DNA from: Lentisphaerota bacterium
Lineage (GTDB): Bacteria > Verrucomicrobiota > Lentisphaeria > Victivallales > Victivallaceae
Assembly (NCBI GenBank): GCA_015061745.1
Contig: SUWB01000001.1
Span: 124,001 to 188,000 of the forward strand
Direction of reading: 5' to 3'
DNA: 64,000 nucleotides
Part shown: positions 1-64,000 of the stretch, piece by piece
How positions within the stretch are numbered: position 1 is the stretch's first letter
Layout of the letters: each line of letters begins with the position of its first letter
Translations under genes and position numbers: made by a program
Notes under the pieces: generated by a model
What the model was told of the DNA's origin: nothing
What the model saw: only the letters and a program-made list of their open reading frames with translations
Database searches by the model: none

Positions 1-1802
1 ATCCCGACATCCCCCCAAGAGAAGTTGTCATCTGGCAGCGGCGCAACCGTCTGGGCGGTTCTGCCCCTGACCCCATTGCAATGCACACCTTTATCGACTG
101 GCCTGACAAATTTGCAAAAACCCATCCTGAATATTTCGCCCTGCAGCCCGACGGGAAACGCAAGACCAACAAAGAATCCGGCGTCCACCTTTGTATGACC
201 AATCCCGATGTGATCCGGGAAGCAGGAAAATGGGCCGTTGATTATTTCAAAAAACGCCCCAACGCCAAATTCATCAGCATTATGCCCGGCGACTGCAACG
301 ATCTGAAATACTGCCGCTGCCCTGAGTGCACCAAGATGTTATCAGAAGAAAAAGGACGTTCCGGGATCCACTCAAATGCCGTCTGGAAATTTGTCAACCA
401 GGTGGCAGCTGTCGTCGCTGAAAAATGTCCCGGCAAATTCGTCAAATGCTGTGCCTATGCCGACTATCTGCGCCGTCCTGATTTTGCCTTGCTCCCCAAT
501 GTGGCAGTGACACTCTGTTTCGGTCCTGTCCCCCGTGCCAACGGCGTATACAAAAAAGCCTGGCGCGATCTGATCAATGAATGGCGTGTCACCGGTGCAA
601 AACTTTATGTCTGGGAATACTGGAACAGCTCCCGTTACGGACGGGGCACTTACGGAGCCCCTGCCCTCTGGCCCCGCCAGCAGAAAGAGATCTATCTCAT
701 TGACAGCAATCACGTTTCCGGACGTGTCATTGAACTTTCCGACGTCAATGCCGACGGTATCGGCGTCCAGAGCTGGGCAGACTGGATGTATGACAGTGTC
801 AACCTTTACACCGCAATGAAACTTATGTGGGACAGAGATTACGATGTGGAAAATGAACTCAAAAAGTTCCATAAAGATTTCTATGGTCCTGCCGCCGCTG
901 CAATGGAAGAATTCAACAACTCTCTGGAAATCGCCTGGTATAACGGACAGCACCTTGTCAAAGGTAAAAATGCCTGGGACTGGGAAGTTTGCTGGACTAA
1001 AGTCTATCCCCCAAAGTTCGTTGACCGTATGATGGCCCTGCTGCGTAAAGCCGTCAAAGATACCGCAGGCAAAGAGCCCTATTATTCCAGAGCCAAAAAG
1101 ACACTCGACTGCTATCAGTATTTTGAACGCAACAGCAAGATGTTCCGCGGCGTGCAGACAAAACGGGCAAAAGATATTGAAGTTCCCAAAGGTGCGGCTC
1201 CTCAAATTGATGGTATCGTCAAAGATTCCGAGTGGAAAGACGCCGCTGTCATCAGCAATTTCTGCGACAGTTTCAACGTTTATCAGGTCAAATCCAAAAC
1301 CACGATGAAATTCCGCCACGACGGCAAATTCCTTTATGCAGCAGTCATTGCCGACATTCCCAAGAGCAACGAAAACATCACTAAAAAGCCCAGCTCTACC
1401 GGCAAAAGAGATGCCTTCCTCTGGGACTTTGAAAGTGTTGAATTTTTCTTCGGCGGCAAAGACAATCAGAGCTATCAGTTCATCCTTGCCCCCGATAACG
1501 CTCTCTTTGATGCTGCCTGGGGCGGCAACCGGAACTTGAACACTGCTATGAAGTGGAACAGTGCCAATATTAAATTTGCCACAACTTTCACAAAAACCCG
1601 CTGGTGCGGTGAGATCGCCATCCCCATTGCCGATTTGAAACTTGCCAATCCTGTTGGTAAAAATAAATTCCGTTCCAATTTTGCCAGAAATCACCGCTAT
1701 ACCGATCAGAAAAACGCAAGACGGTGGGAACAGTCTATGTGGCTGCCCACCTTCGGAGGATTCCACAATATGGAACGTTACGGTACATTGATCCTCAAAT
1801 AA
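1..1802 (+). CDS. DUF4838 domain protein with C-terminal CBM9-like domain, 5' truncated by window
   Basis: The reading frame is open from base 3 with no stop before the first internal ATG at 81, and the residues before that ATG continue naturally (PDPIAMHTFIDW), so the gene starts outside the window. The central part (aromatic-rich, with a CRCPEC motif near base 320) fits DUF4838, a TIM-barrel-like family found beside polysaccharide-degrading enzymes in Bacteroidota, Verrucomicrobiota and Lentisphaerota. The last 190 residues or so, from about base 1190 (PQIDGIVKDSEWKDAA), look like a family 9 carbohydrate-binding beta-sandwich. The signal peptide, if any, lies upstream of the window. A strong hairpin terminator follows the stop. 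A role in binding or cleaving a plant or host glycan is inferred; the activity of DUF4838 proteins is poorly known. Confidence 0.8.
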   Translation, partial: PDIPPREVVIWQRRNRLGGSAPDPIAMHTFIDWPDKFAKTHPEYFALQPDGKRKTNKESGVHLCMTNPDVIREAGKWAVDYFKKRPNAKFISIMPGDCNDLKYCRCPECTKMLSEEKGRSGIHSNAVWKFVNQVAAVVAEKCPGKFVKCCAYADYLRRPDFALLPNVAVTLCFGPVPRANGVYKKAWRDLINEWRVTGAKLYVWEYWNSSRYGRGTYGAPALWPRQQKEIYLIDSNHVSGRVIELSDVNADGIGVQSWADWMYDSVNLYTAMKLMWDRDYDVENELKKFHKDFYGPAAAAMEEFNNSLEIAWYNGQHLVKGKNAWDWEVCWTKVYPPKFVDRMMALLRKAVKDTAGKEPYYSRAKKTLDCYQYFERNSKMFRGVQTKRAKDIEVPKGAAPQIDGIVKDSEWKDAAVISNFCDSFNVYQVKSKTTMKFRHDGKFLYAAVIADIPKSNENITKKPSSTGKRDAFLWDFESVEFFFGGKDNQSYQFILAPDNALFDAAWGGNRNLNTAMKWNSANIKFATTFTKTRWCGEIAIPIADLKLANPVGKNKFRSNFARNHRYTDQKNARRWEQSMWLPTFGGFHNMERYGTLILK

Positions 1803-1820
1803 CACTTTCAGCTCCGATCC

Positions 1821-1863
1821 TCCGGCAGAAATCCTCAATAAGAGTTTCTGCCGGATTTTTTTT
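1821..1863 (+). terminator. Rho-independent terminator after the DUF4838 gene
   Basis: Perfect 11-bp stem (TCCGGCAGAAA at 1821-1831 with TTTCTGCCGGA at 1845-1855) and a 13-base loop, followed by eight T residues. Confidence 0.9.
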
Positions 1864-1988
1864 ACCGCTGCAATACAACCGGGAGGAAAAGGTATTATTT
1901 GCCTACCTGTTTTTCCTTTTGACAAAAAAACAGAGAGATTTTTTTGCAAAAAGTCGCATATTGATAAAAAAACAACTGTTTTTGCAAT

Positions 1989-2016
1989 TTGAAAAATTAC
2001 ATTATTGTGGTATAGT
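1989..2016 (+). promoter_or_regulatory. Sigma70-type promoter of the MDR/enolase/Gfo-Idh/AraC operon
   Basis: TTGAAA (1989-1994), 16-bp spacer, TATAGT (2011-2016). The first gene starts 36 bp downstream at 2052 after a GGAGA ribosome-binding site. Confidence 0.7.
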
Positions 2017-2051
2017 AAGTAAACTTCAAATTTTATATGGAGAAAAATACT

Positions 2052-3092
2052 ATGAAACGTACTGTTGCCGTCGTCACCACCAAAGGTGAAGTCATTGCCC
2101 GTCGTGAAGATGTGAGAGAACTTAAAGATAATGAAGTGCTCATTGATGTTGAGTGCTCCCTGATCAGTCCCGGAACTGAAATGAATCTGCCCCGTATGCG
2201 CCGGGAAACCCCCGGTGGGAAAGATGTGGTCTTCGGTTATGCCAATGCCGGTACCATCATCGCCACCAAAGGTGATGTCAAAAACCTTAAAAAGGGTATG
2301 CGTGTTGCCGCTATGGGCGGCGGCTTTGCCGTCCACGGTTCAGTGGCCTGCGTTCCTGTGAATCTCGTTATGCCTATTCCGGATTCCGTCACCTTTGAAC
2401 AGGCTGCCTATGCCTGTCTTGGTGTGACTGCAATGCAGGGTGTCCGCCGTGCTGATGTGAGTCTCGGTTCCTACGGAATGGTTCTGGGTCTTGGTCTGGT
2501 CGGCAACCTTGCCTGCCAGCTTTTTCAGGCAGCCGGTGCCCGTGTCATCGGTTGGGAAGGACTTTCACAGCGTATCAAAATCGCCAAAAAATGCGGTATT
2601 GCCAACACTGTGAACTTCAAAAGAGCCGATGCTGTTGAAGCGACCAAAGCTTTCTGCGCTCCCTACGGAGCTGACTTTGCGATGCTGGCTTTCGGCGGCA
2701 ACGCCACCGCTCCTCTGCAGTCCGCAATGAGTTGTATGAAAGTTTCTGCCGACGGACACGCTATGGGAAATATCGTTCTCATCGGCGGATGCAAAGTTGA
2801 AGTTGGCGGCGGTGCCTGGTCCGGCAACCTTGATTTCCGTGCTTCCAGCCGTACCGGTGCCGGATATCACGACTCTGCCTGGGAATACGGCAAAGACTAT
2901 CCTGACGCTTTCGTCCAGTTCACCACCCAGCGCAATCTGCGTGAATTTATCAATCTGCTGGTGGAAAAGAAGGTCAAAGTCGATCCTATGACCACACATC
3001 GCGTCTACATCGACGATGTGGCTGATGCCGCAGAGCTGCTGCTGAATCATCCTGACAAGGCAGTTGGTGTCATTCTGCAGATGAAAAAATAA
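2052..3092 (+). CDS. MDR-superfamily (zinc-type alcohol dehydrogenase-like) oxidoreductase
   Basis: A 346-residue medium-chain dehydrogenase/reductase. The N-terminal GroES-like part carries CSLISPGTE, and a Rossmann glycine motif (GLGLVG) lies near residue 150. The stretch that normally holds the structural zinc cysteines is not visible, so it may be a zinc-independent member acting on a sugar or polyol. An in-frame ATG exists at 2037, but GGAGA at 2039-2043 sits 8 bp before the ATG at 2052, so 2052 is preferred. It is first in an operon with an enolase-superfamily dehydratase, a Gfo/Idh oxidoreductase and an AraC regulator, which suggests oxidation of a sugar or sugar acid entering catabolism. 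The substrate cannot be told from sequence. Confidence 0.8.
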   Translation: MKRTVAVVTTKGEVIARREDVRELKDNEVLIDVECSLISPGTEMNLPRMRRETPGGKDVVFGYANAGTIIATKGDVKNLKKGMRVAAMGGGFAVHGSVACVPVNLVMPIPDSVTFEQAAYACLGVTAMQGVRRADVSLGSYGMVLGLGLVGNLACQLFQAAGARVIGWEGLSQRIKIAKKCGIANTVNFKRADAVEATKAFCAPYGADFAMLAFGGNATAPLQSAMSCMKVSADGHAMGNIVLIGGCKVEVGGGAWSGNLDFRASSRTGAGYHDSAWEYGKDYPDAFVQFTTQRNLREFINLLVEKKVKVDPMTTHRVYIDDVADAAELLLNHPDKAVGVILQMKK

Positions 3093-3101
3093 TTTGTCAA
3101 T

Positions 3102-4481
3102 ATGAAAAACAGTGACATCAAGATAATCGGGGTCAGATTGTTTCTGCCCCGTATCCCTATGCGGGTCCCTATCAAATTCGGCAATCAGGTGATGGCAGAC
3201 ATCACCTGTGCCCGGGTCCAAATCTTTACGGAATCCCGGGACGGCCGCAAATGCAGCGGCTGGAGCGAAAGCGTCCTGAGCCCCGGCTGGTCCTGGCCGG
3301 GAACCGATCCCGACCGGGGAAAGCGGATGGAAGATTTCTGCGTCAGACTTGCCAAAGCCTACGCCGGTTTTGCTGAATTCGGCCACCCCATTGAAATCAG
3401 TGCAGCTTTTACAGCTAAACGCCTTGAGGCTCTGCGCGCAGAAGCCAATCAGGGGTACGAAATCGAATTGCCTCATCTGGCGGCCCTTAACTGTGCCGCA
3501 GCTTTTGATGCGGCTCTGGCTGATGCCTACGGACGTTCTGTCAACAAGCCCTTCTTCCGGACTTGCAACGCAGAATATATGAACTGCGACCTTTCGGAAT
3601 TTCTGGAACCTGTTGAAACTTTCAAAGGAAAATATCCTGAAGATTTCTTCGTTACTCCTGCCAGAGAGCTGCCCGTATGGCATCTGGTCGGCGGTAAAGA
3701 TCCTCTGTGCGAAAGCGAGCTCACAGGTGACGAACCTGACGACGGATTCCCCGTACTCCTGAGAGATTGGATCAAACGGGACGGCCTGAAATGTCTCAAA
3801 ATCAAACTGCGCGGCAATGATGCCGAGTGGGATTACAACCGCATTGCGGCCGTCGGAAAAATCGCCCTTGAAATGGGGGTAACTGATTTGTCCGTCGATT
3901 TCAACTGTATGGTGACAGATCCCGGATATGTAACTGCGATCCTCGACGAACTGAAGGTCAAAGAGCCTGAAGTGTACAGCATTCTGCTCTATGTGGAACA
4001 GCCCTTCCCCTATGATCTTGAAGCCAACCGGATCGACGTTCATTCCGTGTCTGAAAGAAAAATGCTTTTTATGGACGAAAGTGCCCACGATTGGCGTTTC
4101 ATCCGTATGGGCCGGGAGCTGGGGTGGGACTCAGTGGCTCTCAAGAGCTGCAAAACCCTTGCCGGTGCCATTCTTTCTCTCTGCTGGGCCAAAGCTCACG
4201 GTATGCACCTTATGGTCCAGGATCTCACCAACCCCAGAATGTCTATGTTCGCCCATACCCAACTGGCAGCTTATGCGGGCACCATCAAGGGTGTGGAGTG
4301 TAACGCTCCCCAGTTTTATCCGGAAGCGTCCCTGCCCGATGAAAAATTTTATCCGGGACTTTTTGAACGGCGCAACGGGATCGTCAAACTTGATTTCCTT
4401 GATGAACCCGGCTTGGGCATCAGAGAAGGAATCATCAACATTGAACTGCCTGCCATCGCAGCAGAGGAAGGAACAATATGA
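3102..4481 (+). CDS. Mandelate racemase/muconate lactonizing enzyme family protein (enolase superfamily)
   Basis: A 459-residue enolase-superfamily protein of the sugar-acid dehydratase or racemase type. Visible elements are a KxK motif (LKIKLRG, about residue 232) for the base lysine and putative metal ligands in VDFN (about 265), YVEQPF (about 299) and FMDES (about 325), in the usual barrel order. The family abstracts a proton alpha to a carboxylate using Mg2+. Its position between two NAD(P)-dependent oxidoreductases suggests dehydration of an aldonic or uronic acid made by one of them; that is inference. It starts 9 bp after the MDR gene and ends with a 4-bp ATGA overlap into the next gene, indicating translational coupling. 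Confidence 0.85.
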   Translation: MKNSDIKIIGVRLFLPRIPMRVPIKFGNQVMADITCARVQIFTESRDGRKCSGWSESVLSPGWSWPGTDPDRGKRMEDFCVRLAKAYAGFAEFGHPIEISAAFTAKRLEALRAEANQGYEIELPHLAALNCAAAFDAALADAYGRSVNKPFFRTCNAEYMNCDLSEFLEPVETFKGKYPEDFFVTPARELPVWHLVGGKDPLCESELTGDEPDDGFPVLLRDWIKRDGLKCLKIKLRGNDAEWDYNRIAAVGKIALEMGVTDLSVDFNCMVTDPGYVTAILDELKVKEPEVYSILLYVEQPFPYDLEANRIDVHSVSERKMLFMDESAHDWRFIRMGRELGWDSVALKSCKTLAGAILSLCWAKAHGMHLMVQDLTNPRMSMFAHTQLAAYAGTIKGVECNAPQFYPEASLPDEKFYPGLFERRNGIVKLDFLDEPGLGIREGIINIELPAIAAEEGTI

Positions 4482-5527
4482 GTTTTAATAAAGTCGGTTT
4501 CGGCATTATCGGCACTGGAGCTGTTGCTGCCGCCCACGCTATGGCTATCACTCACAGTGAATTTGCCGATCTGGTCGCTGTTTATGACGTTGTCCCTGAA
4601 CGGGCAAAGGAATTTGCTGCCAAATACAATACTCAGGCAGTGGAAAATTTTGACGAATTCCTCAAAACCCCCGGTCTTGAAGCTGTCACCGTGGCAACTC
4701 CCAGCGGATTTCATCACGACCCGGTTTGTGCCGCCGCCAAAGCGGGGATCCACATTCTTTGCGAAAAACCTCTTGACATCACCCTTGACAAGATCGATGA
4801 TATGATCCGGGTTTGTGAAGAAAACAACGTTCTTCTGGCGGCGATTTTCCAGTCCCGCTTCAAAAAAGCCGTCATTGCCATCCGCAAAGCCATTGATGAA
4901 GGACGTTTCGGCAAACTGGTTTCCATTTCAGCCAAACAGCTCTGGTATCGGGATGAAGCTTATTACAAAAGTGCTTCCTGGCGGGGCACCTGGGCCATCG
5001 ACGGCGGCGGAGCCCTGATGAATCAGGGCAGTCATACCGTCGACCAGCTGCTCTATCTGGGCGGCGAAGTCAAAAAACTCTCTGCCCATACAGCAAATAT
5101 CCTCCACGATATTGAAGTGGAAGACACAGCAGCGGCTTCTATGGAATTTGTCAACGGAGCCTGCGGCACCATTGAAGTTTCAACCGCCTGTCAGCCGGGT
5201 TATCCTGTGACCATTGAGATCACCGGAACCAAAGGCAGTGCCCTCATTAAATCCGATACTATTGCCCGGTGGCAGTTCGTGGATGAACGTCCCGAAGATG
5301 AAGAAATCCGCAAAAACCTCGCCGACGGTTCAAAAACTTCAGGCGGAGCCAGTTCTGCAATGGATTTTGACTATCACGGTCATATGTATCACGTAGACAA
5401 TCTGGCCCGTGCCATCCGCAACGGTGAACCTCTGATCCTCAGCGGCAAAGACGGAAGACTGGCTGTTGAATTCATCCAGGCAGTCTACGAATCCAGCCGT
5501 ACCGGAATGCCCGTCACATTGAGATAA
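4478..5527 (+). CDS. Gfo/Idh/MocA family oxidoreductase
   Basis: A 349-residue NAD(P)-dependent sugar or inositol dehydrogenase-type protein. The N-terminal Rossmann fold has the glycine motif in GFGIIGTGAV (residues 7-16), the EKPLD motif carries the catalytic-region lysine (residues 96-100), and the C-terminal alpha/beta domain has a conserved histidine in NQGSHTVDQLLYLGG. Its start codon overlaps the stop of the dehydratase gene by 4 bp. Members oxidise or reduce cyclitols, sugars or sugar acids; the substrate is unknown. It is one of two Gfo/Idh genes in the window and is not closely similar to the one at 41999-43255. Confidence 0.9.
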   Translation: MSFNKVGFGIIGTGAVAAAHAMAITHSEFADLVAVYDVVPERAKEFAAKYNTQAVENFDEFLKTPGLEAVTVATPSGFHHDPVCAAAKAGIHILCEKPLDITLDKIDDMIRVCEENNVLLAAIFQSRFKKAVIAIRKAIDEGRFGKLVSISAKQLWYRDEAYYKSASWRGTWAIDGGGALMNQGSHTVDQLLYLGGEVKKLSAHTANILHDIEVEDTAAASMEFVNGACGTIEVSTACQPGYPVTIEITGTKGSALIKSDTIARWQFVDERPEDEEIRKNLADGSKTSGGASSAMDFDYHGHMYHVDNLARAIRNGEPLILSGKDGRLAVEFIQAVYESSRTGMPVTLR

Positions 5528-5529
5528 CA

Positions 5530-6291
5530 ATGGAGAGCACACCCTCCTCACCACAGGTGAAGTATCTGTACGGCTCCTTTGTGGGCAGAAATGCTGCCAT
5601 TGAACAGCTTTCTGCCCACAGCCACGCTGACTACTGGCAAATCGAAATTGCCATTTCCGGGCAATTCGTTCTTCATCTTGATGACCGGGAATATGAAATC
5701 CCGGCGGGCAGTGCTGTCTTTGTGCCTCCCTGTGTCCGTCACAGCTTTGATTATTCTTCTGCCGGAGTCTCCTTTGCCACAGCAAAATTCAAGATAACAA
5801 GTTCTTTTACAGAGCTTCCGGTCGGCATTGTTTCGCCCGGTGCGGCAGAAAGTTATTTTCTCACAGAGATTGTCCGGCTGCTGCGGGAATTGCCGCCTGA
5901 CTATGAAAAGATCATAAGTTTTCTGCTGGGCAATCTTTTTCAGCTCCATTATGCCTCCCGCCGGGATTCCGGAACGCCCCGGATCATTTCCATTATCAAC
6001 TCTCTCATCAGCCGCAGCGGCGGCCGCATCAGAATCCACGATCTGGCCGAAAAAAGCGGTTATTCCCGGGATTATCTCAACCGGGTGATCCGTGCAAAGT
6101 TCGGCATACATCTCAAAGCCTATATTGACAACGAACTTGCTGAAAGAGCCCGGCGTTATCTTGATTATTCTGAACACAATATTTCAGAAGTTGCCGCCCA
6201 GTTGGGATTCCCGGACATTTACAGTTTTTCCCGTTTCTTTTCCCGTATGAATAACGGTCTTTCTCCCACAGCATTCCGCAAACGCAAATAA
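5530..6291 (+). CDS. AraC-family transcriptional regulator with N-terminal cupin sensor
   Basis: A 253-residue protein. An N-terminal cupin-like beta-barrel (about residues 1-140, including a HADYWQIEIAI segment) is the likely sugar-binding domain. It is followed by two C-terminal helix-turn-helix motifs (about 150-253; the second ends SFSRFFSRMNNGLSPTAFR, a classic AraC tail). The ATG lies 2 bp after the Gfo/Idh stop with no clear ribosome-binding site, so it is probably translationally coupled. As last gene of the catabolic operon it most likely regulates that operon, and perhaps the glycosidase gene at 6421, in response to the sugar. Confidence 0.9.
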   Translation: MESTPSSPQVKYLYGSFVGRNAAIEQLSAHSHADYWQIEIAISGQFVLHLDDREYEIPAGSAVFVPPCVRHSFDYSSAGVSFATAKFKITSSFTELPVGIVSPGAAESYFLTEIVRLLRELPPDYEKIISFLLGNLFQLHYASRRDSGTPRIISIINSLISRSGGRIRIHDLAEKSGYSRDYLNRVIRAKFGIHLKAYIDNELAERARRYLDYSEHNISEVAAQLGFPDIYSFSRFFSRMNNGLSPTAFRKRK

Positions 6292-6354
6292 ACATTGTCC
6301 TGTTTCAAACATTTCACTCTTTTGCTTTTTTTGGCAAATTCCTGCAGTTTTTAC

Positions 6355-6383
6355 TTGCATTTTGTATAAAAGAACGCTAGAGT
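6355..6383 (+). promoter_or_regulatory. Candidate promoter of the giant secreted glycosidase-like gene
   Basis: TTGCAT (6355-6360), 17-bp spacer, TAGAGT (6378-6383). Weaker at -10 than the TATATT promoters elsewhere in the window, which could mean dependence on an activator such as the AraC protein just upstream (inference). Confidence 0.45.
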
Positions 6384-6420
6384 ATACAAACGTACCAATT
6401 TATCTCAAGGAAGAACTGTT

Positions 6421-9400
6421 ATGAAAAAAATTTATATTCTGTGTTCTCTGCTGGTAAGCTTTTCTTTTTCTGCAATGTTGTCTGCAGTGGATATCAAAAC
6501 TCCTTTTATGACAGCCAAACTCTCTCCCAAAGGGGCTATGCTGACAGCATTGACCGTCAAGGGAACTGCCTGGAATGTCACACTTCAGAAATGGGGATCT
6601 TTTACTGACCGTATCACTCAAAATATCAGCGAAAAGACTCAGGGACTTGCAGATACAGCAGAGCTGAGTTTCAATATCAAAAAATATACCGTTTCCAAAG
6701 CAGGAACGACAGTAACTTTTTCAGGTTGTATCGGCGTGCTCCCCGGAGTTGTTATGGAAAAGGAATACTTTTTTCCCAACACAAAACCTGCAATCAGGAT
6801 CACATACCGTTTCACCAATACCGGTAACGCGCCTGTGCCTCTGGGGCTCTACACCAGACTTTTTTTCCGTACCGGCACTGATAAATATCAATATTTCCAG
6901 CCGGGAGCAAAGGACATCAAAAAAATTATGCCCGGTGAGACCTCTCTGCCGATCAAATTACCGGGCAAAACGTTTCTTGCAGTGACCGATGGTTCAAACC
7001 GGGGATTTCTGCTGAAGCTGCCTGCCGACGACACGGCCGGTCTTCTCAACTGGCTTATCCCCGGCGGATACACTCAGGAATACCTCAGTTCCCAGCAGCC
7101 CATTGCCCCGGGAAAATCCCGTATGATCGATATAGAGTGTATCTATTCTGAAAACATCGCTTCTGCGATGAATTCGCCCGCTCTCACGGCAAAAAAACTT
7201 GCCGGGACACTTCCGGTTCAAGTCGATCGTATGACGGGGATCAAACGCAAAGCCGGGCTTTTATTTTTCCGCAGCATACCGGCTCCCCAAGGCAGTTTCA
7301 TCGACCTTTCTTTTGTCCGTCAGTTCCAGGACAGCTGGCGTGCAGTCGAACTCCCTGCGGATAAAGAAAAATCTCCTCTTGCCATCTATTCACTGGAAAA
7401 CGGAGTCCCCAATAAGGTCACGCCTCTGGAATTCACCCGCCGGGGCCGCCATCTGATCATAAAAGTTCCCGGAATTGTCGACAAAAATGTCGTTCACGTT
7501 GACCGTTGTAAGAAAGAAGGGGAATTCATCCACAATATTTCCGGCAAAACCTGGTACGGTCCTGTCACGATGAAATGCCGTATCTACTTTGACGCACAGG
7601 GCGGCAAAGAGGCTGCAGCGGCAGACATTCCCCTTGCCGGGGCCTTGATCCGCAACGGCAATATGGAACAGGCAGATTCCCGCAACGCAAAACGTCCCCG
7701 GTATATGCCTTTTGCGGCCAATCCCTGGTATCAGGCGGAACTTCAAAAAGAAAGTTCAGGCAACACCTTTTTGCGTATCGGCAAAAACGGCTTTTTTAAT
7801 TTCTTGCCGGAATACCGTAAAGAGTACACACTTTCTCTCAAAGTCCGTTCCATAGGCGGTGGCGGATTGAGTCGTATTTTCGTCCAATTCTATGATAAAA
7901 ACGGTCAATATCTCCAACGCCGGCGTTTACTTGTTCTGGGCACAAAAAATGCTTTTGACTGGAAAACACTTGAAAGGCGTTTCTATGTGCCTGATAACGT
8001 TGCTTTTATGCGTATACTTTTCCTCAATGGTCAGGCCAAAGGGCAGTATCTTGACATTGATGATCTGCAGCTGACACTGCCCGTTGAAACCCGGAAGAGC
8101 CGTTCCCGGAAAACTGTTCTCAGAGATGAAATGACAAAACTCTGGACCATTCCCCTTGATCTCCTTGAGACTATTTCACACGATCTTGTCACCCCCCACA
8201 AAAAATGGTTCAAACCGGCTGCCCACCCGGTGAAAGATGTTCTGTTCATTTCCGGAGTCGGCAATCGGATCACTGAAGGCAACCGGCGCGTGATCGTGGA
8301 ATTGGCTCAACGTATTGACCTTTCCTACACCCACATTCCCCTTATTCCCAAAATCAAAAATGTGGTCAAAGCCTATTCCGTTTATCCGACACATTTTTAT
8401 CCGCAAGTTTCAGAATATACGATGGAGTGTTTGAAAGAGATCAAAAAACTCCCCAAAGTGGTCTGTTTTACAGGAGTCTATTTCAACAGACTTCAAGATA
8501 AAAACTTCATCGATTTTATGGCAAAGTGGCAGAAAAAGGGAGTTAATTTCTATTTTTACCTCTGTTCCCATCCTCCCAAAGCCCTGTTGGGTAAAGAGAT
8601 CAAGCCGGACATTTCCCCCTTGCTGCCTATTATGTCCACCGGCCCCGGATTAAAAGCCGGATCGTACAGATTTCACAAAAACGGCAATTCGCTTACGATT
8701 GTTTGCAGCCGGGCTCAGACCAAAAGTTCCCTTGTTCCTGACAATCTCAGATTTTTTGCCAAATACGGCTATACTTTGCCCTATGGTTTTGAATACCCCT
8801 GGTGGGAGTATGACTATCTTCTTGAACTTCAACTTCTGCGCCGCCTCTCAGGCATTCAGAGTCCGGCTGGTCTGACAGCAGCCCCCGGCGGATTTGCGGT
8901 CAAGGCAGCAAGAGATTTTTCCGGCAGTGTCGAAGTGAATGTTTACACGATGCTCCGCCAACATCTCGTCCACAAAAAATTCCCTGTCAACCTGACCGCT
9001 GGAAAACAGGTAATTTTCCCTGATAATTTTGAACTTCCCGGCGGAACTTTTGTGGCAGATTTGCGTCTTTTGGATTCTAAAGGCAAGGTCGTCGATGCCG
9101 GAGCCATCAAACTTTTCCGCAAAGAAATTACACCTTTGACTATCACTCTGAAAAACAAAGACCGTATTTTCCCCCATCCCGGCAAAGTGGAATTCACTGT
9201 TGACGCCCCCGGAATGCCCCAGGGAGCCAAGATTGCAGTAGAACTTTTCAATCAGCGCGCTGAAATCCTTTTCAAACCTGAAAAAGTCGCAAAGAAGCAG
9301 ATTTCCTTTTCCGTTTCCCTGCCCCATTTGCGCACCTTTTTCAACTATATCCGCGCAGCCGTTATCAAAGACGGCAAACTTCTTGCCTTGACGACCACAG

Positions 9401-11463
9401 AATTTTCTGTTCCCGGCATTCCCAAAGAGATGAACGAATTTTACGGATTCACCAATCCGGGACAATCCGGCGGTGCTCCTATCAAGAATTTGGAATTCGA
9501 TTTTTCCATTACCGGCGACCCCCGCTGGACTCATACTCCCGGCAGTGTCCGGCGCATCCGTACAATGGGGCTTATTCCTATTCCCCGCCGCGGCGATGAA
9601 AAGGTGTTCCGCCCCTACCGGGATGATGTCAAGAGTGCCCCCGTCCGTACCCCCTGTTTCTCCTCTCCGGAATTTCACGCTCAGCTTAAAAAAGACACAA
9701 AGTTTATGGCCGAAAACTGCAATTTCCTTTACAACGATGTGAATCTGCTCTGGGCTGGCGATGAAATGTTCCTTGGCCGTTCCGTCTGCACTTCTCCCAG
9801 CTGTCTTGCAGGATTCCGGAACGAACTGAAAAAGAGTTTCGGCACTATTGAAGCGTTGAATAAAAACTGGGGCAGTTCTTTCAAAAGTTTTGCCGATGTC
9901 GTTCCCTCTCAGCTGGAAGAACTCAAAAACAAAAACCGTCTGGGTCCCTGGCTGGATCACAAGATGTATATGACCAAAGTCTTTGCAGAAAACTTCTTCG
10001 GCAAGGCCAGAGAAGAACTTGGTAAATATGTTCCCAATGTCAAGATCGGCCCCACCGGGACTCAAAAACCGGGCTTCGGTTACAATTGGCACGAACTGAT
10101 GAAATATTGCCGCATCGCAGGTTATTATTCAGGAGTTCAGACAAAAGTGATCCACGACCTTTCAGATGCCACGCTTATGGCAGGTCAGTGCGGTGGCGGT
10201 TACACCCACGGACATCCCGATTATGAGGTTTACAACTACAATACGATGTGGACAACACTTCTCAACGGCGGAAACCTGGCTTACCACTATGCAGGCTGTG
10301 CTTACAGAGGAGACGGAGCTCCCACCCGCAATATGATTTTTTACACCAATTCTCTCAGAGAACTGAAAAGCGGTATCGGAAAACTTTATCTTTCCGCTCA
10401 GCCCCGGCACGAAGTTGCGATCCTCTATTCCCAGCCCTCACTGTTTGCTGCAATGGGAAGCTGCGGTCAGGATGAGTGGCAGAACAGCCAGACCTCCTGG
10501 GCCAAACTGCTGGATGACCTGAGAGTCAGTGCCCGTTTCATCAACTATGAAGAATTGGCTCAAAAGGGAGTTCCCTCCGGAATCAGAGCTGTTGTGCTGC
10601 CTTTTTCCATTGCTCTTTCAGATCAGGAAATCGCCAATCTCGCAAAATTTGCTGCCAAAGGCGGTACAGTTATTGCTGACCGTAATGCAGGAATCTTTGA
10701 TGCCCACGGCAGAAAACGCTCTGCTCAAGAGCTCGAAAAACTGAAATTCATCACCTCTTTGAATTTCTCACTTGCCAGATACAACTTTGTTCAGCTGGGC
10801 GGCACGGGCGGAGAACTTTCCGCCTCCGGCTCAGGGGATGCTGAGTTCATCAAGCAGTGCCGTACAAAAGTCGGAACATTGCTGGCGCAGAAAAAAATCA
10901 CTCCTTTTGTAGTGCTCACAGACGCAAAAGGCAATGAATTCGGCTGTACTGCAAAGTTCCGCATTGACGGAAGCACCCGTGTTTACGGTTTTCATATGGA
11001 ACCGGCAGAGCTCAAACCGGCTCTGTTCAAAACTTCACCGCAGACTAAAGTCAGAGTCAAACTGCCCCGGAAAGGACACGTTTACGACGTCCGCAGCAAA
11101 CGTTATCTTGGCTTGACCAGAAGTTTTGCTATGAGACTGGTTCCCGGTTGGAGTATGATCTATGCAGTTCTGCCTTTCAAGCCGGAATCGCTCGAAGTAA
11201 GTGCCCCCGTCAAGGTGTCCCGCGGAGAAACTTTCAAGGTTCGTTTTGTTCTTATGCCTTCCAAAGATAAACAGGTTTTCCGCATAACGTTGCACAGTGC
11301 TGACGGCAAAGAACTGAAGCAATATTCACAGAACCTGCGCAAGAGCGGCCGGCCGGCAGTTGAAATCTTTATTCCTCACAATTTCCCCAAAGGTCAGTAC
11401 GCTGTAAAAGTCGTCCATATTGCAACAGGAATCACTGGTAAACAGAACTTTGAAGTCAAGTAA
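6421..11463 (+). CDS. Giant secreted multidomain protein with glycoside hydrolase (GH42-like) region
   Basis: A 1680-residue protein with an Sec signal peptide (KK, hydrophobic core, cleavage near LSAVD). The N-terminal 260 residues form a beta-rich region. A lectin-like sandwich lies at about 405-555, beginning IRNGNMEQ and ending DIDDLQLTLP, as in carbohydrate-binding modules. A TIM-barrel-like segment follows at about 1000-1300 (NFLYNDVNLLWAGDE near 1100), and then a segment resembling the GH42 beta-galactosidase trimerisation domain (about 1310-1500: EVAILYSQPS, VVLPFSIALSDQEI, AKGGTVIADRNAG). The C-terminus is again beta-rich. AGGAAGA precedes the ATG at 6421. It probably acts on extracellular or periplasmic glycan. 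The catalytic residues were not assigned, so activity is inferred from the fold only. Confidence 0.75.
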   Translation: MKKIYILCSLLVSFSFSAMLSAVDIKTPFMTAKLSPKGAMLTALTVKGTAWNVTLQKWGSFTDRITQNISEKTQGLADTAELSFNIKKYTVSKAGTTVTFSGCIGVLPGVVMEKEYFFPNTKPAIRITYRFTNTGNAPVPLGLYTRLFFRTGTDKYQYFQPGAKDIKKIMPGETSLPIKLPGKTFLAVTDGSNRGFLLKLPADDTAGLLNWLIPGGYTQEYLSSQQPIAPGKSRMIDIECIYSENIASAMNSPALTAKKLAGTLPVQVDRMTGIKRKAGLLFFRSIPAPQGSFIDLSFVRQFQDSWRAVELPADKEKSPLAIYSLENGVPNKVTPLEFTRRGRHLIIKVPGIVDKNVVHVDRCKKEGEFIHNISGKTWYGPVTMKCRIYFDAQGGKEAAAADIPLAGALIRNGNMEQADSRNAKRPRYMPFAANPWYQAELQKESSGNTFLRIGKNGFFNFLPEYRKEYTLSLKVRSIGGGGLSRIFVQFYDKNGQYLQRRRLLVLGTKNAFDWKTLERRFYVPDNVAFMRILFLNGQAKGQYLDIDDLQLTLPVETRKSRSRKTVLRDEMTKLWTIPLDLLETISHDLVTPHKKWFKPAAHPVKDVLFISGVGNRITEGNRRVIVELAQRIDLSYTHIPLIPKIKNVVKAYSVYPTHFYPQVSEYTMECLKEIKKLPKVVCFTGVYFNRLQDKNFIDFMAKWQKKGVNFYFYLCSHPPKALLGKEIKPDISPLLPIMSTGPGLKAGSYRFHKNGNSLTIVCSRAQTKSSLVPDNLRFFAKYGYTLPYGFEYPWWEYDYLLELQLLRRLSGIQSPAGLTAAPGGFAVKAARDFSGSVEVNVYTMLRQHLVHKKFPVNLTAGKQVIFPDNFELPGGTFVADLRLLDSKGKVVDAGAIKLFRKEITPLTITLKNKDRIFPHPGKVEFTVDAPGMPQGAKIAVELFNQRAEILFKPEKVAKKQISFSVSLPHLRTFFNYIRAAVIKDGKLLALTTTEFSVPGIPKEMNEFYGFTNPGQSGGAPIKNLEFDFSITGDPRWTHTPGSVRRIRTMGLIPIPRRGDEKVFRPYRDDVKSAPVRTPCFSSPEFHAQLKKDTKFMAENCNFLYNDVNLLWAGDEMFLGRSVCTSPSCLAGFRNELKKSFGTIEALNKNWGSSFKSFADVVPSQLEELKNKNRLGPWLDHKMYMTKVFAENFFGKAREELGKYVPNVKIGPTGTQKPGFGYNWHELMKYCRIAGYYSGVQTKVIHDLSDATLMAGQCGGGYTHGHPDYEVYNYNTMWTTLLNGGNLAYHYAGCAYRGDGAPTRNMIFYTNSLRELKSGIGKLYLSAQPRHEVAILYSQPSLFAAMGSCGQDEWQNSQTSWAKLLDDLRVSARFINYEELAQKGVPSGIRAVVLPFSIALSDQEIANLAKFAAKGGTVIADRNAGIFDAHGRKRSAQELEKLKFITSLNFSLARYNFVQLGGTGGELSASGSGDAEFIKQCRTKVGTLLAQKKITPFVVLTDAKGNEFGCTAKFRIDGSTRVYGFHMEPAELKPALFKTSPQTKVRVKLPRKGHVYDVRSKRYLGLTRSFAMRLVPGWSMIYAVLPFKPESLEVSAPVKVSRGETFKVRFVLMPSKDKQVFRITLHSADGKELKQYSQNLRKSGRPAVEIFIPHNFPKGQYAVKVVHIATGITGKQNFEVK

Positions 11464-11491
11464 AAGAGGTCTTTGTCCTCTTTTCAGAAGG

Positions 11492-11540
11492 GGTGAAAGG
11501 AGAATTTCAAAAAAAAATCTCCTTTCACCACCTTTTTCTC
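11492..11540 (+). terminator. Terminator hairpin after the secreted glycosidase-like gene
   Basis: Perfect 12-bp stem (GGTGAAAGGAGA at 11492-11503 with TCTCCTTTCACC at 11518-11529), 14-base A-rich loop, and a broken T tract (CCTTTTTCTC). It ends just before the -35 box of asd. Confidence 0.7.
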
Positions 11541-11541
11541 T

Positions 11542-11570
11542 TTGTAATTTTCACCAAAAGAAGCTATATT
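11542..11570 (+). promoter_or_regulatory. Promoter of asd
   Basis: TTGTAA (11542-11547), 17-bp spacer, TATATT (11565-11570), 55 bp before the asd start. Confidence 0.8.
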
Positions 11571-11625
11571 ATAGACTGGAATTTTTTAAGTTTCACATCT
11601 TTTTCAAGAAAGGATAAATATAAAA

Positions 11626-12630
11626 ATGAGCCGTAACTACAATGTTGCAGTCGTCGGCGCCACCGGTGCCGTCGGTGTTGAAATGATCAAAACCCTGGAA
11701 AATCGTAATTTTCCTGTGGCCAATCTTAAACTTCTGGCCTCTGCCCGTTCAGCTGGTAAAAAAGCCCAGTTCAAAGGATGCGATGTCACGATTGAAGAAC
11801 TGACCCACGACTCTTTCAAAGGGGTGGATATTGCCCTTTTCAGTGCCGGCGGTGATATTTCCAGAGAATTCCGCAGCAGCGTGGTGAAATCCGGTGCCAT
11901 TATGATCGACAACTCCAGCGCATTCCGTATGGAATCCGATGTGCCGCTGGTGGTTCCCGAAGTCAATCCCGAAGATGTCAAATGGCACAACGGAGTCATT
12001 GCCAACCCCAACTGCTCCACCATCATTATGCTGGTCGCAGTAGCCCCCCTGCACAAGGCAAAAAAACTCCGCCGGCTGGTGGCTGCCACCTATCAGGCAA
12101 CCAGCGGTGCCGGAGCCAAAGGTATGGCTGAACTTATTGAGCAGACCCGTCAGCTTCTCAACAACGAACCGATTTGCCCCAAAGCCTTTGCTCACCGGAT
12201 CGGTTTCAATCTGATTCCCCACATTGACAGCTTCAATGACAACGGTTACACCAAAGAAGAACTCAAGATGCTCAATGAGACCCGCAAGATGCTCCACGAT
12301 GACTCCATTCAGGTCTCCTGCACCTGCGTGCGTGTCCCCGTGCTCCGGGCTCACTCAGAAGCCTTGAATCTGGAATTTGAAAACGACATCACTCCTGATG
12401 AAGCCCGTGCTATTCTCAGCGCAGCTCCCGGAATTCAAATCGTTGATGATCCGGCGGCAAAGCTTTATCCTATGCCTGTTGAAGCGGCAGAGCAGTACGA
12501 CATTCAGGTTGGACGTATCCGTCAGGATATTTCCCGCAATGACAAAAAAGGTCTTGACATCTTTGTTTCCGGCGACCAGGTTCTCAAGGGTGCCGCTTTG
12601 AATGCGGTTCAGATTGCAGAACTGCTCTGA
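11626..12630 (+). CDS. asd: Aspartate-semialdehyde dehydrogenase
   Basis: A 334-residue cytoplasmic enzyme that makes L-aspartate 4-semialdehyde from aspartyl phosphate with NADPH, the branch step to lysine/diaminopimelate, threonine and methionine. The N-terminal NADP motif is GATGAVG (residues 11-17). The catalytic cysteine is Cys130 in NPNCST, with GAGAKG downstream and a conserved histidine in RVPVLRAHSE near 243. Length is normal for the family. AAGGA lies before the ATG at 11626. A near-consensus promoter is directly upstream, and a lipoprotein gene follows 21 bp after the stop, probably on the same transcript. Confidence 0.97.
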   Translation: MSRNYNVAVVGATGAVGVEMIKTLENRNFPVANLKLLASARSAGKKAQFKGCDVTIEELTHDSFKGVDIALFSAGGDISREFRSSVVKSGAIMIDNSSAFRMESDVPLVVPEVNPEDVKWHNGVIANPNCSTIIMLVAVAPLHKAKKLRRLVAATYQATSGAGAKGMAELIEQTRQLLNNEPICPKAFAHRIGFNLIPHIDSFNDNGYTKEELKMLNETRKMLHDDSIQVSCTCVRVPVLRAHSEALNLEFENDITPDEARAILSAAPGIQIVDDPAAKLYPMPVEAAEQYDIQVGRIRQDISRNDKKGLDIFVSGDQVLKGAALNAVQIAELL

Positions 12631-12651
12631 TTTGAGCGGAAGTTTTCTTAT

Positions 12652-14349
12652 ATGAAACTGTTTTTTTGCTCATCCATAACTGCGCTCCTTGTCGGCTTAT
12701 GCGGATGCTGTTCCTCAGCCCCCGACTCCGACAAGGTGCGTTTTGAACGGATCGCGCAAAGTCTGGAATCCGGCGGTAATTCTTATGTCGTAAGTTCCAA
12801 TTCCCAAGACAGCGATACCTGGAAACAGATCATCAAAGAAACAGAACGATATATATGGGATTCCCCTATCCCCGATCAGCAGAAAAGAAATGCCCAACGT
12901 ATTGTTTCCCGATTTGAACTGATGGCAAGAGTTTTGGGATTCCACGAGATCAAAGGGTGGGGAGTCAGTTCAAAACACTTATCCGGTGAAGAACGCATTT
13001 TCAGAAACAAAGGAAGATTGCTGCTCCCGGATTCTCCCAAAGGCGTTTTGTGGAATCTTGTTTCACATACCAATATTGATCTGACAGAATATTTCAACAA
13101 TCTGCCTGATGACACCTATGCCGCAGCTGCGGTGAATGTAACTCCGGAATGTCTGGAACAATTCATCAACACCGATAAGCTGCTCGCAGAAAACACAAAA
13201 CAGCTCTGCCAACTCTTTTTTCAGCTTTCGCCGCAGGCTGTGTTGAAAAATATCTCAGGCGTATGGCGCGCCGTGATCGTTTGTGATGAAGCAAACAATT
13301 TGGACAACTTTCACGGGATCCACGGAGCTCTGACAATCCCGGACAAGCAGGGCAAACTCTTTGCCGCCCTTGTTTCAAAATTGAAATTTATGTCTGCTTT
13401 TCAAATCGATCAGCAGAAAAAACTTATAAAATTCCCTGCCGTTCAGGGATATGCTTTTGCCCCTGTCATCCGGGGAGGCAATGAGAACATCACCATTTTC
13501 ACCTCTCCCGGAGCTGCCTTACGGACAGCCCCTTTGAGCAGTTTTCCTCAGCGCAGTGCGTTTCTGTCTGCGTGGCAGAAGCGTCTCGTTCCTGTGGGCG
13601 TTGCAGCTTTTTATATACGTAACGCGGTGACTGATGTTGCATCAAAAAATCTTGATACCGCAACAGAACGTCCTTCCTGGCAGGTGCTCAAAAGGCTGAA
13701 TGACGGCTTTTTAAGTACCGACCTCACTTTCTGCAGTCTGAATGAACACATTACCCGTACAGCGGTGATCTTGCCGCTGCAATTTTTCTTTGATATCTTT
13801 TTGGCTCCGCAACAGCCTCTCCGCAAACAGAATTCCGGAGTGCAGGCACCTCAAAAACGATCTGTAAAAGTTCAGACTGCGTCCTCAAAACACCGTCAGC
13901 CCCCCTGTCTGGAAGGCATTTCAAAAGCAGGCAAGGCTCTTGTTGCGGCAGCCAATAAAAACAAGCAATGGCCGGTTTACGGTATCGCCGGACTCAGACA
14001 ACTGGTAACTTCCCGGCAGCTTGACCGCCGTTTGCTCTGTTGCCCTCTGGTAAAACCACAAGGAAGTGCAGAACAGCTCTTAAGTTATGCCAATTGTCAC
14101 TACCTTTACTTTGGCAAACCGGGAAACAACTCTCCCAAGACCCCGATCCTTATAGAACTGCCGTTTTTGCACAGAGAATATGTTGCCGTTTTTTATGCTG
14201 ACGGCAAAGCTGAAAAGATACACCTATCCGGTCAACGTAATGCACGCCGTGCTGTCAGTTATCTGCACACACTCCATTCTTATGAAGAAGAAGAGTTTAT
14301 GCGTCTGATGCAGCTTGCCGGAGAATTTGACAAGATATTGGAGCTTTGA
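12652..14349 (+). CDS. Uncharacterised lipoprotein
   Basis: A 565-residue protein of no recognised family. It begins with a lipoprotein signal peptide (MKLFFCSS, hydrophobic core, lipobox ending in GLCGC), so it is probably lipidated by the Lgt encoded at 15896 and anchored in an envelope membrane. The rest is soluble, mixed alpha/beta, with a basic, Gln/Pro-rich linker near residues 385-425 (RKQNSGVQAPQKRSVK) that may join two domains. Start: GGAAG lies 9 bp before the ATG. It sits between asd and a small unknown protein with close spacing, so cotranscription is likely, but the context gives no function. Confidence 0.75.
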   Translation: MKLFFCSSITALLVGLCGCCSSAPDSDKVRFERIAQSLESGGNSYVVSSNSQDSDTWKQIIKETERYIWDSPIPDQQKRNAQRIVSRFELMARVLGFHEIKGWGVSSKHLSGEERIFRNKGRLLLPDSPKGVLWNLVSHTNIDLTEYFNNLPDDTYAAAAVNVTPECLEQFINTDKLLAENTKQLCQLFFQLSPQAVLKNISGVWRAVIVCDEANNLDNFHGIHGALTIPDKQGKLFAALVSKLKFMSAFQIDQQKKLIKFPAVQGYAFAPVIRGGNENITIFTSPGAALRTAPLSSFPQRSAFLSAWQKRLVPVGVAAFYIRNAVTDVASKNLDTATERPSWQVLKRLNDGFLSTDLTFCSLNEHITRTAVILPLQFFFDIFLAPQQPLRKQNSGVQAPQKRSVKVQTASSKHRQPPCLEGISKAGKALVAAANKNKQWPVYGIAGLRQLVTSRQLDRRLLCCPLVKPQGSAEQLLSYANCHYLYFGKPGNNSPKTPILIELPFLHREYVAVFYADGKAEKIHLSGQRNARRAVSYLHTLHSYEEEEFMRLMQLAGEFDKILEL

Positions 14350-14355
14350 TTAATA

Positions 14356-14853
14356 ATGAACAATGAAAAACAAGAAAATTTTTCTCAGGAATCACCCAAA
14401 AAAAATACTGAATCTGCCTTCAGTGAATTTTCCCGTGAAACCGGTATAAGAATCGAACTGCTGCGCCGTTTCATCAACAGACAAACCCGTCAGATGAGAA
14501 ATGAGACCTGGGGCAAACTTTACCCCTCTCTCAAGGAACTTCTGAGCGAAAGCGACGTTGCAAAGCCCCGCCGGATCGGTCCTGCCTACCGCCGTCACAC
14601 GGAACTTGTGGAAATGGTCAGCGATCAGAAAGTTCTGTTGGATGTATTTAATGTTCTGCCTGCTGCGGCACAAGCAAATATTGTCTCCCAATGGTGTTCA
14701 AAGGTCGAAAGTACGCCCTCTGCCTATACCAGTTTGACAGATGATGAAAACAAACTTATGGGAGCATTTCTTGCGATGCCTCCTGAAGAACGTGAAAAAG
14801 AGCTTCTGCAGCTTGTTTCTCGAGCCCGGGCTTTTATTCAAACCCAACGCTGA
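14356..14853 (+). CDS. Uncharacterised small cytoplasmic protein
   Basis: A 165-residue hydrophilic protein starting 6 bp after the lipoprotein gene (GGAG at the end of that gene serves as ribosome-binding site). Residues 20-60 (FSRETGIRIELLRRFINRQTRQMRNETWGKLYPSLKELL) have the helix pattern of a lambda-repressor-like helix-turn-helix, suggesting DNA binding, but this rests on pattern only. The remainder is predicted helical. No signal peptide or membrane segment. Probably last gene of the asd transcript. Confidence 0.65.
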   Translation: MNNEKQENFSQESPKKNTESAFSEFSRETGIRIELLRRFINRQTRQMRNETWGKLYPSLKELLSESDVAKPRRIGPAYRRHTELVEMVSDQKVLLDVFNVLPAAAQANIVSQWCSKVESTPSAYTSLTDDENKLMGAFLAMPPEEREKELLQLVSRARAFIQTQR

Positions 14854-14943
14854 CCCGAAAATATCCTGTTGCAGTCCATTCTTTTTTTTACAAAGATGCC
14901 GTAACACGAGACTTTTTTTAACTTGAAGGTATAAAACTTAAAT

Positions 14944-15894
14944 ATGCAAAAAACCGGCACAGAGAAGAAACGTTCACTGAAAGAATGTCTGAAGGTCTTT
15001 TTTTGCGGAACGATTATGGGAGCTGCGGACGTTGTTCCCGGAGTTTCCGGCGGAACAATGGCCTTTATTCTTGGAATCTACGATGAGCTGCTTGCCTCTA
15101 TTAAACAGATCTTGAATCTGGAAACCCTCAAGATGGGATGTTCGTTTCAACTCAAAAAGATGTATTCCCGTCTGCCCTGGCCTTTTTTGCTTTCCCTCGG
15201 TCTGGGTATTGGTGCGGCAATTCTTCTTTTTTCGGCCCCCATTTCCTGGATGCTCAAGCACCGTCTGGCCCTGATCCTTGCATTCTTTTTCGGCCTTGTT
15301 CTGGGCTCGGTCGTTACAGTATGGAACAAAGTGGAACGCTGGAGTTTTGACCGCTATGCTGCATTGCTTTTGGGGGCTGCCGGAGGATTTATTATCGTCG
15401 GGCTGCCGGTTCTTGCCTCCCCGCCTGATGGGAAATGGTATCTGGTGCTTTGCGGAGCAGTTGCTGTCTGTGCAATGATCCTGCCCGGAATTTCCGGCAG
15501 TTTCATTCTGCTGCTTATGGGAAAATATCAGTACGTTCTTGACGCCGTCAATCAGCTGAAAAAGTTTTCAAATATCACAGAAAATCTTTGTACGCTGCTG
15601 CTGTTCTGCCTGGGAATTGTATGCGGAATTTCTGTATTTGTCCGCTTTCTTTCCTGGCTGCTCAAAAAATACAATGATATTACAGTTGCCGTATTGATTG
15701 GCTTTATGTTGGGCTCTCTGCGCAAAGTATGGCCGTGGAAGGTTGCAGAAAAAATTGAAAATGCCAATATTATGCCTGACATCAACGCAAACTTTTTTAC
15801 GGCAGTGATTCTTGCCATTGCGGGATTTTTTCTTGTTCTGGCCATTGAGTATGCGGCAAAGCACCTTGCTCAGCAAAAGAAAGAAATAAACTGA
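14944..15894 (+). CDS. DUF368 (PopT-type) polyprenyl-phosphate transporter
   Basis: A 316-residue polytopic membrane protein with about eight to ten hydrophobic segments. It carries the two internally repeated DUF368 signatures: DVVPGVSGGTMAFILGIYD (about residues 29-47) and AMILPGISGSFILLLMGKY (about 183-201). DUF368 proteins (PopT) have been shown in other bacteria to return undecaprenyl phosphate across the cytoplasmic membrane for reuse as carrier in wall and glycan synthesis. Here it is followed immediately by lgt, and uppP lies 3 kb downstream, so the region serves lipid-linked envelope assembly. AACTTGAAGG precedes the ATG. No convincing promoter was found in the 90-bp gap upstream. 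Confidence 0.9.
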   Translation: MQKTGTEKKRSLKECLKVFFCGTIMGAADVVPGVSGGTMAFILGIYDELLASIKQILNLETLKMGCSFQLKKMYSRLPWPFLLSLGLGIGAAILLFSAPISWMLKHRLALILAFFFGLVLGSVVTVWNKVERWSFDRYAALLLGAAGGFIIVGLPVLASPPDGKWYLVLCGAVAVCAMILPGISGSFILLLMGKYQYVLDAVNQLKKFSNITENLCTLLLFCLGIVCGISVFVRFLSWLLKKYNDITVAVLIGFMLGSLRKVWPWKVAEKIENANIMPDINANFFTAVILAIAGFFLVLAIEYAAKHLAQQKKEIN

Positions 15895-15895
15895 T

Positions 15896-16672
15896 ATGGA
15901 CCCTATTGCCTTTCAACTTGGACCTCTTACCATTCGCTGGTACGGAGTTATGGCAGCCATAGGACTTGTGGCAGCCTCACTGCTCCTCAACTCCAACCGT
16001 AAATATACCGGTATGACCAAAGATCAATGTTCCAATGCACTTATGGTGGCGTTGATTGCCGGTATCCTCGGTGCACGGATTTTTTATGTGGTTCAATTTT
16101 TTGACCACTACCGGGACAATCTGCTTGGTATTATCCGCATAGATCAGGGAGGACTGGTTTTTTACGGCGGCTTCATACTGGCCTTTGTTTCATTGATCGT
16201 TTACAGCCGTATAGCCAAAATCGATCTGGTCAGAATGTTTGACGGCTTTGCTCCGGCAATGGCCGTTGCCCACGCTTTCGGCAGAATCGGCTGTTTTCTC
16301 AACTGCTGCTGCTACGGCAAGCCGACTGAACTTTTTATCGGTGTCACCTATCCTGCGGGAAGTGAAGCCTCACTGCGTTACGGAGAAGTTCCCCTGCATC
16401 CGGTGCAGCTTTATGAAGCCGGAGAAAATCTGCTTTTTGCAGTTCTCTATTTCTATCTTGTTCGCAAAGCTCCCCGCGGAGTAGCCGTTGCGACCTATCT
16501 GCTTTCCTACGGCATACTGCGTTTTATCAACGAGTTTGCCAGAGGAGATCATAAGCTGATTATGAACCTTTTTACCCCGGCCCAGTTGATCGGAGTATTC
16601 CTGATCGCAGGGGGTGGGACTATGCTGTTCGTATTCCTGCGTCGCAAGGAGCAGAAAAGTGCAGATTCTTGA
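15896..16672 (+). CDS. lgt: Prolipoprotein diacylglyceryl transferase
   Basis: A 258-residue inner-membrane enzyme that transfers diacylglycerol from phosphatidylglycerol to the lipobox cysteine of prolipoproteins. About seven hydrophobic segments are visible, with the N-terminal RWYGVMA motif, YGG in the middle, and the signature HAFGRIGCFLNCC (about residues 121-133). Length is normal. The ATG is 1 bp after the DUF368 stop. Its 3' end overlaps the next gene by 14 bp. The likely substrates in this window include the lipoprotein at 12652. Confidence 0.96.
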   Translation: MDPIAFQLGPLTIRWYGVMAAIGLVAASLLLNSNRKYTGMTKDQCSNALMVALIAGILGARIFYVVQFFDHYRDNLLGIIRIDQGGLVFYGGFILAFVSLIVYSRIAKIDLVRMFDGFAPAMAVAHAFGRIGCFLNCCCYGKPTELFIGVTYPAGSEASLRYGEVPLHPVQLYEAGENLLFAVLYFYLVRKAPRGVAVATYLLSYGILRFINEFARGDHKLIMNLFTPAQLIGVFLIAGGGTMLFVFLRRKEQKSADS

Positions 16673-17606
16673 ATTTACAGTTACTCCTGAGGAAGCCGGA
16701 GTTCGTCTTGACCGTGCACTTTCCCGTATGCTCCCTGATTCTTCAAGGACTTTTTTGCAAAAAATCATTAAAGAAGGAGCTGTACAGTGCAACGGGCAAG
16801 TTGTACTCGTCCCGCGTACTCCGGTGCAGAAGGGAATGAAAGTCACAGTTGCTCTGCCTGAATTTGCAGCCCCGGCACCTCCTCAGGCAGAGGAGTTTGA
16901 CTTTCCCATTCTTTATGAAGATGACTCTATGCTGGTCATAGACAAACCCTGGGGAGTCGTTGTCCACCCCGCAGCGGGGAATCAGGAGGGGACCGTTGTC
17001 AACGCTCTTTTGGGGCGTTATCCGGCTTTGGCCTCAGAAGCTGCAATCAACAGCCGTCCCGGAATCGTCCACCGCCTTGACAAAGATACTTCCGGTTGTC
17101 TGGTCATAGCCAAAACCCCTGAAGCCCAATTTCATCTGGGCAATTCCTTTGCCAACAGAGAGGTATCAAAAACCTATCTGACCATCGTTCGCGGAGTGCC
17201 TTCCCGTCCCACAGGCGAGATAGTTACCCTGATCGGTCGTCATCCGGTGAACCGTCAGAAAATGGCAGTTGTGGAGCGCAACGGAAAAACAGCTGTCACC
17301 AGCTACCGCATTCTTGGAACCGGTGCAGTCAACAATATTCCCCTGTCTCTCCTGGCAGTCAAAATCGCCACCGGACGGACACATCAAATCAGAGTTCATA
17401 TGAACCATTTGGGTTTTCCCGTTCTCGGGGATCAGGTTTACGGCGGCAGCAGAAGCAATATTGAAGGTGTAGAGCGGCAGCTTCTTCACGCCTGGAAAAT
17501 AGAACTTCCACACCCTGAAAGCCGGAAAATGTGCACTTTTAAGGCTGAAATACCTGAAGATTTCCGTAAAGTTTTAGCTTTTTCTGCCATTGACTATGAA
17601 TTTTAA
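16659..17606 (+). CDS. RluA/RluD-family 23S rRNA pseudouridine synthase
   Basis: A 315-residue protein with an N-terminal S4 RNA-binding domain (VRLDRALSRML to GMKVTVALPE, about residues 13-75) and a RluA-type catalytic domain with RPGIVHRLDKDTSG, whose aspartate is the nucleophile, followed by GRTHQIRVHM. It converts specific uridines in rRNA to pseudouridine. The frame is open back to an ATG at 16614, but AAGGA at 16646-16650 is spaced 8 bp from a GTG at 16659, and only this start begins with the normal S4 N-terminus, so GTG 16659 is chosen. RluD (helix 69 of 23S rRNA) is the likeliest orthologue, not certain. Confidence 0.9.
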   Translation: MQILEFTVTPEEAGVRLDRALSRMLPDSSRTFLQKIIKEGAVQCNGQVVLVPRTPVQKGMKVTVALPEFAAPAPPQAEEFDFPILYEDDSMLVIDKPWGVVVHPAAGNQEGTVVNALLGRYPALASEAAINSRPGIVHRLDKDTSGCLVIAKTPEAQFHLGNSFANREVSKTYLTIVRGVPSRPTGEIVTLIGRHPVNRQKMAVVERNGKTAVTSYRILGTGAVNNIPLSLLAVKIATGRTHQIRVHMNHLGFPVLGDQVYGGSRSNIEGVERQLLHAWKIELPHPESRKMCTFKAEIPEDFRKVLAFSAIDYEF

Positions 17607-17607
17607 T

Positions 17608-17635
17608 TTGAATTAAGCTGAATTTATGCTATATT
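17608..17635 (+). promoter_or_regulatory. Promoter of the HTH/uppP/proC operon
   Basis: TTGAAT (17608-17613, starting just after the preceding stop), 16-bp spacer, TATATT (17630-17635). Confidence 0.75.
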
Positions 17636-17683
17636 GTTAAACAGCTTGAAAGAGTTATGTTATTCGGGAGCGCATTGTTTTTT

Positions 17684-18598
17684 ATGGACATAGAAAAAGA
17701 ACAGTTTGGTTTGAAAATCAAAAGATTGCTGAGTGCACGCAATCTGACCCAAAAGGAGTTGGCTGAAGCCTTGGGGATATCTCCGCCGGCTGTCACCTAT
17801 CTTTTGCGGAACGAGCTGCGTACCACCCCTGAACACTTTGATCGTATAATGGAATTCCTCAGGGCAGATGCTTCAGAAATCAAGGAGCTGCAGAAACTTT
17901 GGTTTCTGACTCAGCCGGCCAACAGAAATTCAGAAAATATCAATCTTTTTGCGATCCGCTGTTCCCGGGGGAAATCCCTCGCTGACGTATCCGCCGATAC
18001 AGGAATTGACATTGAACGTTTGCGTTTCCTTGAAAACAAACCCGGCGCGATCCCGACGCCCGGTGAAACGGCTTTACTGAAAGGACTTTACGGAACTGAT
18101 AGCGATGCACTTGATGATTTGGATGATGAATTTTCTTCCAAATCAGGAGTTGCAGAAGAAATTGCCGGTGAAATCATTTCCGGCAAAGTGTCACTTCCGG
18201 TACTTTCTCTTGAAGTGTTTTCCCGCGCCTCAAGAGCTGGAACTCTTGAGAATTTTTTAGGCGATCTGCCCTTTAACAATGCTCTTTTTGAAATTGCTCC
18301 GGAACATCAGAAAAGGGCAAAAGCGGTTTTGTCCTGCCGGGCAGAAGATATCCATTATGGATTTCCGGGGACAGTGCAGCTGCTTCTTGCAGATGCAGAT
18401 CCTTTGTACTCCGACCATCTTCATATTGGCAAAGGAGCAAGAGGCGGCTTTGCTTTGTGGCAAAAAAGAAAACGTGTATGGCACTACTTCGGCGCAGAAC
18501 ATCCGGAACCCCGCTTGGCCAATACCTGGAGTGTTCCTGTACTGGAACTGAAATTCACCTCTGCACCTTTTAACACAAATTCCGGAAAGAACCGTTGA
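17684..18598 (+). CDS. XRE-type helix-turn-helix regulator with long uncharacterised C-terminus
   Basis: About 304 residues. The N-terminal 60 residues form a Cro/CI-type helix-turn-helix (LSARNLTQKELAEALGISPPAVTYLL). The remainder has no recognised domain; it includes an acidic stretch (DDLDDEFSSK) and a C-terminal part that could be a sensory domain. An upstream in-frame ATG at 17657 would give 313 residues with a leader of only about 15 bases; ATG 17684 after GGGAG (13-bp gap) was preferred, with modest confidence. It heads an operon of a small membrane protein, uppP, proC and a glycosyltransferase. Confidence 0.75.
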   Translation: MDIEKEQFGLKIKRLLSARNLTQKELAEALGISPPAVTYLLRNELRTTPEHFDRIMEFLRADASEIKELQKLWFLTQPANRNSENINLFAIRCSRGKSLADVSADTGIDIERLRFLENKPGAIPTPGETALLKGLYGTDSDALDDLDDEFSSKSGVAEEIAGEIISGKVSLPVLSLEVFSRASRAGTLENFLGDLPFNNALFEIAPEHQKRAKAVLSCRAEDIHYGFPGTVQLLLADADPLYSDHLHIGKGARGGFALWQKRKRVWHYFGAEHPEPRLANTWSVPVLELKFTSAPFNTNSGKNR

Positions 18599-18602
18599 TA
18601 TT

Positions 18603-18947
18603 ATGTTGGGATTTACAAGTACGGGATGTTTTATTGTAGGAGCCTTTTTCGGCTTTATCGCAGCAGCAGTGCTTGCTGTTGCGTGCGTTTTTTATTTCAA
18701 TCCGGACATAAAAAACCGGGTTGTCACCCAGGTGGAACAATATTGGGGAAGTATAAAATCCGGTGTTGACGGTTCAATAGATGCCGTCAAGAAAGCTCCG
18801 GTTGCTGAACCTTCCCTCTCTGCGCCCCGCAGCTCGCCGGACACTTCATCTGTCATTCGTCAGGCAACGCCTTCCCGGGCGGCGTCTGTGCCGGTTCCCC
18901 CCTCCCCTGGAATCCCCAAACCAAAAGAAATAAAAATCAGTTGGTAA
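18603..18947 (+). CDS. Small single-pass membrane protein with Pro/Ser-rich tail
   Basis: A 114-residue protein. One transmembrane helix spans about residues 7-31 (GCFIVGAFFGFIAAAVLAVACVFYF), followed by a short amphipathic part and a disordered Pro/Ser/Ala-rich tail ending IPKPKEIKISW. It starts 4 bp after the HTH gene and ends 46 bp before uppP, so it is in the same operon. No family recognised; possibly an envelope accessory protein. Confidence 0.65.
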   Translation: MLGFTSTGCFIVGAFFGFIAAAVLAVACVFYFNPDIKNRVVTQVEQYWGSIKSGVDGSIDAVKKAPVAEPSLSAPRSSPDTSSVIRQATPSRAASVPVPPSPGIPKPKEIKISW

Positions 18948-18993
18948 GCCGGATTTTTTATCTATCAACAACTCAAAGCAGAAATTTTTGATT

Positions 18994-19821
18994 ATGGAAC
19001 AATTTGTCAAAGTAACACTTTTAGCATTTCTTCAAGGTCTCACTGAGTTTTTACCCGTCAGCTCAAGCGGTCATCTGGAATTGCTGAGCGCATTATTTAA
19101 ATTCAAAAACAGCGACAGTCTGACTCTTTCAATATTACTCCACGCAGGTTCCCTTGCTGCGATTGTGATTTTTTACTTCAAAACCCTCTGGGGCTTACTT
19201 AAAAAAGAAAATTTCCACATTATCGGATTGATTATACTTGGTTCAATTCCTGCCGGAATTTTCGGAGTAACGCTCAAACTGACCGGATATCACGAAATGA
19301 TTTCCTCCTCGCTGCCTGTCGTCGGATTCGGATTTCTCATCACAGCGGCCTTGCTGAGACTTTCCACTAAAGAAAAGCTTATCCAGCTGGCTCCCGGCGA
19401 AGCTCCCAAAAAACTCTCTGAAATAACCTGCCGTCAGGCTTTGACTGTCGGAGTTGTTCAAGCCATAGCCATTATTCCCGGAATATCCCGTTCAGGCTCG
19501 ACGATTTCCTGCGGGATCATTACCGGTATTGAACGGGAATCTGCGGCGGCCTTTTCATTTTTACTGGCCCTGCCCGCCATAGGCGGAGCGGCCATACTTG
19601 AGCTTTATTCTATGCTCAAAGGCAACAACCCGACCTCAGAACTCTTCTCGATTCCGCTGCTGATCTGGGGAGTCTGCCTCTCTGCAGCAGTCAGCTTTGC
19701 AGCTCTTGCGTTGCTGATAAACTTTGTTAAAAAAGGCAAACTTGTCTGGTTTGCCTGGTATCTCAATATTCTCGGTGCAGCAGTACTGCTGCTCTCTGTG
19801 GCCGGTATGTTCAAGAAATAA
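18994..19821 (+). CDS. uppP: Undecaprenyl-diphosphate phosphatase (BacA/UppP family)
   Basis: A 275-residue polytopic membrane enzyme that dephosphorylates undecaprenyl pyrophosphate released by wall and glycan synthesis, regenerating the carrier and giving bacitracin tolerance. Signatures are QGLTEFLPVSSSGHLEL (residues 14-30) and PGISRSGSTIS (about 161-171), the two halves of the active site. The frame extends to a TTG at 18988, but ATG 18994 is the normal start. Together with the DUF368 transporter at 14944 it provides both the phosphatase and recycling steps of the carrier cycle. Confidence 0.96.
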   Translation: MEQFVKVTLLAFLQGLTEFLPVSSSGHLELLSALFKFKNSDSLTLSILLHAGSLAAIVIFYFKTLWGLLKKENFHIIGLIILGSIPAGIFGVTLKLTGYHEMISSSLPVVGFGFLITAALLRLSTKEKLIQLAPGEAPKKLSEITCRQALTVGVVQAIAIIPGISRSGSTISCGIITGIERESAAAFSFLLALPAIGGAAILELYSMLKGNNPTSELFSIPLLIWGVCLSAAVSFAALALLINFVKKGKLVWFAWYLNILGAAVLLLSVAGMFKK

Positions 19822-19847
19822 CATTGTTGTAAGAAAGATCATTCCTT

Positions 19848-20648
19848 ATGAGCAAACTTTTATTTATCGGGGCTGGCAAGATGGCTTCAGCCATTGCCGG
19901 CGGGATTGTCCAGTCCGGCGTATTTTCAGCCGGAGAAATGACCGCTTTTGATATCAATCCCGCAGCGGCGGCAGCCTTTACCGCTGCCACAGGTGTGCCC
20001 TGTTCCGCTGCCATAGAAACAGCTCTTGCGGAAGCTGAAAAGGTTTTGATTGCAGTCAAGCCTCAATATCTGGAATCAGCCCTGGCATCTCTCCAAGGGG
20101 CATTCGGAGATAAGCTTATTATTTCCATTGTTGCAGGCGTTACCCTTGAGACCCTGGCACATCTTACCGGCAGTAAAAAGCTGATTCGCGTAATGCCCAA
20201 TACCCCTGCCCTGGTGGGCAAAGGAGCTGCCGCCTTTGCCGGAGGAACCGGCGCGTCGGAAGATGATTTGAAATTTGCGTCCGACATCTTTAATGCAGCA
20301 GGGATCGGTCTGCAGGTTCCGGAAAAGCTGCTTGATGCAGTCACGGGCCTTTCCGGAAGCGGTCCTGCTTACGTTTTTGAGTTTATCCAGGCGTTGGCAG
20401 ACGGCGGCGTTGCCGAAGGTCTCCCCCGGGATATCGCCTTGCAGCTTGCAGCTCAGACAGTTCTTGGTGCTGCAGCAATGGTTCTTGAAACAGGTACACA
20501 CCCTGCAGTGCTTAAAGATCAGGTAACCAGCCCCGGAGGCACAACTTCAAGAGGCTTGGAAAAGTTGGCAGAAAAAGGATTCTCAGGAACTGTCCTGCAG
20601 GCAGTCCGTGCCGCAAGTTCAAGATCAGCAGAATTGGGAAAAAAATAA
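19848..20648 (+). CDS. proC: Pyrroline-5-carboxylate reductase
   Basis: A 266-residue enzyme of the final step of proline synthesis (P5C to proline with NAD(P)H). The N-terminal Rossmann motif is FIGAGKMASAIAGG, RVMPNTPALVG lies mid-protein, and the C-terminal dimer domain has SGSGPAYVF and the family signature with VTSPGGTTSRG. Normal length. It starts 26 bp after uppP and is followed 2 bp later by a glycosyltransferase gene. There is no metabolic link to its neighbours beyond the shared transcript. Confidence 0.96.
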   Translation: MSKLLFIGAGKMASAIAGGIVQSGVFSAGEMTAFDINPAAAAAFTAATGVPCSAAIETALAEAEKVLIAVKPQYLESALASLQGAFGDKLIISIVAGVTLETLAHLTGSKKLIRVMPNTPALVGKGAAAFAGGTGASEDDLKFASDIFNAAGIGLQVPEKLLDAVTGLSGSGPAYVFEFIQALADGGVAEGLPRDIALQLAAQTVLGAAAMVLETGTHPAVLKDQVTSPGGTTSRGLEKLAEKGFSGTVLQAVRAASSRSAELGKK

Positions 20649-20650
20649 TT

Positions 20651-21397
20651 ATGGACTCCAACAATATTCTGACCGTTGTAATGCCGGTCTATAATGAAGA
20701 AAAAACAATTGAATCCATCGTAAAAACTGTTCTTGCCCGCCCGGAAGTGGGGGAATTGATTATTGTAAACGATGCTTCAAAAGATAACTCCTGGGAAAAA
20801 CTGCAGCTTTTTGCAGACAATCCCAAAGTAAAACTGCTCAATCAGGAGGTCAATCAGGGCAAGGGAGCTGCTTTGATCCGGGGCTTCGGGGAGGCCACGA
20901 TGCCTTTTGTTATGGTTCAGGATGCAGATTTTGAATACACTCCGGATGACTATCCGGTTGTTCTTGCCCCGCTTTTGGCTGGTAAAGCTGATGTGGTTTA
21001 CGGCTCCCGTTTTATGGGAACTCCCGGTCAAGTGAGATTCTTCCGTCACGAAATGGGGAATAAATTTCTGACTTTTCTTTCCAATCTTTTTTCAGACATC
21101 CACTTGTCTGATATGGAAACCTGTTACAAAGCCTTCAAAAAAGAGGTCATTCAGAATTTGATCCTCACATCAAACCGTTTTGGTATTGAAGTTGAAATGA
21201 CTGCCAAACTTGCAAAAGCCAAATGTCTCTGTATTTGGGAAGTTCCGATTTCTTACGCTCCCCGTTCCTATAACGAAGGCAAAAAAATCGGTTGGCGTGA
21301 CGGTTTCGCCGCTTTGTGGCACATTATGCGTTTCAACTGTTTCACCTCTTTGCAGAAGAGCTTGAAAAAGCCCTGGGATGAGGTTTTGAAAAAATAA
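20651..21397 (+). CDS. Family 2 glycosyltransferase, polyprenyl-phosphate glycosyltransferase-like
   Basis: A 248-residue GT-A-fold enzyme. VVMPVYNEEKTIESIV (about residues 8-23) and IVNDASKDNSW bind the nucleotide sugar, VQDADFEYTPDDYP carries the metal-binding DxD-like acidic site, and DMETCYKAF is typical of dolichyl-phosphate-mannose-synthase-like proteins. No C-terminal membrane segments, so it is the short soluble form. Transfer of a sugar from NDP-sugar to polyprenyl phosphate is inferred, which fits the carrier-recycling genes upstream. The ATG is 2 bp after the proC stop, and a terminator follows. Confidence 0.85.
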   Translation: MDSNNILTVVMPVYNEEKTIESIVKTVLARPEVGELIIVNDASKDNSWEKLQLFADNPKVKLLNQEVNQGKGAALIRGFGEATMPFVMVQDADFEYTPDDYPVVLAPLLAGKADVVYGSRFMGTPGQVRFFRHEMGNKFLTFLSNLFSDIHLSDMETCYKAFKKEVIQNLILTSNRFGIEVEMTAKLAKAKCLCIWEVPISYAPRSYNEGKKIGWRDGFAALWHIMRFNCFTSLQKSLKKPWDEVLKK

Positions 21398-21448
21398 TCT
21401 TTCAGATTTCAGGCTGTTGAATTTTCAGCTTTGTTTTTACCCAAATAA

Positions 21449-21476
21449 AAAACTCTCCCCGACGGGAGAGTTTTTT
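21449..21476. terminator. Bidirectional terminator between converging genes
   Basis: Stem ACTCTCCC (21452-21459) with GGGAGAGT (21464-21471), loop CGAC, A tract on the left and T tract on the right. It serves the glycosyltransferase operon on the plus strand and the secreted-protein gene on the minus strand. Confidence 0.9.
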
Positions 21477-21493
21477 ATTGATGATTTGCGATC

Positions 21494-24400
21494 TTACCAT
21501 TTGAAATCCAATTCAAATCCGGCTGTTTTTCCCGGAGCAAGATCAATTCTGTTAAAGACCGGTTCCACCGTGGAAAAGGTGCCGGCATCCCAGAAAATCA
21601 CACCGTAGGGAACAGATCCCCCCATAGATATATACAGATCGGGCAGGCCGCTGTTTTTGAGAGTAAAGGTTTTAACAGAAGCATTCAAAAACCGTTTGAC
21701 TTTGTAGGCTTTGTCGATCTGTTCGTCAGCTTTGCCAAAACGGACGATCTTGAGAGCCTGTTCTCTCTCAAAGGAAACGTTGCCGAAATAGGCCTTACCT
21801 TGGATATCGGCAAGGTGACGCGGAATATTGTGAAACCGGAAAGCGAACTCAATATTCGCAACATTGTTATTGGTCAAAGAACTTTTCACACTGATATTGC
21901 CGGGATTGAAAAAGAAAGTTTTGATGATACGCAATCCGGCAAGAGTGGATTTTTCACGGGGTCCCAAAGTCCGGGTCAGTTCGACTTTGATGCCGCGCGT
22001 GCTTTTTTCCATACCGGTGATCTTATAACCTTTGACCACATTAAAAGAAACTTTCAAAGGAGCCCAGAAGCCGTCAGCCCCGAACCCGAGAGAATGTACC
22101 AGTTCCTTACCCTTGACCTTGAGCGAGGCGATCCGTGCTCCGGCACCGGGATCAAGCAGAGCGACATAGTCAGGAGCGGTGATCTGCAGATAATCTTTTC
22201 CTTTAACATTGACGGCTTTCAGATTCACCTTGGCATTATTCAGTTCATACACAGCCTTGAAATCATTGACAGGATTATCGGCAGATTCCTCATCCAGCAT
22301 CTTTTTAGCGTATCTTTTTTCCCATTCCATAGCCTTTAAGATTGCGGGAATACGTTTTTTCATCATTCCGTTCAAAGCACTCTGGGGGATCACTTCACCT
22401 TTTATCTGCTTACCGGGCAGAATGGTCAAAAGATTCCAGCGCAACGCGCCTGCGTGAACGGTAATCCCTTTGGCAAGTTGTGCTCCGGTAAAGGTTCCGA
22501 GAGAATAGTTGTCAGAAGAGTTGACGGTGTAAGTACCTTTTTTATCAAGATCCTTCACAGAAAGTTTTGCAAAAACTTCTCCCTTCTGCCAGAAATTCCC
22601 CAGAGCGGCCACCGTATTTTTGCCGTTGCGGTAGGCTTTAAGCTGTACGATTTTCGCAGAAGCAAGTCCGGGCAGACGTTTCTTGAAGTTGCCGCCTTCG
22701 CTCCAGAAAGCGGGGAAGAAAGGCTTGGGTACAGGCGTCAGAACCGTCACAGAAGCAGCCTTGCTCAGTTGACCTTTCATAACGATATTTTCGTGCTCAG
22801 CAATAATCGTATTGGCTCGTGCCAGAGCATTCCAATAGCGGTGGTCGTAGCCCCGGGGGAAATAGTAACCAAAAGAGCCTTCCCACCCCTGCAGAAAGAA
22901 GCACAGAGTTTCAAAGGCAAAAGCTTCAGGTTCCGTCACCCAGGTGCCGCACTGGAATCCGTGAGGCAGAGCAATCAGTTTGGGCCGTTTGGCAGGATTT
23001 TTGATATAGCGTTTAAGAAACTTTTTATTGTCGTCAGCTGCGGTAAAAGTGATCAAATGGATTCCGGGATAGTAAGTATATTTTTCAGTAAAACTGCTGA
23101 AAATGTAAGGTCCCCAAGGCTCAAGCCAGGGCAGTTCTGCCATATAATCCAAAGGTGAATACTGACCGTAACCTTTTTTGTCAGATTCAACAAGCTGACT
23201 CCAGGCGATCTCAGGCATAAAATGGGAGTCTTTACCCGCCTTTTTACCCAGAGCATTGATATCTTTTTCAAGGGTGACAATAAGTCTGCCGTGCTGCCAG
23301 GAACGGAATTTGATCCAGCTTTCCCGGTAAGTGTCAATAATCATCCGGGGCCATTTGGCACGGATATCTTCAGGTTTTGCCTTGCCCTTCATATAAATCA
23401 CAAATTCTTCACGGCAACGATCGCAGAAACAGCCTTTGAAGTCGAGATAATAAGGCTCCCAGTTGGGCATAATCTGATCGGCAAGATCATTTTTGACCAA
23501 CATATCTTCCAGCATCCCCAGCACTTCATTCCTGTAAAACGTCCCTCTTTTGTAGACTTCGACAGGACAGGTCTTGAAATTGCCGCGTTTGAAAGGCGTG
23601 CCGTCGATCTGGCGGAAATAAGATTCAGGAGTCCGGTTGCGTGCTCCGCCCAAACGGTAACCGTTGCAAAGCAAATGGGGCTGGACATAGCGGGCCATTC
23701 CCACAGTTTTTACACTTTTTTTCAAATTGTTGTTGCCCCCGTGAAGAGCATTAAGGCCCGTCCGGTTGAGAAAATCTCTGATGACTGGCAGTTTATCTGA
23801 AGGCAGATTGAATTCGTGAACGACCTGTACACCGGAAACATAATTCTTGGGACGTTTGCCCTGCAAAGGCGCAATGACCTTGAGATTGAGTGTTTTTACA
23901 TCACTTTTCCAATTGCCTTCAGAGAGCTGATATTCAAGGGGATAAAGTGTCTCAGACTTGCTGATTTCAGGAATCAGCGTTACAGAGGGACAGGACCACA
24001 TACCGTAGCCGTCTTTGGGCATACCGGCAACAAAAGACTGGATATTGAAAACCGCCGTACTGGAGTTATCGGGATTTTTCTTCAAAGAAACCAAAGTATT
24101 TTTTTCATTCCCTGAATGAAGTTTGAACCCGGCAGGAATTTTCACTGTCATCAGCAGTTTTTTGTATTTGACCCGCTTTTCATTCTGCATCTCAAAAACA
24201 ATGGTTCCCGGCTGTTTTTCACCGATGCACCAGGTATTATCCAAAAAAGTCCAGGGCGTAACATAAGCAACAGCACCGGCTTTTATCTCATTTTTGATCA
24301 GCTGCACATCGTCAATAAAAATCTGCCCCTGTCCATAAAGCGTTAAGTTGATATCCAATCGGGGCGTATGAGCAGGAGCCACAAAGGAAAGAGAACGCAC

Positions 24401-24988
24401 CTCATAATCCCGTGAAACAGAAACTGCGTGATTGATGGAAGCACGGTTCTTTTTAAGACCTTTCCAGATACCGGGCTTCTTATTGTAAAAGTGGATAAAG
24501 GTTCTAAAACTGTTGATTCCGGCAGATTTCCCGGTCTTTCCTTTGACCTTGAATATCAGGGTATACTTGACAGGTTCAGCAGAATCCTCAATTCCGACGA
24601 TTTGATTGAAAGAATTACTCATCCAGGGATTGCCGTCGGAATCCTGCAGTGCAGCAAGGGTATCCGGAGAATAGATCACTGCACACGCAGAGCCATTGAC
24701 GCCGCCTTTGGGATCAATATAACGGCGTTGTCCGGCAAAAATTTTTTTCTTATGTTCAGGACCTTTAAGGGATTTGCTCCAGACATAAGAGCCGCCGTAC
24801 CAGGGGGAACCTTTTTTATGAAAGATATCTTTTCCCTCAAAATCCCCGGAACGCAAAAGATTTTTCACCTCTTTTCCTGCGGCACTTGCTCCTTTGAGCA
24901 GATTCAGATCCACCGACACGCCGCCGGGATCAAGAGAAAATACAGTCATTGTCAGAAAGAGCAATGCCGCTGTCATAAAAATTTTCAT
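21494..24988 (-). CDS. Large secreted glycosidase-like protein
   Basis: An 1164-residue protein with an Sec signal peptide (MKIFMTAALLFLTMTVFS). A lectin-like sandwich at about 40-245 ends IFIDDVQLIKNE and is probably carbohydrate-binding. An Ig-like region follows, then a TIM-barrel-like segment (about 400-760) with NWEPYYLDFKG and a four-residue cysteine motif CFCDRC near 525. The C-terminal half is beta-rich (LDPGAGARIASLKVKGKEL resembles galactose-mutarotase-like supersandwich domains). AAGGAAAG precedes the ATG. It resembles in layout, though not obviously in sequence, the 1680-residue protein at 6421. Hydrolysis of extracellular glycan is inferred; catalytic residues were not identified. 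Confidence 0.75.
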   Translation of the reverse strand: MKIFMTAALLFLTMTVFSLDPGGVSVDLNLLKGASAAGKEVKNLLRSGDFEGKDIFHKKGSPWYGGSYVWSKSLKGPEHKKKIFAGQRRYIDPKGGVNGSACAVIYSPDTLAALQDSDGNPWMSNSFNQIVGIEDSAEPVKYTLIFKVKGKTGKSAGINSFRTFIHFYNKKPGIWKGLKKNRASINHAVSVSRDYEVRSLSFVAPAHTPRLDINLTLYGQGQIFIDDVQLIKNEIKAGAVAYVTPWTFLDNTWCIGEKQPGTIVFEMQNEKRVKYKKLLMTVKIPAGFKLHSGNEKNTLVSLKKNPDNSSTAVFNIQSFVAGMPKDGYGMWSCPSVTLIPEISKSETLYPLEYQLSEGNWKSDVKTLNLKVIAPLQGKRPKNYVSGVQVVHEFNLPSDKLPVIRDFLNRTGLNALHGGNNNLKKSVKTVGMARYVQPHLLCNGYRLGGARNRTPESYFRQIDGTPFKRGNFKTCPVEVYKRGTFYRNEVLGMLEDMLVKNDLADQIMPNWEPYYLDFKGCFCDRCREEFVIYMKGKAKPEDIRAKWPRMIIDTYRESWIKFRSWQHGRLIVTLEKDINALGKKAGKDSHFMPEIAWSQLVESDKKGYGQYSPLDYMAELPWLEPWGPYIFSSFTEKYTYYPGIHLITFTAADDNKKFLKRYIKNPAKRPKLIALPHGFQCGTWVTEPEAFAFETLCFFLQGWEGSFGYYFPRGYDHRYWNALARANTIIAEHENIVMKGQLSKAASVTVLTPVPKPFFPAFWSEGGNFKKRLPGLASAKIVQLKAYRNGKNTVAALGNFWQKGEVFAKLSVKDLDKKGTYTVNSSDNYSLGTFTGAQLAKGITVHAGALRWNLLTILPGKQIKGEVIPQSALNGMMKKRIPAILKAMEWEKRYAKKMLDEESADNPVNDFKAVYELNNAKVNLKAVNVKGKDYLQITAPDYVALLDPGAGARIASLKVKGKELVHSLGFGADGFWAPLKVSFNVVKGYKITGMEKSTRGIKVELTRTLGPREKSTLAGLRIIKTFFFNPGNISVKSSLTNNNVANIEFAFRFHNIPRHLADIQGKAYFGNVSFEREQALKIVRFGKADEQIDKAYKVKRFLNASVKTFTLKNSGLPDLYISMGGSVPYGVIFWDAGTFSTVEPVFNRIDLAPGKTAGFELDFKW

Positions 24989-25064
24989 ACTTTCAAACTT
25001 TCCTTCTTTAATAAAATTGAATCACAATTTGTCAATGTTTGATCATTTTACCGGAACTTAAGAT

Positions 25065-25093
25065 AATATAGCACTCTAAAAAAATCCTGTCAA
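25065..25093 (-). promoter_or_regulatory. Consensus promoter of the 1164-residue secreted-protein gene
   Basis: On the minus strand TTGACA (25093-25088), 17-bp spacer, TATATT (25070-25065). The -35 box overlaps the stop of aat. A perfect -35 suggests strong basal expression. Confidence 0.85.
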
Positions 25094-25749
25094 CTCCATT
25101 GGATATTTTTCACTCTTAAAAGTTCAAGCAATTGCCAGTATTCATACCGTGTTATCTCAATGGCTCCGAACTGGGCAAGTGTCGGCGTCACCATCTGTAT
25201 ATCCACCAATTCCACGCCTCTCTGCCTGAGAAACTCAAACATTCCTGCCAAAGCGAACTTTGAAGCACAGCTCTCTTTGAAAAACATACTTTCGCCGCAA
25301 AACACGCCTCCCACGTGCACACCGTACAAACCGCCGATAAGTTCATCTTTTTCGTTGTAAGTCTCAAAACTGTGTGCTTTTCCCTGACGGTGAAACGCTT
25401 TATATGCACGGCGCATATTGGGAGTGATCCAAGTCCCCCCCTGCCCCGGGCGGAAAGCTGCGGCACATTCGTCAATGACCCGATCAAAAGCGGTGTCGGT
25501 TTTCAGAAGCCAGTTTTTCTTTTTCAGCTCTTTCCGGGTACCGTGGGGGACGTGGTAATCTGAGATCCTGACCACACCTCTGACAGGGGGAGAAAACCAT
25601 AATATTGCTTTTTCATCCTCGGGCCACGGGAAAACACCGTGATTATAAGCATCTTCAAGCATAACGGTATCAAGGTCATCACTCCAACCGGCGAAACCGT
25701 ACTCATCTTCGGGAGCAGGAGGTGTAAAAATGGAATCACTCCAATCCAT
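25090..25749 (-). CDS. aat: Leucyl/phenylalanyl-tRNA-protein transferase
   Basis: A 219-residue cytoplasmic enzyme that attaches Leu or Phe from aminoacyl-tRNA to N-terminal Lys/Arg of proteins, marking them for ClpS/ClpAP (N-end rule). Family motifs are AYNHGVFPWPEDEKAILWFSP (about residues 32-52), the SFETYNEKDELIGGLYGVHVGG region and GESMFF. Length matches the family. It has its own promoter and a leader of about 40 bases. Confidence 0.95.
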   Translation of the reverse strand: MDWSDSIFTPPAPEDEYGFAGWSDDLDTVMLEDAYNHGVFPWPEDEKAILWFSPPVRGVVRISDYHVPHGTRKELKKKNWLLKTDTAFDRVIDECAAAFRPGQGGTWITPNMRRAYKAFHRQGKAHSFETYNEKDELIGGLYGVHVGGVFCGESMFFKESCASKFALAGMFEFLRQRGVELVDIQMVTPTLAQFGAIEITRYEYWQLLELLRVKNIQWS

Positions 25750-25790
25750 AATGATAATTTGAATCCTTTTCGTTTGGCTGCTGTCACTGT

Positions 25791-25819
25791 TACATAAAAT
25801 ACCCTCCTTTTCCTGTCAA
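25791..25819 (-). promoter_or_regulatory. Promoter of aat
   Basis: On the minus strand TTGACA (25819-25814), 17-bp spacer, TATGTA (25796-25791). Confidence 0.65.
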
Positions 25820-25875
25820 TGCAAGAACTTTGCTGAGGGTTTTTCTATTATTTTGCATAAAGAAGCTCTTTTTTC

Positions 25876-25904
25876 TTGAAAAAGAGCTGACAATGCTGTA
25901 AATT
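25876..25904 (+). promoter_or_regulatory. Candidate promoter of the thioesterase/rsmA operon
   Basis: TTGAAA (25876-25881), 17-bp spacer, TAAATT (25899-25904), with AAGGAG before the first gene at 25926. Confidence 0.55.
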
Positions 25905-25925
25905 ATAAAAAAGGAGTTTTCTGTT

Positions 25926-26336
25926 ATGCTTGATCCGAGAGTTATTGATTACATCAACCGTATGGACCGCTTTGCAGCGGCAAATAATATTCAACTGACT
26001 AAAGTCGAGCCGGGCTACGCTGAGGCTGAGCTTGTTATCACTGAAGCAATGCTCAACGGCAACAATGTAGTCCAGGGCGGAGCGATTTTTACTCTGGCGG
26101 ATATCGCCTTTGCCGGAGCAGCCAATTCTGAAAATGCAGGAATGGTGACTCAAAGTGCAAATCTGACATTTCTCCGTCCCGGCGACGGCACAAAACTCTT
26201 TGCAACGGCCCGGGTCATCCACCGGGGACGGACCACCGGACTTTACGCCGTGGAGATCCGCAATGACCGGGGAAAACTCGTCGCCTCAGGACAAATGAAT
26301 GGCTTTTCCACAGGGAAAGCTCTCGTTGAGGAGTAA
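25926..26336 (+). CDS. PaaI-family hotdog-fold thioesterase
   Basis: A 136-residue acyl-CoA thioesterase-type protein. The hotdog helix motif NVVQGGAIFTLADIAFAGAAN (about residues 44-64) holds the conserved glycines and the catalytic aspartate position, followed by the LTFLRP strand motif. The family hydrolyses acyl- or aryl-CoA thioesters; the substrate is unknown. AAGGAG lies 7 bp before the ATG. The next gene starts 2 bp after the stop. Confidence 0.9.
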   Translation: MLDPRVIDYINRMDRFAAANNIQLTKVEPGYAEAELVITEAMLNGNNVVQGGAIFTLADIAFAGAANSENAGMVTQSANLTFLRPGDGTKLFATARVIHRGRTTGLYAVEIRNDRGKLVASGQMNGFSTGKALVEE

Positions 26337-26338
26337 GT

Positions 26339-27604
26339 ATGTTAAAAAGAAGTCTACTGCTCTTATTTGTGCTGCTGACACTGCCGATTGCAGCAGCACC
26401 CAAGGGGAATTCCTCCCCCAAATTCGCTCCGCCGCCTATCGTTATGAATGTTTCTCAAGAGCGTCCGCAGGTGGCTGAAACGGGTGAATTCTCCTCACTG
26501 CCCATTGCCCTTTCTCAACAGTCTAAGGTTAAATTGTCTGCTTCAAGTGCAGCTGCATTGCTCACTGAAAAAGGCAAGCAGTTCAGTTGGAAGCCTTCGC
26601 CCCGCTTATCCAGTACCATCAGAAATGCAGACCTGACAGGAGCTGTCCTCTCTGCTGACGGGACCCTTGTTGTGATTTCAGAAAGGATCGGCGGAGAAGA
26701 AAAACCCAACTCCACCCGCTTCATTCTTTTCAATGTTCCCAACCGGACTATCGCAGGGGGCTTTGTCATCAAAGAAGCCCTTATTGATACGATTTCCTTT
26801 GTGCCCGGAAGTAAAACGGAGCTCATAGGTATCCGTCGCAGTTCAACTCATTTCGGCACCAAAGGGGCATTAGTCAGACTCAATCTCAGTCACAGAGAGA
26901 TTATGGACTATGTTGAATCTCCCGCCCGGGAATTCACTTCATACGCCTGGGGGGCAAACGGAAAAATTTTCTGTACAACAACTGATTCCGGAGAAATTCT
27001 GGCATACGATCCCGACAACCTGAGCGGCACTCCCAAAAGAATAAAAAGTCATTTAAGCTCACCTAAAGTATGTGCTGCAGGAAAAGATATGATCGCCTAC
27101 GGAACAGAAGGCATAGAAATACTCCGTAACGGTCAGGAAAATAAAAAAGAAACAGCAAATTTTTTCAAAGCACCGGAACGCTTCAGCTGCCTCAAAGCCA
27201 CAGTTGTCGATCCCCGGTTGCCGGCAGTAATTTTCTCAGGTAATTTTGAGGAGGATTGCTGGTACTTCATAGGCAATACCTGCAAAAAACTGAAGTCCCG
27301 TGTTTCCGGAGTACAGAGCTGGGACAGCCTCAACAAGCTGCTTTTTATTGAACTTGCGGCCAATGCCAAAGTTGCAATCTTTCAGATGCCGGAAGCAAGA
27401 GAAAATGCAAAACCCGCCGCCCCCAACCGTCTGAAACCCGCCAATCGCAATCACAGCTTTGCTTTATTGTCGGTTCCGGCACTTAAAAACAATATGGTCC
27501 AGATCGACAACCGGGGCAATGTTTTTCTGCTGGATTACAGCAAGATGGGACGTTGGAAAAAATATTCTGTTTACGTTGCGGATCAGGCCGGATTCCGCAA
27601 TTGA
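26339..27604 (+). CDS. Secreted protein with beta-propeller-like repeats, function unknown
   Basis: A 421-residue protein with a clear signal peptide (MLKRSLLLLFVLLTLPIAAAP). After a Pro-rich linker (about 22-60) the chain shows repeated blade-like segments such as LSADGTLVVISERI, ISFVPGSKTELIGIRR and YAWGANGKIFCTTTDSGEILAYD, the style of WD40/YVTN-type propellers. No catalytic motif seen. Periplasmic or secreted scaffold or binding role inferred. It lies 2 bp after the thioesterase gene and 44 bp before the FmdB gene. Confidence 0.7.
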   Translation: MLKRSLLLLFVLLTLPIAAAPKGNSSPKFAPPPIVMNVSQERPQVAETGEFSSLPIALSQQSKVKLSASSAAALLTEKGKQFSWKPSPRLSSTIRNADLTGAVLSADGTLVVISERIGGEEKPNSTRFILFNVPNRTIAGGFVIKEALIDTISFVPGSKTELIGIRRSSTHFGTKGALVRLNLSHREIMDYVESPAREFTSYAWGANGKIFCTTTDSGEILAYDPDNLSGTPKRIKSHLSSPKVCAAGKDMIAYGTEGIEILRNGQENKKETANFFKAPERFSCLKATVVDPRLPAVIFSGNFEEDCWYFIGNTCKKLKSRVSGVQSWDSLNKLLFIELAANAKVAIFQMPEARENAKPAAPNRLKPANRNHSFALLSVPALKNNMVQIDNRGNVFLLDYSKMGRWKKYSVYVADQAGFRN

Positions 27605-27648
27605 TCATACTCAAAAAAGATCGTTTGCAAACGACAGGGAAAAAAATT

Positions 27649-27885
27649 ATGCCTATTTTTAACTACAAATGCAACAAATGCGGCAAAGTTTTTGAGACTT
27701 TGCTTAAGAGCCGTTCCGCCCAGGCAGAATGTCCGGAATGCGGCAGTACCGAACTTACCCCTGCTCCCAACCGGATCAGCGTGGGCCACTCAACTTCCAA
27801 CACCTGCCCTGCTCAGGCAATGTGCCCCGGTGCTTCAGCCGGCGGCTGCGGCTGTGCAGGAGGATGCTGCGGACACAAGCACTGA
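27649..27885 (+). CDS. FmdB-type zinc-ribbon protein with metal-binding tail
   Basis: A 78-residue protein. The FmdB/CxxC-CxxC regulatory zinc ribbon is MPIFNYKCNKCGKVFE with AECPECGS (cysteines at 8, 11, 31 and 34 approximately). It is followed by a Cys/Gly/His-rich tail (GGCGCAGGCCGHKH) that could bind extra metal. AGGGA lies 8 bp before the ATG at 27649. The frame is open further upstream, but that part overlaps the previous gene. The family's role is not settled; it often sits near translation genes, as here before rsmA. Confidence 0.85.
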   Translation: MPIFNYKCNKCGKVFETLLKSRSAQAECPECGSTELTPAPNRISVGHSTSNTCPAQAMCPGASAGGCGCAGGCCGHKH

Positions 27886-27892
27886 AAAAAAT

Positions 27893-28723
27893 ATGAATAA
27901 ACAGGAACTTATGAAACAGCTGGAACGCTGCGGAATGCGTCCCGGCAGAGGATTGGGGCAGAACTTTCTGCTTGACAAAAATCTTCTTGAATGGATCGTC
28001 CGGAAGGCCGCACCCCAAAAGGATGAACATATCCTTGAAGTGGGCCCCGGTTTCGGAGCTTTGACTGAACTTCTCATTGCAACAGGAGCAAAGGTCACTG
28101 CAGTAGAATATGACCACCGGATCGCAGAACACCTGCGCAGCCGTTTTGCGGGGGCGGATAATTTGCGTCTGGTCGAAGCTGATGCCTGCAAAGTGGATTA
28201 CAGTGAACTTTTCCCGGACAACACCCCTTTCCGCTGTGTTGCCAATCTGCCTTATGCCATCAGCACGGTTTTCATTGCCAAGCTCTGCCAGCTTGACAAT
28301 GGTCCGTCGTCGATGCTTTTTATGCTTCAAAAGGAAATGGGTGAACGCTTGGCCTCACCGTGCAACTGTAAATCCTACGGAGCATTGACGGTCACGACCC
28401 AAAGCATCTATGATGTGGTTCTCGAAAAAATCGTTCCGCCGGAAGTTTTTTATCCGCCGCCGGAAGTGGATTCTGCGCTTGTTTCCTTTGCCCGGCACGA
28501 TAAATATGCTCTTGACAGTGAAGCTAAAAAACATCTTTCCACAATGGTGCGGCTTCTTTTCAATCAGCGGCGCAAGCAAATGGGGAAAGTTCTCTGCAAC
28601 GGCTACCCCAAAGAAAAGGTACAAAGTGTCCTTGCCGCAATGGATATCCCCGCCACGGAACGCCCCGACAAGGTCCCGGTGGAAAAACTTGTAAAAATGA
28701 GCGAACTTTTTTATCAGAAGTAA
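27893..28723 (+). CDS. rsmA: 16S rRNA (adenine1518-N6/adenine1519-N6)-dimethyltransferase
   Basis: A 276-residue S-adenosylmethionine enzyme (KsgA) that dimethylates two adjacent adenines in helix 45 of 16S rRNA. Visible are GLGQNFLLDKNLLEWIV near the N-terminus, the SAM-binding EVGPGFGALTE (about residues 46-56) and the catalytic NLPYAIST (about 115-122). The open frame extends upstream to 27692, but that extension is the FmdB gene read in another frame; ATG 27893 gives the standard length. It starts 7 bp after the FmdB stop, and a terminator follows. Confidence 0.95.
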   Translation: MNKQELMKQLERCGMRPGRGLGQNFLLDKNLLEWIVRKAAPQKDEHILEVGPGFGALTELLIATGAKVTAVEYDHRIAEHLRSRFAGADNLRLVEADACKVDYSELFPDNTPFRCVANLPYAISTVFIAKLCQLDNGPSSMLFMLQKEMGERLASPCNCKSYGALTVTTQSIYDVVLEKIVPPEVFYPPPEVDSALVSFARHDKYALDSEAKKHLSTMVRLLFNQRRKQMGKVLCNGYPKEKVQSVLAAMDIPATERPDKVPVEKLVKMSELFYQK

Positions 28724-28743
28724 TCGTGCTTTTAAGCAAAAAT

Positions 28744-28780
28744 GCACTGTCCGGCAAAAAACGGACAGTGCGTTTTTTAT
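28744..28780. terminator. Bidirectional terminator between rsmA and the restriction gene
   Basis: Ten-bp stem GCACTGTCCG (28744-28753) with CGGACAGTGC (28762-28771), loop GCAAAAAA, T tract right and A tract left. It ends rsmA transcripts and, on the other strand, the restriction-modification operon. Confidence 0.9.
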
Positions 28781-28849
28781 TCTTTCCGGCACTCTCTCTG
28801 CTGCAAGAATAATCAACTTTTTCTTTTACATAAAGAGGAGTAACGCAAA

Positions 28850-29536
28850 TTAAGATTTATTTTCCTCACCGTACAGTTCGGAAAGAATATCCTCTGCTGT
28901 GCGAGTTGAAGCTTCAATACACAGTTTTTTTATTGTACGCTTTCGATATTCGACAGGATCATACTGATAACAGCCAACACACCCGATTTTTTCATCATAA
29001 TGCTCATCTCCCTCGTAAAATGCATAGGGATTTCCGGCAATATTCTTAGCATTCCAACGCAAGTTTGTTTCCTTGCATCTCTTGCAAATTTGCCGCTTTG
29101 CATCGTTGGCAGCCTTGCACAGCGGCTGAAAATCCGCCGAACGCTGCTCGGCAGGATTTGAAACCCGCGGATCATTTTTCCTGCCGTCTTTGTGATCGAC
29201 TTCGATTTGAGTATTGACACTGGATCCCTGCACGCCAAGCATAACGCAGTTGCGTTCTCTTATATCCCTAGCGATATCCGGCCTGATTGTCTGAGAAAAT
29301 CCATTTTGCTCATTAAATCCATTCAAGCGGATTGCTATAATTCCTTGCCCCTTTCGTTGTCGTTGAACCTCAATTACATATTGTTTTTCCAATGCACTGC
29401 CCTTACGCCCCCAACTGAAACCGTTTCCGAGCTTCAACGCCGCATATTCTCCGCTAAACTCTGAAACATCGACCCAACGGCTGATTCCTTGGCTGTCAGG
29501 CTTTGCAAGTTCAATAAAAAGTTCTTTCTTTGACAT
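28850..29536 (-). CDS. HNH (beta-beta-alpha-Me) type II restriction endonuclease, NlaIII/IceA-like
   Basis: A 228-residue protein. The HNH core shows VDHKDGRKND (Asp114-His115, Asn121) and QPLCKAANDAKRQ (Asn144). It is followed by two zinc-type pairs, CKRC (151/154) and CVGC (186/189). N-terminal LAKPDSQGISRWV and LKLGNGFSW together with the length recall NlaIII and H. pylori IceA1 (PF05315), which cleave CATG. This is from memory and not a database result. The start is ATG 29536: GGAGA lies 7 bp upstream, while an upstream ATG at 29566 would overlap the methyltransferase. The gene begins 2 bp after the methyltransferase stop, so the two are cotranscribed with the methyltransferase first. Nuclease call likely; CATG specificity inferred. 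Confidence 0.75.
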   Translation of the reverse strand: MSKKELFIELAKPDSQGISRWVDVSEFSGEYAALKLGNGFSWGRKGSALEKQYVIEVQRQRKGQGIIAIRLNGFNEQNGFSQTIRPDIARDIRERNCVMLGVQGSSVNTQIEVDHKDGRKNDPRVSNPAEQRSADFQPLCKAANDAKRQICKRCKETNLRWNAKNIAGNPYAFYEGDEHYDEKIGCVGCYQYDPVEYRKRTIKKLCIEASTRTAEDILSELYGEENKS

Positions 29537-29538
29537 AA

Positions 29539-30810
29539 TTATTTCTCCAATTCTTCTGCAGAACAACGAATCGCCAAACCGATCGCTTTTCCCAAGTATG
29601 GCGGAACAGCATTACCGATTTGCACCAACTGCTTATTTTTCTTACCCATAAAAATAAAATCATCAGGGAAGGACTGTAATCTTGCCATCTCCCGTGCAGT
29701 GAGTACACGCGGCAAACGGGGATGGATATTCACTCCCCCATGATTTTCTTTTATCGTACAAGACGGTGCATTCCATGGGCACTTTTTCCATGCGTCTGAA
29801 TACCCCTTATACAAACTTTCCCCCTCTTTCAATTGCTGCATCCGTTCGACCATATCCGGACGATGTTTGGTGGGCTGGTGATTGAATCCTTCATCCTCAG
29901 GATGTGTCATAAGATCAGCAATTGCCTCCCCGGTTGTAATATACGCTTCAGGCAAAAGGATCGGCTGAGGATGATAATTCTTTTTTCCGATGCGGTTACC
30001 GATAAATATGACCCTTTCCCGGGTCTGCGGGGTATAGTAATCTGCCGCACAAAGAGTTGTAACGTTGATGGAATAACCGATTTTTTTGAAATCCGCTATA
30101 ATCTTTTGCTCAACAGCTCCATTGAGCATACTGCGAAGACCTTTGACATTTTCACATAAAACAAAGTCCGGCTGCAGATTTTGTACTATCTCAATCAATT
30201 CCAGATACAATGAGTTACGGGGATCATCAACAATGCGGTTCCCTGCCATACTGAATCCCTGACAGGGAAATCCTCCTGCAACGACATTCAAATTTCTGCC
30301 GTTCAATTGAGCTTGAACTGTATCATAAAACTTTTGCTTATTTTCTGCAAGTTTTATGTCTCCGTTAATAAACGGATGCTCAAAATTTCTTTCATATGTC
30401 ATTCCGGCTTCATCAAACCAATCCAATCCGCAGATACCGGATAAACCGGCCATTTCCAATCCTTTGCTCAACCCTCCGGCTCCACAAAACAAATCCACAT
30501 AGGTCAACGAGGATTTTCCGGGATTTTCCCAATATTTACTGATATCCACCCAATTGACATCATCAACTTTTCGTACCTGAGAGCGTTTACTTTTTGAGGG
30601 CAGTATCGGCTCTCCGAAAAGATCATATTCAATATCTTCAAGTTCAACATCCAAAGAAAAATTTTCCAATGCCTTTCGGGAAATAGAATAACTGGAACCA
30701 TTTTTCACTGCAGCAAGCACGCCACTGGCGACAAATCGGCGCACAGCTTTTTGACTCAAATCAAGCTGTTCAGCCACTTCTGCAATGGAGTAAAATTCAT
30801 TCTGTTCCAT
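29539..30810 (-). CDS. DNA (cytosine-5)-methyltransferase with N-terminal HTH domain
   Basis: A 423-residue C5 methyltransferase with the motifs in order: motif I VDLFCGAGGLSKG (105-117), catalytic GFPCQGFS (Cys183), ENVKG (220-224), PQTRERVIF (261-269), a short target-recognition region (about 275-365), and LTAREMARLQSFP and QIGNAVPP (370-404). Residues 1-55 (SIAEVAEQLDLSQKAVRRFVASG) form a MerR/excisionase-like helix-turn-helix, a possible autoregulator. It protects DNA against the nuclease encoded next. Oddity: three of the four CATG sites seen in the whole window lie in its recognition-region codons (Ala340-Trp, Pro345-Trp, His357-Gly), unlike host-type genes. This suggests recent acquisition. 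M.NlaIII is an N6-adenine enzyme, so this pairing differs from it. Confidence 0.95.
   Translation of the reverse strand: MEQNEFYSIAEVAEQLDLSQKAVRRFVASGVLAAVKNGSSYSISRKALENFSLDVELEDIEYDLFGEPILPSKSKRSQVRKVDDVNWVDISKYWENPGKSSLTYVDLFCGAGGLSKGLEMAGLSGICGLDWFDEAGMTYERNFEHPFINGDIKLAENKQKFYDTVQAQLNGRNLNVVAGGFPCQGFSMAGNRIVDDPRNSLYLELIEIVQNLQPDFVLCENVKGLRSMLNGAVEQKIIADFKKIGYSINVTTLCAADYYTPQTRERVIFIGNRIGKKNYHPQPILLPEAYITTGEAIADLMTHPEDEGFNHQPTKHRPDMVERMQQLKEGESLYKGYSDAWKKCPWNAPSCTIKENHGGVNIHPRLPRVLTAREMARLQSFPDDFIFMGKKNKQLVQIGNAVPPYLGKAIGLAIRCSAEELEK
29739..29792. other. Cluster of three CATG sites in a window otherwise almost free of them
   Basis: CATG at 29739-29742, 29774-29777 and 29789-29792, all inside the methyltransferase gene and about 200-260 bp upstream of the nuclease start on the minus strand. 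The only other copy seen is at 49218-49221 in gap. Confidence 0.9.
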
Positions 30811-30843
30811 AACCGCCCCTTATATTGAGATGCTTTTTCCGGT

Positions 30844-30872
30844 AATATATCATTGGCAACCTATCTTTTCAA
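30844..30872 (-). promoter_or_regulatory. Promoter of the restriction-modification operon
   Basis: On the minus strand TTGAAA (30872-30867), 17-bp spacer, TATATT (30849-30844); the methyltransferase starts about 34 bp downstream. It has the same form as host promoters. Confidence 0.75.
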
Positions 30873-30917
30873 GGTTTTTTTCAAAAGTTTTCACAAAATA
30901 TCATCAGGGAAAAATTG

Positions 30918-32093
30918 TCAGACAAAACTTTTGACAAAGCGGATTTCAAGTTCAATATCCTCTTTGAAAACCTGCATTTTTTCCAGAAGTTTTGCCTTTG
31001 TTGCTTCTTCTGAAACCTTGTACCTGTGGGGAATAAGCAAATGGAAATCAAGTTTTCGGACTGTTCCATCGTCATCTTTGTCCAGCCTGAAATCATATAC
31101 TTTCATTTCAGAATCAAATCCGGCCACCGTATTTTCCAAACGGCTCCGCCAGTAAATGATCTCCGGATTGTTCTTGTCGTGAGGATCTCCGTGCAAAAGC
31201 AAATGTACCGAGTGCTCCCGGGCAACACGGATTTCGGCCTGCTCAAGTATATCGTGGCCGGAGGCCCTGTCTCCTTCACAGGAAATTTCCGCGTGAGCAG
31301 TGACAAAATAGGAATTCTCACCATAATTGTGTACGATAATATCGTGCACACCATCGATCCCGGGACACAGCAATATGGTTTGCTTGATCTTTTCCACCAA
31401 ATCCCTGTCCGGAGATTCCCCCAGAAGTTTGCTGACAGTATCCTTGAGGACATTCCCTCCTGCCCACAGAATCATCAATGCAACAACGATCCCGGCACAG
31501 CCGTCCACTGGAAATGTTGTGTAACGGGACGCAATAAGAGAACCGACAACGATCAATGTCCCCAGACAATCACTCAAACTGTCATAGGCGGCAGCTTTCA
31601 CAACACCTGAATTGATAAGAGTACTTACCCGGCTGTAAAAGAAAAACATCCAACACTTGACTCCTATGGTCGCACTCAGAATGATGATCGTCACTATATC
31701 TGCCCGGAATGAAGAAGGCTGAAAAAGCGAAACAAGTGAATCTTTGAGAAAACTCAACCCCAACACCATAACCAGCAAAGCAACAATGACTCCCGCCACA
31801 TATTCAGTTCTGCCGTGTCCGAAAGGGTGCTCTGCATCAGGAGGCTGAGCAGCAAGATGAAATCCGGCAATGGTAATAATGCCGGAACCCGCATCTGAAA
31901 GATTGTTCAAAGCCTCTGCCGCAACAGCAATACTGCCCGATGTTACAGCAAGAACGATCTTGACCACGATCAGCAGCACATTACATACGATCCCGGTCAT
32001 ACCGCTGACGATGCCGCAACGTACACGGGTCCGGGCATCCAGATTCCCGTCAAATTTCCCCAGAGAGAGTTTGAGTATAAGAGAAGTAAGCAT
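30918..32093 (-). CDS. Cation diffusion facilitator (CDF) family metal transporter
   Basis: A 391-residue inner-membrane protein with about five to six transmembrane helices in the first 215 residues and a cytoplasmic C-terminal domain of about 170 residues. The metal site is shown by LNNLSDAGSG (helix 2, Asp) and HPFGHGRTEY, with a later segment (AAYDSLSDCLG) giving the second acidic pair. The family exports Zn2+, Mn2+, Fe2+ or Cd2+ in exchange for protons. The C-terminal domain has histidines typical of the metal-sensing part (IIVHNYGENSYFVTAHAEI). A weak ribosome-binding site precedes the ATG. The metal is not predictable here. Confidence 0.92.
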   Translation of the reverse strand: MLTSLILKLSLGKFDGNLDARTRVRCGIVSGMTGIVCNVLLIVVKIVLAVTSGSIAVAAEALNNLSDAGSGIITIAGFHLAAQPPDAEHPFGHGRTEYVAGVIVALLVMVLGLSFLKDSLVSLFQPSSFRADIVTIIILSATIGVKCWMFFFYSRVSTLINSGVVKAAAYDSLSDCLGTLIVVGSLIASRYTTFPVDGCAGIVVALMILWAGGNVLKDTVSKLLGESPDRDLVEKIKQTILLCPGIDGVHDIIVHNYGENSYFVTAHAEISCEGDRASGHDILEQAEIRVAREHSVHLLLHGDPHDKNNPEIIYWRSRLENTVAGFDSEMKVYDFRLDKDDDGTVRKLDFHLLIPHRYKVSEEATKAKLLEKMQVFKEDIELEIRFVKSFV

Positions 32094-32181
32094 TTGTCAC
32101 ATATCTTTCTCTGTACATTTTTTAAGCAATATCTTTCTGAAATGCTCTTGCTGTTCCGGAATTTTCCGATAGGGTCAATTT

Positions 32182-33486
32182 TTATTTGCCGTCAAGCATA
32201 TTCATTTTTTTGCCGACTACAAATGTTCCGATATTATCTCCCGCCACATTGCAGGCTGTTTCAACCATATCCAGCAATGGATTGATCCCCAATGCCAGAG
32301 CCACGATGGTGGCCGTTTGGGGAGCTGTAAGATTAATAGCGTCAAGCACCAGAAACAAAAGGAAAATACTCCCTCCGGGAACGCCGCCGGCCCCCACAGA
32401 AGCAAATACCACACTTAACACCAGCAGAAAGATTTGAGTCACTGTCAGATCAAAACCGAACATATTGGCTGCAAGTACCGCAAAAACCGGCAGATGAATA
32501 CACACTCCGTCCATATTAACGGTCGCTCCGAGAGATAATGTAAAACTTGACAACTCTTTGCGGACACGGAATTTTTCTTCCACAGTCCGCAACGAAACCG
32601 GCAAGGTCGCAGCACTGGAACGGGTCACAAACGCTGTCAGGATCGGCTCTCTCAAAGCCCAGACAACAGGATAAGGATTTACCCGGCAAAGAGCCCAAAT
32701 CATCAGCGGATAGCAAACTCCGATCATCAGGAGGACTCCCAGGATCACGCATCCGGCAACCTGCAGATAAGATTGAAAAAGCGTGATTCCGTATGCAGCA
32801 AAACTGCAGGCAGTCAACGCAAAAATACCCACCGGGAAATAAGCCATTATCCATTCGATCATCTTAAAAATGGCATATTGGCATCCTTGACACACTTCAA
32901 GCATCGTTTCCAAAGCCTTTTTCACTTTTTCATCTTTGGTGGTATCAAGCACGATCCTCGCCGCCAACCCGAAAAGAATGGCAAAAACGATCACCGCAAG
33001 AAAGTTGCCCTCAGCAAGAGCCTTGAAAGGATTGCTGAATAAACTGTACAGCAAATTAACCAACGCATTGCCCCCGTCCGCAGAAGCCACTTTCATTGAT
33101 TCAACCTGCTTCATCATACCGGAAGCCATTTTTTCAGCAGACTGGAGTGTCGGATTTAAGATGATTGCAACGACAGTTCCAAAAATTGCCGCATAAAGAG
33201 ATGTGAAAAAATACCAGCCGCAAACCCCAAGCCCCATTTTTCCGAAAGACTTTGCCGGCATCGTCGCAGCACCGCACACCAAGGAAAAAAAGATTATGGG
33301 AATGACGATCATTTTAAGCATATTGACCAGAACATTGCCGAAAGGAGATATGACAGCAATGATCTTATCAAGCATTGCACTGTGACTCAATCCGAATTGA
33401 TACAGGGCAAGTCCGGCAAGACATCCCAAGATAAATCCTGCAAGGTTCAAGTAGATCAAAGGAATTTTACGACCAAAGAGTTTCAT
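32182..33486 (-). CDS. Dicarboxylate/amino acid:cation symporter (DAACS family)
   Basis: A 434-residue inner-membrane transporter of the GltP/GltT/DctA type with about eight helices and two re-entrant loops. Signatures are the serine-rich hairpin loop TRSSAATLPVSL (about residues 290-301), NMDGVCIHLPVFAV (NMDG motif) and GVPGGSIFL in the second hairpin. It takes up acidic amino acids or C4-dicarboxylates with Na+ or H+. It has its own promoter and is separated from the CDF gene by 88 bp. Confidence 0.94.
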   Translation of the reverse strand: MKLFGRKIPLIYLNLAGFILGCLAGLALYQFGLSHSAMLDKIIAVISPFGNVLVNMLKMIVIPIIFFSLVCGAATMPAKSFGKMGLGVCGWYFFTSLYAAIFGTVVAIILNPTLQSAEKMASGMMKQVESMKVASADGGNALVNLLYSLFSNPFKALAEGNFLAVIVFAILFGLAARIVLDTTKDEKVKKALETMLEVCQGCQYAIFKMIEWIMAYFPVGIFALTACSFAAYGITLFQSYLQVAGCVILGVLLMIGVCYPLMIWALCRVNPYPVVWALREPILTAFVTRSSAATLPVSLRTVEEKFRVRKELSSFTLSLGATVNMDGVCIHLPVFAVLAANMFGFDLTVTQIFLLVLSVVFASVGAGGVPGGSIFLLFLVLDAINLTAPQTATIVALALGINPLLDMVETACNVAGDNIGTFVVGKKMNMLDGK

Positions 33487-33526
33487 TTTCCCACTTCTTT
33501 CTGTTATTTTAAAATTACGTGCGTAT

Positions 33527-33555
33527 AATATACATCAAGGCACACCGCATTGCAA
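33527..33555 (-). promoter_or_regulatory. Promoter of the dicarboxylate symporter gene
   Basis: On the minus strand TTGCAA (33555-33550), 17-bp spacer, TATATT (33532-33527), 41 bp before the start codon. Confidence 0.8.
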
Positions 33556-33681
33556 TTCAAAAACAGTGAAAAGCAGCAGGATATTCTTCCCGGTTCAAAG
33601 TGTTCCCGTACCTGCAATCTTTTTTTGTGCTTCAAGTTCAGAAGAAAGACGTCCCCCCCCTTCCGGCAGTAATGCTCTTTT

Positions 33682-34563
33682 TTATTCTTTCCATTCCATA
33701 CGGATATTGTAATATTGTTCCCAGTCACCGCCATAGCTGGGCAGCAGCTCAAGAATATATCCGGAACCGGGAATTTTTGCGGCTTCCGGAAAATATTTTT
33801 TGATTTTCGTTTTGACAACTTCTCCCCGGGGCGCATCTGTAACCAGATCAACGATATCATAAGAAGTTGCTTCTTTTATGGTATCACTCCAGCTTTTTGG
33901 CAGCCGGGTCCCTGAATGCCAGCCTGATTTGTTATAAACGGTAAATGTGGCAATCCCGTTGTTGAGTTTGAAATTCCGTATGGCATAAGAGCCGATGAAC
34001 CATTCTACTTCCCCCAGTTCTCCGGTTGCGGTTTTGCTTCCGGTGAAAGACCAGCCGCTGGGAATCTGACCAGTTTTGAAATAGGCAGCTTTCACCTCTT
34101 TCATACTGAAAGATTCTGCGATATCTTTGGATTCCGGTGAATCAACAGGAAAATGTATGGGATTAAGTCCCTTTTCAAAGAACCACATCCACGTCATCTT
34201 GAGCCAATTGGCTTTATTGTCCGTATTCCGGGGCGGCTTCGGAATCTTGTAACGGTAGACATTGATGATTTTCTGGATAATCGTGTCGTAATTTCCGCCT
34301 GCAAATGCCGGAGTGCGTTTGGTCTCTGCAAACTCAATGGGGATCATCGCAGTTTGGGCTTCATCAGCCGTTGCTGCCCGCCAGCGGCAGCGGCAATTCG
34401 GATGCAGCGGCAAAACAGGTTTTGCCGGGTCATCATCACTGAAAACTTTGCCGTCAAAACTGCTGCACCGCTCGCAGGTCGAACTGCTTTTTTCTGAAAT
34501 AAAACGCCAATACGCTGTTGCTGTTGTTTCAGCGATCCTGCCTGTGATCAGATCAATATTCAT
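33682..34563 (-). CDS. MuF-like (phage minor head protein-type) orphan protein with unknown C-terminal domain
   Basis: A 293-residue protein without signal peptide. Residues 1-62 match the end of the MuF/SPP1 gp7 phage head-morphogenesis domain: a helix, then Cys30-x2-Cys33, DGK, and PLHPNCRCRW (His54, Cys57, Cys59). In phage portals-associated proteins this sits at the C-terminus of the domain; here it is at the N-terminus, followed by about 230 residues of unrecognised sequence (WFIGSYAIRNFKLNNGIATFTVYN and a Trp/Tyr-rich end). No other phage gene is nearby. It may be a phage remnant or a MuF-linked effector of the polymorphic-toxin type; both are inference. No good promoter was found upstream. 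Confidence 0.65.
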   Translation of the reverse strand: MNIDLITGRIAETTATAYWRFISEKSSSTCERCSSFDGKVFSDDDPAKPVLPLHPNCRCRWRAATADEAQTAMIPIEFAETKRTPAFAGGNYDTIIQKIINVYRYKIPKPPRNTDNKANWLKMTWMWFFEKGLNPIHFPVDSPESKDIAESFSMKEVKAAYFKTGQIPSGWSFTGSKTATGELGEVEWFIGSYAIRNFKLNNGIATFTVYNKSGWHSGTRLPKSWSDTIKEATSYDIVDLVTDAPRGEVVKTKIKKYFPEAAKIPGSGYILELLPSYGGDWEQYYNIRMEWKE

Positions 34564-34670
34564 CTTTTTTTCCTTTCACTGTTGTTTCAGGAGGAACACG
34601 ATCCCTCCTTCCACAATACAAAGTTTTTGTCAGGAAAAAAATTTCAAAAAAGAATATTGAAACAGAAAAA

Positions 34671-36029
34671 TTAAAGTTTTTTATTCTGCCATTTTCCGTA
34701 AAGCAAAAAGAGCAGACTTAACAATGCCGTGATCCCCTGATACATTATCTCCGTCGACCAGGCAACTGCAGGAGTCGGACGGCATTTTACGATGACAAAC
34801 CAGACAAACACAGCATAGAAAATAAGGTTTATAAACTCTATTGCCACTGTCGTTTTGACCGCCCCCGTACCCGAAACAGTATTAAAAAGAATGAAGGCAA
34901 AAATCTGAATAAAACTGGCACAACTCATAACATAGGTCACATCAATTGATGCAGAAATCAATTCGGGATTGTCCGTATAGATCCGCAAAGAAAGCTCCGG
35001 AAAGATAACATAAAACAACAAAAGCGGCGTAACCAACAGCACTGCGGACACCATAATCTTGTTGACAAGCCGCCAGACTTGAGAAATTTTCCCTTCTCCT
35101 ATCAAGTTGCTGACCAGAGAATTTGCCGCTGTTGCAAATGCGTGGATAATAATAAAAGGCAACGCCGACAACGTCCGTGCCAGGTTGATTACAGCCAGCG
35201 GCCTCTCACCCAGATATTCCACGGCAACAAAGAAGAAGAACCATACCCCCACCGCAAGAAAAGGCTGAAGCATCATCCAGCAGGAAACAGAAAATACCTT
35301 TTTCAATATTCCCGGATTGACCAGAGCAGCAATATGCTCAAACCCGTATTTTTTCAAATCCACGAATTTCAAAGTGTAGAATACATAGAATCCTAAAGCA
35401 ATGACTTCAGAGATCGTTGAGGCAAGAGCAGCCCCGCCGATCCCCATTTCAGGCATTCCATACTTACCGAAAATCAGTCCGTAATTCAGCACGATATTGG
35501 AAAGCACCATTACAATGGAACTGTATGTCAATATGCGGGTTTGGGCGATTCCCACATAAAAGGCCCGGAATATGGCCGAACCGAAAACAAACAGCAATCC
35601 CCAGACCCGCCAGTCAAGATATTCTATCGTCGCCTTGCAAATTGCCGGCGACTGGATCAGATGGGGCAAAAACACAGGTGAAAGAAATTTTATGCCCAAT
35701 ATCAATATAAGAGAGAGAACAAGAAGAAAGAATCCTCCGGCATAACAGATCTTTCCGATTTCAGCAAATTCCTTTTCGCCATTCCTGCGGGCGATCAGGA
35801 TTTGAGCTCCGAAACTGAACCCGGTTCCCAGAACAAAAAAAGCCAGAAAATAGACCATTCCCAAGGCCGAAGCCCCCAGAGCAACTTCACTGACACGCCC
35901 CAGAAAAGCCGTATCGGTCATACCGATAACGTGCTCCATAAGCATACTTACCAATATGGGAAGCGTAACTGCACTTATTTTTTTATAGGAATAACATCCT
36001 TTTGCATCAAATTCAACCGTTTTTTCCAT
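34671..36029 (-). CDS. MATE-family efflux transporter
   Basis: A 452-residue polytopic membrane protein with about twelve helices in two similar halves. The N-terminal MEHVIGMTDTAFLGRVSEVALGASALG has the MATE pattern (PxxxxxxxxxxxxxxVDxxxxG-like), and the second half begins near residue 235. The family exports drugs, cationic metabolites or polysaccharide precursors using Na+ or H+ gradients. It is monocistronic with its own promoter. A second MATE gene, on the plus strand at 38885, is only distantly similar. Confidence 0.93.
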   Translation of the reverse strand: MEKTVEFDAKGCYSYKKISAVTLPILVSMLMEHVIGMTDTAFLGRVSEVALGASALGMVYFLAFFVLGTGFSFGAQILIARRNGEKEFAEIGKICYAGGFFLLVLSLILILGIKFLSPVFLPHLIQSPAICKATIEYLDWRVWGLLFVFGSAIFRAFYVGIAQTRILTYSSIVMVLSNIVLNYGLIFGKYGMPEMGIGGAALASTISEVIALGFYVFYTLKFVDLKKYGFEHIAALVNPGILKKVFSVSCWMMLQPFLAVGVWFFFFVAVEYLGERPLAVINLARTLSALPFIIIHAFATAANSLVSNLIGEGKISQVWRLVNKIMVSAVLLVTPLLLFYVIFPELSLRIYTDNPELISASIDVTYVMSCASFIQIFAFILFNTVSGTGAVKTTVAIEFINLIFYAVFVWFVIVKCRPTPAVAWSTEIMYQGITALLSLLFLLYGKWQNKKL

Positions 36030-36058
36030 TTCAGATCCCTGTTTTATGTCAAGGTTAT

Positions 36059-36087
36059 AATATACACTTCAAAGGGCACCGATTCAA
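36059..36087 (-). promoter_or_regulatory. Promoter of the minus-strand MATE gene
   Basis: On the minus strand TTGAAT (36087-36082), 17-bp spacer, TATATT (36064-36059), 30 bp before the start. Confidence 0.8.
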
Positions 36088-36216
36088 CCGTTTTTCCCTC
36101 CAAAAACGAAAATCAAAGCCATAAGCTCAAATATATTCAGAACTTGAAACTGTTCAATATTTCTCCCGGTCCGTTCCTGCCGGCAAACTGTTGTTTGCAA
36201 TTTTTGTACACCTTGC

Positions 36217-36244
36217 TTGAAAAAATTTCTGCAAGGAGTATATT
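36217..36244 (+). promoter_or_regulatory. Promoter of the alpha/beta hydrolase gene at 36291
   Basis: TTGAAA (36217-36222), 16-bp spacer, TATATT (36239-36244). Confidence 0.8.
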
Positions 36245-36290
36245 AGGTAGAAAGAATACTTGCAGCCCCCAAATATAACAGGAACGGATA

Positions 36291-37103
36291 ATGAAAAACA
36301 GTTATTACAGTTATTATCTCGACTCCCCTCTGGTGACAGGGCGGGTATTTGATATTTTTGACGTGTCTCCCGGTGTCGAAGCCAAAGATACGGCCATCTT
36401 TTTTATTCACGGGGGCGGCTGGCGGGGCGGTTCCCGATTGAATTACCACACCTTGATGGATGCCTTTTCGGAACGGGGATATATTACAGCGACAACCGAT
36501 TACCGGCTCAAGGCAAAAAATGCCTTTGAACAGTTGTCAGATATCCGGGAAAGTTTTGATTGTTTTGTTCAATACCTTATTGACCGGGGCAGACCTTGCA
36601 ATATTTCTGTTCACGCTTCATCAGCGGGGGCACATCTTGCGTCGCTCTTGTGTTGTGCCCTTCCGGGGGAATGCGGCGAGGATATTTCCCGTCTGAAACA
36701 TCCTGAGATCCGTCCTGTATCAGCAGTGCTTCAATCGACACCTTATGACTTTCTGCCTTATGACTGGCGGATCCCTGACTTCTGGAATGTAATGCAGAAC
36801 ATTGCCGGTGTTCCCTATGAACAAGCTCCTGAAATCTACGAAAAACTCTCCTTGAAAAATTATATCAGAGAGGACAATCCGCCGCTCTTTTTTATGGAAG
36901 GGGAATTTGAGCATCTCTTTCCGATTGATCTGAATATGAAGATCGTTCAAAAACACAAAGAAATGAATATCCCCTCCCGGCTCAAGATCTATCCCCAAAT
37001 GGAACACGGCTTTTTCTTTGAACTCAGACGGCAGATGCAGATCGAGGCTTTTGAGGACAATTGTAAATTTCTTGAAGGAGTTCTGCCAGAGCCTCAGAAG
37101 TGA
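36291..37103 (+). CDS. Alpha/beta hydrolase, esterase of the HGGG (hormone-sensitive lipase-like) type
   Basis: A 270-residue cytoplasmic hydrolase. The oxyanion motif is FFIHGGGWRGGS (about residues 38-49). The nucleophile is in HASSAGAHLAS (Ser near 108-109), and the likely catalytic Asp/His pair lies in the last 60 residues, the histidine in MEHGFFFEL. Deacetylation of a sugar ester is possible, given the esterases elsewhere in the window, but the substrate is unknown. AGGAACGG precedes the ATG. Confidence 0.85.
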   Translation: MKNSYYSYYLDSPLVTGRVFDIFDVSPGVEAKDTAIFFIHGGGWRGGSRLNYHTLMDAFSERGYITATTDYRLKAKNAFEQLSDIRESFDCFVQYLIDRGRPCNISVHASSAGAHLASLLCCALPGECGEDISRLKHPEIRPVSAVLQSTPYDFLPYDWRIPDFWNVMQNIAGVPYEQAPEIYEKLSLKNYIREDNPPLFFMEGEFEHLFPIDLNMKIVQKHKEMNIPSRLKIYPQMEHGFFFELRRQMQIEAFEDNCKFLEGVLPEPQK

Positions 37104-37460
37104 ACCGCTCCGAAACATTGTGAACACAGATTTGGCAGTGTGAGTACAAAAAAGATGCGAAAAAGAATGAAACAAAGAGGCTGACTTCCCGTTTTTTCAA
37201 ACAGCAGGAATCCACTATACAGTTTTTTCCGTGGCTCAATAACGCAGGAAAGAGAGCTATGGCTCTGGCTCACCACGTCAGACAAATCGGTCGGGATATG
37301 AACATCCGGAATTATGAAAAGACCGGATGCTCACAGAATCAGGTCGATTCGGAAAAAACTCCTCTCCCGGTAAATCAAATCAATAAAAATTCCCTGATAC
37401 CATAGAGAGTGTCAGGGGGATTTTTTGCCACATTCCCTGTACGGGAAAGTTTGCAGAAAC
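37104..37460. other. Gene-poor interval with a possible 48-codon ORF
   Basis: The longest stretch without a firm gene. A small plus-strand ORF at 37259-37405 begins ATG GCT after GGAAAGAG and would encode a 48-residue basic peptide (MALAHHVRQIGRDMNIRNYE...). Its stop lies inside the terminator stem, so it is doubtful. It could equally be an untranslated tail or small RNA ending at that terminator. No promoter was recognised inside the interval. Confidence 0.3.
37392..37426. terminator. Bidirectional terminator between the esterase side and rhaA
   Basis: Nine-bp stem CCCTGATAC (37392-37400) with GTGTCAGGG (37409-37417, one G-T pair), followed by a T run at 37421-37426 on plus; an A run to the left gives a T tract on minus. 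Confidence 0.85.
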
Positions 37461-38714
37461 TCAGCGGCGTTTGAACTGAACTTCCTTTTCGTAGCATTCG
37501 ATTTCATCCATAAAAGAAATTCCTGCCGGGACGTTATATTGAGCACAAAAATAATCATAGACCGCCCCCAGCGGCAGCTGTTTGAACTCCTCAAGGAGAG
37601 CCAGTTTCCGGGTGTTGCCGAATTTCTTTTCCAGTGCAGCCAATTCCTTACCGGGCTGGAGCAAAGCGGAAAGAAGGGCTTTTTGCATATTTCTTGTACC
37701 GATCGTCCAAGCCGCAAGCCGGTTGATGGTTGCGTCAAAATAATCAAGTCCGATATGAACTTTTCGGGCCCCATTACGGACGATTTCAGCGGCAATAGCC
37801 TGAAGTTCATCGTCAAAAAGCACGACGTGGTCAGAATCCCAGCGGACAGGACGGCTGACGTGAAGCAATATCTCATCAAGGAAACAGAGCACTGAACTGA
37901 TCTTGTCGCTGATAACTTCAGTGGGATGAAAATGTCCGGAGTCAAGACAGAGCAGAAGATTGTTTTTCACGGCATAAGCAAGATAAAATTCGCTGGACCC
38001 CACTGTGCAGCTTTCGACTCCGATGCCGAAAAGTTTGGATTCCACTGCATCACGCATATACTTTGCGGGCAGTTTTTCAGCAAAAAGAGCATCCAGAGAT
38101 TCCATAAGTCTCATTCTGGCTCCGGCGCGGTCAACTGTTACGTCTTTGAAACCGTCCGGGATCCAGGTGTTCATAATGCAGCATTTGCCCAATTCTTTGC
38201 CGATGGCGGCGGAAATCTTGCGGCAGGCAATGCCGTGTTCGATCCAATACTGGCGGATCTTTTTGTCAGGATGTGCCAGCGTCAGATTGTCGGCAGCTTT
38301 GGGATGTCCGAAAAAAGTGGGATTGAAATCAAGGCCGCATTGCTGCTGTTTTGCCCAGTCGATCCAGCTTTGAAAGTGGCAGACTTCGATTTTATTGCGT
38401 TCAACAGCTTTGTCTGCATCAAGGTAAATGGCGTGCAGATTCAACCGTTTTGCACCGGGAATAAGACGGAAAGCCTGATCGAGATCATTGCGGAGTTCTT
38501 CCGGATTCCTGGCTCTGCCGGGATAGTTCCCTGTTGACAGGATCCCCCCGGAAGTACCGCCTGCGTGCTTCTCAAAACCGTTGACATCATCTCCCTGCCA
38601 GCAGTGCAGAGAAATGGGGATCGTTGCCAATGCGGCAAGAGCTTTTTCAACATCAATGCCCCATTGGGCATATTGTTCACAAGCAAGTTTGAAATTTTTT
38701 TCGATATGTTTCAT
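37461..38714 (-). CDS. rhaA: L-rhamnose isomerase
   Basis: A 417-residue cytoplasmic metalloenzyme converting L-rhamnose to L-rhamnulose, the first step of rhamnose catabolism. The N-terminus has PISLHCWQGDDVNGFE (about residues 33-48), a family signature, followed by LSTGNYPGRARN. Metal-ligand segments include DFNPTFFGHPKA and the CLDSGHFHPTE region, with the late motif DSDHVVLFDDE. Length matches RhaA. No rhaB or rhaD is in the window, so the rest of the pathway is elsewhere. It is consistent with pectin or deoxy-hexose use. Own promoter and terminator. Confidence 0.95.
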   Translation of the reverse strand: MKHIEKNFKLACEQYAQWGIDVEKALAALATIPISLHCWQGDDVNGFEKHAGGTSGGILSTGNYPGRARNPEELRNDLDQAFRLIPGAKRLNLHAIYLDADKAVERNKIEVCHFQSWIDWAKQQQCGLDFNPTFFGHPKAADNLTLAHPDKKIRQYWIEHGIACRKISAAIGKELGKCCIMNTWIPDGFKDVTVDRAGARMRLMESLDALFAEKLPAKYMRDAVESKLFGIGVESCTVGSSEFYLAYAVKNNLLLCLDSGHFHPTEVISDKISSVLCFLDEILLHVSRPVRWDSDHVVLFDDELQAIAAEIVRNGARKVHIGLDYFDATINRLAAWTIGTRNMQKALLSALLQPGKELAALEKKFGNTRKLALLEEFKQLPLGAVYDYFCAQYNVPAGISFMDEIECYEKEVQFKRR

Positions 38715-38758
38715 CGTTCAGACAACTCCTTGAAATGTACAAATCAACAATTTTTTTT

Positions 38759-38787
38759 AATATACCTCAAAGAATCCGATATGTCAA
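38759..38787 (-). promoter_or_regulatory. Consensus promoter of rhaA
   Basis: On the minus strand TTGACA (38787-38782), 17-bp spacer, TATATT (38764-38759), 45 bp before the start. Divergent to the MATE promoter at 38818. Confidence 0.85.
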
Positions 38788-38817
38788 ATCAAAAATTTTT
38801 TCTTCCGTCAAATCCTG

Positions 38818-38846
38818 TTGAAAAAAACGTCCGGAAGTGGTATATT
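38818..38846 (+). promoter_or_regulatory. Promoter of the plus-strand MATE/HAD operon
   Basis: TTGAAA (38818-38823), 17-bp spacer, TATATT (38841-38846). It overlaps the upstream open frame and so argues for the start at 38885. Confidence 0.85.
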
Positions 38847-38884
38847 ATGTAAATCAAAAAACTGTTTTATGGAGTTTTTTTATT

Positions 38885-40270
38885 ATGGCACTCAACCGCT
38901 ACAATATGGATATGTGCAACGGTCCCCTCCTTGGGAAAATGATCCGTTATGCGATCCCTCTTGCCCTCACTTATATTCTGCAATTGACATTTCACGCTGC
39001 CGACTTGATCATTATCGGCAATTTCGGTTCCTACGAGTCGATGGCCGCCATTGGCACAACCGCCGATTTGGTCAACCTGATAGTCAATATGCTGGTGGGG
39101 ATTTCAGTCGGAGCCAATGTTCTGGCAGCTCAGTATTATGGGGCTAAAGACAGAAAAAACACCAGCAGGACAATACACACCGCAATGCTTTTTTCAGTTC
39201 TGGGCGGTGTGGTAATGGCTTTGCTTGGAATAGTCACCTGTATCCCGGCTTTGCGGATGATCAATGTGCCCTCTGAACTCCTGCCTCAGTCAGCTCTCTA
39301 TATGAGAATCATTTTTCTCGGATTGCCCTTTTCGATGATCTACAATTTCGGCTGTTCCATTTTAAGAGCAGGCGGAGACACTCAACGTCCTTTGTATTTT
39401 CTTATTGCGGCCGGAATATTAAATGTGGCATTGAATCTGCTTTTTGTGGCCGTTTTCAAATGGGATGTCGCGGGTGTTGCTATTGCAACCATTTTTTCCC
39501 AGGGGCTTTCCGCTTTTCTTGTATTAAAGGCTATGATGTCGGGACGGGGCTCCAGCCGTTTGATCTTGCGGAATCTGCACATTGATTATCCCACTTTGCG
39601 CCGCCTTCTGGCTTATGGCGTTCCTGCCGGGATACAGGGAATCTTCTTTTCTCTTTCCAATATCATCATTCAGGGTGCGATCAATACTTTCGGCTCCCGG
39701 GCTATGGCAGGTATGACTGCCACCGTTTGTATGGAATGGCTTTTATATTCTGCCGTCCATTCAGCTCAGCAGACGACCATTGTTTTTGTGGGACAGAATT
39801 ATGGGGCAAAGCATCCTCAGCGGATCATCCGCAGTTTGTATCTGGGCTTTGCCGGAGCCGCTTTGATCGGTGCTGTACTGGGAACCATTATGACCTGCAG
39901 CGGAAGTTTTTTATTGAGCCTTTTCAACTCTGATCCTGAAGTGATCAAATGGGGGTTGCTCCGTATCAAAATCGTTTTCACGACCTACTTTATCTGCGGA
40001 CTTATGGATGTTGCCGCAGGTGCCTTGAGGGGGTTGGGACACTCTATTATCCCGACAGTATCGGCACTGCTTTTTGCCTGCGGATTCCGGATCATCTGGA
40101 TCAACACTGTTTTTGAAGCCCACAGGAGTATTGAAGTATTAGCTTTGGCCTATCCTCTGTCGTGGACGATCACGTTTGTTGTAAACGGTCTTTTTCTTTG
40201 GTATTTCTGCCGCAAACTGCAGCCCGCCCGGCAAAACGAAGCTTCTTTCATCACGCTGCAGAAGCATTGA
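38885..40270 (+). CDS. MATE-family efflux transporter
   Basis: A 461-residue membrane protein with about twelve helices in two halves. Typical segments are MIRYAIPLALTYILQLTFHAADLIIIGNFGS at the N-terminus and YGVPAGIQGIFFSLSNIIIQGAIN in the second half. It belongs to the NorM/DinF-like multidrug/toxin extrusion family. The frame opens at 38837, but the promoter -10 box lies within that extension, so ATG 38885 (GGAG 12 bp upstream) is used. The HAD phosphatase gene follows 21 bp later on the same transcript; a functional link is unclear. Confidence 0.93.
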   Translation: MALNRYNMDMCNGPLLGKMIRYAIPLALTYILQLTFHAADLIIIGNFGSYESMAAIGTTADLVNLIVNMLVGISVGANVLAAQYYGAKDRKNTSRTIHTAMLFSVLGGVVMALLGIVTCIPALRMINVPSELLPQSALYMRIIFLGLPFSMIYNFGCSILRAGGDTQRPLYFLIAAGILNVALNLLFVAVFKWDVAGVAIATIFSQGLSAFLVLKAMMSGRGSSRLILRNLHIDYPTLRRLLAYGVPAGIQGIFFSLSNIIIQGAINTFGSRAMAGMTATVCMEWLLYSAVHSAQQTTIVFVGQNYGAKHPQRIIRSLYLGFAGAALIGAVLGTIMTCSGSFLLSLFNSDPEVIKWGLLRIKIVFTTYFICGLMDVAAGALRGLGHSIIPTVSALLFACGFRIIWINTVFEAHRSIEVLALAYPLSWTITFVVNGLFLWYFCRKLQPARQNEASFITLQKH

Positions 40271-40291
40271 AACAGCCAAGGAGTGTTTACT

Positions 40292-41149
40292 GTGTTTGAA
40301 ACTTTTACTGAATATTTCCTCCGTTGCGGCAGAGAGAGATTTGAAGCAATCCTTTTTGATATTGACGGGACCCTTTCAGCCGGGGGGAAAGCTCTGCCCG
40401 GTGCCCGGGAGCTTCTTTTGCTGCTTGAAGAACAGAAGTTTCCTTACATACTGCTGACCAATGACAGCTGCAATTCCCACAAAGAAAAAGCTGCCATATT
40501 GCATAAGGGAAATATTCCTGTTCCGGAAGATAGGATCTATTCCTGCGGAGATGTGCTCAAACTCTGGAAGAAAAATTCTAATTACCAGGGACAACTCCTT
40601 TTCCGCTGCGGGAAATTGGGAAATCCGGACTATGCCGAACTTGCCGGAATAAATACCACGAATGATCCGGAACAGCTCCCGCAATGTGCCGGTGTCATCT
40701 GGGGGGAAGGCTCTTATGATTGGAAAACGGCAATGGAAGGAGTTTTCAACTTCTACCTTGCCAATCCGCAGGCTCCCCTTATTGTGGTCAATCCTGACAG
40801 CTACTGGCCCTCAAGCAGACACAGCGGTATGGGGATCGGCAGCGGTGCTCAGGCAAGATTCATCTGTACGGTACTGCAAGATGCGGGGATCACGGTTGAA
40901 CCTTTTTATATAGGGAAACCATATCCGCCTGTTTATCAGGGGATTATGGCAGAGCTTTCTGAGCTGCTCGACCGCAGGATCGCTCCTGAAAGAATTGCGA
41001 TGGTGGGGGATTCTCTTGCTTCTGATATTCAGGGAGCCAATGCTAACGGGTTGTGTTCCTGTCTGGTATTGAGCGGCATAACGACACTTACTCTTGCTGA
41101 AGCTGCTCCTGAGCACCGGAAACCGCAGATGATTTTTTCCAGTGTATGA
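40292..41149 (+). CDS. HAD-superfamily sugar-phosphatase-like hydrolase (NagD type)
   Basis: A 285-residue phosphatase of the HAD class with a large C2-type cap. Motif I is ILFDIDGTLSAGG (Asp nucleophile near residue 24), motif II is YILLTNDS, and motif III/IV is in RIAMVGDSLASDIQGANANG. The family dephosphorylates sugar phosphates or nucleotides (NagD, AraL, phosphoglycolate phosphatase). Start: GTG 40292 lies 8 bp after AAGGAG (40278-40283); the earlier GTG at 40283 overlaps that site and is rejected. Confidence 0.88.
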   Translation: MFETFTEYFLRCGRERFEAILFDIDGTLSAGGKALPGARELLLLLEEQKFPYILLTNDSCNSHKEKAAILHKGNIPVPEDRIYSCGDVLKLWKKNSNYQGQLLFRCGKLGNPDYAELAGINTTNDPEQLPQCAGVIWGEGSYDWKTAMEGVFNFYLANPQAPLIVVNPDSYWPSSRHSGMGIGSGAQARFICTVLQDAGITVEPFYIGKPYPPVYQGIMAELSELLDRRIAPERIAMVGDSLASDIQGANANGLCSCLVLSGITTLTLAEAAPEHRKPQMIFSSV

Positions 41150-41177
41150 TTTTTGCGTAAAATTTCAGAAAAAGCAT

Positions 41178-41205
41178 TTGACATTTGCCGATAAGGTGTT
41201 ATATT
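41178..41205 (+). promoter_or_regulatory. Consensus promoter of the DtxR/MntR-type regulator
   Basis: TTGACA (41178-41183), 16-bp spacer, TATATT (41200-41205), 53 bp before the start. Autoregulation by metal-bound repressor is plausible, but no palindromic operator was recognised. Confidence 0.85.
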
Positions 41206-41258
41206 GACAGAATGTTATCTTTTTCAGATAGTTTCTGTCACAGTATAGAGGATGTGTT

Positions 41259-41927
41259 ATGGCAAAAAAACTTTCGGCAAGTTTAGAAGACTACCTTGAA
41301 GCGATCGCAGAATTAAGTGCGACCGAAGGCCACGCACATACCAAGGAAATTGCCGATAAACTCGGAGTAAAAATGCCCTCTGTAACTGAAGCTCTGAGAC
41401 AGCTGACTGAGACGGGGTGTGTTATTTATCAGGCTCACCAGCCGGTACAGTTGACCGATACCGGCAGAGCTGTTGCCAATGAAATCGTCTTGCGTCATCA
41501 GGTGCTCAAAAGATTTTTTACGGAAATTCTCGGACTGACTCCGGCCAAAGCAGCTGATACAGCTTGTCATCTTGAACACGTTGTGGATGTGGACACTATT
41601 TCACGTTTTGTTATTTTTTCAGATGCTATTTCAGCACGTTCTGATGCCAGAGCTTTGCAAATCCATTTAACGGAAGCTATGAGCAATCTTGAAAAAGAGG
41701 ATTCAGAAAAGTATTGCACCCTCAAAGAGCTTACTGCAGATGAAACCGCTGTTATCGACCGTTTCAGCCGCAATCTTGCCGATCCCGGCCAATATGGTCT
41801 TCAGCCGGGAGATGTTGTGACTCTGAACGGCGTTTCTCTTGACAAAAGCGTTTTCAGAGTTTCCTGCCGGGGCAATTTGCTGGAACTTCCCGTAACTGCT
41901 GCTGAAAATATCTGGTGCAAACGTTAA
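41259..41927 (+). CDS. DtxR/MntR-family metal-dependent transcriptional regulator
   Basis: A 222-residue repressor. It has an N-terminal winged helix (ASLEDYLEAIAELS and HTKEIADKLGVKMPSVTEALRQL, residues 7-50) and a dimerisation/metal domain (ANEIVLRHQVLKRFFTEILGL and ACHLEHVVDVDTISRF, with His and Glu/Asp ligands in the MntR/DtxR pattern). The C-terminus is a FeoA/SH3-like domain (LQPGDVVTLNGVS to the end). It senses Mn2+ or Fe2+ and represses uptake genes. No metal importer is adjacent; the CDF exporter at 30918 is a possible but unproven target. Confidence 0.92.
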   Translation: MAKKLSASLEDYLEAIAELSATEGHAHTKEIADKLGVKMPSVTEALRQLTETGCVIYQAHQPVQLTDTGRAVANEIVLRHQVLKRFFTEILGLTPAKAADTACHLEHVVDVDTISRFVIFSDAISARSDARALQIHLTEAMSNLEKEDSEKYCTLKELTADETAVIDRFSRNLADPGQYGLQPGDVVTLNGVSLDKSVFRVSCRGNLLELPVTAAENIWCKR

Positions 41928-41948
41928 AATTTCTTTTTAAAACAGAAA

Positions 41949-41992
41949 AAGCTGCTGCAAAAGTTGATCTCTTGCAGCAGCTTCGTTGTTTT
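41949..41992. terminator. Bidirectional terminator between the regulator and the Gfo/Idh gene
   Basis: Stem GCTGCTGCAA (41951-41960) with TTGCAGCAGC (41972-41981), loop of 11 bases, A tract left and T-rich tract right; shared by converging genes. Confidence 0.85.
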
Positions 41993-41998
41993 ATGACG

Positions 41999-43255
41999 TC
42001 AGAGGGCGACAGTTTTGCCGGTTTTTCTGGATTCTTCAGCAGCGAACACCATAAGATGACTTTCGAGGGTTTCATCCACACCGCTGAGGACTTTTGAACG
42101 GTCTCCTGTGGCAAGAGCACTGACAAAGGCTTCCATAAGGCCGTAGTCACCGCCGCCGTGGCCGCTGGTGATATTGCCGTCGTTGGCAACGTTGGAGTCA
42201 TATTCCGTCACCTGATCGGTCAGGAAGTTTTTGACCCAGATCATACGGCTGTCAGTTTTGATGTAGCCTCTTGTTCCGAAAATCCGGGTGATACGGCCTT
42301 CGTCATTAAAGGCGGTCATCGTCATTTCAGCAGTACGGTGGTTTTCAAATTCCAAATTGACAGTCTGGTGGTCGACAACATCGTTGTCACAAGCGTAAAC
42401 ACAGCGGCCGTAGGGACCTTCTTTCAGGGCCTTGAGGACGCCTTCAGGGGTCAGGTCGGTGGTGAGCACTGCGGTGGGCCAACAGGTATTCCCTTTGAAA
42501 ATCCGGTCACGCAGATAGATCTTCATAGCTGAATAGGGACAGAAGGCTTCAACTCCGGCCGGACAATCTGTGCAGCGGTCAGCAGCTCCTTCGGGCTGAT
42601 TGGCTTTGTTGAAGTGGAAAAGAGAACCGAAAGAGTGAGCGTTCAAACATTTGAACCCCATTACATAACGGAGCCAGTCCAAATCGTGACAGCACTTGGC
42701 AAGGAGCATAAAACTTGATTCTTCCTCATTCCGCCAGTTGCCCCGGACAAAGGAGTGGGCCTGATGCCAATGCTGGAGTCCTTCAAGATGCTGAATGGAA
42801 ACGATATCTCCGATAACACCGGTATTGAGAACCTCTTTCAGTTTGCGGGTGAAAGCTGTATAACGCAGCACGTGGCACACAGCAAAAGTAACATCGGCTT
42901 CCTTGACGGCGGCAACGATCCTGCGGCAGGCGTCAGCGGTGGGAGCCATCGGCTTTTCAAGGAGGATATTGTAGCCCAGTTTTGCTGCGGCGATAGCGGG
43001 TTCTTCGTGCATTGCATCTTGAGTACAGATCAGAACGGCATCTGCAAATTTGGGACGGGCCAGAACTTCACGCCAGTCACGGAAACGGAGTTCCTCAGGA
43101 ATATTGTGATCGTCCCCCACCCGGTTGCGGTAAAAATCCCGGGGTTCGGCGCAGGCGACGATCTTGGCCTTTTCGGGGTAATTTTTTACAAAGCCGGCAT
43201 ATCCGGTTCCGCGGGAACCGCAGCCGATCACGATCAATTCAGGTACTTTTGCCAT
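41999..43255 (-). CDS. Gfo/Idh/MocA family oxidoreductase with cysteine-rich insert
   Basis: A 418-residue NAD(P)-dependent dehydrogenase-type protein. The Rossmann motif is in LIVIGCGSRGTGYAGF (residues 7-22), the EKPMAPT motif lies near 98, and the conserved CCHDLDWLRYV holds the catalytic-region Asp/His. An insert with four cysteines (CTDCPAGVEAFCPYSA, about residues 235-250) could bind zinc or an iron-sulphur centre; this has been seen in related subfamilies but its role is unclear. Longer than the 349-residue Gfo/Idh at 4478. Monocistronic with its own promoter. Substrate unknown, probably a sugar or aminosugar. Confidence 0.9.
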   Translation of the reverse strand: MAKVPELIVIGCGSRGTGYAGFVKNYPEKAKIVACAEPRDFYRNRVGDDHNIPEELRFRDWREVLARPKFADAVLICTQDAMHEEPAIAAAKLGYNILLEKPMAPTADACRRIVAAVKEADVTFAVCHVLRYTAFTRKLKEVLNTGVIGDIVSIQHLEGLQHWHQAHSFVRGNWRNEEESSFMLLAKCCHDLDWLRYVMGFKCLNAHSFGSLFHFNKANQPEGAADRCTDCPAGVEAFCPYSAMKIYLRDRIFKGNTCWPTAVLTTDLTPEGVLKALKEGPYGRCVYACDNDVVDHQTVNLEFENHRTAEMTMTAFNDEGRITRIFGTRGYIKTDSRMIWVKNFLTDQVTEYDSNVANDGNITSGHGGGDYGLMEAFVSALATGDRSKVLSGVDETLESHLMVFAAEESRKTGKTVAL

Positions 43256-43301
43256 AACGATTATTCCTTAAAAATTATTTTAACGGATGAATCCTTTATT
43301 T

Positions 43302-43330
43302 AATATATCAGTATTTGTACTTTTATTCAA
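43302..43330 (-). promoter_or_regulatory. Promoter of the Gfo/Idh gene at 41999
   Basis: On the minus strand TTGAAT (43330-43325), 17-bp spacer, TATATT (43307-43302). Confidence 0.8.
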
Positions 43331-43399
43331 ATGTAAAAAGAGTTTTTTTCCGCCTGAGTCCCATTTCAAAGTACAAAACGGACGGACGGGAGTGAGCGT

Positions 43400-45115
43400 T
43401 CAACAAAAGTCGAAACGGAACACTTTTGCTGTTTCCCGGGTATTGTCAAGAGCATCGATGACAAGTTTTATTTCTGAACACTCTTTCTCCACCGGGATCA
43501 CTGCAAAACGCTGATAATTGTTTTGATTTTCAAAGATCACTTCTCCGTCAATTTCCAGATGAAATCCTTTGACCAGAGCAGCAGGTGGTGCGTAAACTGC
43601 GGGAATAAGAGTATAGTTTGAAACCATATTCAAGTGATCCCTGCTCAAGTCTGAGTCAAAAACAATTCTGATCTCTTTGACAAACTGTCTGGAAGAAAGG
43701 GTGTAGTTTGCAAAACTTCCTTTCCGGCATTCCCAGGCGTTTGTTTCTGTACCAAGCTGGCGGTCGAGGCCGTTCCGCAACTTTTCGGCCTCTCCTTCCG
43801 AACTCTGCAAAGAAGCATTTTTGCAAATTTCTGAAATGTTCCGTTTGAACCCGGGAAGATAGCAGTCATCATCCAAAAGAGTCTGCTGAATGGCTTTTGT
43901 ATATTTTTCCGCCGCTTCCCGGTTGGAAGCACATTTATTGGCAATCGCGTGGAATACCGTTGTCCCCACCGCCTGTCCCAAAAGAGCACAGGTAGCCATA
44001 ACACGGGAGGAACTCAAGGCCACGTGAGTGGTGCTGATATTGCGCCCGGCACAGAAAAGATTACTGATATCTGCTGAATACAGAGAACGCAAGGGTATGG
44101 TATAGGGCTGTTTGAGTTTGATACAGAGATTTGGAGGACCTGTGTATTCAAAGCCGTCCGGGTGGTGGTCATCGACGGGCCACCCGCCGTAGGCGACAGC
44201 ATCGTCAAAAATGGTTCCGTCGAGAATATCCTTTTCACTCAGGATGTAATCCCCTGCATAACGGCGGCTCTCTCTCTTGCCGGGAAGAAATCCCACCCAG
44301 TCAAGAATCCAGTTGTCAAGACCGTGATCTCCGTGATTTTTCAGATGATCCCAGAGGCCGAAAGCGATTTTCAAAAGTTCGTCCCGAATTTCCTCTGTAT
44401 CCCGGATCGTGTCCCGGTTGCCCCCCAGTTCAAGATACCAGAAGTTCTGAGATTTGCACATTTTATACCCCCGGGGAGGCAGGGAGTTATCATCAGGATA
44501 AACCTTTGCCCAGGCAGGAGGGATGAATTTCTTGGGGGAATCAGTTTCCCTTGCCTGCAGAATGCAGCTCAGCCCCATTGTTTTTCCGTCAGGGGTATCC
44601 TGAGCCAGAGATTCATTAAATTCGGACTTGTCTTCCCGTCCCCAGCGGACCCGGGCACCGGTAAGCGGAGCAAGAATACTGTCTCCGGAGCAATCAGCAA
44701 AAAACTCTGCTGTCACTTCGTGAAAGGTTTGGGTGGTCTGCTGATAGCCTTTAACAGATTTTATGCGGTTGTTTTCGCAAACAGCTTCCTGACAGGAACA
44801 GTTCAAAAGCAAAGTAAGATTTTCCTGAAAACGGACCTTTTCATAAAGAATACTGTCCCAGACAGAATAGCAGGGCGTTGTATTGCGGTAGAGATTTTCA
44901 AGCCGTAATTCCTCAATAAGTCCTGTTTCGATCACTCCGGGAGTTCCGCAGACCCACATTCTCACTTCGCTTGAGGCATTGCCGCCTAAAACCGGTCTCT
45001 CGTGCATCAGCAGTGTTTTGATACCGTGCCGTGCGGCGGCAATGGCGGCGCACATTCCGGCAAGACCTCCGCCGACAACACAGAACTGGACTTGATGTTT
45101 GATGATGTCAAGCAT
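43400..45115 (-). CDS. FAD-dependent oxidoreductase (FAD_oxidored/PF12831 type)
   Basis: A 571-residue flavoprotein. The dinucleotide-binding motif is FCVVGGGLAGMCAAIAAARHG (about residues 11-31), followed by HERPVLGGNASSEVRMWVCG, which is characteristic of the PF12831 group. ADCSGDSILAPLTGARVRWG and LFCAGRNISTTHVALSSSRVMATCALLGQAVGT complete the FAD fold. The last 140 residues are a beta-rich appendix, possibly carbohydrate-binding. ATG 45115 follows an AAGAGGG site; an upstream ATG at 45157 would overlap the acetyltransferase gene. This family is expanded in glycan-degrading PVC and Bacteroidota bacteria; the reaction is unknown. Confidence 0.88.
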   Translation of the reverse strand: MLDIIKHQVQFCVVGGGLAGMCAAIAAARHGIKTLLMHERPVLGGNASSEVRMWVCGTPGVIETGLIEELRLENLYRNTTPCYSVWDSILYEKVRFQENLTLLLNCSCQEAVCENNRIKSVKGYQQTTQTFHEVTAEFFADCSGDSILAPLTGARVRWGREDKSEFNESLAQDTPDGKTMGLSCILQARETDSPKKFIPPAWAKVYPDDNSLPPRGYKMCKSQNFWYLELGGNRDTIRDTEEIRDELLKIAFGLWDHLKNHGDHGLDNWILDWVGFLPGKRESRRYAGDYILSEKDILDGTIFDDAVAYGGWPVDDHHPDGFEYTGPPNLCIKLKQPYTIPLRSLYSADISNLFCAGRNISTTHVALSSSRVMATCALLGQAVGTTVFHAIANKCASNREAAEKYTKAIQQTLLDDDCYLPGFKRNISEICKNASLQSSEGEAEKLRNGLDRQLGTETNAWECRKGSFANYTLSSRQFVKEIRIVFDSDLSRDHLNMVSNYTLIPAVYAPPAALVKGFHLEIDGEVIFENQNNYQRFAVIPVEKECSEIKLVIDALDNTRETAKVFRFDFC

Positions 45116-45129
45116 TTGCCCTCTTGTCC

Positions 45130-45777
45130 TTACTCTTTTTTGTCCTGTTCTGCCCACTGATACTTTTTACGGTCCTCCGGGGTGATTTTACGGATCACCC
45201 GTGCCGGATTTCCGGCAACCAGCGTATCAGGGGGCACATCACGGATAACAACAGATCCCGCCGCGACAACGGCGTTATCGCCGATCGTCACACCGCCGAT
45301 AATAGTGACTGAGCCGCCGATCCAAACATTGTTGCCCACTGTCACAGGGAAAGCATATTCCCAGCCGTCGATGCGGTCTTGCACATCCAAGGGGTGTCCT
45401 GCCGCCAGAATCGACACATTGGTAGCGATCCAGACATTATCTCCGAAACGGCAGTAATTGCCGTCCAGAACGATAAAGTTGTAATTGGCAAAGAAGTTTT
45501 CGCCGACTTCAATACGGAATCCGTAATCGCATTTGAATGGCGGCAGAATATTGCAATTTTTTCCGATCTTGCCAAAAATCTTTGCAAGGAAGTCCCGCCG
45601 TTCCTGCACCTGAGAGGGGCGGAACTGATTGTATTCATAAATAGCATCCTGGATCTTGAAGCGGTAATCAGCCATTTCTGTGGTTGTATTAGGATTGTAA
45701 AGCAGTCCTGCTTCTGCTTTTTCCTGCTCAGTCATTCCTCCCGGAACCGGTTTGCAAAGAACGGGTCTGTCTTTCAT
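45130..45777 (-). CDS. Sugar O-acetyltransferase, maltose/galactoside acetyltransferase-like
   Basis: A 215-residue left-handed beta-helix acetyltransferase. The N-terminal Mac domain has AEAGLLYNPNTTTEMADYRFK. Hexapeptide repeats follow from about residue 75 (NFFANYNFIVLDGNYCRFGDNVWIA), with the catalytic histidine in ILAAGHPLDVQ and the late IGDNAVVAAGSVVIRDVPPD-type end. It transfers acetyl from acetyl-CoA to a sugar hydroxyl. The frame opens at 45843, but ATG 45777 after GAAAGGAA gives the normal N-terminus. It is followed 14 bp later by the FAD oxidoreductase gene. Confidence 0.92.
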   Translation of the reverse strand: MKDRPVLCKPVPGGMTEQEKAEAGLLYNPNTTTEMADYRFKIQDAIYEYNQFRPSQVQERRDFLAKIFGKIGKNCNILPPFKCDYGFRIEVGENFFANYNFIVLDGNYCRFGDNVWIATNVSILAAGHPLDVQDRIDGWEYAFPVTVGNNVWIGGSVTIIGGVTIGDNAVVAAGSVVIRDVPPDTLVAGNPARVIRKITPEDRKKYQWAEQDKKE

Positions 45778-45846
45778 CGTTATTTTCCTTTCAAGATTCA
45801 ACAGCAAAATTTTTATTTCTGCTGCAATATTCATTAGAAACAATAT

Positions 45847-46839
45847 TTACAACGGCTTACCAATGCGTGCAAAGGCAGAAACAAGAATAGTACGGATCAT
45901 TTCTTTATAATCAGCTTCCGGATTTTCCTGAGGATGATAAAGGGAGAAAATCTGGGGGCTCCAGCTTTTTACCGGCTTCAGCCCGGGAATCCCGTTGACT
46001 TCAATAATACGCAGACGACCGTCACTGCCCACACGCATATCAGCACGGACGTGGTCCATACACTTCAAAGCCTCAGTGGCCTTGCGGCACAACTCAACAG
46101 CTTCGTCAAAGTGTTCATCAGGGATCGAGACCTTGGTCAAACCGACACCCCGCAAATCACTGCGCAATATACGGAACTTTCCGTAATGTGTTTCATCCAC
46201 AGTAACTTTTCCGGGCAATATTTCCTGATGAGCACCGTTCCCCAGCATCAAAACCGTGTATTCATCACCGGGCAGATACTCTTCGATCAAAGCCCCCTGC
46301 CCCAATTCAGAATGGACCCAAGCCACCTGTGCTTCAAGTTCGGTCCGGTCTTTAACCACACTGCGGTCAGAGATTCCCACAGAACGGGATTCTCCATTGG
46401 GTTTTACAAAGGCGGGGAAAGGGATATTTTCCGGGATACTCTCCCCGGGATTGACCAAAGCGTGAAATGGAACTGCAACACCGGCTTTTGCCATAATTTC
46501 GTGAGTAACAAATTTCAGGATCAGATCCTTCATTGTCTGAGCACTGGAACCGATGTAGGGCATATTACGGACATCCAGCAAATCAGAGATCCACTCGGCA
46601 TCATCAGGAATCCCCACAATATCCTCCCGTTCAGAGAGGTAATAAAGCGAACTCCAAACCAGATCGCAGCTTGCTTTGTCCATAACATCGTCAAATTCTT
46701 TACGGTTGTTGACATAAGCAATGGAACACTTGACACCCAAAGCATTGATCGTATCGTTGAGCACCTCTGTTACAGCCATATTTCCCCAGCCCTGGGCATC
46801 ACCTCCGGGACCAGTCAGCAATAAAACTTCACGTCTCAT
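45847..46839 (-). CDS. D-alanine-D-alanine ligase-like ATP-grasp protein
   Basis: A 330-residue ATP-grasp enzyme. The N-terminal domain (REVLLLTGPGGDAQGWGNMAV) is followed by the ATP-grasp core with FPAFVKPNGESRSVGI (ATP lysine), LIEEYLPGDEYTV, and the Mg-binding end HVRADMRVGSDGRLRIIEVNGIPGLKP. Canonical Ddl usually reads EVNTxPGxT at that end, so this may be a paralogue ligating another amino-acid or peptide substrate. ATG 46839 with AGGAG 6 bp upstream is the start; the open frame continues upstream into the pgk terminator. The next gene starts 69 bp downstream. Confidence 0.8.
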   Translation of the reverse strand: MRREVLLLTGPGGDAQGWGNMAVTEVLNDTINALGVKCSIAYVNNRKEFDDVMDKASCDLVWSSLYYLSEREDIVGIPDDAEWISDLLDVRNMPYIGSSAQTMKDLILKFVTHEIMAKAGVAVPFHALVNPGESIPENIPFPAFVKPNGESRSVGISDRSVVKDRTELEAQVAWVHSELGQGALIEEYLPGDEYTVLMLGNGAHQEILPGKVTVDETHYGKFRILRSDLRGVGLTKVSIPDEHFDEAVELCRKATEALKCMDHVRADMRVGSDGRLRIIEVNGIPGLKPVKSWSPQIFSLYHPQENPEADYKEMIRTILVSAFARIGKPL

Positions 46840-46855
46840 AAAAAACTCCTGAAAA

Positions 46856-46886
46856 GATAAAAATGCGGAAAGGATAGCCCTTTCCG
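46856..46886 (-). terminator. Terminator of pgk
   Basis: Stem AAATGCGGAAAGG with CCTTTCCGCATTT around a short ATAGC loop near 46861-46891; on the minus strand it is followed by a T tract. Confidence 0.75.
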
Positions 46887-46915
46887 CATTTTCAATATTC
46901 CTCTTTGCGAGGGAA

Positions 46916-48166
46916 TTACTTGTCGGTGAGAGCAGCCACGCCGGGGAGCTCTTTGCCTTCCAGGAATTCCAGAGAGGCACCGCCGCCGGTTGAAATGTGG
47001 CTCATCTGAGCGGCCATACCGCTCTTATTGACAGCAGCGACACTGTCACCGCCGCCGATAATGGAAACACCGCCGTTGGCTTTGACTTCAGCGACAGCAG
47101 CGCAGACGCCCATAGTACCGTTGGCAAATTTTTCCATTTCAAAGCAGCCCATAGGACCGTTCCAGACAACAGTCTTGGCACCCTTGATGGCATCAGCATA
47201 GAGCTTGACAGTTTCGGGACCGATATCAAGGCCCATCCAGTCGGCAGGAACTGCGGCGACGGTCTGGGTATTGGCTTCGGGATCAAACTTGTCAGCAGCG
47301 ATATTATCCACAGGGAGCAGCAGTTTGACGCCGCGTTTTTCGGCATCAGCGATCATTTCTTTGGCATAGTCGATCTGGTCTTCTTCGCAGAGAGACTTAC
47401 CGATTTCCATACCTTTGGCCTTGAGGAAGGTATAAGCCATACCGCCGCCGATAATCAGAGTATCAACTTTGGTCAGCAGATTGCGGACAACAGCCAGCTT
47501 ATCAGAAACTTTGGCACCGCCGAGGATGGCAACAAAGGGACGGACAGGATTGTTCACAGCATTGCCGAGGAAAGCGATTTCCTTTTCCATAAGGAATCCG
47601 GCAACAGAGATGGGCATATATTTGGCAATGACAGCGGTGGAAGCGTGAGCACGGTGGGCAGTTCCGAAAGCGTCATTACAGAAAATATCACCATAGGAAG
47701 CAAGTTTCTTGGCGAGAATCTGCTGTTTTTCTTTCAGTTCAGCTTTGCGGGCCTTGAAAGCGGCATCGTCTTCGCCTTCTTTCTGCTTGGCTTTTGCCTG
47801 TTCTTCTTTGTAGTAACGGGTATTTTCGAGCATAACGATGTCACCGGCCTTCATTGCGGCAACAGCAGCATCGGCAGCGGCACAATCATCAACAAAGATC
47901 ACAGGTCTGGCAAGGAGCTTTTCAAGATAAGCGGCAACGGGTTTCAGAGTGGTATCGGCGGTGATGCCTTTTTCATCGGGACGGCCGAGGTGGCTCATCA
48001 GCACGAGGCTTCCGCCCTGTTCGAGAACATATTTGATGGAGGGCAGAGCACCCTGCACACGGGTATCATCTTTGATGACGCCTTCTTTGATGGGCACGTT
48101 GAAGTCAACGCGCATAACAACTTTCTTACCCTTGAGATCGACGTCACGGAGAGTCAGTTTGTTCAT
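46916..48166 (-). CDS. pgk: Phosphoglycerate kinase
   Basis: A 416-residue glycolytic enzyme transferring phosphate from 1,3-bisphosphoglycerate to ADP. The signature [14 protein letters not shown] (about residues 16-29) is present, as are [10 protein letters not shown] for substrate binding and the C-terminal nucleotide loop with [15 protein letters not shown]. It carries a charged insertion ([29 protein letters not shown], about 120-150), somewhat longer than usual. It lies downstream of gap with a hairpin between, so gap transcripts probably read through in part. Confidence 0.97.
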
Positions 48167-48209
48167 AATTCTTTACCTCATTTGTATTGGAAGTTAATTG
48201 CAAACTAAC

Positions 48210-48242
48210 AAAAAAGGCGGAACATTTCTGCCCGCCTTTTTT
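48210..48242 (-). terminator. Hairpin between gap and pgk
   Basis: AAAAAAGGCGG (48210-48220) pairs with CCGCCTTTTTT (48232-48242); on the minus strand a T run follows the stem. It may attenuate pgk expression relative to gap. Confidence 0.8.
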
Positions 48243-48263
48243 GAGGGATAACCCTTGAAGTCA

Positions 48264-49307
<1,044 letters not shown>

Positions 49308-49334
49308 TCAATTCCACCTCTTAAACCTTTGTAT

Positions 49335-49363
49335 AATATACAGCCTTTTCTGAAAAAAGTCAA
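49335..49363 (-). promoter_or_regulatory. Promoter of gap
   Basis: On the minus strand TTGACT (49363-49358), 17-bp spacer, TATATT (49340-49335). Confidence 0.85.
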
Positions 49364-49429
49364 GCTCTTTCAGATATTTTTTTATCCACCTTGCTGATTT
49401 TTTCGATTTTCGCTTCAGAAAACAGCGAT

Positions 49430-50551
49430 TCAAAAAGTGATCACATCGCTTGAACCGCAGCAATGTGTTGCGATATCTTCTTCATCATAAGCAGAAAAAT
49501 AACACTGAAAAATCTTTTCCGGCAGCTGAGCCTGAAGTATTCCGTTATTGAAATCGACTTCTTGTGCTTCCCATTTGCGTTCCCGCCAGTCAGAAACATC
49601 CCGGTCGCAAGTGTAGTTGAAAAAGCATTTTTTTATTCCTTTGCCGCACTCAGTCACCCGTGCCTCAATTTTTCCGTCCCGGCAGATGCAATCACTGATT
49701 ACGGGCAGATTCACTCCGTCTTTAAGGATAAAATCTGCGTATCTCCGGCAGATTTCAAAAGAAAACCCGCAATGTCCGTGACAAAGGTCGTTGATCATAC
49801 TCCGGTTGCCCAGCATCGCACCGCAGGCTGTGAAGCCGGCTTGAAGTTCCAGAGGAGTCCCCGCCACATCATTTGTACCTGTCACATAATACAAAGGAGC
49901 TTTTGCTGCGTGAAGAAATCTGCCGTTGATAAAAGAATCATCTTCTTTGCGGTCGCCGAGATAGATTTGAATAAACCCTTTGAACCGGGGATCAACAGCT
50001 GCGATCATCGCACCGTACCAACTGCCCCAGGAAACACCGGCATAAGCGGTCCTATCAGGGGCGACTTCAGGCAGAGACAGCAAAAGGGAGTGAGCAAGGA
50101 TCAGATTGCTGACATTGGCAATATGAGCTTCAACATCTTCTTTTGAGTGAGTTCTTTCGTCCTTTACGGGTTCTCTTTTCCAGAGGTCGGTGGGTTTTCC
50201 GTAACTTTGTTCCAACGGACGGTTGCCATACCAGTCAGGCACGATAACGGCATATCCGTATGACATCCAGAGTTCAGCCACCCAGGCAAGAGCTGTTCCG
50301 CCGCCGCCGTGGACAAGGACAATTCCGGGAAATCCTCCGGCAGGAACAGGCCCGGAGGGGATGCCGATATAAGCAAACATCTGTGTCGGCTTGCCTTTTT
50401 CGGCAACGCCGTCCAGAATAACGGCCCGCAGCCCGGGATAGTGACTTTCCGAAACTTCATCCTCCCTGTACCGGGGAGGATTTTTCAACGTTTCAAAGTT
50501 CCAATATTTTTCTGCGGAATCATTACCGCTGTATCCCGTATCAATTGTCAT
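49430..50551 (-). CDS. Alpha/beta hydrolase, acetyl-xylan-esterase/dienelactone-hydrolase-like
   Basis: A 373-residue hydrolase. The oxyanion motif lies in GIVLVHGGGGTALAW (about residues 78-92), the nucleophile is in AYAGVSWGSWYG (Ser near 174), and the catalytic Asp and His are probably in the VTGTNDVAG and DLCHGHCGF segments. A C-terminal beta domain of about 85 residues follows. No signal peptide. It begins 15 bp after cca and is the last gene of the apparent nth operon. Removal of acyl groups from imported sugars is plausible. Confidence 0.85.
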   Translation of the reverse strand: MTIDTGYSGNDSAEKYWNFETLKNPPRYREDEVSESHYPGLRAVILDGVAEKGKPTQMFAYIGIPSGPVPAGGFPGIVLVHGGGGTALAWVAELWMSYGYAVIVPDWYGNRPLEQSYGKPTDLWKREPVKDERTHSKEDVEAHIANVSNLILAHSLLLSLPEVAPDRTAYAGVSWGSWYGAMIAAVDPRFKGFIQIYLGDRKEDDSFINGRFLHAAKAPLYYVTGTNDVAGTPLELQAGFTACGAMLGNRSMINDLCHGHCGFSFEICRRYADFILKDGVNLPVISDCICRDGKIEARVTECGKGIKKCFFNYTCDRDVSDWRERKWEAQEVDFNNGILQAQLPEKIFQCYFSAYDEEDIATHCCGSSDVITF

Positions 50552-50566
50552 CTTTCGTCCTGTATA

Positions 50567-51814
50567 TTATTTTTCAGCAAGCAAATTTTTCAAATAAACC
50601 TTGCCTTCTTCAAGAGTTGCAAACACCCCGTCCAGCTGGGCTTCAAAACATTTTTTCATCAAGATTCCCAGCTCAGGTCCCGGAGCTATTCCAAGTTCGA
50701 TGCCGTGTCTCCCGGTCAAAAGGGGTTCAGGCGGAGCGGAAAAGAGCTGTTTTTCTTTGGCAATTTCGGCAATTTTTTGTGCATCTTCCCCTTTTTCCGC
50801 CCCCCGGAGCAGGAGACAAAAAAGTTCAACCCCTTTTAATTTCAGAGAAAGACGGCTCACCCTGGAAAAATCCCACAGCGTTTTTTCATTCAAAAGAGGC
50901 TCAAACTCCTCTGCGTGAGCAAGAACTTTTCCAATCATTTCAGTTCTGTTCCACAGACGGCGAAAGAAATTTTCCCTGTCTGCCATACAAGCAGCCAAAG
51001 CACTTCCCATCAGAACAAGATCTTTCTGCCGGTCGCCGGTTCTGAGTTTGGCACATTCATCAAGCAGCCCAAGAGTCTGCTGCAAAGACTCCTGCGAAAG
51101 AGATTCCAATTCGGGATAAAAGCGTATCCACTTGCACTGCTGCAAAAATCTGATCCCTGCCGAAGGGGATTCGCCTTGCAGCAGCAGTTTTTCCCATTCT
51201 GTTCCGATACGTTCCACGGCAAGCTCATTCTGATCGAGCGTTGAACATAATGCAACGGTTTCCGGAGCAAAGGAAAAATTCATCCGGGAGGCAAACTGCA
51301 TTCCACGGAGAACCCGCAGAGGGTCTTCTGAAAAATGGGAACTGACGTGGCGCAGTATTTTCAGTTCCAGATCCCTGACACCGCAGTGAGGGTCGATCAG
51401 TTCACACTTCAAGGGATCATACATAATGGCATTGACAGTAAAATCCCTTCTGGCAGCCGCATCGGCAAAACTCAAACCGGGATCGACTTCCACCAGAAAT
51501 CCCCGGTGTCCGGCTCCTGTTTTATTTTCCCGGCGGGGCAGAGAAATATCAAGTTCAAGGTGCTTGACTTTGATGACGCCGAAACTCATTCCGACGGCGT
51601 CCACTTCGCAGACACTCTGCAATAAATCCAACACCTTTTGAGTACTTAAATTGTGTACTTCAAGATCAAGGTCTTTGACCGGTCTGTTCAAAAGGGCATC
51701 ACGGACAGCACCGCCCACCAGCAAAGCCCGTCCGCCGGCGGCATTAAAAAGTCCGGCAAGTTCCAATACTTTCTGATAGAGTTTGCCGGAACGTTCTGAC
51801 TCAAAAAGTCTCAT
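50567..51814 (-). CDS. cca: CCA tRNA nucleotidyltransferase/poly(A) polymerase family protein
   Basis: A 415-residue class II nucleotidyltransferase. The head has ALLVGGAVRDALLNRPVKDLDLEVHNL (about residues 34-60), with the GG motif and the metal-binding DLD. Further motifs are RRDFTVNAIMYDP and DPLRVLRGMQFASRMNF. It adds or repairs the 3' CCA of tRNAs, needed where tRNA genes lack it. The poly(A)-polymerase alternative is less likely at this size without an extended basic tail. Its ATG overlaps the stop of the secreted-protein gene by 4 bp. Confidence 0.9.
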   Translation of the reverse strand: MRLFESERSGKLYQKVLELAGLFNAAGGRALLVGGAVRDALLNRPVKDLDLEVHNLSTQKVLDLLQSVCEVDAVGMSFGVIKVKHLELDISLPRRENKTGAGHRGFLVEVDPGLSFADAAARRDFTVNAIMYDPLKCELIDPHCGVRDLELKILRHVSSHFSEDPLRVLRGMQFASRMNFSFAPETVALCSTLDQNELAVERIGTEWEKLLLQGESPSAGIRFLQQCKWIRFYPELESLSQESLQQTLGLLDECAKLRTGDRQKDLVLMGSALAACMADRENFFRRLWNRTEMIGKVLAHAEEFEPLLNEKTLWDFSRVSRLSLKLKGVELFCLLLRGAEKGEDAQKIAEIAKEKQLFSAPPEPLLTGRHGIELGIAPGPELGILMKKCFEAQLDGVFATLEEGKVYLKNLLAEK

Positions 51815-52611
51815 TTCACCTCAGAGACAGAAAGATTGCGGACCTCGACATCAGCTTTACCCGTTCCGGGGAAAATGATGACCCCGGCCTGAGCAGTCCC
51901 CACCCGCCAGGAAGAAGTGAATCCGGGCAAACCTTCACGCAGAATGCCCTGGATCGTACAGGAAATTTTTTTCCATTCTTTTCCGGGTCTGATCAGCCCC
52001 GCAACATAACGGTAAGCCGCTCCGTCGCGATGATTACGCACGGCAGTCCCCGCGGGATAATCCCTGGTAACAGGTACCCTGAGAGTTACTTCCCAGCAAT
52101 TTTCACTCTTTTTGAGACCGGTCAGGCGGAAACACGCCATATTGGGCAAATCAGAAAGATCTTTCTTTGTCCCAAAAGCGATCGCACCATATTTCAGGCT
52201 CCATTTTGAACAATCTTTGACCTTAACGACCTTATCTCCCTTTTTGACAGGAGCAGCCAATACTGAATCTGTTCCAAGTACAACATTCTGACTTTCACAG
52301 GAAATAATCCTGCCCTTGCTGTCATAGCAAACAGGAGCAACATAAAATCTGCAACTGTTTTCAGCACCGGAAACAAGACGGTGTTCAAAAGAGAGCAGAT
52401 ATTTTTTCTTCGGATCGATCGCCAACTTTTTTTTGGTGATCAGATGAATATATCCCGTTCCATTGGAAAATCCGACTCCTCCGGGAATATTCTTGACTTT
52501 GGCAATTGATCCGGAAAAATCCTCTTTTCCTTTGACCACAAGACTTGTCTCAGCACTCCGGAGTGCTCCGCACAGGCTCACAACAGCAAGAATGGCAATA
52601 AAAGTTCTCAT
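51811..52611 (-). CDS. Small secreted beta-sandwich protein, function unknown
   Basis: A 266-residue protein with a signal peptide (MRTFIAILAVVSLCGALRSAE). The mature part is beta-rich (YLLSFEHRLVSG, CRFYVAPVCYDSKGRII, WKKISCTIQGIL) and ends FPGTGKADVEVRNLSVSEVK, the layout of a carbohydrate-binding jelly-roll like those inside the giant secreted proteins at 6421 and 21494. It may be a free binding module. It overlaps cca by 4 bp. Confidence 0.7.
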   Translation of the reverse strand: MRTFIAILAVVSLCGALRSAETSLVVKGKEDFSGSIAKVKNIPGGVGFSNGTGYIHLITKKKLAIDPKKKYLLSFEHRLVSGAENSCRFYVAPVCYDSKGRIISCESQNVVLGTDSVLAAPVKKGDKVVKVKDCSKWSLKYGAIAFGTKKDLSDLPNMACFRLTGLKKSENCWEVTLRVPVTRDYPAGTAVRNHRDGAAYRYVAGLIRPGKEWKKISCTIQGILREGLPGFTSSWRVGTAQAGVIIFPGTGKADVEVRNLSVSEVK

Positions 52612-52639
52612 TTTTCATTTTTCCTTAATTATTTTTATT

Positions 52640-53509
52640 TCACACCCCTGAACCGTCAAATTCAGGGATATACACACTGTCCGCAGACTCTTTTTCCTGA
52701 ATAAATCCGTCTTCAATACCGGAATCTGTCATATAGTTGACAGCTCTTTCATACTCAGCATCACTGATCCGGCGGTCAAGCTCCGGGAACTCCCCTGCCC
52801 TGCCGTGGGGGATATATTGACGCATAAGACAGAAAACGATCTCGCCGGGATTGAAATTTGAAGCAACAAAATCTATCACCCCTTGAGTATTGCGCCACAT
52901 TCCGGGCAGCATCAAATGACGGATCATCACTCCTTTTGTCATCAATCCGTCAGAATCATACTCAACAGGCCCCGTCTGCCGGAACATTTCCAAAACAGCA
53001 GCCGAAGCTGCGGCAAAATAATCAGGGGCACTGCTGTATTTGGCTGCGACAGCATTGTCTGAATATTTGAAATCCGGCAGATAAATTTGAGCTTTTCCTT
53101 CCCAGCGTTGCAGATTTTCCAGTGATTCATATCCGTTGGTATTGCACACAACAGGAACCGGCAGAGGCTCTGCCAATGTACGCAATATCTGTTCACTGTA
53201 ATGCATAGGGGTCACAAGGTCGATATTGTGAGCCCCCTGAGCGATCAGTTCAAGATAGATCTCACGCAGTCTTTTTTCTGAGACGGGCTTTCCTTGAAAT
53301 TTGCTGCTGATCTCGTAATTCTGGCAATAGACACAACGCAGATTGCACCCGGAAAAAAAGACAGTTCCCGCCCCCCTTGTACCGCTGATACAGGGTTCTT
53401 CCCAAAAGTGGAGTCCGGCCCGGGAAATGATGATATCGTCTCCCGCTCCGCAGAAACCGCCGGGGCGGGAAACGGCACACTTCCGGGGACAGTTGATACA
53501 AGTACTCAT
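52640..53509 (-). CDS. Radical SAM protein, PflA-like
   Basis: A 289-residue enzyme with the radical SAM cluster motif CNLRCVYC (Cys55, 59, 62) in FFSGCNLRCVYCQNYE. It is preceded by an N-terminal cysteine set (Cys4, 7, 11 and 20) that could hold zinc or a second cluster. It resembles uncharacterised relatives of pyruvate-formate-lyase activases in which the N-terminal CxxCxxxC is typical. Generates a 5'-deoxyadenosyl radical; target unknown. Its start overlaps the DUF4432 gene stop by 4 bp. Confidence 0.85.
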   Translation of the reverse strand: MSTCINCPRKCAVSRPGGFCGAGDDIIISRAGLHFWEEPCISGTRGAGTVFFSGCNLRCVYCQNYEISSKFQGKPVSEKRLREIYLELIAQGAHNIDLVTPMHYSEQILRTLAEPLPVPVVCNTNGYESLENLQRWEGKAQIYLPDFKYSDNAVAAKYSSAPDYFAAASAAVLEMFRQTGPVEYDSDGLMTKGVMIRHLMLPGMWRNTQGVIDFVASNFNPGEIVFCLMRQYIPHGRAGEFPELDRRISDAEYERAVNYMTDSGIEDGFIQEKESADSVYIPEFDGSGV

Positions 53510-54516
53510 AACTCCTGAAAGGACACCTTAACGTAGGAACTGGAAGTTTCTCCGGGCTGAAGTTTCTTCAGGATACCCCGTTTCATCATAGCGGCCTGTC
53601 CTTCGGGGAAACAGTTGGCAGGTTCAAGTCCGCAGACATATTCCCCCTGTCCAAGCTGTTTCCACTGAACAAGATAAGGAAGTTCCGCCACCCGGTACTC
53701 AACAGTCACCTGCAGCTTCAGTTTGGGATTGGACATAACTGCCCGGGCAAGACCGTTTTCATCAGCAGGCAGCTGGTGATAAAAGACCTGTTCGATCCAG
53801 TTGGGATCAGGATTACCCATCCGGTTCCATTCTCCAAGTCCGGCAATGGCAATATCATTCTGGGGCAGAACTTTATGTTCGGCCATAGAAATGGTGGTAC
53901 ATTCATCCACAAGGGGCCAGCCGAAATTCATATGATACAGCAGCATAAAAGGCGTGGGACGGAATCCCTGATTTTCCACTGTATCCTCAATAGTAATGGC
54001 ATTTTCGCCCAGAGCGGTGGAAATCTTGCGGGTCATAAAAATATTTTTTCCGAACACCCGGCTCACCCGGATCTCACCATCAAGTTCGATCCGGTAGACA
54101 TTGTTTTCATCCCAGGCGGCTTTGGCATTGACCTGACCGGCAGGAGTATGGGAAAGTCTGCCGTGAAGTCCGTGTTCTTCCCCGCCGGAAGCGTTGGGAC
54201 CGCCCACATTCATCAGCCCGCAACCGGTCAGCAGACCGCCGCCCCAGGAGCGGAGCCAATTCAGACCGCCCGCATCGTAAAACTGTGGAGCCACAGGCCC
54301 GTTGGGAGTGATCCAGGCAAGAGGTATACCTTTGAAAGAAGCTTCTCCGATATCCATTCCCCGGTCAGGATAAACGGTAAAAGTAAGACCGCTGCCGTTA
54401 TTGACATCAAGAATCCTCATTCCCCGGCCTTTACCGTCTTCAAGTTCTGCCCGGCGGATCCCCGCCACCTGACGCATAGAACCGATACGTTCCCTCAAAT
54501 AATTTTTATCAAGCAT
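53506..54516 (-). CDS. Aldose 1-epimerase family protein (DUF4432)
   Basis: A 336-residue galactose-mutarotase-like supersandwich protein of the DUF4432 type. FTVYPDRGMDIGEASFKGIPLAW (about residues 50-72), LRSWGGGLLTGCGLMNVG and EEHGLHGRLSHTPA hold the conserved histidines. MLLYHMNFGWPL follows and EYVCGLEPANCFPEG is near the end. Probably interconverts sugar anomers in the cytoplasm. It sits between an acetyl-xylan-esterase-like gene (20 bp) and the radical SAM gene (4-bp overlap). Confidence 0.88.
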   Translation of the reverse strand: MLDKNYLRERIGSMRQVAGIRRAELEDGKGRGMRILDVNNGSGLTFTVYPDRGMDIGEASFKGIPLAWITPNGPVAPQFYDAGGLNWLRSWGGGLLTGCGLMNVGGPNASGGEEHGLHGRLSHTPAGQVNAKAAWDENNVYRIELDGEIRVSRVFGKNIFMTRKISTALGENAITIEDTVENQGFRPTPFMLLYHMNFGWPLVDECTTISMAEHKVLPQNDIAIAGLGEWNRMGNPDPNWIEQVFYHQLPADENGLARAVMSNPKLKLQVTVEYRVAELPYLVQWKQLGQGEYVCGLEPANCFPEGQAAMMKRGILKKLQPGETSSSYVKVSFQEL

Positions 54517-54536
54517 AAGTCTCCCTCCCAGAATGG

Positions 54537-56513
54537 TTATTTAACGATCTTCGCACCGACAGCTTCCACCAGCTCAGGCATATCTGTAAATTTCAGGATT
54601 CCCCAGGGCATAACAGACTGGGGAACATAGGTGATCCTGGTCCGGAGCAGAGAATCAAAGGACTCAGGAGCCTGATGGAAGGTCACATTTTCAATATCAT
54701 CACACAGCAGTGCGGCAAACACAGCAGGGATCGTGCCCTGTCCTTTGGCCACCAGATCGATCTTGCCGTAGTTGTGTTGTTTCATCAGCTTCACAGCACT
54801 GATGATATCACGCACGCGGCCTGCCAGATAGGGTTCTCCCAGCATCAAGCCGATAGCTGAATAATCATAATCGCAGCAGTAGGAGCTGAAAAATTGCCGG
54901 TTGATATTATCAAAACAGCTGTAAAGCTCATCTTTATGGAAAGGAGTCAACGCATAGGGTTGAGCGTGCCCGGACTGGTAATTGCAGCTCAAGGGCATCG
55001 TTTCACCGATACCGCGGACATCAAGTCCGAACACAGCTCCGGCATTTTCAAATTCCAGTTCGAGCATTTCATCCTGAGCATCGACGTGGGGGATATAGAG
55101 TGTGGCGTGTTCCACGTCCCGGGGGAAATGCACATAATTTGGCCACCGTCCCATTTCAGACATCAGCTTGAGGATGACCAGCATATTTTCCTCAGTTTCC
55201 AGACCGTAACGGGCAAACATTCTCATTCCCTGGAGCCGGAACTTGAGATTGCGGTGATAGGGCACAGGGATCTCTTTTTCATCAAGCCGGAGCATTTCCC
55301 GGACTTTGGCCTGCAATTCAGTTTTGGAAAGTTTGGGCCGGGTCGCTTTGAAGTCATCAGCCATAAGCCGTGCATAGTCGATAGTCAGCAAAGTACCGTC
55401 CAGATGAGCGACCTGCCCCGTGGGAGTGACTTGAAGCTCCTGATCGGTAAAAAGCTTAATATCTTCCTGTTCGACTTTCGGAGTTCCCATATTCAGCTGG
55501 CCGGTAAAAAATTCATACATAGCATCCCGGTTTTCCCGGTGATATCCGTGATTGGTGGGACCGATGAAAAGCTGAATTTTATCCCCGGCTCCCAGCATTT
55601 CATAAAAACGCTTGACTTCTTCGTAAGTTTCAGCAGTGCCCCGGGCATCAAAGAAATCATTTTTCTGCCCAAGGATCAACAGGGGACGGGGGGCATTGGC
55701 AAGGAGCAGATCCCCCATTTCACATCCGTGTCCGATAAAGAACTGAGGTTCCTGTTCGGCACAGGCGGGTTCTTCATTTTCAACATTGTGAAGCCACGAT
55801 GTAATGTAGCAGCTGGGAGCGATAGCAAAGGCACGGTCATCAACAGCAGACATAAAGGCACTCATATTGCCGCCGCCGGAGTTTCCGGTAATACAGATGC
55901 GTTTGGGATCGACTTCACTCCGGGATTCCAGATAGTCGAAACTGCGGATCACATCCCAGATGCACCAGGAGGTGTAAAACTCACCTACGAGAAGCATCTG
56001 CTTGTTGATCATATTGTGTTCAGAAGTGGGCTTGCCGGCGAACTCCTCTGAATTGGGCACATCCACCAGCTGTTTCCGTTCTCCCTGGCCGGAAGGATCG
56101 GGAGCAAGGACCACAAAGCCGTTGGAAACCAGATTGAAAATCGCTCTCTGATAAGTATCGCAAGCCTTGCCGTTGCCGGAGTGTCCGGCAAGAAAAAGAA
56201 CAGCCGGAGCATTTTCAGCACCGTCAGGAATATACAAATTGGCAGTTACAGGAAAACGGGGACGGCTGTGATAAAGCACATTTTCCACCCGGAAGCCCTC
56301 ACGTTTCAGAGTATTGGTAACTCTGGGGGCCAGAGGTGTTTTTTCAGTGGGCAGCTGGAAAGAAAGACGGATTTTTTCTTTCAGTTCCTGCTGATAAGCC
56401 TTGAATTCTTCAACGGTAGTGATTTTTTCAAGGCGGGCCTTGCGTTCTGCGGCGTTGGCCCGGAGTTTACGGACGTAAAAATCCTGAACTTTGTCTCCGA
56501 AAAGCTGTTGCAT
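54537..56513 (-). CDS. Two-domain alpha/beta hydrolase, acetyl xylan esterase-like
   Basis: A 658-residue hydrolase with no signal peptide. The first hydrolase domain has FLAGHSGNGKA as the oxyanion region (about residues 104-114) and the nucleophile in RICITGNSGGGNMSAF (Ser near 210), in the style of the acetyl xylan esterase/AB-hydrolase family. The second half (about 400-658) looks like a degenerate or second hydrolase fold (FGLDVRGIGETMPLSCNYQ, IDLVAKGQGTIPAVFAALLCDD) without a clear GxSxG. Deacetylation of oligosaccharides is inferred. It is in the long operon starting at nth. Confidence 0.85.
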   Translation of the reverse strand: MQQLFGDKVQDFYVRKLRANAAERKARLEKITTVEEFKAYQQELKEKIRLSFQLPTEKTPLAPRVTNTLKREGFRVENVLYHSRPRFPVTANLYIPDGAENAPAVLFLAGHSGNGKACDTYQRAIFNLVSNGFVVLAPDPSGQGERKQLVDVPNSEEFAGKPTSEHNMINKQMLLVGEFYTSWCIWDVIRSFDYLESRSEVDPKRICITGNSGGGNMSAFMSAVDDRAFAIAPSCYITSWLHNVENEEPACAEQEPQFFIGHGCEMGDLLLANAPRPLLILGQKNDFFDARGTAETYEEVKRFYEMLGAGDKIQLFIGPTNHGYHRENRDAMYEFFTGQLNMGTPKVEQEDIKLFTDQELQVTPTGQVAHLDGTLLTIDYARLMADDFKATRPKLSKTELQAKVREMLRLDEKEIPVPYHRNLKFRLQGMRMFARYGLETEENMLVILKLMSEMGRWPNYVHFPRDVEHATLYIPHVDAQDEMLELEFENAGAVFGLDVRGIGETMPLSCNYQSGHAQPYALTPFHKDELYSCFDNINRQFFSSYCCDYDYSAIGLMLGEPYLAGRVRDIISAVKLMKQHNYGKIDLVAKGQGTIPAVFAALLCDDIENVTFHQAPESFDSLLRTRITYVPQSVMPWGILKFTDMPELVEAVGAKIVK

Positions 56514-56555
56514 AATATTCTCCTTGTTTATCTGAATTTTTATTGATCGTGCTGT

Positions 56556-57224
56556 TTATTTTTCAGGGTCCACAGTAATGTCGTTAAGGGCAGCTTCGAT
56601 CTTGAGCCGCCATTTTTCGATTTCTTCGCCTTCAATGCCCTGAGGAACGGCAATGGGCTTGCCGATGACCAGAGTCAAAGTGGCTCCGGGCTTGGGGATC
56701 TGAAAGCCGTCCCAGCTTTTGACGCTCCAGCATTTGGAGGCATTGATACTCAAAGGACACACTTCCGCCCCAGTCAGAGAAGCCAGCATCACAGGTCCGG
56801 GTTTCATCACATATTTGGGCCCTCTGGGGCCGTCGGGAGTAAAAACAACGTGCAGATGTTCATTGCGTAAAACTTTGACAGAATCCAGCAGAGCATTGGC
56901 CCCCCCCCGGGAAGAAGATCCCCGGACACTGCGGATCCCGAACATAGAGATCAAGTCGGCAATATATTGACCGTCCCTTGAAGCACTGACCACAGCGGCA
57001 GTTCTTTTTCTGGTGGCGGCGGGCAGCAGAGCAGGAAAAAAAAGCAGACGGTTGTGCCAGGCAAGTCCGATAAAACCTCCTGTTGAAAAACGCAAATTGT
57101 CCGGATCCTCGATCCTGATCCGGTACAGCGTATGACACATCAGCTGCAGAAGCCTTGCCGGAAGCCAATAGACCCAGCGGGGGAATTTTTTGATCTGACG
57201 GAATTTATTTTTAAACCAACCCAT
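56556..57224 (-). CDS. Lysophospholipid acyltransferase family protein (DUF374)
   Basis: A 222-residue membrane-associated acyltransferase. The DUF374 form of the acyltransferase motif is GLAWHNRLLFFPAL (HxxxxF version, His near 55), followed by SRDGQYIADLISMFGIRSVRGSSSRGG and the second motif VVFTPDGPRGPKYVMKPG. The family acylates lipids or lipid A-like precursors in Gram-negative envelopes; the exact acceptor is unknown. It starts 3 bp after nth. Confidence 0.9.
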   Translation of the reverse strand: MGWFKNKFRQIKKFPRWVYWLPARLLQLMCHTLYRIRIEDPDNLRFSTGGFIGLAWHNRLLFFPALLPAATRKRTAAVVSASRDGQYIADLISMFGIRSVRGSSSRGGANALLDSVKVLRNEHLHVVFTPDGPRGPKYVMKPGPVMLASLTGAEVCPLSINASKCWSVKSWDGFQIPKPGATLTLVIGKPIAVPQGIEGEEIEKWRLKIEAALNDITVDPEK

Positions 57225-57227
57225 ATT

Positions 57228-57851
57228 TTATTTTTTCCTTTTATTAAAAGCACACATATCAGCAAGAGGACATTTGCTGCATTCAGGTTTTCCGGCGTGG
57301 CAGACGGCACGGCCGTGGAAGATCAGCAAATGTGAAAAATTCGTCCATTTTTCATCCGGCACGGCTTTATTGACCACAGCTTCGATTTTTTCCGGATCGT
57401 CAGATTTGACAGCTCCCAGCCGGTTGAGCAGACGTTTAACGTGAGTATCCACAGGGAACCCCGGAATATCAAAAGCGTTTCCGAGCAGAACATTGGCACT
57501 TTTTCTGCCGATTCCCGGCAGTTGAGTCAATTCGTCCATTGTCTGCGGAACCTGATTGGCAAAGCGTTCCACGATCATCGCTGCGGCAGCTTTCAGATTC
57601 TTTGATTTTGTTCCGTGCAGACCGCAGGGCTTGATGATCTCTGCAATTTTTTCCACCTCAAGGTCTGCCATTGCCGGGGCATCAGGAGCAAGAGCAAAAA
57701 GTTCTTTTGTAACGATATTCACCCGATCATCCCTGCATTGAGCAGAAAGCATCACAGCAGCCAAAAGCTGAAAAGGCGATTCGTGAATCAACGGACAACA
57801 GCAATCGCCGTAAACCGCATAAAGTCTGTCGTAAAGCTGCGTCCAATCCAT
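57228..57851 (-). CDS. nth: Endonuclease III
   Basis: A 207-residue DNA glycosylase/AP lyase for oxidised pyrimidines. It has the helix-hairpin-helix motif ELTQLPGIGRKSANVLL with the catalytic lysine, VDTHVKRLLNRL with the catalytic aspartate (about residue 134), and the [4Fe-4S] loop C-x6-C-x2-C-x5-C in CHAGKPECSKCPLADMC at the C-terminus. First gene of an apparent eight-gene transcription unit running to 49430. Confidence 0.96.
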   Translation of the reverse strand: MDWTQLYDRLYAVYGDCCCPLIHESPFQLLAAVMLSAQCRDDRVNIVTKELFALAPDAPAMADLEVEKIAEIIKPCGLHGTKSKNLKAAAAMIVERFANQVPQTMDELTQLPGIGRKSANVLLGNAFDIPGFPVDTHVKRLLNRLGAVKSDDPEKIEAVVNKAVPDEKWTNFSHLLIFHGRAVCHAGKPECSKCPLADMCAFNKRKK

Positions 57852-57906
57852 AATTTCAGCTTTCCGCCCCTTTCTAAAAATAGTTCAAGCAACCATACAT
57901 ATCTAA

Positions 57907-57935
57907 AATATAGCCCGGTTCAGCAATATTTGCAA
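57907..57935 (-). promoter_or_regulatory. Promoter of the nth operon
   Basis: On the minus strand TTGCAA (57935-57930), 17-bp spacer, TATATT (57912-57907). Back-to-back with the promoter at 57990. Confidence 0.8.
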
Positions 57936-57989
57936 ATGCCAAGATCAAAAAAATGCAATTCTGCCTGACAAAAAAAAACAATATGGTAC

Positions 57990-58018
57990 TTGCAATGGTA
58001 CTTCTACCGTGCTATATT
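57990..58018 (+). promoter_or_regulatory. Promoter of the NeuB-like glycan cluster
   Basis: TTGCAA (57990-57995), 17-bp spacer, TATATT (58013-58018), 40 bp before the first gene. A direct GGTACTT repeat flanks the -35 region (57985 and 57998) and might be an operator. Confidence 0.8.
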
Positions 58019-58058
58019 AACGTTGAAACTCTAACAACAGGCACAGGAAAAATTCTTT

Positions 58059-59606
58059 ATGGCTATAGGAAATAAAAGTATTTTTGACCGTCTCGTCATT
58101 TTTGAAATGGCAAACAATCATTCCGGAGATGTGGAGCACGGGAAAGCTCTGATCAGGAAATACGCTGAAGTCGCAAAAAAATTCCCGGAATTCCGTTGTG
58201 TCATCAAATTTCAGTACCGGGACATCCCGACTTTTATCCACCCGGATTTCAAGGAACGTTTTGACTTCAAGTATGTCAAGCGTTTTTCTGAAACTGCATT
58301 GCCGGAAGAAGCATTCATTGAGATGAAAAAATGTGCTGATGAATGCGGAATCCTGACCGCGTGCACGCCTTTTGATGAAGTTTCAGTTGACAGGGTCATC
58401 AAACACGGATTCGATTTTCTCAAGATCGCCAGCTGCTCTTTCACAGACTGGCCCCTTCTTGAAAAAGCGGCTTCTGCCGGCAAACCGGTCATTATTTCCA
58501 CAGCCGGAGCCAGACAGGAAGATATCAATAACGTAGTCTCATTCTTTGAACACCGTCAAATCGACTTTGCCCTTATGCACTGTGTCGGTTCTTATCCGAC
58601 TCCTGATACAGAACTTGAACTGAATCAACTGGATTACTATCAGCATCTTTTCCCCGGACTTCCGGTAGGCTTTTCCACTCACGAAGATCCGGAAAATTAT
58701 ACTGCTGTAATGCTGGCTGTCGCCAAAGGAGCACTTATTCTTGAACGGCACGTGGGGCTGCCCACAGAAAAATATTCTCTTAACGCCTACTCATCGACAC
58801 CGGAACAGACGGAAAAATGGCTGGCTGCAGCTCAAAAAGCTTACGCTATGTGCGGCGTCAAAGAGGAACGGCGTTCTATTTCAGAAAAAGAAGCCTCGGA
58901 TCTGCAGGGACTTCAACGGGGCGTTTTTGTCAAAGCTCCCGTCAAAAAGGGCGAACGGATAAAGAGTGAAAACCTTTTTTACGCGATTCCCTGTCTGCCG
59001 GGACAAATGCGTGCCAACGATTTGTCCAAGTATCTTGAACTGACAGCTCAGGAGGATTTGCCCGCAAATGCTCCGGTAATGTTTGACAATACGCAGATCA
59101 TCAACCGCCGCAGTGCTGTTTTGAGCATCATCAGGGAATTAGGAGCCTTGCTTGCCTCCTCTGGTGTTCCCCTGATGAACCGGATGAATCTTGAACTCTC
59201 ACACCATTACGGTATTGATAAATTCAAACATTCCGGCTGTGCTATCATCACCTGTATCAATCGGGAATACTGCAAAAAAATCATCGCATTGCTGCCGGGG
59301 CAGAACAATCCCACCCATACTCACAAGCAGAAAGAAGAAACATTCCACGTTCTTTACGGAGATATGACTCTGGAACTTAACGGAGTCAAAAAAACATTCC
59401 ACCCCGGAGATTTGATCGTTGTTGAACGGGGAGTGGCACACTCTTTCGGAAGTGATACCGGTGCTGTAATGGAAGAAATTTCCACCACACACTTTCCCAA
59501 TGATTCTTTTTACGACGACCCTGCAATCCAAAGTGCCGAACAACGCAAAACGTATATGACTTTTTACGCTGATTGGCTTAAAGACGGAGGCAAAACGATT
59601 CGATGA
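58059..59606 (+). CDS. N-acetylneuraminate synthase-like fusion: NeuB + SAF + cupin domains
   Basis: A 515-residue three-domain protein. Residues 10-265 are a NeuB TIM barrel (VIFEMANNHSGDVEHGKALI, ACTPFDEVSVD, FLKIASCSFTDWPLL, GFSTHEDPE, LERHVGL), the fold that condenses phosphoenolpyruvate with an aldose or its phosphate to form a nonulosonic acid. Residues about 275-350 are an antifreeze-like SAF domain (GVFVKAPVKKGERI). Residues about 375-500 are a cupin with HTHKQKEETFHVLYGDMTLEL and the metal-binding His/Glu set. The cupin may isomerise or bind the sugar product or precursor; that is inference. The next gene overlaps by 4 bp. Confidence 0.9.
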   Translation: MAIGNKSIFDRLVIFEMANNHSGDVEHGKALIRKYAEVAKKFPEFRCVIKFQYRDIPTFIHPDFKERFDFKYVKRFSETALPEEAFIEMKKCADECGILTACTPFDEVSVDRVIKHGFDFLKIASCSFTDWPLLEKAASAGKPVIISTAGARQEDINNVVSFFEHRQIDFALMHCVGSYPTPDTELELNQLDYYQHLFPGLPVGFSTHEDPENYTAVMLAVAKGALILERHVGLPTEKYSLNAYSSTPEQTEKWLAAAQKAYAMCGVKEERRSISEKEASDLQGLQRGVFVKAPVKKGERIKSENLFYAIPCLPGQMRANDLSKYLELTAQEDLPANAPVMFDNTQIINRRSAVLSIIRELGALLASSGVPLMNRMNLELSHHYGIDKFKHSGCAIITCINREYCKKIIALLPGQNNPTHTHKQKEETFHVLYGDMTLELNGVKKTFHPGDLIVVERGVAHSFGSDTGAVMEEISTTHFPNDSFYDDPAIQSAEQRKTYMTFYADWLKDGGKTIR

Positions 59607-60202
59607 ATCCTCCTCTGCTGATGTGGGATATTGATGATGTTCTCAATGATCTTATAGGCCTGTGCACTGTGACAACAGCACAAAAGCTGTGCCCCGGCAT
59701 CAAACCTGAAGATATCAAAAGCAATCCGCCTTTGAGAGAATACGGATGCAGCCGGGAAGAATACTTGCAGCTCCTTGATAACTGCCGGGCCCAGTATCTC
59801 TATTCACAGCCTCCCCGCCGGGAAGTAATGGCCTTTTTTCAGGAGTGGGGCAACTGTTTCCGTTCTGTCACCTTGAGTTCTGCTCCTATGACAACAGCCC
59901 CCCGGTCAGCGGAATGGGTCTTACGCCATTTCGGTGCCTGGATACAAAGCACGCTTTTTGTGCCTTCTCCCCGGAAAACAGTAACGGTTCGTTCCTGCTG
60001 TTTCGCTTCAAAAGCAGATGCGGTACTCGCTTTAGACGGCATATTGATTGATGATATGCCTGTCAATGTGGAAAAGGTCAGAGAAGCGGGCGGCAAGGCT
60101 TTCTGCTTTCCAGCTCCCTGGAACGAAAATCGCAACATAAGTATAAATGACTTTTTTTCAAATTTGATCAAAGAATTGGAGCTTTCCAAATGGAAAAAAT
60201 AA
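59603..60202 (+). CDS. HAD-superfamily phosphatase-like protein
   Basis: A 199-residue HAD-fold protein. Motif I is MWDIDDVLND (Asp9, Asp11), motif II is VTLSSAPM, motif III is probably the lysine in SKADAV, and motif IV is ILIDDMPVNVEKV. In nonulosonate pathways a HAD enzyme removes phosphate from the 9-phosphate product, so a similar role for the NeuB-like product is plausible (inference). The ATG overlaps the previous stop by 4 bp; the 3' end overlaps the TPP-enzyme gene by 13 bp. Confidence 0.8.
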   Translation: MNPPLLMWDIDDVLNDLIGLCTVTTAQKLCPGIKPEDIKSNPPLREYGCSREEYLQLLDNCRAQYLYSQPPRREVMAFFQEWGNCFRSVTLSSAPMTTAPRSAEWVLRHFGAWIQSTLFVPSPRKTVTVRSCCFASKADAVLALDGILIDDMPVNVEKVREAGGKAFCFPAPWNENRNISINDFFSNLIKELELSKWKK

Positions 60203-61974
60203 AAGTATCGGACTACATTTTCAAAACGATCGCAGAAAAAACGACCGTTGACACTGTTTTTATGCTCCCGGGCGGCGGATGTATGCACCTGGTTGATTCT
60301 TTGGGAAAAACTCCGGGATTGGACTATGTCTGCTGCCTTCACGAACAAGCGGCAGCGATCGCTGCTGAAGCCTATGCTCAAAACCGGAATTCTCTCGGTG
60401 TCACATTGGTCACGGCCGGCCCCGGTTCCACGAATGCACTGACGGGAGTCGCCGGAGCGTGGATCGATTCGACGCCCCTGCTGATTCTTTCAGGGCAGGC
60501 AAAAACGACCGAACTGATGCATTCATACAAGGTTCGGCAAATGGGTATTCAAGAGGTGAACACAGCCGCTATCGCTGCTCCGGTAACAAAATATGCGGTC
60601 TGCGTAACAGACCCGTCAATGATCCGTTATGAGCTTGAAAAAGCACTTTATTTGGCTATGAATGGCAGAAGAGGCCCCGTTTGGCTTGACCTGCCTCTGG
60701 ATGTTCAGGGAGCCTGCATCGTTCCGGAAGAACTGGAGTCATTTACACCTCCGCAAGAACCTGTCACCGATTACAAAACAGCGGCGCAACAGGTGATGGA
60801 AGCATTAAAAAAAGCAAAACGTCCTCTGATTTATGCCGGCAACGGAATTCGTGCCGCCAATGCAGTCACAAACTTCAGGACACTCGTAGAAAAGCTGAAC
60901 ATACCCACAGCTTTGAGCTGGAAAGCCGCTGATTTTCTTCCTGACGATCATCCGTGCTATATCGGCCGTCCCGGCATTGTCGGTCAGCGGGGCGCAAACT
61001 TTGCCCAGCAGACCTGTGATGTGCTTCTCATTATCGGGACCCGTCTTGATTTGTGCCAAACCGGCTTCAATGCTCCTCATTTCGCCCCTGCGGCCCGTAA
61101 GTTTATGGTTGACATAGACCCCTGCGAGATCAATAAACTGGATACGCCTGATTTGACGGCATTGCCTATGGATGCCGGTCTTTTCATAAAAGAAATGCTT
61201 TCACTGACACCAAGTGCTCTGCCCTGTGATGCATTCCTGGCCCGCTGCAAAGACTGGCTGAAACGTTATCCGCCTGTTCCTGCAGAATTGTGCTCTGAAG
61301 AACGGGAGCTGGTCAATCTCTATCATCTGGTGGATACTATCGGTAAAGTTATGCAGCCCGGCGATTTGCTGATTCCCGGCAGTTCCGGAGCCTGTGCAGA
61401 AGTCACTATGCAGGCAGTCCCTGTCAAAGAGGGTGTCAGGATCCATAACACGCCCGGATTAGGTTCTATGGGTTTTGGTTTGCCTGCTCTGATCGGCGGC
61501 TGTATTGCTTCCGGAAAAAAACGTACCATCGGTCTGATCGGAGATGGCGGCATTATGCACAACATTCAGGAATTTGAAACTCTCCGCCGCCTGAATTTGC
61601 CCATTAAACTCTTTGTTTTGAACAATAATGGCTACGGATCTATCCGCAATATGCAAAAAGGCCGTTTTGAAGGCCATTTTGTCGCCTGCGATCCCTCAAG
61701 CGGTCTCACGCTTCCCGGTTTCAAAAAACTTTGTGCCGGATTTGAATTGCAATACACCCAGATAAGTTCCCCCAAGGCTCTGGACTCTCAGATCAAAGCT
61801 GTTTTTGATATGCCCGGAACTGTCATCTGTGAAGTTATCCTTGATCAGAGCATCGGGACAGCTCCCCATTTAAGTTCAAAAGCTCTGCCTGACGGCGGTA
61901 TGGTGTCACTGCCTATGGAAAATCTGGCTCCCTTCCTTCCGGAAGACGAGTTCCGGGAAAATATGAAAGGTTAA
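60190..61974 (+). CDS. Thiamine diphosphate-dependent enzyme, acetolactate synthase-like
   Basis: A 594-residue TPP enzyme with the three usual domains. The N-terminal Pyr domain has the catalytic glutamate Glu52 in CCLHEQAAAIAAEAYA, and GPGSTNALTGVAGAWIDSTPLL. The central domain follows, then the C-terminal PP domain with GLIGDGGIMHNIQEFETLRRLNLPIKLFVLNNNGYGSI (Mg-TPP site, about 455-495). No regulatory small subunit gene is adjacent, so it is unlikely to be the branched-chain amino acid enzyme. In this cluster it more likely decarboxylates or adds a two-carbon unit to a sugar or keto acid. Confidence 0.9.
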   Translation: MEKIKVSDYIFKTIAEKTTVDTVFMLPGGGCMHLVDSLGKTPGLDYVCCLHEQAAAIAAEAYAQNRNSLGVTLVTAGPGSTNALTGVAGAWIDSTPLLILSGQAKTTELMHSYKVRQMGIQEVNTAAIAAPVTKYAVCVTDPSMIRYELEKALYLAMNGRRGPVWLDLPLDVQGACIVPEELESFTPPQEPVTDYKTAAQQVMEALKKAKRPLIYAGNGIRAANAVTNFRTLVEKLNIPTALSWKAADFLPDDHPCYIGRPGIVGQRGANFAQQTCDVLLIIGTRLDLCQTGFNAPHFAPAARKFMVDIDPCEINKLDTPDLTALPMDAGLFIKEMLSLTPSALPCDAFLARCKDWLKRYPPVPAELCSEERELVNLYHLVDTIGKVMQPGDLLIPGSSGACAEVTMQAVPVKEGVRIHNTPGLGSMGFGLPALIGGCIASGKKRTIGLIGDGGIMHNIQEFETLRRLNLPIKLFVLNNNGYGSIRNMQKGRFEGHFVACDPSSGLTLPGFKKLCAGFELQYTQISSPKALDSQIKAVFDMPGTVICEVILDQSIGTAPHLSSKALPDGGMVSLPMENLAPFLPEDEFRENMKG

Positions 61975-61979
61975 TATCA

Positions 61980-63107
61980 ATGCCGTTGTGCCGTATCTGC
62001 AAAGGAATGTTGACCCAACCGTTGCTGACTCTGAAAAATGTCCCGGCGGCGGCTCAAAAAATGCCGTCTACTCCGAAAGAAGTGTCAGCAGACAAAGGCA
62101 TTGATCTGCCGATTTGTCAATGTTTGAACTGCGGAGTTTTGCAGCACACAGTTTTGCCGGTACCCTATTTCCGGGAAGTGATCCGGGCAAGCGGCGTGTC
62201 TGAAGCGATGCGTCAATTCCGGCGTGCCCAGTTCCGCTCCTGGATAGAGCGTTACGATTTGGCCGGCAAGAAAGTTTTTGAAGCCGGCTGCGGTCGGGGC
62301 GAATACCTGGAACTGATGAAAGAATCAGGAGCCGATGCTTACGGAATAGAATTCGGAGATGCCGCCCTCTCTCACTGCCGGGCCAAAGGATTGAATGTTT
62401 CAAAAGCCTTTTTTGAAACAGGAAATGAAAAACTCCCTTCTGCCAGCTTTGACGGTTTTTTTGTACTGAATTTCCTGGAACATATCCCGGATATTCCGCT
62501 TTTTCTCAAGGCCATACGCAACAACCTTTCTGCAGGAGCCCCCGGAATTGTGGAAGTTCCGAATCTTGATATGATCCTTGCCAACTCCCAGCTGACAGAA
62601 TTCAGCACCGAACATCTCTGCTATTTTACCAGGGAAACTTTGTGCACAACGCTTCAAAGTCACGGTTTTGAAGTCCTCAATTGTCATCCGGTCTGGCACG
62701 ATTACATTATTTCTGCTGAAGTCATCAAACGAAAACCGGTGAATTTGAACGGCTGCGCTGCGGTTGCGGAACATCTGCAAGAGGAAATCACCCATTTTAT
62801 CTCAAGATGCGGAAAAACAGCCTTCTGGGGAGCCGGTCATCAGGCATTGACCACCTTGGCGTTATGCGGAATAAACAAAGAAAAGATTTGTTTTGTGGTA
62901 GATTCTTCTCCCGAAAAGCAACATCGCTTCACCTTTGCCACCCACATTCCCATTGTTTCTCCGGAAGCATTGACTGACCCGGAACTCAAAGGGGTGATCA
63001 TCGCCTGCGGCGGTTATTCAGATGAAGTGGCAGGAATTATCCGGAAAAATTTTCAAAGCCGCATAAAATTGGCAATATTAAGAGAAAATAAACTTGAATA
63101 TTTATAA
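61980..63107 (+). CDS. SAM-dependent C-methyltransferase-like protein (Methyltransf_13/Methyltransf_14 layout)
   Basis: A 375-residue protein with the layout of sugar C-methyltransferases. It has an N-terminal zinc-binding segment (CRICKG and CQCLNCGVLQ; Cys4, 7, 48 and 51) and a class I SAM domain (KVFEAGCGRGEYLELM near 96; FVLNFLEHIPD). The C-terminal domain resembles the partner domain of TylC3-type enzymes (FWGAGHQALTTLALCGI). It may methylate a keto-sugar. The ATG is 5 bp after the TPP gene; the radical SAM gene follows 10 bp after the stop. Confidence 0.87.
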   Translation: MPLCRICKGMLTQPLLTLKNVPAAAQKMPSTPKEVSADKGIDLPICQCLNCGVLQHTVLPVPYFREVIRASGVSEAMRQFRRAQFRSWIERYDLAGKKVFEAGCGRGEYLELMKESGADAYGIEFGDAALSHCRAKGLNVSKAFFETGNEKLPSASFDGFFVLNFLEHIPDIPLFLKAIRNNLSAGAPGIVEVPNLDMILANSQLTEFSTEHLCYFTRETLCTTLQSHGFEVLNCHPVWHDYIISAEVIKRKPVNLNGCAAVAEHLQEEITHFISRCGKTAFWGAGHQALTTLALCGINKEKICFVVDSSPEKQHRFTFATHIPIVSPEALTDPELKGVIIACGGYSDEVAGIIRKNFQSRIKLAILRENKLEYL

Positions 63108-63117
63108 GGAAACTATT

Positions 63118-64000
63118 ATGGCACAGGAACTCAGCAGCGTCGAACAATCACGCAGGAATTATCTGAAGGAAGAAAAACCTCACGTTTATGAAAAGGTGAT
63201 GAAATTTTCTGAAAAAATAGCAAACAACGAAAGCATCGCCATTATCCAGTTTCAATACAACTATGTTTGCAACTTCCGTTGCCAGCACTGCTCGGTGAAA
63301 CATTTTCAGGGGAAAAAAGAGGGGCGTTCGTTTACCCTTGCCGATGTCAGAGAACTTTCCCGTCAGGCTGATGAGCTGGGACTTGCCAATATCGTTATCA
63401 CCGGCGGCGAACCTCTGGTTTTCAAAGATTTCGACCAGCTTGTCGAAGCGATCGACCCGCAGAAATTCTATATTACAAGTGACACAAACGGCTGGTTCCT
63501 TGATGCTGAACGGGCAAAACACCTCAAAGCTATCGGTGTAGACAAGATCCAGCTGAGTCTTGACAGCCTCAATGCGGCAGAACACGACGAATTCCGCAAT
63601 GCCCCCGGTTCTCACGCCCGGGCCCTGCGGGCCATTGATGCCGCTCTTGATGCCGGATTGAATATTATCCTTTCCACCGTTGTCACCCATCAGCGGGTAC
63701 GCAGTGATGAGTTTATCGAATATCTCGAATTTGCAAAAAGCAAAGGAGTCGGAACTTTTGTCACATACGCAAAACCCGTGGGTGCCTGGGAAGGCAATTT
63801 CGATGCCCTGGTCACCAGAGATGATATGAAATATGTTGCCGCTCTGGCTGATAAATATAATGTTTTCACTCATCTGACCCCTTCCTACGGTCTTGATCTT
63901 GGCTGTATTGCCGTCAAGCGTATGATTTCCATTACCCAGTACGGCGATGTGATGCCCTGCCCCTATATGCAGACCAGCATCGGCAATATCTTTGAAGAGC
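63118..64000 (+). CDS. Radical SAM enzyme, 3' end beyond window
   Basis: Open from ATG 63118 (preceded by AAGGA) to the window end, 294 codons. The radical SAM motif is CNFRCQHC (Cys51, 55, 58), followed by VITGGEPLVF, ITSDTNGWFL and QLSLDSLNAAEHDEFR, all standard for the family. Near the end CIAVKRMISITQYGDVMPCPYM looks like the start of a SPASM-type auxiliary cluster domain. It could act on a sugar, a peptide or a lipid in the glycan cluster. It belongs to the operon that starts at 58059. Confidence 0.9.
   Translation, partial: MAQELSSVEQSRRNYLKEEKPHVYEKVMKFSEKIANNESIAIIQFQYNYVCNFRCQHCSVKHFQGKKEGRSFTLADVRELSRQADELGLANIVITGGEPLVFKDFDQLVEAIDPQKFYITSDTNGWFLDAERAKHLKAIGVDKIQLSLDSLNAAEHDEFRNAPGSHARALRAIDAALDAGLNIILSTVVTHQRVRSDEFIEYLEFAKSKGVGTFVTYAKPVGAWEGNFDALVTRDDMKYVAALADKYNVFTHLTPSYGLDLGCIAVKRMISITQYGDVMPCPYMQTSIGNIFEE

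What the first reader, a model, noticed from the sequence alone, without database searches (positions are those of the whole stretch)
28850..30810. NlaIII/IceA-like HNH nuclease paired with a 5-cytosine methyltransferase
The nuclease shows an HNH core, two zinc CxxC pairs and an N-terminus that recalls NlaIII and IceA, known CATG cutters. The characterised partner of NlaIII is an adenine-N6 methyltransferase; here the partner is a C5 enzyme with an N-terminal HTH. In a genome stripped of CATG this points to a CATG system protected by 5mC, a combination I do not know to be described. Family resemblance is from memory; specificity is inferred.
Basis: partly seen in the sequence, partly recalled or inferred. 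Interest (0 to 1): 0.88.

Follow-up and report, generated by a model that had tools for sequence, protein, structure and literature searches.

The report
CATG restriction-modification system with cytosine methylase
Two neighbouring genes very probably form a restriction-modification system that cuts foreign DNA at CATG, as the laboratory enzyme NlaIII does, but marks the cell's own CATG sites on cytosine rather than on adenine; the host genome has lost almost every CATG.

Summary
The 228-aa protein is a full-length PF05315 (ICEA/NlaIII family) HNH nuclease (E 2e-99), 2 bp downstream of a 423-aa C5-cytosine methyltransferase with an N-terminal HTH. CATG is nearly gone: 4 sites against about 296 expected in the window; o/e 0.008 over ~740 kb of the genome once four CATG-rich pieces are set aside. 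Same-genus relatives without a full PF05315 gene show 0.2-1.06. The genome has no D12 adenine methyltransferase (the class beside NlaIII-type nucleases) and one PF00145 enzyme. The pairing recurs in seven Bacteroidota genomes and, with a divergent PF05315 nuclease, in a phage contig. The same C5 family partners UpaP162-family CATG cutters in mycoplasmas; published work shows the C5-annotated partner of UpaP162 (UPV229) blocks NlaIII. A CATG system protected by 5mC is therefore well supported. Neither 5mC nor cleavage has been measured, and the deamination signature is only suggestive. C5-type methyltransferase plus CATG cutter is not unprecedented (UPV229/UpaP162, reported as probable m6A). 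NlaIII-family plus C5 I did not find described; REBASE was not available. A new variant of a known kind.

The parts
28850..29536 (-). PF05315 (ICEA/NlaIII-family) HNH restriction endonuclease, 228 aa, predicted CATG cutter
   Evidence: Pfam E 2.2e-99; only PF05315 gene in the genome; invariant HNH and CxxC residues in 31 homologues
29539..30810 (-). C5-cytosine DNA methyltransferase, 423 aa, predicted to methylate CATG on cytosine; N-terminal HTH (residues 5-50), target-recognition region about residues 275-365
   Evidence: Pfam/NCBIfam; only PF00145 gene in the genome; 42-52% identical to partners of UpaP162-family CATG enzymes, with a near-identical target-recognition segment in the closer one
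30660..30798 (-). HTH_17/excisionase-type N-terminal domain of the methyltransferase, possible autoregulator
   Evidence: Pfam HTH_17 at residues 5-50; function inferred only; absent in the L008 homologue
30844..30872 (-). Promoter-like site (TTGAAA-17-TATATT, extended TG) upstream of the methyltransferase
   Evidence: Consensus scan only; number of such sites not above chance for the region
28738..28777 (.). Strong bidirectional terminator-like hairpin downstream of the nuclease gene
   Evidence: Stem of 16 pairs with T tracts on both strands
29739..29792 (.). Cluster of three of the four CATG sites left in the window, inside the methyltransferase gene (residues 340, 345, 357)

Best explanation
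A two-gene Type II restriction-modification operon for CATG. The downstream gene makes an NlaIII-family HNH nuclease that cuts unmodified CATG. The upstream gene makes a C5 methyltransferase that puts 5-methylcytosine on the C of CATG on both strands and so blocks the nuclease; its HTH domain may regulate the operon. Long exposure to CATG restriction, perhaps with deamination of 5mC to T, has stripped resident DNA of CATG. Shown here: both families, their operon, recurrent pairing, absence of a D12 methyltransferase, and host-specific CATG loss. Inferred: cleavage, the methylated base and the regulation.
For: (1) Nuclease is PF05315 and 51-64% identical to 30 homologues; 28 of 40 related loci lie beside a DPPY methyltransferase, and three sampled are PF02086 D12, the pairing expected of NlaIII/HpyI. 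(2) The same C5 enzyme (69-75% identity) lies beside PF05315 in seven Bacteroidota genomes, and a 71% identical one beside a divergent 39% identical PF05315 in phage contig L181. (3) The closest C5 enzymes in annotated records (52%, 42%) are operon partners of UpaP162-family enzymes, which are not PF05315; CATG is the most depleted 4-bp palindrome in both hosts (0.31, 0.53). UPV229, partner of UpaP162, makes DNA resistant to NlaIII (PMC6191088). (4) CATG o/e 0.008 in resident DNA against 0.72 pooled in relatives without a full PF05315 gene, in all three codon phases: CAT before G 2.6% against 50%; NCA before TGN 1.5% against 14%; C at 4-fold sites before ATG 0.6% against 39%. (5) No D12 gene; the one N6_N4 enzyme is conserved (61-73% identity) in relatives with near-normal CATG. 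(6) TATG is raised (1.72 against 1.14), and 4-fold sites before ATG went to T rather than A/G (odds ratio 1.55 against 0.81 in relatives).
Against: Six of the seven other C5-partnered hosts are not clearly CATG-depleted (0.70-0.88); recent transfer is the likely reason but was not tested. The T bias is not unique to C5 hosts: two Helicobacter hosts with D12 partners show 1.17 and 1.61. The Ureaplasma authors concluded that UPV229 is probably an m6A enzyme. The methyltransferase gene still holds three CATG sites, which suggests it came after much of the purge. The genome is a 91.6% complete assembly, so another methyltransferase could be missing, and two N6_Mtase-type genes were not examined. 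No NlaIII-family structure was found to compare with.
Confidence: 0.87

Rival explanations
1. The C5 enzyme modifies a different motif, and CATG is protected by an unseen adenine methyltransferase; the two genes are neighbours by chance or belong to different systems.
For: RGCGCY is also almost gone from this genome (o/e 0.02), and a C5 or N4 enzyme would be needed to protect it; the assembly is 91.6% complete.
Against: RGCGCY is similarly depleted in relatives G008, G014, G016 and G020, which keep CATG at 0.60-0.75; G008, G016 and G020 have no detectable homologue of this C5 enzyme. RGTGCY is not raised (1.27 against 1.33), while TATG is. The C5 family recurs beside PF05315 and UpaP162-family nucleases. 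No D12 gene was found.
Confidence: 0.07
2. The enzyme of C5 family methylates adenine (or N4-cytosine) in CATG, as the Ureaplasma authors proposed for UPV229.
For: SMRT sequencing of the Ureaplasma strain called m6A and m4C but no m5C, and SphI and NlaIII were both blocked (PMC6191088).
Against: The C5 motifs with the PCQ nucleophile and ENV are invariant; PF00145 enzymes are C5-specific by established chemistry; SMRT kinetics detect 5mC poorly (general knowledge), so the absence of calls is weak evidence; the TATG excess favours cytosine methylation.
Confidence: 0.04
3. CATG loss reflects an older, now replaced CATG system, and the present pair is a recent arrival with little part in it. (Compatible with the best explanation of what the pair does.)
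For: Three of about 25 CATG sites outside the CATG-rich pieces sit in the methyltransferase gene (expected about 0.04 by length); the module genes have the second and third lowest GC3 of the genes examined in the window.
Against: Only this system fits in the genome now; T bias at lost sites fits a C5 system; it does not change what the present genes do.
Confidence: 0.3

Closest known systems
NlaIII (Neisseria) and HpyI/IceA1 (Helicobacter) R-M systems
   Same: Nuclease family PF05315; CATG; two-gene Type II system
   Different: Their methyltransferase is an adenine-N6 enzyme (M.HpyI: C-m6A-TG, PMC10423294); here it is a C5 enzyme with HTH and no D12 gene is present
Ureaplasma UPV229/UpaP162 and mycoplasma homologues
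   Same: Methyltransferase annotated as C5 next to a CATG nuclease; mycoplasma partners 42-52% identical to this one, the closer with nearly the same target-recognition segment
   Different: Nuclease is UpaP162 family (NF045956, blunt CA^TG), not PF05315; mark reported as probable m6A
C5 methyltransferases with N-terminal HTH that repress their own gene (M.SsoII, M.EcoRII, M.MspI; from general knowledge)
   Same: HTH fused to the N-terminus of a C5 methyltransferase
   Different: Probably a different HTH type (here HTH_17/excisionase) and a different target; autoregulation not tested here

Membership tests
PF05315 ICEA/NlaIII-family nuclease | Full-length match above the Pfam cut-off | tested here: met
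   331.8 bits against cut-off 24, residues 2-211
PF05315 ICEA/NlaIII-family nuclease | HNH catalytic core and paired CxxC | tested here: met
   H115, N121, N144 and C151/154/186/189 invariant in 31 sequences
PF05315 ICEA/NlaIII-family nuclease | Cleavage of CATG | not testable with these tools
   Indirect: host-specific CATG loss
NlaIII/HpyI R-M system | D12 adenine-N6 methyltransferase partner | tested here: not met
   Partner is PF00145; no PF02086 in the genome
C5-cytosine methyltransferase (PF00145) | Conserved C5 motifs including the PCQ nucleophile | tested here: met
   Pfam E 2e-65; motifs invariant in homologues
C5-cytosine methyltransferase (PF00145) | 5mC at CATG in the host | not testable with these tools
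   Only indirect TATG excess and T bias
UPV229/UpaP162 CATG system | UpaP162-family nuclease (NF045956) | tested here: not met
   No NF045956 match for the window nuclease
UPV229/UpaP162 CATG system | C5-type methyltransferase of the same subfamily | tested here: inconclusive
   42-52% identity to mycoplasma partners of UpaP162-family enzymes; UPV229 itself not held

The most novel reading that the evidence does not exclude
A recurrent lineage of CATG restriction-modification systems in which an NlaIII-family nuclease is protected by cytosine-5 methylation, built on a mobile C5 methyltransferase that has swapped nuclease partners (two PF05315 subfamilies and the unrelated UpaP162 family) while keeping CATG specificity.
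Probability: 0.78. Interest if true: 0.5.

Novelty: new variant of a known kind. Interest (0 to 1): 0.45.

Why it matters
It indicates that one recognition sequence can be held constant while both the nuclease family and the chemistry of the protecting mark are exchanged, which bears on how restriction-modification modules evolve and on predicting methylomes from sequence. If confirmed, the C5 enzyme would be a 5mC CATG methylase for making DNA resistant to NlaIII-type enzymes, and the Ureaplasma m6A assignment would deserve rechecking.

Tried and rejected
Solved-structure searches by sequence and by fold gave nothing for the nuclease; its model has pTM 0.55, and the methyltransferase model is poor (pLDDT 51), so neither carries the argument. 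CTAG depletion was set aside as genus-wide. RGCGCY depletion was considered as the C5 enzyme's target and rejected. The conserved N6_N4 methyltransferase (L144) was rejected as a CATG enzyme because relatives with near-normal CATG carry it. An empty-site comparison failed: no synteny around the cation transporter in relatives. The deamination test was first read as strong, then downgraded because two D12 hosts show similar T bias. No paper describing NlaIII-family plus C5 was found, but REBASE could not be consulted.

Full report
Observation. The nuclease is 28850-29536 on the minus strand, 228 aa from its ATG; the methyltransferase is 29539-30810, 423 aa, directly upstream with 2 bp between them. 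A strong bidirectional terminator-like hairpin follows the nuclease at 28738-28777. The nuclease matches PF05315 over nearly its whole length (E 2.2e-99), the methyltransferase PF00145 plus an N-terminal HTH_17 domain. CATG is the most depleted tetranucleotide in the window.

Whole genome. In 816 kb sampled, CATG o/e is 0.028, and without four 20-kb pieces rich in CATG it is 0.008, 25 sites. Nineteen same-genus genomes sampled, all without a full PF05315 gene, show 0.2 to 1.06. So the loss belongs to this genome, not to the genus. CTAG is almost absent throughout the genus and is unrelated. The loss is also strong in the codon phases where a C-to-T change is always non-synonymous, which points to selection against the site, as restriction would give, and not to mutation alone.

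Which methyltransferase protects CATG? The genome has one PF00145 enzyme (this one), no D12 enzyme, one N6_N4 enzyme and two N6_Mtase-type genes. The N6_N4 enzyme is conserved at 61-73% identity in same-genus genomes with near-normal CATG, so it is not the CATG enzyme. The two N6_Mtase-type genes were not examined further.

Relatives. Of 40 PF05315 loci in public genomes, 28 have a DPPY methyltransferase nearby and seven the C5 enzyme; the three DPPY enzymes sampled are PF02086. In those seven Bacteroidota loci the order is nuclease then methyltransferase; in the window it is the reverse. The nuclease tree groups seven C5-partnered rows (95/90); the window's row is a long branch whose place is unsure, and a single C5 clade is not rejected. 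In phage contigs the same C5 family occurs without a recognised PF05315 neighbour (L182-L186), or beside a divergent PF05315 nuclease on the opposite strand (L181).

The decisive link. A tblastn search of the plasmid-collection records found the closest annotated C5 relatives in Mesomycoplasma hyorhinis (52% by alignment) and Mycoplasmopsis cynos (42%), each directly upstream of a UpaP162-family type II restriction enzyme. UpaP162 is the Ureaplasma enzyme shown to cut CATG bluntly; its partner UPV229, annotated as a C5 methyltransferase, protects DNA against both UpaP162 and NlaIII (PMC6191088). The segment YSDAWKKCPWNxPSCTIKENHGGVNIHP is nearly the same in the window and M. hyorhinis enzymes. 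UpaP162-family proteins do not match PF05315. One methyltransferase family thus serves two unrelated CATG nuclease families. That UPV229 belongs to this subfamily is inferred from its partner; its sequence was not held.

Chemistry. The C5 motifs are intact. If the C of CATG is methylated, deamination should yield TATG. TATG is raised to 1.72 against 1.14 in relatives. At fourfold sites before ATG, lost C went to T rather than A/G (odds ratio 1.55, 1.38-1.73) against 0.81 in relatives and 0.66 in pooled D12 hosts. Two Helicobacter D12 hosts also show 1.17 and 1.61, so this is suggestive, not proof.

What does not fit neatly. Six of the seven other C5 hosts keep CATG at 0.70-0.88. Near-identical copies in different genomes (L016, L017, L020) suggest recent transfer. 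The methyltransferase gene itself keeps three CATG sites, at columns where Bacteroidales homologues also have them, and both module genes have low GC3; the module may have arrived after much of the purge, perhaps replacing an earlier CATG system.

Verdict. A Type II CATG system with a C5 partner, confidence 0.87. The kind is known; the NlaIII-family plus C5 combination is a variant I did not find described, with the caveat that REBASE could not be searched.

Noticed in passing
window-wide and genome: RGCGCY (AGCGCT, GGCGCC) is almost absent (o/e 0.02), also in relatives G008, G014, G016, G020, independent of CATG.
   Followed up: partly
window 29739-29792: Three of the four CATG sites in the window sit within 54 bp of the methyltransferase gene, at invariant residues.
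   Followed up: partly
G000:C3:1-13000 (L124), G000:C2:5980-14128 (L065), G000:C30:6801-17703 (L080): Islands with many CATG sites in an otherwise purged genome, probably recent acquisitions; L124 carries a radical SAM protein, UvrD-type helicase and aminotransferase.
   Followed up: partly
L186:4226-4987: Phage contig: an unclassified 253-aa protein with a possible PD-(D/E)xK-like motif (by eye) directly upstream of a C5 methyltransferase of this family; possibly another kind of CATG nuclease.
   Followed up: no
L043 (G014:C36): Same-genus relative with a 309-aa protein weakly like the PF05315 C-terminus convergent with a different C5 methyltransferase.
   Followed up: no

What the first reader, a model, noticed from the sequence alone, without database searches (positions are those of the whole stretch)
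29739..29792. Three of four CATG sites cluster in 54 bp of the methyltransferase gene, just upstream of the nuclease gene
The sites fall in recognition-region codons where synonymous changes would remove them (Ala-Trp GCA TGG, Pro-Trp CCA TGG, His-Gly CAT GGG). Two readings are possible. The gene may be newly acquired and not yet purged. Alternatively the sites may be kept because their methylation state controls nuclease expression or copy number of the operon, as methylation-sensitive control is known in other restriction-modification systems.
Basis: partly seen in the sequence, partly recalled or inferred. Interest (0 to 1): 0.7.

Follow-up and report, generated by a model that had tools for sequence, protein, structure and literature searches.

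The report
Leftover CATG sites in young methylase
A bacterium that has erased almost every CATG from its sampled DNA still has three in the gene for its own CATG-protecting enzyme, most likely because that gene arrived recently and its protein sequence favours CATG there, not because the sites act as a switch.

Summary
The window has 4 CATG against about 170-296 expected. Three lie at 29739, 29774 and 29789 in a C5-methyltransferase gene, directly upstream of an ICEA/NlaIII-family nuclease gene. In sampled DNA of this genome (538 kb of 3.1 Mb) CATG is 39 against 1436 expected; the three closest sister species show no avoidance.

The regulatory reading fails. The gene holds what codon choice predicts (3 against 3.0). 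The 54 bp is the most CATG-permissive stretch of the gene. At the three positions homologues carry CATG no more often than codon usage predicts (3, 3, 8 of 14 against 4.5, 4.0, 8.5), and a CATG-avoiding genome with the same gene pair has none in its methyltransferase.

The recent-arrival reading is supported. A gene purged like the rest would hold 0.07 sites, and the operon is A+T-rich for this genome.

A puzzle remains: the methyltransferase looks younger than the purge, so an earlier CATG-specific system, or an earlier version of this one, probably did the purging. The pair is a variant: an NlaIII-family nuclease with a UpaP162-type C5 methyltransferase.

The parts
29539..30810 (-). C5-cytosine DNA methyltransferase gene, 423 aa, predicted CATG-specific; holds the three CATG sites
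   Evidence: Pfam PF00145 E 2e-65; 68-76% identical to C5 methyltransferases beside ICEA nucleases in 7 loci; 49% identical to the partner of an UpaP162-family enzyme in M. hyorhinis
30658..30795 (-). N-terminal helix-turn-helix (residues 6-51), possible autoregulatory domain
   Evidence: PF12728 E 1e-7; TIGR01764
28850..29536 (-). ICEA/NlaIII-family HNH-type restriction nuclease gene, 228 aa, second gene of the operon
   Evidence: PF05315 E 2.6e-99; DHKDGRKND segment invariant in 12 aligned relatives; the HNH label is recalled, not from a call
29719..29811 (-). segment coding for YKGYSDAWKKCPWN..SCTIKENHGGVNIHP, invariant or nearly so in the subfamily; contains the most CATG-permissive 54 nt of the gene
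29739..29742 (-). CATG site in His357-Gly358 (CAT GGG)
29774..29777 (-). CATG site in Pro345-Trp346 (CCA TGG)
29789..29792 (-). CATG site in Ala340-Trp341 (GCA TGG)
30844..30872 (-). promoter-like site upstream of the methyltransferase gene, likely for the whole operon
   Evidence: TTGAAA-17-TATATT, 10 of 12 with TG; the number of such sites in the region does not exceed shuffles
29268..29271 (.). CTAG inside the nuclease gene, a word almost absent from this genome (weak sign of foreign origin)
   Evidence: 2 CTAG in the window, 7 in 474 kb of the rest sampled
28738..28777 (.). terminator-like hairpin (scored on both strands) between ksgA and the nuclease gene

Best explanation
[quoted passage not shown] The genome has been selected to lose CATG, as expected where a CATG nuclease sometimes cuts imperfectly methylated sites. 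The three sites in the methyltransferase gene are unpurged residue: the gene (probably the whole cassette) came in by horizontal transfer after most of the purge, and has its neutral complement of CATG. They cluster because the protein segment there (Ala-Trp, Pro-Trp, Ser-Cys, His-Gly) is the most CATG-permissive in the gene. They have no special function. Shown: the counts, frames, homologies, the codon tests and the absence of avoidance in sister species. Inferred: CATG specificity of both enzymes, horizontal arrival, the role of the HTH, and an earlier CATG-specific system (or earlier allele of this one) that did most of the purging.
For: Methyltransferase gene: 3 sites against 3.03 (gene's codons shuffled), 2.95 (cassette usage) or 3.60 (sister usage); 0.068 expected if purged like the rest, P(>=3) 5e-5. 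Genome: 39 CATG in 538 kb against 1436; outside three stretches (L005, L012, L016) 9 against 1264, three of those nine being these sites. All reading frames are purged (13/302, 8/180, 11/999) and His is CAT before G in 1.6% against 48-52% before other bases, so synonymous changes of every kind removed sites. Sister species G016/G018/G020: 767 against 731. Sites not conserved: 3, 3, 8 of 14 homologues against 4.5, 4.0, 8.5 from codon usage. L065, same gene pair, locus purged (2 sites, 26 expected), methyltransferase 0 sites against 3.8 (P 0.008). Operon G+C 0.432, 1.9th percentile of 998 windows. CATG specificity: ICEA relatives are NlaIII homologues (PMC13340068, passages); the methyltransferase relative in M. 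hyorhinis is adjacent to an UpaP162-family enzyme, a family that cuts CATG and whose C5-type partner blocks both UpaP162 and NlaIII (PMC6191088, abstract and passages).
Against: The nuclease gene has only 2 permissive positions (expected 0.5, observed 0), so it cannot date the nuclease. The tetranucleotide profile of the operon is only mildly unusual (92nd percentile). With sister codon usage the clustering is rarer (0.15%) and absence outside the 54 bp is P 0.027, which would fit partial purging or a mosaic gene. No donor closer than about 76% protein identity was found, and no syntenic empty site: in sister species the order is kept only up to ksgA. No other ICEA nuclease, C5 or D12 methyltransferase was found in this 91.6%-complete genome, so the supposed predecessor is not seen.
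Confidence: 0.75

Rival explanations
1. The three sites are kept by selection: methylation at 29739-29792 controls an internal nuclease promoter or the operon's expression (CfrBI-like logic).
For: Three sites in a gene where 0.07 are expected if purged like the rest; promoter-methylation control exists in CfrBI, AhdI and LlaDII (PMC12707154, passages). L048 also has three CATG within 54 bp of this segment, two of them at the same positions.
Against: Occurrence at the three positions in 14 homologues matches codon usage; L065, L115, L116, L117 and L118 have none of the three; 8 of the 11 loci with at most 0.5 CATG per kb of flank have no CATG in the R-M genes (32 of 40 loci examined); no promoter-like site on the coding strand near the sites; the known cases have their sites in promoters, and no CATG lies between the operon and its upstream neighbour.
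Confidence: 0.05
2. The system is old here and purged the genome itself; only the methyltransferase gene, or its 3' part, was replaced recently by recombination with an unpurged allele.
For: Only one CATG-type cassette is found in the genome. No CATG in the rest of the gene (P 0.03-0.17) or in the nuclease gene.
Against: The nuclease has too few permissive positions to be informative (0.5 expected); the nuclease also carries a CTAG, rare in this genome, and the whole operon is A+T-rich; no recombination boundary could be shown for lack of close homologues.
Confidence: 0.2
3. Chance: sites arise continually by mutation and these three are recent.
For: A few isolated CATG occur elsewhere, e.g. 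in the GAPDH gene at 49218.
Against: Outside the three dense stretches and this gene, 6 CATG in 478 kb; three in one gene is far beyond that rate.
Confidence: 0.01

Closest known systems
NlaIII / HpyI (iceA1-hpyIM) CATG restriction-modification systems
   Same: The nuclease belongs to the same family (PF05315 ICEA) with relatives about 60% identical in 40 loci.
   Different: There the partner is a D12-class N6-adenine methyltransferase (32 of 40 loci with a DPPY enzyme nearby; family checked on three). Here it is a C5 methyltransferase, it comes first in the operon, and the extra HPPY-motif methyltransferase-like gene next to most relatives is missing.
UpaP162 system of Ureaplasma parvum and relatives in Mycoplasma
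   Same: The C5-type methyltransferase is homologous along its full length (49% to the M. hyorhinis protein), with the same segment SD.WKK.PWN.PSCTIKENHGGVNIHP; order methyltransferase then nuclease.
   Different: The nucleases are not similar (best local match E 0.10) and ours does not match NF045956.
R-M systems controlled by methylation of their own promoter (CfrBI, AhdI, LlaDII)
   Same: Own recognition sites lie inside the operon.
   Different: Here the sites are in coding sequence, not conserved, and not at a recognisable promoter.
Recognition-site avoidance by long-lived Type II systems (Rusinov et al. 2015, PMC4687349)
   Same: Strong avoidance, across the genome, of the site of a resident system.
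   Different: Here the resident methyltransferase gene itself is not purged, so the avoidance looks older than the gene.

Membership tests
NlaIII/ICEA-family Type II R-M | nuclease of PF05315 | tested here: met
   E 2.6e-99, 331.6 bits against cut-off 24
NlaIII/ICEA-family Type II R-M | partner methyltransferase of the D12 N6-adenine class | tested here: not met
   partner is PF00145 C5; no D12 match in the genome
NlaIII/ICEA-family Type II R-M | cleaves CATG | tested here: inconclusive
   inferred from homology and the loss of CATG; no biochemistry possible
UpaP162-type R-M | C5-type methyltransferase of this subfamily | tested here: met
   49% identity over the full length to the partner of the M. 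hyorhinis UpaP162-family enzyme
UpaP162-type R-M | nuclease matching NF045956 | tested here: not met
   no match at E <= 0.001; no BLASTP similarity
Methylation-controlled R-M (CfrBI-like) | recognition site in a promoter of the system | tested here: not met
   no CATG between 30811 and 30917; sites are coding; no promoter-like site near them on the minus strand
Methylation-controlled R-M (CfrBI-like) | sites conserved beyond coding constraint | tested here: not met
   3, 3, 8 of 14 against 4.5, 4.0, 8.5
Methylation-controlled R-M (CfrBI-like) | expression changes with methylation | not testable with these tools
   needs transcript mapping or reporters

The most novel reading that the evidence does not exclude
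CATG-specific systems succeeded one another in this lineage: an earlier one erased CATG from the genome, and the present cassette, an NlaIII-family nuclease with a UpaP162-type C5 methyltransferase, replaced it later. The CATG content of each gene then works as a clock for how long that stretch has lived under CATG restriction, and nuclease and methyltransferase modules are exchanged freely so long as they share the recognition sequence.
Probability: 0.4. Interest if true: 0.5.

Novelty: new variant of a known kind. Interest (0 to 1): 0.36.

Why it matters
The site cluster has an ordinary explanation, but it rests on a very clean natural experiment: one species has lost over 99% of CATG outside a few stretches of the sample while its closest relatives have lost none. 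That makes CATG content a marker of recent arrival, and here it marks the methyltransferase gene itself. The pairing also shows that nucleases of one family use two unrelated methyltransferases, and that one methyltransferase family serves two unrelated nucleases, apparently around the same recognition sequence.

Tried and rejected
Regulatory sites: rejected on the codon-usage test across 14 homologues and on L065. A CATG about 32-45 bp upstream of the nuclease start in several relatives looked like a conserved operator; it is a His codon (CAT or CAC) in the FKHEY motif that ends the neighbouring HPPY gene, and the two codons are mixed, so I dropped it.

Purging by m5C deamination alone: rejected as the whole cause, because frames where C-to-T is not synonymous are purged too (0.043 and 0.045, against 0.011 where it is synonymous). 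A contribution is possible: the last frame is purged more, and the T/(A+G) ratio before ATG is 0.93 against 0.71 in sister species.

A second CATG system in the genome: one ICEA, one C5, no D12, one N6_N4 methyltransferase with a DPPY motif. The genome is incomplete, so this is not proof of absence.

Independent origin of the C5-ICEA pairing here: in one tree of 40 nucleases the seven C5-paired ones from bacterial genomes form a supported clade without ours (98/95). In a second tree of 36 rows ours joins the five of them used there, with support 14/0. Left undecided; branches are long.

Association of the missing HPPY gene with strong purging: medians 0.08 (n=8) against 0.51 (n=32), Mann-Whitney P 0.056 (L071 left out because its contig ends in the gene). 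Suggestive only, not corrected for kinship.

An empty site in sister species: synteny is kept up to ksgA and then lost. An operator palindrome upstream of the operon: only one weak overlapping repeat.

Full report
Observation. CATG is found four times in the window (29739, 29774, 29789, 49218) where shuffles give 296 and a Markov model 171; it is the most depleted palindromic 4-mer. The first three lie in a 423-aa ORF on the minus strand, a C5 methyltransferase with an N-terminal helix-turn-helix. It is followed by a 228-aa ICEA-family nuclease (PF05315) whose ATG at 29536 stands just after the methyltransferase stop codon at 29539.

Scale of the avoidance. I sampled 538,376 bases of this genome, window included: 39 CATG against 1436 expected. 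Thirty of the 39 lie in three 20-kb stretches (L005, L012, L016); elsewhere there are 9 against 1264, and three of those nine are the sites in question. L012 and L016 hold sugar-catabolism and uncharacterised genes that could be recent arrivals; L005 holds housekeeping genes (rpoC, PEP carboxykinase). The three closest sister species (G016, G018, G020; KsgA 85-89% identical) have 767 against 731. In 19 stretches from genus relatives, ratios run from 0.31 to 1.17, with three below 0.5 (a twentieth, without readable bases, was dropped). So avoidance of this strength is specific to this lineage. It affects all three reading frames (obs/exp 0.043, 0.045, 0.011), and His is CAT before a G in 1.6% of cases against 48-52% before other bases. 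That is selection against the word, not only a mutational bias.

Which enzymes. ICEA relatives (40 loci) usually sit beside a DPPY methyltransferase (32 of 40; the three I checked in Pfam are D12 N6-adenine class). Seven sit beside a C5 enzyme 68-76% identical to ours; one of the 40 has neither. In those seven the order is nuclease then methyltransferase; ours is reversed. The best plasmid-collection match to our methyltransferase is a M. hyorhinis protein (49% over the full length) next to an UpaP162-family enzyme, and a second one in M. cynos is arranged alike. UpaP162 cuts CATG, and its C5-type partner protects DNA from UpaP162 and from NlaIII (PMC6191088, abstract and passages read; its authors argue from blocking tests that the mark is m6A, which sits badly with the C5 family). 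So CATG specificity of our methyltransferase is a well-grounded inference, not a test. Loci with ICEA and a DPPY-type or unassigned partner have 352 CATG against 851 over 33 loci. Among the nine C5-ICEA cases only ours and L065 show strong avoidance; the others are at 0.73-1.09, which fits recent arrival there.

Are the sites kept? Shuffling codons of the gene within amino acids gives 3.03 sites on average against 3 observed. The 54 bp codes for Ala-Trp, Pro-Trp, Ser-Cys and His-Gly, four of the gene's 12 permissive positions; none of the 1218 windows has a higher expectation. L048 has three CATG in 54 bp of the same segment, by Ala-Trp, Ser-Cys and His-Gly. Across 14 homologues, ours included, the three positions carry CATG 3, 3 and 8 times against 4.5, 4.0 and 8.5 expected from each gene's codon usage (these include near-identical L056/L057/L060, and L119 lacks the Ala). 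L065 has none of the three, and no CATG at all in its methyltransferase gene (P 0.008); L117 and L118 also have none in theirs. Among 11 loci with at most 0.5 CATG per kb of flank, 8 have none in the R-M genes; L044, L055 and L072 have 2, 1 and 3 (32 of 40 loci, nuclease ends approximate). So retention is no rule, though it occurs elsewhere. The promoter scan found no site for the nuclease near the sites, and no more promoter-like sites than in shuffles overall.

Is the gene young? If it were purged like the rest it would hold 0.068 sites (P of three or more 5e-5; the rates used include these sites, so this is conservative). The operon has G+C 0.432, the 1.9th percentile of this genome, and a CTAG, a word found 9 times in 538 kb. 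ICEA is over its cut-off in 1 of 34 genomes of the genus and 2 of 387 of the phylum. Relatives of the methyltransferase also occur on viral contigs (L114-L119), one beside an ICEA nuclease (L114), and their tree mixes cellular and viral copies. This points to horizontal arrival.

What follows. A methyltransferase gene younger than the purge cannot have started it. Either an earlier CATG-specific system was replaced, or an earlier allele of this system was overwritten. Rusinov et al. 2015 (PMC4687349, abstract and sections 18-19 read) report that avoidance can outlive a lost system. I found no second CATG system in this 91.6%-complete genome.

Verdict. The system is a new variant: an NlaIII-family nuclease with a UpaP162-type C5 methyltransferase. 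I found no paper describing this pairing, within the open-licence library only.

Noticed in passing
L043-L082, about 800 bp upstream of the nuclease (e.g. L043:4194-4982, L056:4189-4998): Most ICEA nuclease cassettes carry a third gene: a methyltransferase-like protein of about 265 aa with motif order FxGSGTT then HPPY (permuted N6_N4 type). 33 of 40 loci match it; the window's cassette and L064, L065, L067, L070, L072, L074, L077 lack it.
   Followed up: partly
L064, L065, L067, L077 and the window: Several of the most CATG-purged genomes lack the HPPY gene; an accessory methyltransferase might lower the self-cutting that drives avoidance (P 0.056).
   Followed up: partly
L012:900-10500 and L016:1-15200: CATG-rich stretches in an otherwise CATG-poor genome, holding sugar-catabolism genes (GH88, GH106) and long proteins without Pfam match; candidates for recent horizontal arrivals.
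   Followed up: partly
window 49218: The fourth CATG lies in the GAPDH-like gene (48264-49262, minus), near its start, at Arg-Met (gene name from recall of the sequence, no family search).
   Followed up: no
L020 (G001), L037 (G030), L038 (G031): Three other species of the genus show partial CATG avoidance (0.31-0.45) without an ICEA nuclease over the cut-off, perhaps traces of other or lost CATG systems.
   Followed up: no
L115-L119 (viral contigs): Relatives of the C5 CATG methyltransferase on viral contigs without an ICEA nuclease; CATG is at 0.30-0.63 of expectation there, as if phages carry it for protection.
   Followed up: partly
window and genus relatives: CTAG is almost absent in the window's genome and in most genus relatives sampled, independent of the CATG story.
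   Followed up: no
L217 (G029:C21:1764-2819): One genus relative has a distant match to the NlaIII-type D12 methyltransferase alignment (E 1.3e-45).
   Followed up: no
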